Positions 1-29,330 of a DNA stretch of 29,330 nucleotides are shown piece after piece. A model generated the notes under the pieces. It worked only from the letters and a program-made list of their open reading frames with translations. It was not told the DNA's origin and did no database searches. The stretch covers positions 1-29,330 of IMG/VR virus record IMGVR_UViG_3300030450_000107, one strand, 5' to 3'. Origin of the DNA: a virus. Position 1 is the stretch's first letter; each line of letters opens with the position of its first letter. The position numbers were made by a program, and so were the translations under genes.

Positions 1-90
1 GCATCAGGAACTAAAATAGAAGAAATTACACAGAATGATTCGATTACGACTACTAGCGTTATCACTTCTTTGTCTGTCTTTAGTCAGTAA
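1..90 (+). CDS. C-terminal fragment of an unknown plus-strand protein (partial)
   Basis: Frame 1 is open from the first base and ends in TAA at 88-90, giving 29 residues rich in Thr and Ser and ending VFSQ. The true start would lie left of the window. It overlaps the first 56 bases of the exported-protein gene that starts at 35. The composition looks like the tail of a real low-complexity or fiber-like protein, and a tightly packed plus-strand gene pair would explain why the next gene has only a weak ribosome binding site. With no start visible and only 29 residues, this could also be a chance open frame. Confidence 0.35.
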   Translation, partial: ASGTKIEEITQNDSITTTSVITSLSVFSQ

Positions 91-562
91 TAAAGCAAGA
101 GCCGAAGGCGATACAAACGTACAGGCTCAACCTAATGCTGTTGGTAATTCAAGTATTATCAACCAGAATATGAATATTAATAATGGAATGACAGGTAAAC
201 AGCAGTTTGGAAACTTAGTTTGTAGTCAACCGACTATGGCAATAACTCCTTTTTATACAGGAAATGATGCACAGGGAGAAGATACATATTCTATAAACGA
301 AGGTTGGGGAGTTCAAATGAGTTTTATGATACCGCTAGGAGATAATCAAACTTGTAACGAACTATCCAAAGTAAAGCTAGACCTAGCCAAAGAAGAACTA
401 GACAAACAAGTGCATGATAAACACCTCGTTCGTATTTTGAAATGTCAGCAGCTTCACGCATCAGGCTATATGATAAACCCTTCTTCTAAGTACGCATACA
501 TCTGTGCTGATGTCATCAATATACGAAGTTATGTTAAAGCTAATCCCGAAAAATTTAAGTAG
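35..562 (+). CDS. Exported protein of unknown function with signal peptide
   Basis: This 175-residue protein is on the plus strand, convergent with the phage operon. Residues 1-23 form a classic Sec signal peptide: Arg3 and Arg5, a Leu-rich core at 6-17, and an ARA site before Glu24. The mature part starts with an Asn/Gln-rich stretch (27-50). It then has four cysteines (C63, C107, C137, C157), enough for two disulfides outside the cytoplasm. A Lys/Glu-rich helix spans about 110-136. The signal peptide implies action in the periplasm or at the envelope. I have a weak memory of similar signal-peptide proteins in marine cyanophages, but I cannot name a family. The upstream AGAAG is a weak ribosome binding site. 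It could be a lysis helper, a superinfection or envelope-modifying protein, or a host-derived cargo gene; none of these is proven. Confidence 0.75.
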   Translation: MIRLRLLALSLLCLSLVSNKARAEGDTNVQAQPNAVGNSSIINQNMNINNGMTGKQQFGNLVCSQPTMAITPFYTGNDAQGEDTYSINEGWGVQMSFMIPLGDNQTCNELSKVKLDLAKEELDKQVHDKHLVRILKCQQLHASGYMINPSSKYAYICADVINIRSYVKANPEKFK

Positions 563-730
563 GAACTGACGTTCTGTAGAGGAGGTATGGAGCTGAAGCT
601 TCCGCTTACATTTGGCATTTCATAAATCCGTTGACCACTGCTAGGCATTGACGGATTCTTGAGTTCATCTTAAGAAACTTAGAAAACCTAAGAGAGATCA
701 AGCAGGTCTGGTTCCTATGTGTACTATACC
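563..730. other. Convergent intergenic region with dyad symmetries
   Basis: These 168 bases separate the stops of two convergent genes. A 7-bp inverted repeat (AATCCGT and ACGGATT) lies at about 627-660 with a long loop. A 5-bp hairpin (CTTAG, AAAAC, CTAAG) at 678-692 is followed on the minus strand by a T/C-rich stretch. That hairpin could weakly terminate the minus-strand operon, but neither structure is a strong terminator. No convincing gene was found here. Confidence 0.3.
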
Positions 731-1207
731 TTATTTTTTTTTATCTGCAATCTCTTTCTTAAGTACCTTTTTAAATATTTTTGTCATTACTTTCTTGAGT
801 TGATTAACAACGCTTTGCAAAACTATTGAACCTGTAACTGCTGCTGTGGCCGATACTCCACTAGCTATAACACTAGAAGCTATGACTTCTGGTGCAGGTA
901 TAGGCATTTCCCCAAAAAAAGGTATATTAAATGTAGCTACAGGTTCTTCAGTTGATAAAAGCTCTTTGGTGTCTGGCAGGTTTGTCGGTATTGTCTCTGG
1001 TTTTACTTCTAACTCTCCCTCCTTTGAAGATGCTTTTTCTTCTTCAGCAGAAGATTCCTGACCTCCCAAACCCGACTCTACCTGTTCCAGACTTGGAAGA
1101 AGTACAGGGTCTAGATATGGAACTTCCGCTACAGGAGGATAAAAAATTGTTTTAGGCGGTACGAGAATATAATCTGTATCAGGCAGATTAATTTCTGGTA
1201 TATCCAC
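731..1207 (-). CDS. Proline-rich protein with one membrane segment and basic tail
   Basis: This 158-residue protein has a GTG start. Residues 1-40 are proline-rich with a repeated aliphatic-Pro pattern. Residues 50-90 are acidic. A hydrophobic Ala/Val/Ser segment at about 105-134 could cross a membrane, and a Lys-rich amphipathic tail at 138-158 follows. It is the last minus-strand gene after the fiber genes. T7 places its holin (17.5) and terminases at this position, so a holin-like or virion-associated role is possible. The long N-terminal region is unlike small class II holins. No SD sits at normal distance: the AGGAG lies inside the end of the preceding gene, about 14 bases from GTG. I do not recognise a family; plus-strand open frames over it are shadows. 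Confidence 0.7.
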   Translation of the reverse strand: MDIPEINLPDTDYILVPPKTIFYPPVAEVPYLDPVLLPSLEQVESGLGGQESSAEEEKASSKEGELEVKPETIPTNLPDTKELLSTEEPVATFNIPFFGEMPIPAPEVIASSVIASGVSATAAVTGSIVLQSVVNQLKKVMTKIFKKVLKKEIADKKK

Positions 1208-1213
1208 TATGGT

Positions 1214-2260
1214 TTATGTTTCTCCTAATTTCAAACAAATAAAACCATTTCTTGATTGAGAGGTTAAACCATGATAATTAACAGTACCACTTGAACTAGC
1301 CATATATCGCCATTTGTAGTTTGAAGTATCCGTAACATCAATTATATCTATTAAAGTGAAACTAGCATAAGTACCACCACCGCCACTGTAAGCACTACCG
1401 TAATTTTCATTTATAGAATTGTAAGAACTACCATTATTAGTACTTAAATATGATTTGATTCCAATATAAGTATCACCGTTTCCAGTAGCTTGTCCATTAA
1501 AAATAAGTAAATATATCCCAGTAGAAGGAAAACTAAATACTCCACTTGATTCTGTTAAACCTGTTCCAATCTTGTCAAAATATGTATCATTTCTTTCCCA
1601 ATTTGAAGTAATGTAATTATCTCCATAATTACTTAAACTACTTGAAATCCTCCAACTATCGACTTCTGTTAGTCCACTAACAAGATTAGTTAAGTTTGCA
1701 CCACTAATAGCAGGTAACGTAGCAGGGAATCTAGCATCTGGAACTGTGCCTGATGTAAGGTTGCTTGCACTTAAAGCTGTAAGATCTTTTGCTGTGTTCG
1801 CTGCTATAGCCGAGTTAATAGAGTTAGCTAACTTATCGGCTGTTACTGCATCATCAGCTAATTTAGATTCCGTTATGCTTCCATCTGCTACTGACCCTGC
1901 TATCTTAAATTCGCCAGCCATGCTTGCATGAGAAGAGCATTGGTAATACAAAGTATCAGGTGCATCATGCGGTACTGTGAATACTATCTCTGTGCCATTC
2001 CCTCCGCCATTATTTGTTACTCCTGTATTGTATGCGTCATTCGTACCACCATTAGCAATGCTGGTCTTTATATAAAACGGATGACCTCCAGATCTGTTTT
2101 CAAAAATATAAGTCTGTCCTCGAACAAGATATATTGTAGGGTCGTTAACTGCACCATTCAGACCTTTACCTGTAAAGGTATAGTGACTTGTACCACTAGC
2201 ACCTAAGACATATCTAAGGGTGTCTTCTATAGCCCTTGATGATACTTGTGTTAATGGCAT
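1214..2260 (-). CDS. Tail fiber-type protein with cupredoxin-like domain
   Basis: This 348-residue protein appears to have three parts. Residues about 25-121 look like a cupredoxin fold. H60 is followed by P-F, and near the end C108, H111 and M114 form C-x2-H-x2-M, the arrangement of type-1 copper ligands. Residues 122-195 carry fiber-style motifs (KLADDAVTADKLA-like, GTVPDARFP-like) typical of trimeric shaft regions. Residues 196-348 are Gly/Ser/Tyr-rich beta sequence with a pattern resembling C1q/TNF-type jelly-roll tips. The likely role is an accessory fiber or receptor-binding tip at the virion surface. Whether copper is bound is inference; related domains in phage structural proteins may have lost metal. 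It follows the 72-residue gene closely and precedes the proline-rich gene by 6 bases. Confidence 0.75.
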   Translation of the reverse strand: MPLTQVSSRAIEDTLRYVLGASGTSHYTFTGKGLNGAVNDPTIYLVRGQTYIFENRSGGHPFYIKTSIANGGTNDAYNTGVTNNGGGNGTEIVFTVPHDAPDTLYYQCSSHASMAGEFKIAGSVADGSITESKLADDAVTADKLANSINSAIAANTAKDLTALSASNLTSGTVPDARFPATLPAISGANLTNLVSGLTEVDSWRISSSLSNYGDNYITSNWERNDTYFDKIGTGLTESSGVFSFPSTGIYLLIFNGQATGNGDTYIGIKSYLSTNNGSSYNSINENYGSAYSGGGGTYASFTLIDIIDVTDTSNYKWRYMASSSGTVNYHGLTSQSRNGFICLKLGET

Positions 2261-2262
2261 GA

Positions 2263-2481
2263 CTAACCTATAAGTGCTGCAATTTGGTCATCTGTAAGAC
2301 CAAGCTCTTTTAATTTTGCTTTACCAGCAGCAGCGTCAGTTGCTTTTTTTGTAGCTGCATCATCAGCAGCTTTTCTAAAAGCCACAAAAGATTCTTTTGC
2401 TGCTGTTAAACTTGCTTCTTCTTCAGAGGTCATGTCTCTTTGTGTCCAAGACCCATCTGCATTTAGTGTTGATGTTTTCAT
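2263..2481 (-). CDS. Small helical tail-associated protein, unknown function
   Basis: This 72-residue protein has a polar N-terminus, an Ala/Lys/Glu-rich helix at about 20-55, and a short C-terminal segment (LGLTDDQIAALIG) resembling the compact helical ends of many small phage tail-region proteins. Its ATG shares one base with the TAA stop of the preceding fiber gene (TAATG at 2481), so translation is probably coupled to it. The position between two fiber-type genes suggests a fiber assembly or chaperone role. That is inference from context only. Confidence 0.65.
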   Translation of the reverse strand: MKTSTLNADGSWTQRDMTSEEEASLTAAKESFVAFRKAADDAATKKATDAAAGKAKLKELGLTDDQIAALIG

Positions 2482-3296
2482 TATGAGAAAGTAGCTCCAT
2501 AAACTATGTATTTAAAGTTAGTGTCCGATAAAGAATCACTATTTTGTCCGTAAATTTGTAAGCCTCTATGTGATTCAGCAGTTTGACATTGGTTTGACCC
2601 TACATGACTATAAATTGTAGCTGAACCATTAAAGCAAGTAGCTTGGTACATATCGCCAGTTCTTTTACTTCCATCGTAAGGTTGAATAAATATAATTTCA
2701 TTTATCGACCAAGCTGAATCTTGTCCATCCCAGTACATATAAACAGCATGAGAGTCATTGTAATTAGTATATCTACCATCATTATCTGAATTTACTTTTG
2801 CATAATATCCTGACCAACAATAATTATTACCTGACTGTACAGAGCCATCTGCTTTTATATAGCGACAGTTTATCCAATCATCTTGCGCCCAAGCAATAAT
2901 TACTTTATAGATGTTGTAAGTATCGGAAAATATATTATCAATATTGATTGATGTATTACCTGAAGTCGAAGGTCCATTACCCCCTGCTATTTTTTTCCAT
3001 AGCCCTGCTTCATCGAAGGATAAAGATGAACCATTAGTTTTTAAAAATTTACCTGCTTGACCAGATTGAGTTGGTATCGTTACTGTACCTTTTGCTACAA
3101 ATGCCCAATAACTGCTGTTAACTGTACCGCTTGTTGATGGTGCTTGATTACTAAAACTAGAAGTTGCAACAGCTATATATGTAGAAGTAACTCCATTGTC
3201 TGTGTATTCAACAAGATCGTCAGCAGTATATGTATTAGAACTGCTGTATGTTCCTCGCCAAACCTGTTTTATTTTGCCGAGATCAATAGTTGCCAT
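2481..3296 (-). CDS. Tail fiber / receptor-binding-type protein
   Basis: This 271-residue protein starts with a domain (about 1-75) rich in Tyr, Thr and Ser with a W-R-G-T-Y motif and a later Y-W-A-F. I associate this pattern with carbohydrate-binding-like modules at the N-terminus of marine phage fiber proteins. A short linker (about 76-95) contains a Q-A-G-K-F-L motif shared in style with fibers. Residues 96-271 are aromatic-rich beta sequence with Trp, Tyr and Asp, probably the exposed tip. It lies 1 base after the main fiber gene and overlaps the next start. The likely role is a side fiber or adhesin. The exact receptor cannot be read from sequence. Confidence 0.7.
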   Translation of the reverse strand: MATIDLGKIKQVWRGTYSSSNTYTADDLVEYTDNGVTSTYIAVATSSFSNQAPSTSGTVNSSYWAFVAKGTVTIPTQSGQAGKFLKTNGSSLSFDEAGLWKKIAGGNGPSTSGNTSINIDNIFSDTYNIYKVIIAWAQDDWINCRYIKADGSVQSGNNYCWSGYYAKVNSDNDGRYTNYNDSHAVYMYWDGQDSAWSINEIIFIQPYDGSKRTGDMYQATCFNGSATIYSHVGSNQCQTAESHRGLQIYGQNSDSLSDTNFKYIVYGATFS

Positions 3297-3297
3297 G

Positions 3298-5433
3298 TTA
3301 GATAGTTGCGATTAGTTTACCATTTGCATTTAAGCTAAAGGTAAATCCTGTAGCTGCAAAAATGACATCTTCAAAGTTATCATAATCTGTTCCAGATATA
3401 TTGTCCACACCACCATTAGTAGTTGTGACTATTAAATTACCAGCAGCGTTTGTATTAAATCCATAAACTTCAGGAGAAGATGCTGACTCAAAAGTTGGGT
3501 CTGCACCATTATTTGCTCTTAAAAATTTACCATCATTGCTAGATGTACCATGTGGTAATTTTGCTAACGTAACAGCTTCGTCTTTAATGTGATTTGTACC
3601 AACTGCTCTAAGTGAGTTATCAGAGGCATGGTCAGATAACTTGGCATCTGTTACAGCATCAGGAGCTAATTTAGTTGATACGACAGCAAGGCTGCCTATT
3701 TTATCTTCTGTAACTGCACCATTAATTATCTTATTTGTTGTTACTGCATCATTCTGTATTTTTCCTGACGATACAGAATTGTTTTGTAGGATTGCTGTTG
3801 TTACTGTGTTGTCACTTGGAGTTCCAATATTTACAGTAGTACCCATTACGACAGCGTGATAGCTTGCACCAGTAGCAGGTGCAGCAGCTAACTTAACTGT
3901 GCTGCTATCCAACGCAAAACCTTCTGTTGGTGTAGATGTACCAGCATTAGGTTTTTGTATTACACCTTCTATTATTAATAATATTTGTTGTGCATTTGTG
4001 GGTGCATTTGTAATAGTAAAGTTTGTTGTACTACCATCAAATGCAGGGCTGAGTGTAGATATAAAGAAGTTACCAACAGATTGTGCTTCTTCCCAAGCAC
4101 TTGTAGTTCCGTTATATACCATTAACTTGCCTGTACTTGTATTAAAAAACAAGTCACCTGCATCATTGTTAGTTGTAGGGTTAGAAGAACCTACTCTATA
4201 TCTTTCTGCAAAATCATTTATATCTCCACTAAGACCTACAAGGTCATCTTCTTTTAAAGTTGCTTTGTGGTATGTATAGTTTTGACCTGCACCTGTAGAA
4301 ACAACAAGAAATCTAATACCTGCTGCAACACTAGCTCCACGAAAGTTTGTAGCAATACCAGATATATTTACTGTCGTACCACCTACTGTCTGACCAGATG
4401 CAGTACCAGTACTGCTAACTGCCATACCACCTGCATCTGCAATACTTATAACAACACCTGACGCTGGTTGTGTATTAGGAAAAGAACTTTCATTTGCTAT
4501 TGCTTCTAAACCACCAATAGGTGCTAACTGTGCAGCTACATAATCTACGATTGCACCACTTGTAGGAAACTTAGTATCGTCATCAGTTATAGTTGTTGCC
4601 TTTTGTAAACCATCTAATTGGTTAAGGTCTGCTATATCAGATGTCAAAGCTGTACTGTCAGCTAATTTAGAAGCTGTACCAGATTGCATACCTGCCAAAG
4701 TTTTTAGCTCTGCATCTGCAATTTTGGCATTTGTCACAGCGTCATCTGCCAGTTCACTTGTATCAACTGAGTTTGCTGCAAGATGACTAGCATCAAGAGG
4801 ACTACCTGCTATAAGAGTTTTTATTTCTGATACTGTTTGATCTGCGGTAGCGTTATCTTCAATATTATTTAATTTAGTGTGGTCATTGTCAGTAAACACA
4901 TTACTATCACTAGCTGCTTCTACTGCTGCTCTTATCTCTGCGTTTGTTTGATCTCCTGTAGCACCTGCTTCTATTGCATTTAATTTTGATAATAAAGCAT
5001 CAGTAAATGCGTTTGTATTAGAATTATTTTCATAGGCAGTTTTTATTTCCGCATCTGTTTGATCTGCTGTTGCTCCTTCTTCAACAGTTGCTAATTTATC
5101 TGTAATTTCTTGTTGAGCAAATAATACTTGATCTGTGTTTGTATCTAAGTCTGTTTCTGTTAAAACGCTACCATCTTGAAAGTCTACTTTTTTTGTACTT
5201 ATACTTGTATCTCTTTGAAATTTTATATTACCAGTACCAGAAGGAGGAATATTGCCAGAAGTAAAAGTAACTGATGAACCACTAATATTGTAGTGAGTGC
5301 CTAGTGTTTTAAGAACTCCACCAACAGTAACATCAACTTCAGAGTTTTCTAAAAAAGAAAATGATATAGCAAAAGTAGCGGTACTACCATTACCGTTATG
5401 AGTTTGTGAAGTAGCTGTTGTATTGGTAGCCAT
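3298..5433 (-). CDS. T7 gp17-like tail fiber protein
   Basis: This 711-residue protein has a residue 1-115 region that matches the T7 gp17 N-terminal pattern that attaches the fiber to the tail tube: T-x-N-G-x-T-F, a V-x-V-x-G beta unit, a short G-x-x-Y turn and R-D-T. Residues 117-208 hold 37-residue repeats (I-E-x-G-A-T-x-D-Q-T-x-A-E-I). Residues 209-300 and 540-640 have K-L/A-V-T shaft repeats. Residues 420-455 (D-A-G-D-L-F-F-N, W-E-E-A) resemble a small module common in marine phage fibers. The C-terminus (655-711) ends in beta sequence. It comes directly after the gp16-like gene, as in T7. T7 gp17 is about 553 residues; the extra length is in the repeats. It should form the trimeric host-recognition fiber. 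Confidence 0.88.
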   Translation of the reverse strand: MATNTTATSQTHNGNGSTATFAISFSFLENSEVDVTVGGVLKTLGTHYNISGSSVTFTSGNIPPSGTGNIKFQRDTSISTKKVDFQDGSVLTETDLDTNTDQVLFAQQEITDKLATVEEGATADQTDAEIKTAYENNSNTNAFTDALLSKLNAIEAGATGDQTNAEIRAAVEAASDSNVFTDNDHTKLNNIEDNATADQTVSEIKTLIAGSPLDASHLAANSVDTSELADDAVTNAKIADAELKTLAGMQSGTASKLADSTALTSDIADLNQLDGLQKATTITDDDTKFPTSGAIVDYVAAQLAPIGGLEAIANESSFPNTQPASGVVISIADAGGMAVSSTGTASGQTVGGTTVNISGIATNFRGASVAAGIRFLVVSTGAGQNYTYHKATLKEDDLVGLSGDINDFAERYRVGSSNPTTNNDAGDLFFNTSTGKLMVYNGTTSAWEEAQSVGNFFISTLSPAFDGSTTNFTITNAPTNAQQILLIIEGVIQKPNAGTSTPTEGFALDSSTVKLAAAPATGASYHAVVMGTTVNIGTPSDNTVTTAILQNNSVSSGKIQNDAVTTNKIINGAVTEDKIGSLAVVSTKLAPDAVTDAKLSDHASDNSLRAVGTNHIKDEAVTLAKLPHGTSSNDGKFLRANNGADPTFESASSPEVYGFNTNAAGNLIVTTTNGGVDNISGTDYDNFEDVIFAATGFTFSLNANGKLIATI
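4810..5085 (-). repeat. 37-residue tandem repeats coded in the fiber gene
   Basis: Residues 117-153, 154-190 and 191-208 of the gp17-like fiber are two full copies and one partial copy of a 37-residue unit containing A-T-x-D-Q-T and then A/S-E-I. The period is exact between the two full copies. Such units probably form a rigid trimeric shaft and could change copy number by recombination. Confidence 0.65.
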
Positions 5434-5435
5434 GA

Positions 5436-8400
5436 TTAGAAGTTATCAAATGTGCCTAAGTTCATTGTATCTAATTGTTTAGTGAAAGCTTCAAAGTGAT
5501 TTTCTTTGATTTTTGTTTTAGCATTTCTTCTTGCATTAAATTCTTCTTCACCCATATATTCTAAAGTATATTGTTGTATTCCATTTGTAATATATTTATT
5601 GTTAATTGTATATAGTACTTGATATATTTCTTCTGCTGCTAGTTTACCTTCTGGCGAACTCAAACCAAATTCTTCTATTCGTGATTTATTAAATTCGTAA
5701 TGTTGAGGAAGATATGCACCTGATAAATAAGCGTTCATAGCTTCATTAATATTTAAATCTTTACCAAAGAATTTTAAAGTCTTAGTATTAACAAAAACTT
5801 TTAAAACATTATATTCAAAACTATTTAATTTTTTAGGTACAAATTCATCACTCTTAAATTTAAATTTTGAACCTCGTATTATTTCTGGGGGTTCTGGTAA
5901 TGTTTTTCCTATTAATACGTAAGCTTTATAGATTGGGTGATTTTTACTTGTGCTTTGTTTTGCTAGTGAAAACAAATCAGGCATCAAACCTTTATTGGGT
6001 AAAAGAATTACGTCATTTGTTATATGTTCTACTTGATTAGGAACCATTCCACCTATATCAATAGGTATTGCTGTTTCATTCATTTTCTGCAAACTAGATT
6101 CTAACCACTTCATCATTGCACTGGTCTTGTTATAGTTAGGGTCACTAATCTCTACATCTGTTCTTGCAGCATCACCAGCTCTAACTTTTATATCTCCTTT
6201 CATAAACCATTTAAGTTTACTGTAATCACCTTTTGATTCTTTTAGCTGTATAGCTTCTTCTTCACTGAATCCAACTATCTCTAATATATCTTTAGGTAAT
6301 GTCCAAAGCTTCTTTAAAAAACTAGAATACGGAACTGTTCTACCTGCAATCTGTCTACCTGCAAATTCTGCTATTGCTTTTTGTTTATAATTTATATCTT
6401 GATCTGGCTCTATATCATCACCTATATCTGGTAAATCTGTAAACAATTTCATAGCTTCATCTACTTGTGAAGTAAAACTTCTATTAAAAGTATTTCTGCT
6501 AAATGCACAAACCCAACCACAAGTAAATTCTTGATATTCTTTTTCTTTTACAAAAGGAGAACCTTTAGCAAAATCAACCATTAACCTAACAAATCCCACT
6601 ATAGGTTCTGGTAAATCTTCATAAGAGTGCCAAACTCTTACAGGTTCACCGTTTTTATATACTATTTCGCCATCTTCATCACGTTTCAAAACACCTCTAG
6701 CATAAGGTAGCCAACCGTCTTTTATTAATCCTTTCCATTTTGCAGCACCTTCTTTTGTAAAGAAATTAGGACCGCCACCTGATAAGACTACTTCTTGTGG
6801 AGTGTCATCAAGTCCTGTATTTGGCATAAGATGATCTTTCATTGCCATAGCAAATAACATAGTACCAACTGCCATTGAAATTCTTATTTGACCTAAAGCA
6901 TTATTACGAACAAGTGGGTCAGGGTTTAACAAATCATTTTTCATTTCATTTAAAACCATACGATTAACAAGATTTAAATTAGCTGTTGAACCGTCTTCGT
7001 ATGTTTTAATCCAAGGTTGATTAACTAAAGGTATATATCTATTTACTTCTTTGATAATATTTGTAGGTGCTTTAGTGAATGTAAATAAGAATCTCATATA
7101 TGGATTTGAAGCAGCTAACTTATTAACTTGATTAGCAGCTTTACCAAATAAATCTTCTGTTCTTATATCTTGTGTAAACGTAACAGACTTAGCAAAATTT
7201 CTTGACCTTGACAAGATTCTTTCTGTTATTGCATCTGGTAAATCACCTTTTGAATTATTCAATATATAGGTAATGATTGCGTCAACATGACCTTTAATAA
7301 ATTGATTTAGTTCATCACCCCTTTTACCTAGACCGTAACCTTCCATAAAAGCTTCGTAAGTAGAAGCTGCTATTAAGTTTGGTGCTTGAATCAATGCGTC
7401 ATTTGCCATCATCAATCTACTTGGTAGTCTTATAAATTTTCCAAACTTGTCATAGGCAACTAGAGGAAAAAAACTACTGTCTGACGAAATCATATATCTT
7501 TGACTTACTTCACCTTTTACGTTGCCAAGGTTTATAAAGTTATCTTCCATATCCCATGATCTCTTCCACGCTTTTCTTGCAAAATTAAAGTTGCCATGTA
7601 AAGCAAAAAGATGTTTCATAGCAGCTTGTAGTTCTGGAAGGTTACTTGAACCTGCTGCCAAGTTAGCAGCTTTCAAATAACTCATAGCAATACCAGAAAA
7701 TAAATTTATTTCTTGTGTAGTAGGAGCTGACAGTAAAGCATTTATTCCAATCTCGTTATATGTTCTCATTACATTGTTAACTTTCTTACCAAGATTAAAC
7801 TTATCAGCTTGTGTCATAGCTACAACTTTTTCTACTTGACCATCAGTACCATCTATTTGTGTGGCTAATTTTGCTAGTCTGCTGTAATCACCTGTCTCTT
7901 CAGCTAAGTTTGCAGCTAAATTTAAATCAGCTCTGAAAGCTGAATTGATTTGTATTTTTTCAGATATGCTTTTTTCTAAATCAGGCTGTATCATTTCCCA
8001 CTCTTTCTTTTGATTAGGAGTCATATTAATAACTTCATCTACTGTCTTACCAATCAATCCTGATTCTGGTTTCATGTTAAATGAAGCTACGGTTCTAGCA
8101 GCCTGTGTTCTTAAAGGAATACCTAGTGTTAACCACTCTTCAACTTCTAATAAAGCATCTGACAATTCATTGATTGATTTCCTAATAGCATTAATATCTT
8201 TATCTTTGATAGCTTTCATAAACTTTTTGTTTACAAGTGCTACATTATCTGACGCTAAAGTTATAGTTTGAGCCAGTGCATAGTTTAAAGAGTCAGAAGG
8301 TACAAGATCATATAATTTTGAATACATCAGTGCATATTCTTTTATTTGTTTTGTATTAGCTAAATCAAGTATTCCTTCATCAAACATTCCCAAACCTTCT

Positions 8401-10781
8401 AATTTTGTTTGTACCTGACTCTTGCTTCCTTTAAAAATATTGCCATCTTGTAAAACTGCTACTATCTTCTTTATCATTGTTCTTTGATTTGGTTTCAAAG
8501 ACTCAAGAAACTTTATTTGTTGTGGGTTTTTATTTCTGTTATTTAATTTAGTTTCAAGGGGTTCAACAACTTCATTACCATTTTTTGTACTTTTAATTGT
8601 TTCTCCTTCTGTATCTATTACAGGTTGTTTCTTTGGCCTTCCTCGTCTACCAATAGGAGTTAATTGTTCTGGTTTAAATTTTTTAGTTAACGTAGCACCT
8701 GTTTTTTTATTGGTAAATAAAACTGAAATTTCTCCTGTAGATTCATTAAAACCTGTAATGATACCAGTGTTACCTCTGTCTGAAGCTTTTACTCTTCCTC
8801 CTAATACAAAAGTACCATCACCTTTAATTACTCCTGTGTCTTCATCAATTACAAAATTATTCTTTGTAGTGTTATTTGGTTTAGTTTTGCCAGATAAAAT
8901 TTGATTTTGTGCTTTTACTTTTATTGTTAGACCTGCTGTGTTGTTACCAGCTTGAGCTGTACCTGTTAAATCTATAACTTGATTTTTTATTATTTGATGA
9001 ATCTTAGCTCCATGTTCTCTAATTTCTTTTTCTGTAAAACCTTGATTAATAAATGATGCTAAGATTTCACTATCTCTTTGTGCTTTAACTTTTTTACCAA
9101 ACCTTAAAGACCAAGCCATCTTGTCAAAGTCAGATTCAAAAACAACAGGTGCTTGTCCATATCTACCCTTACTATTTTTAAAGTTTGGCGGCATTTTATA
9201 AACTCTTACTTTTTTCTCTCCAACTCCGCTTTCAGAAGTATTTGCTTTTGTTGTCTTATCTATTTTTGATGTATCTTCTAAAGATGAATCTTTAACTTTC
9301 TTTGATGCGTCTTCTAAAGATTGATTATCAACTTTTACTTTCTTTTCGTTCTTGGAATCTATTTGGCTACTTAACTCTTTAGCCTTCATTAGCTTTCTTC
9401 TTTGGTCTACAAGATCGCTAAATAATAATTCTTCGTCTTTATTTTTAAACTTTAAAACTCCATTTGCGTCTGTATTTCTTTTAGTTACATTATCAATCAT
9501 TATGGTTACTGCTTCTATTGTCTCGTCAAAACCATCTGTATTGCCAGCTTGAGGTTGTTGCTGTAATTGTTTTTGAAGAACTAAACCATTTTCAAAAAAT
9601 TGTTTTAATTCTACTTTTTCTGTATCTGATAAAGCTGCATTAATTTCTTCTGCACTTTTACCTTTGAATTTTGTAGCAAGACTAGAAAACAATTCCATGC
9701 CGCTTTTTAAACTTGCAGCAAAAGAACCACCTAAACCAACTGAAGTTAAGAACTCATTAAATGTAGGAAATCTTTTTTCGTCAACTAAACTTCTTGTGAT
9801 TACATCATAAGCACCTATCGTTCCACCGTAACCAAATGATTTTAATATTCCTTTCCAACCTTTAGCTTCTACTCCAAAAGGTATTGATTGTAAAATACCA
9901 GAGTTAATTAATTCACCATAGTTAAGTTCGCCTTTTCTTCCTAAAAATCCAGCTTGTCCAAATCTTTTTTCTTGTGCTTCATAATTTAAAATAACACCAC
10001 CAGTTGTATTGATAAGAACGTAAGCAAATATTCCGTATGGACCCATACCTAATAGTTTGGCTGTTGCTACATCAAGACTTAAACCACCACCAATCTCAAG
10101 ACCTAATCCTTTTAAAGTTTGTTCAAAAGGTGTAAGGTTTGTTCTTTCTGGAATTGTTATGCTATATCCGTTTCTTTCGTAATAATCAATTACTTTGTCA
10201 ACACCTGTTTGAAATTCATCACTTTCAATAACATCTAAAGGTATATCGTTATTTAATAATTCTTGAAACTGATAACCTGTACTTTCTTTAAATAATTTAT
10301 TTATTATTCGTCTATCTTTAAATGTTCTTATAGGTGTATTGTCATTTTTATATTTATCAAAAAAATTTACAAAACCAAGATATTTTAAAAGAGGGTCTGA
10401 AATCTGTATAAATTTTTCGTTGTCGTTTACATCTGACTTATCTTCGTTTGTTAGCTGTGAAAAAAGTTTTCTACCTAAATTATATTCATCACTTGCAAAT
10501 TCAAAGGTATCACCTTCGTTCATATAAAAACTATTAATAGAATTATTTAAATTAAATTCAGTATTAAAATCTATAAAACTTAAATCGCTTTTAAAAATAT
10601 TTTTTGTAAAAATGTTTTTGTTTTGAAAACCTATATTTTGGTTTTCATCAGACATGGCAAAATTATTTACTGTTTGCTGGTTATCTGTTTCAACAACTTG
10701 GTTATTTTGGTTAATAGTATCAGTGTTCTCTTCTTCTTCATTGTTCAATAAAGAATTGTTGTTTAAATTAGAATCTGTCAT
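5436..10781 (-). CDS. Internal virion protein, T7 gp16-like
   Basis: At 1781 residues this is the largest protein, and it lies between gp15-like and gp17-like genes, where T7 encodes gp16 (1318 residues). In T7 gp16 is ejected first, crosses the envelope and helps pull DNA into the cell. Here the first 110 residues are Asn/Glu-rich. A hydrophobic Gly-rich stretch (about 230-365) could be membrane-active. Residues 370-660 are Lys/Glu-rich. Residues about 658-711 resemble a small SH3/KOW-like beta domain, followed by an AT-hook-like R-G-R-P-K-K core at 713-718. The C-terminal half is mainly helical. I could not identify the lytic transglycosylase motif found at the N-terminus of T7 gp16. Similarity is mainly by position, size and composition. 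Confidence 0.8.
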   Translation of the reverse strand: MTDSNLNNNSLLNNEEEENTDTINQNNQVVETDNQQTVNNFAMSDENQNIGFQNKNIFTKNIFKSDLSFIDFNTEFNLNNSINSFYMNEGDTFEFASDEYNLGRKLFSQLTNEDKSDVNDNEKFIQISDPLLKYLGFVNFFDKYKNDNTPIRTFKDRRIINKLFKESTGYQFQELLNNDIPLDVIESDEFQTGVDKVIDYYERNGYSITIPERTNLTPFEQTLKGLGLEIGGGLSLDVATAKLLGMGPYGIFAYVLINTTGGVILNYEAQEKRFGQAGFLGRKGELNYGELINSGILQSIPFGVEAKGWKGILKSFGYGGTIGAYDVITRSLVDEKRFPTFNEFLTSVGLGGSFAASLKSGMELFSSLATKFKGKSAEEINAALSDTEKVELKQFFENGLVLQKQLQQQPQAGNTDGFDETIEAVTIMIDNVTKRNTDANGVLKFKNKDEELLFSDLVDQRRKLMKAKELSSQIDSKNEKKVKVDNQSLEDASKKVKDSSLEDTSKIDKTTKANTSESGVGEKKVRVYKMPPNFKNSKGRYGQAPVVFESDFDKMAWSLRFGKKVKAQRDSEILASFINQGFTEKEIREHGAKIHQIIKNQVIDLTGTAQAGNNTAGLTIKVKAQNQILSGKTKPNNTTKNNFVIDEDTGVIKGDGTFVLGGRVKASDRGNTGIITGFNESTGEISVLFTNKKTGATLTKKFKPEQLTPIGRRGRPKKQPVIDTEGETIKSTKNGNEVVEPLETKLNNRNKNPQQIKFLESLKPNQRTMIKKIVAVLQDGNIFKGSKSQVQTKLEGLGMFDEGILDLANTKQIKEYALMYSKLYDLVPSDSLNYALAQTITLASDNVALVNKKFMKAIKDKDINAIRKSINELSDALLEVEEWLTLGIPLRTQAARTVASFNMKPESGLIGKTVDEVINMTPNQKKEWEMIQPDLEKSISEKIQINSAFRADLNLAANLAEETGDYSRLAKLATQIDGTDGQVEKVVAMTQADKFNLGKKVNNVMRTYNEIGINALLSAPTTQEINLFSGIAMSYLKAANLAAGSSNLPELQAAMKHLFALHGNFNFARKAWKRSWDMEDNFINLGNVKGEVSQRYMISSDSSFFPLVAYDKFGKFIRLPSRLMMANDALIQAPNLIAASTYEAFMEGYGLGKRGDELNQFIKGHVDAIITYILNNSKGDLPDAITERILSRSRNFAKSVTFTQDIRTEDLFGKAANQVNKLAASNPYMRFLFTFTKAPTNIIKEVNRYIPLVNQPWIKTYEDGSTANLNLVNRMVLNEMKNDLLNPDPLVRNNALGQIRISMAVGTMLFAMAMKDHLMPNTGLDDTPQEVVLSGGGPNFFTKEGAAKWKGLIKDGWLPYARGVLKRDEDGEIVYKNGEPVRVWHSYEDLPEPIVGFVRLMVDFAKGSPFVKEKEYQEFTCGWVCAFSRNTFNRSFTSQVDEAMKLFTDLPDIGDDIEPDQDINYKQKAIAEFAGRQIAGRTVPYSSFLKKLWTLPKDILEIVGFSEEEAIQLKESKGDYSKLKWFMKGDIKVRAGDAARTDVEISDPNYNKTSAMMKWLESSLQKMNETAIPIDIGGMVPNQVEHITNDVILLPNKGLMPDLFSLAKQSTSKNHPIYKAYVLIGKTLPEPPEIIRGSKFKFKSDEFVPKKLNSFEYNVLKVFVNTKTLKFFGKDLNINEAMNAYLSGAYLPQHYEFNKSRIEEFGLSSPEGKLAAEEIYQVLYTINNKYITNGIQQYTLEYMGEEEFNARRNAKTKIKENHFEAFTKQLDTMNLGTFDNF

Positions 10782-10783
10782 GT

Positions 10784-13396
10784 TTAAACTTTACCTAAGT
10801 TAATGGTATAGCGGTATGGGTTATCTAGTATTTTATTGACATTTTCTTCACCAATTTTATCTATAACATATTTTCGTGGAGCATTATTAATTATTTCTAT
10901 TATTTTTCTATTTATTCCTTGTGGTAAAGGCAACATCATTACTTTCTTGATTAAAGACATTGGCAACCTAATCAACAAATCACTACCTTGAGTTTCTGTA
11001 TCAACACTTTGGAATAAATATGTATTGTTATATATAATCTCGTTGTTATTAACATAAGCTTCTACATCTAAATAGTTTCCATTACCAAGTGAGTTTTGTA
11101 ACCCTATACGATTGTTGTAATTAAATCCCATTATTAATTGTTCTCGTACATAATCTTGTACTGCTTGGTAATCTTTTGCTGCAAGTAATGTCTTACCAAT
11201 ATTACTATTTAATATTCCTAAAGTTTCTTCTTTTAAAAATGCTTGGTCATCTTGTGTAAGTAAATTAGTTAAATCTTGACCTTGTTCTGCATTGTTATTT
11301 ATAAATTCATCAAGAAAAAAATCTACAAAGTTTTTAGATGATTCTACTTTTGTTACTTTTGCCACCTTATCAAAGGTAAATTCTTTAGGATTTTGAACAA
11401 AGTCTTGAGCTACAGCCGCTATGTTTTGAACAAAATTATTTTCTTCCTGTTCTATATTTTGTTGTGTATTATTATTTTCTTTATTTATAGGTGTGAAATT
11501 AGCTGCTATCAAATCCCCATCACTAAACTGAAAAGGGTTGGTATTTACATCACTTACTACATCTTCTGGATTATAACTTAAACCTAATCCTTCAAGATTT
11601 GTTTTTGTTTCATCTTTTTGGAAGTTGTCTCCACCAAAGAAACCTCCACTCTGACCATCATCACCTTGACCATCATCACCCTGACCATCACCACCACCAA
11701 ACATATTATTAAATTTAGTTTTATCAAATAAATTAGTATTGCCAGCCAACTTGCGGACATCATCTTCATATCTATCTAGTCTTAATCTAATTTTTTCTCT
11801 TTTCGCTACACTATCTAACTTCGTATCTTTCCTAATATCAAATATATCTTCTTTTAATTGTTTATCTAATTTATATAAAGCATCTACTCTTTTAGGAGGT
11901 ATAAAGACTTGCCCTGCTGAGTCTGTTTCTTTTAACAAGTCTTGAGCAAAGTTAAGACTATCTTGAATCATTGGATAGTCTTCCATGTAACTATTGCCAG
12001 TAGTACCTTTGATAGTTGTCATCAACCCATCAAACCTGTCATAGTCTTTCTGAGTTCTAGCCGAACCTAGACCAGCATAAAAATTACTTAGAAGTGTTAT
12101 TGCTTCTTCTTTTTTGCCTACAAATTCTCCTTTATACCAACTAAGTTCAAAGTTATCAAACCATTGATCTACATTTATATTTAATGCGTCTACTCGTTGG
12201 TTTATAAAATCTATTCTATCTCCGTATTGTGCTTTTAATTTACCAAGACTTGCATAAGTTTGTTCAATAACTTTAGGGTCGCTACTTGAAAAATCCAATC
12301 CATCTAATGCTTTATTAATAGCATTTTCATCAGCTATTTTTACTAAATCTTCTTCATTCTTTTTTTCTTCTTCTACTTTTTTTATAATGTTAGCTTTAAT
12401 ACCTGATAACTTATTTGGATAATAACTACCTAAAGTGTTACCTTGTCCAACTTCTAAAGGTCTAAGAAATTCAGTAAGTTCTTCAAACTCATTAAAAGCT
12501 TCTTCTAAAGTAAGACCATTATCTAAATAATAATCAACAATTTTATAACCAGTATTTTCTATGAGTGTAAGAAGTTTATCAGGTGATACCGCTTCTGATA
12601 ACCCTTGACTAACCATAAGTTTGGTAGCGTTTTGTACCTGATTAAAAGCATAAGAATAACCATCTATAAAACCATCATTATCAATAATATTTAAATCAAT
12701 ATTTTTTTGGTAATCATCAATACTTAGATAGGTACCAAATACAAGTTGCTCAAAGCCCATTGTTGCATTGCTGATTGTTCTTTCAGCTTTGCTTGATACT
12801 TGATCGTTAAATACTTTAGTTAAAGCAGCTCCTTGTTTTGGTAAGAAATGCAAACTTAATAACTCAGGTCTTATTCCTTTTGTATCTGGTAGTTGTTGTG
12901 TTTGAAATTCTGCTACTGCATCTTTCCAAGCTGACGAGTTTACATCATAATCACTTAATGGCGTACTAATTGTCTGTCCATTTACTTCTCTAGTTACTAC
13001 ATAATTTTTAAAAAATTTATTTGTTTTAGCTTCTATAGCATTACCTAAATTTATAGCTAACGCTTTCTCTACTCCATATTGAGTAAAAACATTATTTCCT
13101 ATTAAATCTCTTGCAGCTCTACTGCCATCACGTTTTTGTACTTTTTTAACTAACTCTCTTAGTTCATCACCTTGGGCAGCTAAAACCTCATTCATACCTT
13201 CTTGTATTAAATATGGTTTTTGTCTATTGATTTCATTACCTAAAAATTTTTGTAAGGTTGGATTAACATTTTTAAGAGTTTCTGCCAGTGCCATTGTGCC
13301 TGTCTTTGGAGGTATTACAGGTTCAACAGCAGTTTCAACAGGAGTTCTAAAACTTTCCCCTGCTGTACTTTGAAATTTGTAATCTTGAATCGCCAT
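10784..13396 (-). CDS. Internal virion protein, T7 gp15-like
   Basis: This 870-residue, mostly helical protein lies between gp14- and gp16-like genes, matching T7 gp15 (747 residues), which forms the periplasmic tunnel and inner core. The N-terminal two thirds (to about 560) are charged helical repeats. A Gly/Asp/Gln linker at about 567-591 contains two copies of a five-residue G-D-D-G-Q unit. The C-terminal part (about 600-870) has Asn-rich segments and then a globular end. It is 2 bases from the gp16-like gene and 3 bases from the gp14-like gene. Function comes from gene order and composition; I see no catalytic motif. Confidence 0.8.
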   Translation of the reverse strand: MAIQDYKFQSTAGESFRTPVETAVEPVIPPKTGTMALAETLKNVNPTLQKFLGNEINRQKPYLIQEGMNEVLAAQGDELRELVKKVQKRDGSRAARDLIGNNVFTQYGVEKALAINLGNAIEAKTNKFFKNYVVTREVNGQTISTPLSDYDVNSSAWKDAVAEFQTQQLPDTKGIRPELLSLHFLPKQGAALTKVFNDQVSSKAERTISNATMGFEQLVFGTYLSIDDYQKNIDLNIIDNDGFIDGYSYAFNQVQNATKLMVSQGLSEAVSPDKLLTLIENTGYKIVDYYLDNGLTLEEAFNEFEELTEFLRPLEVGQGNTLGSYYPNKLSGIKANIIKKVEEEKKNEEDLVKIADENAINKALDGLDFSSSDPKVIEQTYASLGKLKAQYGDRIDFINQRVDALNINVDQWFDNFELSWYKGEFVGKKEEAITLLSNFYAGLGSARTQKDYDRFDGLMTTIKGTTGNSYMEDYPMIQDSLNFAQDLLKETDSAGQVFIPPKRVDALYKLDKQLKEDIFDIRKDTKLDSVAKREKIRLRLDRYEDDVRKLAGNTNLFDKTKFNNMFGGGDGQGDDGQGDDGQSGGFFGGDNFQKDETKTNLEGLGLSYNPEDVVSDVNTNPFQFSDGDLIAANFTPINKENNNTQQNIEQEENNFVQNIAAVAQDFVQNPKEFTFDKVAKVTKVESSKNFVDFFLDEFINNNAEQGQDLTNLLTQDDQAFLKEETLGILNSNIGKTLLAAKDYQAVQDYVREQLIMGFNYNNRIGLQNSLGNGNYLDVEAYVNNNEIIYNNTYLFQSVDTETQGSDLLIRLPMSLIKKVMMLPLPQGINRKIIEIINNAPRKYVIDKIGEENVNKILDNPYRYTINLGKV
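11651..11692 (-). repeat. 15-bp tandem repeat in the gp15-like gene
   Basis: On the plus strand a 15-base unit (ctgaccatcatcacc) occurs as two full copies, differing at one base, and one 12-base partial copy. It codes for the G-D-D-G-Q linker on the minus strand. Slippage at this site would add or remove five residues without a frameshift. Confidence 0.8.
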
Positions 13397-13399
13397 AAT

Positions 13400-13987
13400 T
13401 TAAGCTGGAATTGATAGTGCAGAAGTATAGTTACCTAAAGCACCTACACCAATATTGACTAAAGTTTCACCAAGAGAAGGTATATTGCTATATGCTTCAT
13501 TTATATTACTTTGTATTTTATTTCTTCTATTAAGAAGTTCTGATTCTGTTGCTTGTATATTAAATAAATATTGTCTTTGCATAGATTCTAAACTTTGATT
13601 TACAGACTCTCTATAATTAGCTCCTTGTAAACCAAAGTCTCTTAGTAATAAACCAGTTGTTAAACCAGATCGTTCTGAAGCAATAAGACTTTCTTGAAGA
13701 TTCATTGTTTCTATAGTTCTGGCAAATTTATCTTGAGCTGCTGCTTTTTCTTTTTCCTCTTTTTGTTCTGCTAAAGCTAATTGTTTTTGTCTTTTATCAT
13801 CTTCTGCTGATAGGTTAGCTTCAAGACCCATCTGATAAGTTTGATCTGCTAAATCTTGAGCTGCTGCCCTCTGCATAAAAGAGTTAGCAACCGTTAAACC
13901 TAAACCAATATTAAAAGCTGTTGCCTGAGAAATTAAGGCACCACCAGTAGCTACTTTGCTTAAACCTAACGCAGCACCAACACACAT
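13400..13987 (-). CDS. Internal virion protein, T7 gp14-like
   Basis: This 195-residue protein is almost the same length as T7 gp14 (196), which forms the outer-membrane channel of the ejection apparatus. Residues 1-40 are Gly/Ala-rich and hydrophobic. Residues 45-100 form a highly charged helix with repeated Gln, Lys and Glu. Residues 110-165 are a second long helix, and the C-terminus (170-195) is again Gly/Leu-rich. The N-terminus MCVG resembles that of two small proteins upstream of the portal gene. The start has a good SD (GAGG, 8 bases before ATG), inside the end of the gp13-like gene, whose TAG abuts the ATG. Confidence 0.85.
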   Translation of the reverse strand: MCVGAALGLSKVATGGALISQATAFNIGLGLTVANSFMQRAAAQDLADQTYQMGLEANLSAEDDKRQKQLALAEQKEEKEKAAAQDKFARTIETMNLQESLIASERSGLTTGLLLRDFGLQGANYRESVNQSLESMQRQYLFNIQATESELLNRRNKIQSNINEAYSNIPSLGETLVNIGVGALGNYTSALSIPA

Positions 13988-14440
13988 CTAGGCAATCCTC
14001 AAAAATTCGTAGAAGGGTTTTTGTTGTAGACCAAACTCTTTGTGATAATTCACAAAAGTAAAGCCAAGACTTTTTAACCATTTTATAGCAGAAGTGTTTT
14101 CTGCATATACATAATTATAAAGTATTTTATAAGAGCCTAGTAAATTATCAACCCACTCTCTGCCTTGTCTTATTAATTGTATGCGATATTTTTTATTACT
14201 ATATAAATCATCAGTAGCAACACACCATATACAACCATCATTCTGAACTCCACAAAGTCCTATTGGTTCATCATTATCATTTGCTATTGCCATATTTACT
14301 TCACTACCCATATAAGTAAAACTTAGTGCATCTTCTGGTTTCATACCTGTTTGATAATGTGCTTCTATTTTGTCCATAACTCTCATGTTGTTTACTACAT
14401 ATTTAAAATCCTTTAATGTTGCTTTTCTTAAATGACCCAT
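13988..14440 (-). CDS. T7 gp13-like protein with GNAT acetyltransferase fold
   Basis: This 150-residue protein lies between tail tubular protein B and the gp14-like gene, exactly where T7 encodes gp13 (138 residues), which is needed for internal core assembly. The sequence has a GNAT-like layout: an N-terminal helix (1-50), paired strands around residues 65-92, a long helix near 100-115, and the typical late N-x-x-A-x-x-W-L-x-x-L-G-F motif at about 125-140. A clear acetyl-CoA pyrophosphate loop (Q/R-x-x-G-x-G/A) is not obvious, so it may be structural rather than enzymatic. Its ATG shares a base with the TAA of the gene before it (TAATG). Confidence 0.82.
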   Translation of the reverse strand: MGHLRKATLKDFKYVVNNMRVMDKIEAHYQTGMKPEDALSFTYMGSEVNMAIANDNDEPIGLCGVQNDGCIWCVATDDLYSNKKYRIQLIRQGREWVDNLLGSYKILYNYVYAENTSAIKWLKSLGFTFVNYHKEFGLQQKPFYEFLRIA

Positions 14441-16893
14441 TAAAATCTTCTACTCTTCATGTGAAATACACCTTCGTATTCTGCACTAGCTATTCTGGTA
14501 GGTAAGTAACTTTCATTTTTAATATCAATATCAACTCTATCTGATTTACTCATAACAGGTACTTTAAAGGTTCCAGTATCTAAATTTATTTCACCAATAA
14601 CACTAGAGTTAGAACCTAATAATCTACCACTAAACTTATGAATACTTGTAGTTCTATTCTGAGGAGTTACTTCTACTTGGAAGAAAGATGAATTTTCATA
14701 CTTGATATAAAAATGATGTATCTGCAATCTGCCACTTAACAATTCACTTTGACCTTGTTGTTCTGTAATCCTTTGCTTGCTAAATCTATAGTGCATTTCG
14801 TAGGGTTCACCAATAATAAACTTACTATTTCTGTAATCACCATTAATAGTTATGGTGCTTGTACTGCCATCTGTAGCATTAGTAGTTTGTAAAACCTGTC
14901 CTGACTTTAATGATTTTGTATTGCCTTGAGTATCTACAAAAGTACTGGTTTCGTTAGATGCTAAGTATCTACCTACTACTGTCATTTTCTTTCTTAATCT
15001 ATATGGCACAGTAAATGTAGTTAAGTCAGAACCAGAGTTATATGTTACTGATACTCCTGTAGTTGCTTCAGTTACTTTGTGATCTAGATAAAATTCAAAT
15101 TCAGAGTTAGGTTCTTTAAAATCTGTTTCAAACGGTATTTTTTCTAAGGTTACTTTATTAGCTTCTTCAATCACTGCAAACAAATCAGTACCAATAAAAT
15201 CAATATTTAAAAACTTTCTATTAGGATTTATTGTAAAAGTAAACCAAGCATTTAAAACCTTAGTAAAGTTTTCTCCATATAACCATCTGTTTAAATACAA
15301 TTTATTTTGATTATCTGTACCTAATAAGACCAATACATCTTGGTTGTTAGATACAGCCATCTTATAAATGTTACTTGGTATAAGTCTTGGTACATGAACT
15401 GTTGTATTTGCAGCGTCACGAACCTGAGACTCTCCTCCCAAACTAATAATATATTCTCTTACACCTGCAAAAGAACCTTTCTTTGTTAGAAAATATATAG
15501 AACTACCAGAGCCAACAGGTGCGGCATCAGCACTACTTTCAAATTCAGTTGTTACCAGCACGTTAGCTGATTTCGGTGTAAGGTTATCGGCTGAACTGGT
15601 TAAGGTAAATTGTGTTTGTTCTGAGAATAATATTAATTTTTCTCCCATAGTTACTGCGTGTTTTAAGATAGCAACTTTTGTATGTGAAGCAGCAACATCT
15701 ATAGGTTCACTATCTAAAACAGATATAACTGTTTCTGGAAAGAAATTAAAAAACTCTGATACTGCTGACAAGATCACATTATCACCAGCAAGAAAACCTA
15801 ATCTGTTTCTGAAAAAGAAAACATTGTTTATATTTCTACCTATGAAAGATGGGTTAGGTGCAGATTCAAGATCGCCAGCAGTACGTTCACCCCACTTAGG
15901 TAATGTATATGTTTGACCACTTATTGTATATGAATCCCCATCTACTTTTGCAAACCTAAAATTACCATCTGCCTGACGTACTAAAACGTGTGGCATTGTT
16001 GCATAGTCAAATTTAAAGTTTATACCAGCCTTAACAGTTTCTTCCCACTGTCCTTCTTCAAAAGTACCACCATTATTAGTGACAAATTTTACATAGTAAT
16101 TATCAAAGTTTGTATCTTCATCACCTTTTATTTCTACAACATAACCATTAGGAGAAACAGTAGGCAGGTCTGTAAACCTTTGAACTGAATCTTTTATTAT
16201 TGTCATCTTTGTATCGCCTTGTGTATCACTACCATCTATAGAAAAATTAGAACCATCATTCTTTCTGATATATAACACTGGCCCATTTCTTTGTATGGTA
16301 AAACCAGTAAGACCAGAATCAAGACCTGACTTTATATCAGCAGCTATGGTATCTGTAGAAAGTGGATTATCGCCAGAAGTGTTATCTGTAACTGTCACCC
16401 CATCTACGGTTACACTGTAAGTCGTATTTGCTGTGGCTTGGTTTATAAAGACAATAGCTTTTGTATCTGTACCAGCAGACAAAGTAGAATCCATAGCTGA
16501 CACAATGCTTGTATTAACTACAAAAGTAAAATCAGCAATAGTAACAGTTTTTATTACACTTCTGGGATTTGAAGTATTTAGGTAAGTAGTGCCATCAGGT
16601 TTGTTTACAGTTTTCTCTGTACCATCTAACTCATATACTTTTACATTACCATTACTAAATATCGCTACATACTGTTCAGTTGTATCTCTATTTATAGTTT
16701 GTATATGAACATTACCTAAAGTGCTATTAGATAAGGTTGTAAGAAAATTTAATCCAGATCGTTTTGTAAGACCTAGAACTGGATTGCTGTCTGCATTGTC
16801 TTGTATGTCTGCATGATCTGGCTGTTTCAAAGCATCAGAAGATTGCGATACACCCCTTAATAAAGTAGGTATAGCTCTTGATACAACTCCCAT
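14440..16893 (-). CDS. Tail tubular protein B (T7 gp12-like)
   Basis: At 817 residues it is close to T7 gp12 (794), the nozzle of the short tail that carries the fibers. It starts with the typical pattern (R-A-I-P-T-L-L-R-G-V-S-Q, then D-A-L-K-Q-P, residues 7-25) seen in this family, where the N-terminus refers to sets of surface measurements and N-P-V-L-G-L-x-x-R-S/P. Much of the remainder is beta-rich. Around residues 340-370 it has the conserved P-S-F-I-G-R-N-I-N-N-V-F-F-F-R-N-R-L-G-F segment. It is 2 bases downstream of the tail tubular A gene. Identification is firm. Confidence 0.95.
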   Translation of the reverse strand: MGVVSRAIPTLLRGVSQSSDALKQPDHADIQDNADSNPVLGLTKRSGLNFLTTLSNSTLGNVHIQTINRDTTEQYVAIFSNGNVKVYELDGTEKTVNKPDGTTYLNTSNPRSVIKTVTIADFTFVVNTSIVSAMDSTLSAGTDTKAIVFINQATANTTYSVTVDGVTVTDNTSGDNPLSTDTIAADIKSGLDSGLTGFTIQRNGPVLYIRKNDGSNFSIDGSDTQGDTKMTIIKDSVQRFTDLPTVSPNGYVVEIKGDEDTNFDNYYVKFVTNNGGTFEEGQWEETVKAGINFKFDYATMPHVLVRQADGNFRFAKVDGDSYTISGQTYTLPKWGERTAGDLESAPNPSFIGRNINNVFFFRNRLGFLAGDNVILSAVSEFFNFFPETVISVLDSEPIDVAASHTKVAILKHAVTMGEKLILFSEQTQFTLTSSADNLTPKSANVLVTTEFESSADAAPVGSGSSIYFLTKKGSFAGVREYIISLGGESQVRDAANTTVHVPRLIPSNIYKMAVSNNQDVLVLLGTDNQNKLYLNRWLYGENFTKVLNAWFTFTINPNRKFLNIDFIGTDLFAVIEEANKVTLEKIPFETDFKEPNSEFEFYLDHKVTEATTGVSVTYNSGSDLTTFTVPYRLRKKMTVVGRYLASNETSTFVDTQGNTKSLKSGQVLQTTNATDGSTSTITINGDYRNSKFIIGEPYEMHYRFSKQRITEQQGQSELLSGRLQIHHFYIKYENSSFFQVEVTPQNRTTSIHKFSGRLLGSNSSVIGEINLDTGTFKVPVMSKSDRVDIDIKNESYLPTRIASAEYEGVFHMKSRRF

Positions 16894-16895
16894 AG

Positions 16896-17504
16896 TTACC
16901 TTATCAATCCGTTGGCTGGACTAAATGTGCTAAATACATTTGTTAAAGAAGGGTCACCTCTTAATAAATTATGATCTCCATTATTTAAATCTGTCTCCAT
17001 CAAAACAGCTCTTGCTCTTATTTCGTCTTGTTGTGTATAGGTTCTCAATCCATCATCACTTACAAGTCTATCTACAAATATTCTTGCAGACCTAATATTT
17101 ATATATCTTCTTGCTGGTTCTGGTATTTCTTTATATTCTCGGAAATAAACTACAGTGCATATCAAATCTTCTTCAAAAGTATAAGTATTATTTAACCTGT
17201 CATATAATTTTAATTCTCTTTGTATTGGGTCTATCGTTGGGTGTTGATGGATATTGGCATCAACTCTTAAAACATCTACAGGTATATCAATCTCATTACT
17301 TCCATTACGAGTAAGAGTTACATCTATTTCAGTGTTGAACGACCAGCCTTCAGATTGAACAGCTCTGTTTGTTTCTACTAAAGTTGATTGTGCAATCGCT
17401 ACATCTTGTGGGAGTAGACCTGTCAGTGACGAAACAGGTGCTTCTCCTATAGCAGCAAGCATTATGTTGATTGCTTCTAATTCAGTGGTTGCAGCTACAG
17501 CCAT
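16896..17504 (-). CDS. Tail tubular protein A (T7 gp11-like)
   Basis: This 202-residue protein is close to T7 gp11 (196), the gatekeeper/adaptor ring between portal and nozzle. The N-terminal A-I-N-I-M-L-A-A-I-G-E-A-P-V (11-24) is the hallmark of this family, followed by the long helix and the G-W-S-F-N-T motif at about 70-76. Residues 130-165 (P-A-R-R-Y-I-N-I-R-S-A-R-I-F) also match. The start lies 3 bases after the stop of a Lys-rich micropeptide; the ribosome binding site is A-rich and weak. It is the first large gene after the capsid terminator. Confidence 0.95.
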   Translation of the reverse strand: MAVAATTELEAINIMLAAIGEAPVSSLTGLLPQDVAIAQSTLVETNRAVQSEGWSFNTEIDVTLTRNGSNEIDIPVDVLRVDANIHQHPTIDPIQRELKLYDRLNNTYTFEEDLICTVVYFREYKEIPEPARRYINIRSARIFVDRLVSDDGLRTYTQQDEIRARAVLMETDLNNGDHNLLRGDPSLTNVFSTFSPANGLIR

Positions 17505-17507
17505 TTT

Positions 17508-17615
17508 TTAATACTTTTTTTTTGTAATCATCAAAGAATTTCTAGAGTCAGAACTCATTTTAGATTTCTTTTTCTTTTTGTTCTTTTTAATATTGTAAGC
17601 TTTTCCTTCGGGCAT
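17508..17615 (-). CDS. Lys-rich micropeptide
   Basis: ATG at 17615 opens a 35-residue frame ending TAA at 17508, 3 bases before the tail tubular A start. It begins M-P-E-G-K-A-Y and then has a run of Lys residues, and ends K-K-K-Y. I recall similar MPxGKxY Lys-rich peptides in marine phage genomes, which is the main reason for calling it. No SD is possible in the usual place because the terminator U-tract ends just before the ATG. It could help translation of the next gene or bind nucleic acid. It could also be a chance frame in an A-rich leader. Confidence 0.5.
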   Translation of the reverse strand: MPEGKAYNIKKNKKKKKSKMSSDSRNSLMITKKKY

Positions 17616-17618
17616 GAT

Positions 17619-17650
17619 AAAAAAAAGGGTACCTAATAATAAGATACCCT
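17619..17650 (-). terminator. Rho-independent terminator after the capsid gene
   Basis: On the minus strand a 9-bp stem (AGGGTATCT pairing with AGGTACCCT, one G-T wobble) encloses a 7-base loop and is followed by eight T. It lies about 20 bases after the capsid stop. T7 has its major terminator at the same place, after gene 10, where it lowers expression of the tail genes relative to capsid. Confidence 0.9.
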
Positions 17651-17670
17651 ATTTTATGAATTTAGGTAGA

Positions 17671-18657
17671 TTATGAAGCAGACAATTTAATTGTTGCTGC
17701 ACATTCTGGTCTTAAGATGCCATGTCCTAACGCATACTTAGCAACCATCAATGTACCTTGGTACATGATTCCGTAGTCCTGACCTGAGATTTCAGTAGTC
17801 ATATCCATAAGTTTTACTGTACCAACAGCAGACTTGTGGAAGACAAGACCAATAGTTTTGCTATCGTCACCTGAGTAAGTGTTGTTCGCACCACTTGGGT
17901 TAGAACCTACGTTACTCTGAGGTACATTGTTAGACATCATTATTGGTATGCCAGCAACCTGTTGAACTCTACCAGAAGCAAACGAACCATTACCCTGTGG
18001 GTTGAAGTCAACGTCTACAGTTCTTGTAGCTGATTCAGCAAGCTTGTAATACTCAGCAGGGGGTAGTACACAGAAACGATCAGTTGGAGGAATGTCTCTT
18101 TCATCAAATGTCTGTGCAATGTCATAGATAGCAGCAGCTATCTCGTCACCTGTGACGTTAGCTGAAGATGTATTACCATTAGCAAGTGTTAGTACAAGAC
18201 CACCATTGCCACCACTGATAGTAGTAGAAGCTCTGGAAGCATTAGCAATAACCTTCGCTACGTTCTGGTCATAGGTTCTGGCTAGAGCCTTTCCTAATTC
18301 AGATGCGTAGGTAGACCTTACATCATAATGATTCTTGAGTTCATCAAGATTAGTAATGAAACTCTGTGCAATTAGAAGATCATCAATGTTGATAATCTTT
18401 TCATTCGCTTTGATTTGGTTTGCTCCCACCAAAGGAGTTCCTACGGTATGATAAGCGGCTGTTGCAGTTCCTAATACTGGGAACTGTGCAGACTTACCAC
18501 TTGAAATAGTACGAACTGAATGGAGTTGCTCATTAAAAATGTTATTTTCAGCAAACGAAGTTAGGACCTCGCCACTGAAGATTTTTAAAAACAGGGCATC
18601 AAATGATGTACCTGTGTTGTTAACCAAACCAAGGCGAGATACGGTAGCATTAGCCAC
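17671..18657 (-). CDS. Major capsid protein (T7 gp10-like)
   Basis: This 328-residue protein is close to T7 gp10A (345), with an HK97-type fold expected. The N-terminal A-L-F-L-K-I-F-S-G-E-V-L-T-S-F (19-33) and the later S-G-K-S-A-Q-F-P-V-L-G segment match the podovirus capsid pattern. Residues 185-200 contain R-D-I-P-P-x-D-R-F-C-V-L-P-P, a strong family signature, and the C-terminus has R-P-E-C-A. GTG is the start: it has an AAGGAG six bases upstream and gives the expected N-terminus. The gene has a 122-base leader and a strong terminator behind it. Confidence 0.96.
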   Translation of the reverse strand: MANATVSRLGLVNNTGTSFDALFLKIFSGEVLTSFAENNIFNEQLHSVRTISSGKSAQFPVLGTATAAYHTVGTPLVGANQIKANEKIINIDDLLIAQSFITNLDELKNHYDVRSTYASELGKALARTYDQNVAKVIANASRASTTISGGNGGLVLTLANGNTSSANVTGDEIAAAIYDIAQTFDERDIPPTDRFCVLPPAEYYKLAESATRTVDVDFNPQGNGSFASGRVQQVAGIPIMMSNNVPQSNVGSNPSGANNTYSGDDSKTIGLVFHKSAVGTVKLMDMTTEISGQDYGIMYQGTLMVAKYALGHGILRPECAATIKLSAS

Positions 18658-18779
18658 TTTGTTCTCCTTGGATTAATAATTTGATTAGCGTACAAACTTC
18701 CTAAACTGTCGCACATATTTCATAAGTGTTATCTGTCGCAACAGGCACTCATGTTATATAAGCTATATGTCTCAAGATT
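18658..18779 (-). promoter_or_regulatory. Capsid leader with 8-bp direct repeats
   Basis: The 122 bases upstream of the capsid GTG carry a direct repeat CTGTCGCA (plus strand) at 18706-18713 and 18733-18740, 27 bases apart start to start. An AT-rich stretch (TTATATAACATG on the minus strand) lies just upstream of them. This is a likely place for a late phage promoter or leader structure. The AAGGAG before GTG is the capsid ribosome binding site. Promoter activity is inferred. Confidence 0.4.
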
Positions 18780-19037
18780 TTATACTGACCCACAATTCCA
18801 CTTGCGTAATGCAAGAGCCTTGCGAGTTAACTTGCCATCTTTTTTTAAAGGTCCTTTTACCTTTGACATTCTTGCACAAAAAGATTTTCTTCTTGCTTTC
18901 TGTCTAGGAGAAAGACCTGTCTTTTTGGTAACAGGTGCTTGCAAGTTTCCACCTGTTGCCCGATTGTATTTTCTACGACCAGAAGCAGTAAGACCACCAG
19001 TGGGGTCTTTATCCTTCTTGGTCATTGATACAGACAT
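18780..19037 (-). CDS. Basic small protein, conserved phage type
   Basis: This 85-residue, strongly basic protein has a D-P-T-G-G-L-T-A-S-G-R-R-K-Y motif at 11-24 and an R-R-K-S-F-C-A-R-M-S segment at 48-58, ending in K-W-N-C-G. I recall this layout from small conserved proteins of marine phages and large DNA viruses, but I know no experimental function. Met5 is an alternative start; neither start has a clear SD. It sits between another basic protein and the capsid gene, so it may be a minor capsid or DNA-binding component. Confidence 0.78.
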   Translation of the reverse strand: MSVSMTKKDKDPTGGLTASGRRKYNRATGGNLQAPVTKKTGLSPRQKARRKSFCARMSKVKGPLKKDGKLTRKALALRKWNCGSV

Positions 19038-19069
19038 AAAAGATGTAAGCTATTTAAAATATAACACCT

Positions 19070-19330
19070 TTACGCAATCTTTAAACTATTACGATTATTT
19101 TTTTTACGTCTATGCTGATAAGCTATCTTCTTTGAACTGGTCTTGCTTGTTTTAAATTTCCTTGTTTCTGCACTAGTCATTTCTTTTGTAGTCTTTGGAG
19201 TCTTGCTACTAACTCTTCTTGAAGGTCTGCAAGCAGGGTAGCCTTTACGCTTCTCTCCCTTCTGGCGGCCACAAGGTTTGCCAGTTTTTACGTCAACCCA
19301 TTTTTCATCAAACCATCTTTTAAGGCTCAT
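19070..19330 (-). CDS. Basic small protein with W-V-D / K-G-Y-P-A-C motifs
   Basis: This 86-residue protein has W-F-D-E-K-W-V-D-V at 6-14, then G-K-P-C-G-R and K-G-Y-P-A-C-R-P-S (to about residue 37), and a Lys/Thr/Ser/Arg-rich tail ending near N-N-R-N-S. The two Cys lie in conserved-looking positions. This resembles a small family I know from marine phages and large DNA viruses, without known function. Its ATG overlaps the TGA of the EF-hand gene (ATGA), so it is probably translated by coupling. The high charge suggests nucleic acid binding or packaging into the virion. Confidence 0.78.
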   Translation of the reverse strand: MSLKRWFDEKWVDVKTGKPCGRQKGEKRKGYPACRPSRRVSSKTPKTTKEMTSAETRKFKTSKTSSKKIAYQHRRKKNNRNSLKIA

Positions 19331-19446
19331 ACTATTGGCTTCTTCTTTTTCTTTTTAGAGTTTTTAGACAAGATCATAAAATCTTCTCTACTAATTTTTC
19401 CGTCCTTGTTAGCATCAATTTTTTTTTGATTTCCTTTTAATCCCAT
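19327..19446 (-). CDS. 39-residue EF-hand microprotein
   Basis: ATG at 19446 codes for 39 residues ending in TGA at 19327. Residues 11-22 form a nearly canonical EF-hand calcium loop: D11, N13, D15, G16, I18, S19, E21, D22, with F23 after it. Position 12 of the loop is Asp instead of the usual Glu. A Lys-rich tail (28-36) follows. A single EF-hand with a short flanking helix would need to dimerise or join another protein to bind Ca2+ well. It lies between two Cys-containing basic proteins with overlapping or near-abutting ends, so it is part of one translation unit between scaffold and capsid. A capsid-stability role for Ca2+ is an inference. Confidence 0.72.
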   Translation of the reverse strand: MGLKGNQKKIDANKDGKISREDFMILSKNSKKKKKKPIV

Positions 19447-19448
19447 GA

Positions 19449-19622
19449 TTAAGCAACCCTCAATGATTTTCTTGTATAGCCAGACGCAGTTCGTTTCTTG
19501 CCATCTGGTCCTTTGACCTGTCCTTTACAGACCTTAACAGCGTAAGCATTAGCGTAAGCAGAAGGGTAGACCTTAAACTTACGCTTTGCTGCTGACTTTC
19601 CTCTAGCACATAACTTAGCCAT
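19449..19622 (-). CDS. 57-residue basic Cys-containing protein
   Basis: ATG at 19622 shares a base with the scaffold TAA (TAATG). The 57-residue product begins M-A-K-L-C-A-R-G-K-S-A-A-K-R-K-F-K-V-Y-P-S-A-Y-A-N-A-Y-A, a motif I recall from many small marine phage and large-virus proteins. It has two Cys (5 and 32) and a strongly basic composition. Function is unknown. Placement beside other basic proteins between scaffold and capsid suggests a head-associated or DNA-binding role. Confidence 0.82.
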   Translation of the reverse strand: MAKLCARGKSAAKRKFKVYPSAYANAYAVKVCKGQVKGPDGKKRTASGYTRKSLRVA

Positions 19623-20479
19623 TAACCAAAGACGCTGCTCTTATCTAGTCTAGCGTAAACGTCTTGGGTGTAAGTTACATCTTTACCGTAGCGTGGGTCA
19701 CGCATAGCAGCTTTAACTTCTTCTGTTGATCTGTATGGAGTTGGACCGCTTGAAGCTGGTCTTCCATTGATAAGGTTTGGTTCGACTCCCATAGCATTTT
19801 GGTATTGTGTGAATAGACCTTGAACCATCAGCTTAAGTTGAGGTCCTGTCATAGTTTTAGTTGCATTATTAAAGTCTAATATTTCTTGCTTTGGTAAATT
19901 ATCCATAGCCCAATCAACCATCTTGCCATAATTATCATCACCACCTACAGAATCTCTAATACCTCTTACTATTTGTGGGGGTAATTCACCAGCAGCACCT
20001 TCTTCCCCATCTTCAACATATCCACTTTCTACTGCTGCACCTGTAAGGTATCGGTCAACTGCACCTTTAGATAAACCTGCATCTAATAAAGATTGATACA
20101 TTTCTTCTGGTATCTCACCTTCATTCTTATGAAACTCTGCACTAATCTTGTATGGGTCAATGTTAGCTTCTTCAAAGATTCCAGCTAAAGTATCTCCATA
20201 ATTTTCTTTTACTGTGTTGTAGTCTACGCTTCCATCAGGAAGATAGTAGTCTTCATAACCATCAGGAAGATCAACTGCATCTGACTCTTCTACTTCTTGT
20301 TGATCTGACGGTTCACCAAGCTTTCCTTCTAATTCTTTATAGCTTGCAGCTAGTTCATCTACACTTCTAAACTTACCAAGGATAAGACCGTTTTCATCAG
20401 TTTCATTCTTAGCTAGAGTTTCTAAATCCTGTCTAGTAACAGGAGGATTTTCAGATACTTGTACTTGTGATGAAGTCAT
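19622..20479 (-). CDS. Capsid assembly scaffold protein (T7 gp9-like)
   Basis: This 285-residue acidic protein lies between portal and capsid, as does T7 gp9 (307). Residues 35-55 hold F-R-S-V-D-E-L-A-x-S-Y-K-E-L-E, the family's characteristic N-terminal motif. Residues 60-95 are Asp/Glu-rich. The middle is acidic and helical, and the C-terminal 60 residues become more basic (R-S-T-E-E-V-K-A-A-M-R-D-P-R-Y at about 250-264), the part that contacts capsid in this family. It should fill the procapsid and leave before DNA packaging. Confidence 0.92.
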   Translation of the reverse strand: MTSSQVQVSENPPVTRQDLETLAKNETDENGLILGKFRSVDELAASYKELEGKLGEPSDQQEVEESDAVDLPDGYEDYYLPDGSVDYNTVKENYGDTLAGIFEEANIDPYKISAEFHKNEGEIPEEMYQSLLDAGLSKGAVDRYLTGAAVESGYVEDGEEGAAGELPPQIVRGIRDSVGGDDNYGKMVDWAMDNLPKQEILDFNNATKTMTGPQLKLMVQGLFTQYQNAMGVEPNLINGRPASSGPTPYRSTEEVKAAMRDPRYGKDVTYTQDVYARLDKSSVFG

Positions 20480-20491
20480 AGTGGTTTTCTT

Positions 20492-20650
20492 TTAACTATA
20501 GTGAATTGTACTGCCATGTCTAGTAATAACATCACCAGACTTCTCAGGCACAGGGTTCTCTTCGTTAACACCTAGTTCGCTAACGATAGCTTTAGCAGAA
20601 ACGAACTTACCATCTTCGTCACGTTTTCTACTGGATTTCTTGGTTGGCAT
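20492..20650 (-). CDS. 52-residue protein overlapping the portal gene end
   Basis: ATG at 20650 opens a 52-residue frame ending TAA at 20492. A strong SD, AAGGAGG, lies 8 bases upstream of the ATG, inside the portal gene, with which it overlaps by 23 bases. The product starts with a basic segment (P-T-K-K-S-S-R-K-R) and continues with a mixed helical part and a His-Gly end. The scaffold start lies 13 bases after its stop. I do not recognise a family. The strong SD and exact fit between two genes support a real gene that is too short for common length filters. Confidence 0.72.
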   Translation of the reverse strand: MPTKKSSRKRDEDGKFVSAKAIVSELGVNEENPVPEKSGDVITRHGSTIHYS

Positions 20651-22229
20651 TAGGGGGTCCTCCTTGTTGGATTTGTTGGTTTTGTGCTTCAGCTAATCCA
20701 GCTTCAGCATTTACTTTAGGGTCTAGTAATCTTGAACCTAAAGCTGCTGGTCCAAGACTTTGAATAAGCTCTTGCTGTTGTGCGGCTTGTTGTTCAGCTT
20801 GGATTTGATCTTGTGTTTTTACTAGGTTAGCAGTATCTATACCGATACTGGTAGCTAGTCTTTTCACTGCTTCGTCTACATTTACATACTGTCTCATTAC
20901 ATCTGGTCCAAGTGCTTGAGCCACAGTTGTAATAAACTCAATCAATTTATTTCTATCATTACCTCTACCAAGTCCTTGAAGTCCTGTTACTATCTTAGGT
21001 TTGACCAATTCATCAGGCAGCTTTGGTGCTTTACCTGCCCTTACCAATAAGTGCATACGTCTTCTTAGATATACAAGCTGGAACTCTTGAGTCAAGATAC
21101 TGTATATACCGCCAAGACTATTCTCTAATTCTTGTGCCATAAGATTTATCTCTGCGGCTGTTACTCTTTCTGCGTCACGCTGCACTGATCTTGCCATCAA
21201 GAAAGCGTACTCAAGTCTTGCTTCTATTCTTTGTATAACACTGAACGCAACACTAAGATCAGAAGTTTTACCCACTTGCATTACAGAAATATCAGCAGCA
21301 CTTCCCTCTCGTATGGCTCCATTAGGTGCTTTAGCTAAAGTGGAAGCTCGTGTTATCCCATTGGGGTTGACCAGAAACAAACACTTCGCACTGGCACTGG
21401 CCGCTTCAATTACAGCTTGCATTAAAGATTCAAGAGTAATTAAGTCACCTCTATATTCTTCAACGTAACCTCTACCATAATCTTCACCATCAACTCTAAT
21501 AAATCTAAGTGGTATCCAAGGTGATACTTCTATCTTTGATCTTCCTTGTGTGTTTGGTATTATCTCTCCCTTACATTCTTGATGCCAGAAGAAATCATCA
21601 TTAACTCTTTTAACACAAGTATATATATCAAGGTCATCTTCATAATTTTTTCTATCAAAATTTTCTTTCTTCTGTATTTGTTCTAAGAACTCTAAGGGTA
21701 AAGCTTTTGGATTGATAGATTCTTTTGTAATTATTTCTAATACATTACCTACATCATCACGCTTACAAACAAACTTAGATAGCGGATATACCTTGAGTCC
21801 TTTATCTGTCAGATATAAAAGAACATTACCTGATACAACTAAATGCTTAAGTGCTTCAAACATAGCGACTCTATCATTTGATATTTCTATCTCATTCATC
21901 AAAGCATTTTCTATTGTGCGTAGTCCTTTATCTATTTCACTCTGCATTTCTGCCTGTCCTTGTTTTCTTATTTCCAGTTCATCAACTTCTAATTTAAAGA
22001 AGGCAGTACTTGGAGGTAGAAGAGTCATTAATAATTTATTCGATAAAGAATTAACTCCGCGACTACCAACAGCTTGGAAGGGAGTTTTTAATTTTGCTCT
22101 GCTACCTGTAGAAGTCTCAGGTATTAAACTTGGAATCGTTAACTTAGACGAATCCTTTGCTTCTCTATCGTAGGTTGATCTTTCGCTTACAAGTACTTCA
22201 TACTTATTAGCTGCTGTGGAAGTTTCCAT
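20628..22229 (-). CDS. Portal / head-tail connector protein (T7 gp8-like)
   Basis: At 533 residues it matches T7 gp8 (536), the dodecameric portal. Typical elements are visible: P-x-x-A-V-G-S-R-G-V-N-S-L-S-N-K-L at about 50-66, L-P-P-S-x-A-F-F-K-L at 71-80, the G-N-V-L-L-Y segment near 133-138, and the R-D-A-E-R-V-T-A-A-E-I segment at about 350-362, strongly conserved in this family. The C-terminal 60 residues are Gln/Ala-rich. Its ATG abuts the TAA of the small gene upstream. Identification is firm. Confidence 0.96.
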   Translation of the reverse strand: METSTAANKYEVLVSERSTYDREAKDSSKLTIPSLIPETSTGSRAKLKTPFQAVGSRGVNSLSNKLLMTLLPPSTAFFKLEVDELEIRKQGQAEMQSEIDKGLRTIENALMNEIEISNDRVAMFEALKHLVVSGNVLLYLTDKGLKVYPLSKFVCKRDDVGNVLEIITKESINPKALPLEFLEQIQKKENFDRKNYEDDLDIYTCVKRVNDDFFWHQECKGEIIPNTQGRSKIEVSPWIPLRFIRVDGEDYGRGYVEEYRGDLITLESLMQAVIEAASASAKCLFLVNPNGITRASTLAKAPNGAIREGSAADISVMQVGKTSDLSVAFSVIQRIEARLEYAFLMARSVQRDAERVTAAEINLMAQELENSLGGIYSILTQEFQLVYLRRRMHLLVRAGKAPKLPDELVKPKIVTGLQGLGRGNDRNKLIEFITTVAQALGPDVMRQYVNVDEAVKRLATSIGIDTANLVKTQDQIQAEQQAAQQQELIQSLGPAALGSRLLDPKVNAEAGLAEAQNQQIQQGGPPNANQEIQ

Positions 22230-22469
22230 TTATGCAGGGTATTTTAAATTACCAGAACCAGAACCAGTTTGGTTAGGATTTAGTAAAGGTATCTGTAAAG
22301 ACTTAGTGCCTAAAGCTCTAGTCACTGTCTGTTGTTGAACACCTTTAGTCTTTTTCTTTTTGGTTGGCCTGTCCTTACCAACTGCTACTGTCTCCGCAGT
22401 TTCTTCAATAGGAGAATCCACTGGTTGTTTAGGCGGTAATGGGGGAGGTTTGGGTCTTCCGAAACACAT
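22230..22469 (-). CDS. Small Pro/Lys-rich protein, possibly T7 gp7.3-like
   Basis: This 79-residue protein starts MCFG followed by a Pro-rich stretch (6-16), has a Lys-rich segment at 35-43, and ends with a Gly/Ser/Asn-rich tail after a S-L-Q-I-P-L segment. T7 gp7.3, a virion protein needed for adsorption, sits at the same place just before the portal and also has a basic middle and a Gly/Ser-rich C-terminus. That similarity is of composition and position only. The start is supported by an upstream GAGG, about 11 bases before ATG. Confidence 0.72.
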   Translation of the reverse strand: MCFGRPKPPPLPPKQPVDSPIEETAETVAVGKDRPTKKKKTKGVQQQTVTRALGTKSLQIPLLNPNQTGSGSGNLKYPA

Positions 22470-22471
22470 AG

Positions 22472-22822
22472 TTAAGCTGTCCTCGTTTTTGATCTTTTAC
22501 TCTTCATTCTAGCCTTTGCTAGACTTTGTGCTTTAGTTGGGCCAAGTTTTCCTCTTAGCCTAGCACTGCGTTGATTTCTTTCTACTGCATTCATACCACC
22601 GCTACCACTGCTTAATCTTGAACTAGTAGTAGTATTCGTAGACTCTGGATTATATCTACCTTCTTCTTTCTGTCTCTTTATCATTAATTCGTCAGTTGCT
22701 TTCTTAGTATCTTTAGGATTATCTACACCTGTCTGTTCACCTGTTACTGTAGGTGCCGCATTTCTTTCTGGCAGTTCTTGTTGAACTGGTTGCCTACTTC
22801 CACCACCCATACCTAAACACAT
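22472..22822 (-). CDS. Small hydrophilic protein with MCLG start, unknown
   Basis: This 116-residue protein begins MCLGMGGGS, is polar and probably disordered in the middle (Thr/Ser/Gly/Asn-rich, 20-80), and ends in a very basic segment (R-S-A-R-L-R-G-K at 86-93 to the end). A good SD (GGAG, 8 bases upstream) supports the ATG. It lies 2 bases from the MCFG gene. Both may be minor virion proteins, as in the T7 6.7-7.3 region. No fold is recognised. Confidence 0.68.
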   Translation of the reverse strand: MCLGMGGGSRQPVQQELPERNAAPTVTGEQTGVDNPKDTKKATDELMIKRQKEEGRYNPESTNTTTSSRLSSGSGGMNAVERNQRSARLRGKLGPTKAQSLAKARMKSKRSKTRTA

Positions 22823-22824
22823 AG

Positions 22825-23025
22825 TCAGCTCTCCAATAAGCTAGTAGTTAGCATAGTTTCTTTTTGTCTTTTTTGTTGTTCTATTAAAAAGTCTACAACA
22901 TATCTTTGACCAGCTTTATACCATATTTCTTTTTCAGACATAGACAAATCAGGGTGACGTTGAGGAAAGGCAAGACTCAAACCTTCTATGAGTTCATCAG
23001 TAATAGGAGGTAGACCTTTCTCCAC
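22825..23025 (-). CDS. 66-residue protein before the portal cluster
   Basis: The frame starts with GTG at 23025 and codes for 66 residues. It contains P-P-I-T-D-E-L-I, then A-F-P-Q-R-H-P-D-L and a long helix (W-Y-K-A-G-Q-R to K-R-Q-K-E) that ends near T-T-S-L-L. It is the first gene after the replication terminator and the putative late promoter region. No SD is clear before this GTG, so the start is uncertain. I recall similar short proteins with a Q-R-H-P-D-L motif upstream of portal genes in marine T7-like phages, without known function. Confidence 0.68.
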   Translation of the reverse strand: MEKGLPPITDELIEGLSLAFPQRHPDLSMSEKEIWYKAGQRYVVDFLIEQQKRQKETMLTTSLLES

Positions 23026-23108
23026 TGTTAATAAAAATTAAAAGTTATTTTAATATTATATGTTATGATTCAAATAACAAGGGAGTGGTTAACCTTGTTG
23101 CAATAAAC
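23026..23108 (-). promoter_or_regulatory. Candidate promoter and dyads before the late operon
   Basis: On the minus strand a perfect TATAAT lies just after a 6-bp inverted repeat (TGTTAT/ATAACA, plus 23061-23079). A second dyad (AACAAGG/CCTTGTT, plus 23076-23099) overlaps it upstream. The spacing to a -35-like element is not convincing for sigma70. A phage RNA polymerase promoter or operator within the dyads is possible. The region starts the late transcription unit after a strong terminator. Confidence 0.4.
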
Positions 23109-23150
23109 AAAAAAACTCTGAGTTTGGTTAGCTCCTCTCAGGGTTTTTTT
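23109..23150 (-). terminator. Bidirectional rho-independent terminator after the exonuclease gene
   Basis: An 8-bp stem (ACTCTGAG with CTCAGGGT, one G-T wobble) is extended by A/T pairs and flanked by A-runs and T-runs on both sides, so it can terminate in both directions. It overlaps the exonuclease stop and separates the replication genes from the late genes. The loop is about 14 bases. Confidence 0.85.
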
Positions 23151-23883
23151 ATGGGTTCCAAAGTTTTACTTCACCTGTATTGTAATTGTAATCTCCGCTT
23201 CTTAGTATTCTTGTCAGCCTTGCATTGAGAATTGCATCAGCCATTGTATAACCTTTCTTCTCGTAAGTCTCTAGGACCTTGTGCCATAAAGCTTCTTTAG
23301 TATCAGGTACATCAGCCAGTATCTTAGAAGCTGTGACCATACCCATACCTTTAATACCTATTATCCCATCACCTGAGTCACCTGCCATAGTCATTTCAAA
23401 CCAACGTCTATCAGCTTTGCGTTGTGTGATATGTTCGATTTCGTCTTCAGCTATCAGCTTACAAGGTATAGTCTTCATGTCTTTATCTACAGATACTATG
23501 ATTGGGTCTTTGTATTTAGTTGAACCTGCTAAGAGTCCAAGCACATCATCACCTTCTAATCCTTCATAAGACTCAGAGATATAATTTTGTTTTATCTGTT
23601 CAATAATACTTTTCAAAGCTAAAGGCTTACGCTTACCTATCCTGTTAATCTTGTACTCTGGGAATATCTCATGTCTAAATGTTGGATAAGAAGTAAAGCA
23701 CATAACAACTTCTCGATCTCCACCTGCAATAGATTTATATATATCCAACCTGTTATCTATAAGCTGTAATATATCTCGTTCATCTGAATGTAAAGTATGC
23801 TCCCAATCATTCCATCTTGTGTCTTGTTCACACGCACAACATGAATTGTAGATCAACCAATCAGCATCAATAAGTAAGGTCAT
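23149..23883 (-). CDS. 5'-3' exonuclease, FEN family (T7 gp6-like)
   Basis: This 244-residue enzyme should remove RNA primers and degrade host DNA from 5' ends. All key metal sites of the FEN family are visible: D6 and D8 (I-D-A-D), E110, D112 and D113 (L-E-G-D-D), D133 and D135 (V-D-K-D), and D169 and D172 (G-D-S-G-D), followed by the helix-hairpin-helix G-I-K-G-M-G at 176-181. F74-P75 and K78 to K85 fit the DNA-gripping arch. It is a little shorter than T7 gp6 (300). Its GGAG SD lies at the end of the helicase gene, 3 bases away; in T7 the DNA polymerase gene would lie between them. Confidence 0.95.
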   Translation of the reverse strand: MTLLIDADWLIYNSCCACEQDTRWNDWEHTLHSDERDILQLIDNRLDIYKSIAGGDREVVMCFTSYPTFRHEIFPEYKINRIGKRKPLALKSIIEQIKQNYISESYEGLEGDDVLGLLAGSTKYKDPIIVSVDKDMKTIPCKLIAEDEIEHITQRKADRRWFEMTMAGDSGDGIIGIKGMGMVTASKILADVPDTKEALWHKVLETYEKKGYTMADAILNARLTRILRSGDYNYNTGEVKLWNP

Positions 23884-23886
23884 AGT

Positions 23887-25503
23887 TTATTCTCCAAAGA
23901 TACTTTCATAAACTTCTAACCGACCTGTCTTCTGGTCGTACAATAACTTGTCAACTTCTCCTGTCATACCTGTGTGTCTAGACTTAAGTATTTTTAAAGT
24001 TAATCGTTGTCTTTCACTGGCTTCTCCTACCTGATTTCTTGATGCACCTAAGACAACATCACTTAGTTGTAGTAGTCCAGAGCTGCCCTTCAAATCACTG
24101 GTAGATATTTCTCTTCCTTCTTCATGTGCCTGTCCTTGTGGTCTGCGTAAATGACTAACAAGAATAAGTGCTATACCAGTAGATTCGCATAGACTTCTAA
24201 GCTTAGTCATAGTCACATCTATAGCTCGTCTTTCATTATCTAAATCTAAACCAGAGGTAACTATTGTTATATGATCTAGTATGATTATCTGTACCCCATC
24301 AACCGTAGCCAAGTAACGTATCTGTTCTAGTAAAGTATCAGGGTCAAGTGAACCAAAGTGATTATATAAAAATAGATTTCTTGTAGACGTTAGCCTGTCA
24401 AATGATTTCTTTAATTCGTCTTGGTCTACTGTTTCTTCTGCTGCCAGATGCAAAGGTATATTCAAATCAATACCAACCAATCCCTGTAAGGTTCTTTGTA
24501 CTGATTCTTCTAGTCCGATATACCCTAGCTTAAGATTCCTTTTGACTAAGAAATGATATGCCAGTTCTCTGCAAATCGTACTCTTACCAGCTCCACTGCC
24601 AGACGCTACAGTAAACAGTTGAGTAGGAAATATGCCCTGCGTATATTCATTTAATTTAGGAAACGGAAAGTCTGATATTGGTTTACTTGTTTCTTTAATG
24701 AATAAATCCCATGCGTCAGCTCCATTAATTAAACTGTCTGGTCTTGATGGTCTTGCCTTCCAAAGTTTTTCTCTAACAATCTCTTCTTCATTTAAAACTA
24801 AATGATCGTTAACATCATTACGATCTAACTTAGCTATGGCAACTTTGCCCTTCGGTAAAACTTCTAAACATTTATCTGCTGCCTTCATGCCAGCTACATC
24901 ATTATCAAAACAAATAACGATACGACAAAAGGTATCTAACCATTTATAGTTTGCTGCTAAATACTTAGATGCTGATTGTACTCCTGACGGAATAGATACA
25001 CAGGGAAATTTATTACCTTGTATCTGTGACCCACTCATACAATCAATCTCTCCCTCGAAGATGCTTATGAATACTGAACCGTTACCTCCATGCTGTCTCC
25101 ATAGATGTTGACCCCATAGCATTACGTTAGACATATCACCTATCCATATAAACTTCTTATCTTGAAAGCGTATATGCTGTGCAACATCATTACCTTTCTG
25201 ATCTTTATATGTGGCTACCTGTACTGGCTGTCCTCTATACTCTGCTATCCCATAACCAAATAGTTCGCAAGTCTCCTTGGTGATTCCACGTTTAGGTAGA
25301 GCCATTGGCTTGACAGGTAAAAGTTTTGGATTTGTTTTCTTGATCGGTATGATGTTGGCTGTCATCTTCTTTTCTTTTTTATTTGGGTAGTAAGTGTAAC
25401 CGCAATCCATAGTGAAGCAGTGTTCGTGACCATCATCAAAGACAGCACAGTTTTTCTTGCCACACTCAGGGCAAACTTTCTTAGCTTTGTAGCTTGACTT
25501 CAT
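23887..25503 (-). CDS. Primase-helicase (T7 gp4-like)
   Basis: This 538-residue protein (T7 gp4A is 566) has an N-terminal zinc ribbon with C11, C14, C29 and C34 (C19, H26 and H28 also close). A TOPRIM primase domain shows E150-G-E152 and D200-N-D202. The RecA-like helicase has Walker A G-S-G-A-G-K-S-T at 302-309, the E332-E333 region, Walker B I-I-I-L-D (to D410) followed by H411, and an R-x-x-L-K-I-L-K-S-R-H segment (501-510). It unwinds DNA and makes primers at the fork. Met47, after an A/G-rich stretch, could start a shorter form without the zinc ribbon, as in T7 gp4B. The upstream start lacks a good SD. Confidence 0.96.
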   Translation of the reverse strand: MKSSYKAKKVCPECGKKNCAVFDDGHEHCFTMDCGYTYYPNKKEKKMTANIIPIKKTNPKLLPVKPMALPKRGITKETCELFGYGIAEYRGQPVQVATYKDQKGNDVAQHIRFQDKKFIWIGDMSNVMLWGQHLWRQHGGNGSVFISIFEGEIDCMSGSQIQGNKFPCVSIPSGVQSASKYLAANYKWLDTFCRIVICFDNDVAGMKAADKCLEVLPKGKVAIAKLDRNDVNDHLVLNEEEIVREKLWKARPSRPDSLINGADAWDLFIKETSKPISDFPFPKLNEYTQGIFPTQLFTVASGSGAGKSTICRELAYHFLVKRNLKLGYIGLEESVQRTLQGLVGIDLNIPLHLAAEETVDQDELKKSFDRLTSTRNLFLYNHFGSLDPDTLLEQIRYLATVDGVQIIILDHITIVTSGLDLDNERRAIDVTMTKLRSLCESTGIALILVSHLRRPQGQAHEEGREISTSDLKGSSGLLQLSDVVLGASRNQVGEASERQRLTLKILKSRHTGMTGEVDKLLYDQKTGRLEVYESIFGE

Positions 25504-25579
25504 TGGTCCAATATTTAATAAGAAGTTTTAATTCAGCTATACGTTTCTGTGCGTGTTTAATTTTTTCTTGCTTGGTCAT
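25481..25579 (-). CDS. Possible 32-residue bridging ORF
   Basis: ATG at 25579, inside the end of the endonuclease gene, opens a frame that runs across the intergenic gap and stops with TAA at 25481, inside the primase gene. It overlaps each by 23 bases. The product is a plausible amphipathic helix with Lys/Glu/Ala and ends K-Y-W-T-N-E. A K-Y-W-T segment also occurs in the 68-residue gene upstream of RNA polymerase. No clear SD is present. It could couple primase translation to endonuclease, because the primase ATG itself has no good SD. Chance is a real alternative. Confidence 0.4.
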   Translation of the reverse strand: MTKQEKIKHAQKRIAELKLLIKYWTNEVKLQS

Positions 25580-25988
25580 ACCAATCGTCAGGAATAAATT
25601 TTTCACAGTGTTGAAACCCATGTCTCGTACACCAATCGGCATACGAGATAGAGTTCTTGGCCTTGGATAGTTTGGTCTTGCTGTTTTGAAAACAGAACCT
25701 TATATCTAGGTCGGGTCGTTTCTTCTTAATTGCAAGATGCTTGCGTCTATCTTCTTTCGAGAAGTAGCCCTTCGTTTCAACAATAAAATTGTTGAGTATA
25801 AAGTCAGGCCGATAGGTGCAAGTAATTTCATAGTCAATGCTGATTGTTTCATAGGTAAAGATAATTTTCTTTTTAGTTAGCTTGTCAGCAAATTGACTTT
25901 CAAATTTACTCTTGTATTTAGAAGTCGGCTGCTGTTGGGGTCGGCACTTTTTCTTCATAGCTTGATGGTGCTTCTGCTTCAAAGTCAC
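25557..25988 (-). CDS. Endonuclease I, Holliday junction resolvase (T7 gp3-like)
   Basis: This protein resolves branched DNA and helps degrade host DNA. With start GTG at 25988 it has 143 residues (T7 gp3 has 149). The active-site residues E30, D62, E71 and K73 (S-K-F-E; R-P-D-F; V-E-T-K) have almost the spacing of T7 E20, D55, E65 and K67. GTG at 25988 is chosen because GGAGGAG lies just upstream. Other starts are GTG at 26000 and ATG at 25958; the last would give Glu20 as in T7 but has no SD. The gene overlaps the end of the SSB gene by 71 bases in another frame. Confidence 0.9.
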   Translation of the reverse strand: MTLKQKHHQAMKKKCRPQQQPTSKYKSKFESQFADKLTKKKIIFTYETISIDYEITCTYRPDFILNNFIVETKGYFSKEDRRKHLAIKKKRPDLDIRFCFQNSKTKLSKAKNSISYADWCTRHGFQHCEKFIPDDWYDQARKN

Positions 25989-26580
25989 TAGCTCCTCCAC
26001 CTGTAAATGGAACTATATTTCTAAAGCAAATACTTAATGGAATACATTTAATACCCACACCATTACCGCCAGCATCATAACCTTTAGCAAGGAATGACAT
26101 CTGACCTGTGGTTTCTGGGTCTATCTTTTCTAGCTTCTGTCTCTCTTCTTCACCCATGAGTCTAAGGTCATTGGTGTAAAAGGCAACAGGTGTATTGTTA
26201 TATGGCTGTCCTGTATTTGGATTGACACCACTAGCTTTCTTACTAACCCTTATAACTAAACCGTCTTCTTCAAAAGACCAAGGGAAAGATGGTTCACCTG
26301 TCTTCAAACTTTTAGTAAGAGTAAACTTTCTATCTGGGTATGCTTCTTTCAATGCACCCTTCCATCTTTCAAGTAGTTGCTCTAGCTGATCTACCATAAA
26401 CTGTGTAGCTTCAACCAGTTCTCCTTTGTCATCTTTCATCTGTGTACCCACAGGAATAATGATGTCACCTTTCCATTTTCTTACACCTTTGTATTCATCT
26501 GGGGTGACGTAGTAAGACCAACGAAAACGAGTTCCATTAGGTGAGACCAGCTTTATAGTCTCAGGCTTGAGTTCTGCCAT
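25918..26580 (-). CDS. Single-stranded DNA-binding protein (T7 gp2.5-like)
   Basis: This 220-residue protein (T7 gp2.5 is 232) is expected to coat ssDNA and contact replication proteins. An OB-fold-type beta sequence fills the first 180 residues, with F-R-W-S-Y-Y near 18-23 and W-K-G-D-I near 37-41. The tail (about 196-220) is acidic and ends in D-F, as in T7 gp2.5, where the terminal Phe and acidic tail bind polymerase and helicase. Here the tail is encoded where the endonuclease gene overlaps. Order RNA polymerase - SSB - endonuclease I agrees with T7. Confidence 0.9.
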   Translation of the reverse strand: MAELKPETIKLVSPNGTRFRWSYYVTPDEYKGVRKWKGDIIIPVGTQMKDDKGELVEATQFMVDQLEQLLERWKGALKEAYPDRKFTLTKSLKTGEPSFPWSFEEDGLVIRVSKKASGVNPNTGQPYNNTPVAFYTNDLRLMGEEERQKLEKIDPETTGQMSFLAKGYDAGGNGVGIKCIPLSICFRNIVPFTGGGASDFEAEAPSSYEEKVPTPTAADF

Positions 26581-26647
26581 AATCTTTTTTTGTAATCTGG
26601 TTTAATCGTCTATGAAAGACGTATATAAATTTTACCGTAGTTCTTTG
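26581..26647 (-). promoter_or_regulatory. AT-rich gap with hairpin before the SSB gene
   Basis: The 67-base gap holds a 5-bp hairpin, CGTCT / AGACG (26607-26621) with loop of 5 bases, and an upstream TTTATATACG stretch on the minus strand. There is no T-run after the hairpin, so a terminator is unlikely. A promoter or an RNA processing site is possible. Its location between the polymerase gene and the replication genes fits a phage promoter, but no consensus can be checked. Confidence 0.3.
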
Positions 26648-29044
26648 TTATGTAAATATATATGGTGCTGTCAACACATCTGTTATATCAAAATCCCCCA
26701 TCTGTAGTGCAGTGGGTAAACCTTTAATATCACTAAGTTGTTCTACTGAATTATGGTATAGGTAATCTAAATTATTATCACTGTAAATATAAAAGAAACT
26801 TTGCTTAACACATTCAATAAATCTTTCTAGTTCACTGGCTGGACTACCATAGCAATCGTGGATAATACAAAAGTTTTCTAACCCCTGCTTACCTGCTTCA
26901 CATAAACTTAAGTGACAGTGTGCAGCATCTAAACTGTGTATGTAATTACTAGGGAATCCCTGCAACTGTTTTCTTTTATCAACCCTAGTCTTATCAGTTT
27001 CATTTAAAGAAAGTTTTATACTAGAAGTTTCTAGTTTTGTAGTAACTCTTTTTGTTTTTCCCTGATAATAATTTTGTTGAATATAAAAACCTGACGGACT
27101 AAACCATGCCATTGGTTTATTCTCATTATTAAAAGACTTGGCATAGGCTGACAAATGTTTTAATAGCTCTGGACTCTCAGGTGTAACAAACTCTACAGCT
27201 TCTTGAATAACAGCAGCCAAATAAAAATTGTTCTTAAAATTTTTCGCCATAAAAACATTTTCATTTACAAAATATTTTTCTATGTAATTAGCTATGCCAT
27301 AGGTTGTTGAATTATATGGAACCATCAAGACAGGTTTCTTTATAAATGCTCTAGTTAATTTATCTCTTTCTTTGTACCACGCTTTAGCTTCTGGATTGTT
27401 GCTTTGCTCTAGCAGTATCAAGACAACATCAAGTACTTGCTTGTATAAATCTTGTGGCTTTGCAACGTATTGAAGATTAACTTTGTTAGCTAGTTCATCA
27501 TTGAAAGTAAGGCCAGCTATATGTTGATAGCCATTGTTAGTACCATCAAGACAACAGCAATGGTGAGATATATAACCTTTACCAATCCTTTGAAATTCAT
27601 GCCACTCTTTGCACCACTGTAGAAATTGGAAAGGTTCTTTAGCTTGACCCCATAGGTCTACGTTCTCAATCGGATTGTCATAAACTTGTTCAGCTATATC
27701 TATGCCATAGGTATAAGACCAATCCAATCTATCTCTGTAGGATAGTTTGCTTAAACCAAAATGATTAGCTCCACAGATAGCCAGCCAATCTACATCTTGT
27801 TTAGTATTCAATGCTCCACCCTTGGCAAACACATGAAGACCTCTAGCTATATCATTTCCCTGCGGATTGAAGTTAGCGGTGACAGGATACATTCGACCAA
27901 CCCAATCAAATTGATATATGTGATGGAAAGTTTCACCAACATATTTCTTAGCTGTGTCTATCATTGAAAGAATCTGATACCGTTTGCTTTTATTCTGTGC
28001 GTTCATATCATGTATTAAACTAGCTAAGTATCGCCACTCCTTTTTGCTTTCTGGGTTTGTATCAAAGTCAAGTGGTTTAGTTGGTAGTTCTTTTAAGTCT
28101 CGATTGATTAATGAACCTACTTCTATTCCTTCCTCCCAACAATATACAAGAGTATCAAGAACAAATTTATCAACTGTCCACTCAGTTTGACTTGCCAGAG
28201 TTAAAGCTTTTAGACATATTGTTAAGTCTTGTTCTTGTAATTTTTTTAAGTGGTTCCGATCAGTAACCTTTACTGCACTTGTTTGTAATCTCTTAGTGTA
28301 ATATCCTCCATCATTTATAGCTGTCCATTCTCTAGGCTTATCATAGGTAGGCATAAGCAAAGGGTAGAGTGCAATCCTGTTAGCCCTACCCTGCTGTATA
28401 TATTTCATGTAGACATCAGTAAATATAAGATAACTTGTAGTTGTTTTCTTTACTCTCTTGTTGACCAGCTTGACCATTTGAATCTTTGTTGATAGTACCT
28501 CAATAAGCTTTAGCCCTACCCTAAGTTTATTAGCCTTAGTCCAAGGTTCAAACTTATGTCCTTTCCTGTTCATGTGATGAACCATAACCTTACGTTTATA
28601 GCCCTCGTGGTTTGTATCTTTAGTATGTTTTTTAATAGCTTTAAAATGTTTAGGGTCTTGCTTTTCAAACTCAGTAAACCTAAGTTCATCTTCTAACATT
28701 TGACCTATCTTCAAAGCTGTATGTGTTGTAGTTCTTCCTTGGCTAGTGCAATCAATAATTACTTTGAAAGCAATAAAAGAAACTACATCAAGATCAGGAA
28801 ATAAAGATAGGTATTTACCCGACACAGATTTAACTCCTACCTTCCCAGATATTGATTGCCATATATGTTTCTGTAGCTCTTTACTTAGCTGTTCAAGTCC
28901 AGCCTCAATCATATTTCTAGCGTAATAATTATTAGATTCTTTTCCCTTCTCTATGTTTCTATTCTGTTTACTTTGTTTGTTGTAGGCTGAGATACTAAGA
29001 ATACTTTGCTCTAGCTCTAGTTGTTTCTTGCTTGGTTTACTCAT
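26648..29044 (-). CDS. Single-subunit phage RNA polymerase (T7 gp1-like)
   Basis: This 798-residue polymerase (T7: 883) transcribes the phage genes. Motif A has the metal-binding D500 (L-D-G-T-N-N-G-Y-Q-H). Motif B has R565, K569 and Y577, matching T7 R627, K631 and Y639. Motif C has H729-D730 (H-D-C-Y-G), matching T7 H811-D812. N-F-N-P-Q-G-N-D near 391-398 and S-N-Y-I-H-S-L-D near 699-706 are also family signatures. The residue after Y577 is Asn, where T7 has Gly640. The shorter length is mainly in the N-terminal promoter-binding part. GAGG lies 8 bases before the ATG, and the start overlaps the preceding gene by 8 bases. Confidence 0.97.
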   Translation of the reverse strand: MSKPSKKQLELEQSILSISAYNKQSKQNRNIEKGKESNNYYARNMIEAGLEQLSKELQKHIWQSISGKVGVKSVSGKYLSLFPDLDVVSFIAFKVIIDCTSQGRTTTHTALKIGQMLEDELRFTEFEKQDPKHFKAIKKHTKDTNHEGYKRKVMVHHMNRKGHKFEPWTKANKLRVGLKLIEVLSTKIQMVKLVNKRVKKTTTSYLIFTDVYMKYIQQGRANRIALYPLLMPTYDKPREWTAINDGGYYTKRLQTSAVKVTDRNHLKKLQEQDLTICLKALTLASQTEWTVDKFVLDTLVYCWEEGIEVGSLINRDLKELPTKPLDFDTNPESKKEWRYLASLIHDMNAQNKSKRYQILSMIDTAKKYVGETFHHIYQFDWVGRMYPVTANFNPQGNDIARGLHVFAKGGALNTKQDVDWLAICGANHFGLSKLSYRDRLDWSYTYGIDIAEQVYDNPIENVDLWGQAKEPFQFLQWCKEWHEFQRIGKGYISHHCCCLDGTNNGYQHIAGLTFNDELANKVNLQYVAKPQDLYKQVLDVVLILLEQSNNPEAKAWYKERDKLTRAFIKKPVLMVPYNSTTYGIANYIEKYFVNENVFMAKNFKNNFYLAAVIQEAVEFVTPESPELLKHLSAYAKSFNNENKPMAWFSPSGFYIQQNYYQGKTKRVTTKLETSSIKLSLNETDKTRVDKRKQLQGFPSNYIHSLDAAHCHLSLCEAGKQGLENFCIIHDCYGSPASELERFIECVKQSFFYIYSDNNLDYLYHNSVEQLSDIKGLPTALQMGDFDITDVLTAPYIFT

Positions 29045-29243
29045 TTATAATCCTCACCATTTCTTCAAGTTCTTCTAATTTTTGTACAGCATATTCAACG
29101 TGCCTTCTAATACTATTTTTATTTTGTATGTTGTTTTCTTTTTGTGCTTTGTCTGTCCAATATTTTATATGCTTTTCTTTTTTAGTAATTTCAATAGCAA
29201 GAAATTCAAGAATAAAATCTTTTTGGCTGTCAGTAAACTTCAT
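29037..29243 (-). CDS. 68-residue helical protein between integrase and RNA polymerase
   Basis: This small charged protein is almost entirely helical, with Lys/Glu-rich heptad-like spacing at 20-65 (probable coiled coil). Its ATG shares a base with the integrase TAA (TAATG), and its end overlaps the RNA polymerase start by 8 bases, so the three genes form one translation unit. The K-Y-W-T segment (about 27-30) recurs in the possible 32-residue ORF near 25500. No family is recognised. It might be a small regulator or an early host-takeover protein; that is a guess from position. Confidence 0.7.
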   Translation of the reverse strand: MKFTDSQKDFILEFLAIEITKKEKHIKYWTDKAQKENNIQNKNSIRRHVEYAVQKLEELEEMVRIINE

Positions 29244-29330
29244 TAGTTCAGTACCTCCACTATGCTATGTAATGCCCTTGGCTGTAAGTGTGCGTAGATC
29301 ATTGTAGTTTTAATATCATCATGCCCTAAC
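29243..29330 (-). CDS. int: Tyrosine integrase, C-terminal end (partial)
   Basis: The last 28 residues of a tyrosine recombinase are coded at the right end. They contain L-G-H, followed 9 residues later by Tyr in M-I-Y-A-H, the C-terminal box of this family (third conserved His of the R-H-R triad, then the nucleophile that attaches to DNA). The frame stops at TAA and the next gene starts inside that stop. The rest of the gene, including both Arg of the triad, lies outside the window. Integrase beside the RNA polymerase suggests a temperate or once-temperate T7-like phage. No tRNA-like attachment site is seen in the visible part. Confidence 0.9.
   Translation of the reverse strand, partial: LGHDDIKTTMIYAHLQPRALHSIVEVLN

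Follow-up and report, generated by a model that had tools for sequence, protein, structure and literature searches.

How does the tail fiber of a marine phage come to carry a domain that resembles a blue copper protein, and what might that domain do in the particle? The window analyzed here is a 29,330-base virus record, and the virus is a marine cyanobacterial, T7-like podoviral phage. A reading of its letters alone had proposed that one of its fibers begins with a cupredoxin bearing a complete type-1 copper ligand set. We asked whether the fold and ligands are real, whether relatives keep them, where in the virion the domain is likely to sit, and which role best accounts for these features.

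RESULTS

A cupredoxin domain at the start of a phage fiber

The fiber is a protein of 348 amino acids composed of three predicted parts (Table 1), and H60, C108, H111, and M114 are all present in its open reading frame (ORF) where the original prediction had placed them. The full-length protein is modeled with modest confidence (mean pLDDT, 72.6), and its head (aa 195 to 348) superposes on a C1q domain with a Z score of 16.4 and an rmsd of 2.0 over 130 residues (VIA-align). The T7 tail-fiber N-terminal domain belongs to a separate gene of 711 aa, where, judging from sequence, it is predicted to be a virion attachment of the T7 kind.

Table 1. Coordinates in the window of the fiber gene, its parts and ligand codons, and the attachment domain of the upstream fiber gene
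Feature	Coordinates	Strand	Basis or comment
348-aa fiber protein gene	1214..2260	-	N-terminal cupredoxin, then coiled coil, then C1q/TNF-like head
Cupredoxin domain, aa ~22-121 (model aa 14-124)	1898..2197	-	phrog_677, AF2, and type-1 Cu structure matches
H60 codon (HPF motif; first His ligand)	2081..2083	-	Read from sequence; conserved in homologues
C108 codon (thiolate ligand)	1937..1939	-	In register with amicyanin Cys
H111 codon (second His ligand)	1928..1930	-	In register with amicyanin His
M114 codon (axial Met)	1919..1921	-	In register with amicyanin Met
Long helix, aa 141-165, predicted	1766..1840	-	Shaft segment, probably a coiled coil of three chains (confidence low to medium)
C1q/TNF-like jelly roll head, aa 195-348	1217..1678	-	VIA-align to C1q domain
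T7 tail-fiber N-terminal domain, in separate upstream 711-aa fiber gene	5089..5424	-	PF03906, E = 9e-17

The cupredoxin fold is supported by profile, model, and structure matches that agree with one another. An AlphaFold model of aa 14 to 124, built from an alignment of 51 relatives collected by motif-based scans, is confident (mean pLDDT, 94.1; pTM, 0.87) and all-beta, with eight strands. The best Foldseek matches in the PDB are type-1 copper proteins, with AcoP, rusticyanin, HdNIR, and plastocyanin in the top rows (E values of 6e-5 to 1e-3). In VIA-align comparisons, the domain superposes on the N-terminal domain of HdNIR (2dv6, residues 26 to 134) with a Z score of 11.9 and an rmsd of 1.8 Å over 94 residues, and on rusticyanin with a Z score of 10.3.

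At the sequence level, profiles were required. Searched singly against PDB sequences, the fiber gave only chance antibody matches, and Pfam PF00127 (Copper-bind) scored 12.4 bits on the fiber alone, below the gathering cutoff of 21.2 (E = 0.22). By contrast, a 15-sequence family profile matched amicyanin among PDB sequences at E = 7e-4, and a 51-sequence profile did so at E = 1.2e-5. The family profile also matches plastocyanin; in both proteins, the Cys, His, and Met line up with those of the family. Among the 51 family members, 19 are matched by Copper-bind (E ≤ 0.01) and 17 by the NCBIfam amicyanin model. At the family level, phrog_677 matches fiber aa 13 to 122 (E = 3.7e-35).

The spacing of the last three ligands, C-x2-H-x2-M, is that of amicyanin. 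The first His falls 1 to 2 residues from the His of the amicyanin PHN motif in the profile alignment and is set in an HPF context instead, a context found around the type-1 His of multicopper oxidases (HPxHLHG). We consider the predicted domain to be supported as a cupredoxin with a full His-Cys-His-Met ligand set. A disulfide role for C108 was rejected, as it is the single Cys within the domain; C342, the only other Cys in the fiber, lies outside it.

Homologues mostly keep the ligand set whole or lose most of it together

If the four residues were dispensable, homologues should shed them freely. Retention was therefore scored in a sample collected blind to the ligands, by scanning viral contigs for DNA that encodes the motif DPTxYxxRGxTYxF, a stretch N-terminal to all four. 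A DNA pattern was chosen because the N-terminal 36 residues are too variable to serve as an alignment for scanning. The scan gave at least 111 unique copies, of which 3 were cut by contig ends and 108 were scored. The motif-based scans, which require the C and H motif, served to widen the survey and to supply the structure alignment, not to assess ligand conservation.

Among the matches listed, all four ligands are kept in 103 of 108 copies, and the full set occurs in 38 of 42 clusters formed at 80% identity. The five incomplete copies among these matches read E-S-S-H (two close relatives), S-S-D-M, H-S-T-M, and H-C-Y-M. Loss of the Cys and of the second His coincides in three of the four lineages concerned (Fisher p = 3.5e-4 by cluster, among the matches listed). 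All four ligands are invariant in a separate set of 15 diverse phage domains. One copy (locus L290) has lost the second His alone. The S-B05 tail fiber has lost H, C, and H together, and degenerate copies (S-B05 and the second domain of a gp10-like protein described below) are mostly without all three core ligands.

By these counts, homologues do not shed the ligands freely, the outcome that would have refuted the original prediction. Judged from the aligned sequences, the putative copper-type site is mostly retained whole or lost whole, as expected for a metal site; mostly joint losses are what a metal site, rather than a set of packing residues, would be expected to show. The near-intact ligand set in the tails of hundreds of related ocean viruses suggests that these tails hold metal, probably copper.

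The domain is widespread in cyanophages, mostly at the end of gp9

A search for the cupredoxin domain matched 364 phage records at E ≤ 10, of which 347 also pass E ≤ 0.01. Of the 364, 351 carry a name that marks them as Synechococcus phage, Prochlorococcus phage, or cyanophage. No Escherichia phage is among the 364, and a search of plasmids for the domain gave zero matches. Intact copies with noncyanobacterial hosts occur in gp9 of Pelagibacter phage Mosig and in a fiber of Methylophilales phage Melnitz. The closest isolate to the fiber is P-SCSP2, with 87% identity over aa 1 to 122, whose host is Prochlorococcus MED4.

In most cases, the domain is the C terminus of gp9, the T4-like baseplate-fiber connector of cyanomyoviruses. 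The gp9 body is present in 296 records, and the first ~39 residues of the cyanomyovirus body match gp9 of enteric T4-like phages. In phrog_677, which represents this protein (annotated as a baseplate wedge-tail fiber connector), this domain makes up the C-terminal ~105 residues, with the ligands kept. The 348-aa fiber is not itself gp9, as it matches only profile positions 304 to 410 of 412 and lacks the body N-terminal to the domain. Thus, the domain ends a connector in T4-like phages, whereas here it starts a T7-like fiber with a C1q-like head.

Other arrangements were also observed. At five cyanomyovirus loci (L064, L066, L068, L070, and L079), a gp10-like protein adjoins gp9 and contains two divergent cupredoxin domains, one with the ligands and one that has lost them; this pair offers a natural comparison for what the site contributes. 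At two loci (L071 and L075), the domain ends long proteins of the structural region and retains its ligands; one of these proteins, from S-H9-1, is annotated as a subtilisin-like serine protease. Contigs mostly of marine Bacteroidetes (loci L157 to L232), found by a scan that itself requires the C and H motif, encode the domain with H, C, H, and M, often C-terminal in long proteins.

The domain probably lies at the virion-proximal end of the fiber

Among 50 related fiber genes, the first 122 aa form one family, with all 1,225 pairs matching at a median identity of 84%. The last 150 aa, in contrast, split into 17 families. A conserved end for virion attachment combined with exchangeable receptor-binding heads is the usual fiber pattern. 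Because the N-terminal 122 aa are conserved and the C-terminal heads vary, the cupredoxin is probably the virion-proximal anchor of the fiber. Its position at a joint is suggested by this conservation together with the annotation of gp9.

Two other readings were considered and rejected. A place at the receptor-binding tip was rejected because the heads vary, whereas the domain belongs to the N-terminal stretch that related fibers share. Nor is it a phage copy of host plastocyanin (petE), as it is found within the fiber and within gp9 and tail-spike relatives rather than as a free carrier. The original prediction had raised, among other options, binding of a host copper or electron-transfer protein at the virion surface. 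Its fold and ligands hold up, but binding of a host protein is disfavored by the domain's location, N-terminal in the conserved stretch of the fiber and at the C terminus of gp9.

DISCUSSION

The fold, the ligand set, its conservation, and the modular position of the domain are supported by computation. From these we infer the metal, its occupancy, and the joint role with its mechanical purpose, and we propose, with a probability of roughly 55%, that a cupredoxin stapled by a metal ion, probably copper, serves as a joint between fiber and baseplate. The fiber chain would fold in the host and its ligand site would take up the ion, which would staple the ligand loops of the beta-sandwich, stiffening the joint and helping it to resist unfolding. 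Receptor binding would be handled by the exchangeable C-terminal heads, apart from the stapled joint. The cupredoxin would then be a structural module of virion-proximal joints, at the N terminus of this podoviral fiber and at the C terminus of T4-like gp9. It counts against such a staple that copper would have to reach a fiber assembled in the cytoplasm, that some tail homologues have lost the site, and that the L290 copy lacks the second His only.

The strongest competing explanation is a metal-free adaptor derived from a cupredoxin, a beta-sandwich connector in which the ligand residues pack the core or an interface. Some homologues have lost the site yet remain in tail proteins, where the fold can evidently function metal-free, and the persistence of such copies (the S-B05 tail fiber, the second gp10-like domain, L241/L288, and L296) indicates that the site is not required for the fold. 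However, packing residues would not be expected to be lost mostly jointly, nor does packing sit easily with a full ligand set in 38 of 42 divergent clusters among the matches listed and with its invariance in the 15 diverse domains; we regard the adaptor as unlikely, at about one chance in five. Copper might instead be functional. It could act as a switch that governs fiber deployment through redox state or metal, or it could be bait that exploits the host's copper uptake, much as the "Ferrojan horse" idea proposes for iron in tails. A complete type-1 set exceeds the needs of a structural site, and the 351 of 364 matching records named as cyanophages point to hosts that use copper; cyanobacteria handle it for plastocyanin. 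Yet the probable position at the conserved virion-proximal end rather than at the tip counts against both, and the intact copies in Mosig and Melnitz belong to phages of noncyanobacterial hosts, so that a switch or bait seems improbable.

A stapled joint might also hold a different ion in vivo (Zn, Ni, or Fe). Cupredoxin ligands can take Zn or other ions if copper is scarce, as it is in the open ocean. Against this, the closest solved structures are all copper proteins and the sequence favors no other ion, and we rate this alternative slightly lower still than the switch or bait.

Among known systems, those closest to the fiber domain include the mononuclear blue copper proteins (amicyanin, plastocyanin, rusticyanin, and the HdNIR N-terminal domain), which share its fold and its His, Cys, His, Met set. 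Unlike a soluble electron carrier, the putative copper domain is one part of a phage fiber. Iron-binding HxH domains of tail tips, which underlie the Ferrojan horse hypothesis, likewise place metal ligands in a phage tail part, but with another fold, other ligands, and another ion, and at the tip rather than at the anchor end. The cupredoxin fold and site are already known, and it is their placement in the fiber and baseplate joints of marine phages that is undescribed in the literature searched. That search, which paired blue copper proteins with phage tails, baseplates, or cyanophages and covered few subscription papers, found no description of it and no paper that calls the gp9 domain a cupredoxin.

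A loaded site would mean that some of the sea's most abundant viruses have a blue-copper domain in the tails of their particles, and the searched literature contains no report of type-1 copper in such a role. A broader and more tentative claim, to which we give somewhat less than even odds, is that marine T4-like and T7-like phages, including most isolated cyanomyoviruses, build a type-1 copper protein into the baseplate-fiber joint of every virion. Their particles would then be copper metalloproteins, dependent on copper for assembly, stability, or triggering. If so, phage assembly and decay would be tied to scarce open-ocean copper, and this would account for the C-terminal domain of cyanophage gp9, which has been annotated without being described. 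The domain is small and expressible and offers a simple test by color and metal content.

Other features of the window

The ORF translations of positions 23149 to 29044 read as a replication module with an RNA polymerase, a possible single-stranded DNA-binding protein, an endonuclease, a primase/helicase, and an exonuclease; no DNA polymerase ORF was read between these replication genes. A cyanopodovirus lineage without DNA polymerase, MPP-C, has been described and includes P-SCSP2 (PMC9860041). The apparent absence here fits the lineage of that closest isolate. An ORF of 175 aa at 35 to 562 (+), on the strand opposite the late genes, has a signal-peptide-like start and matches phrog_1755 (E = 2e-23) and phrog_848, both families without assigned function. 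Between the tail genes, an ORF at 13988 to 14440 (-) has a translation that by eye resembles a GNAT acetyltransferase.
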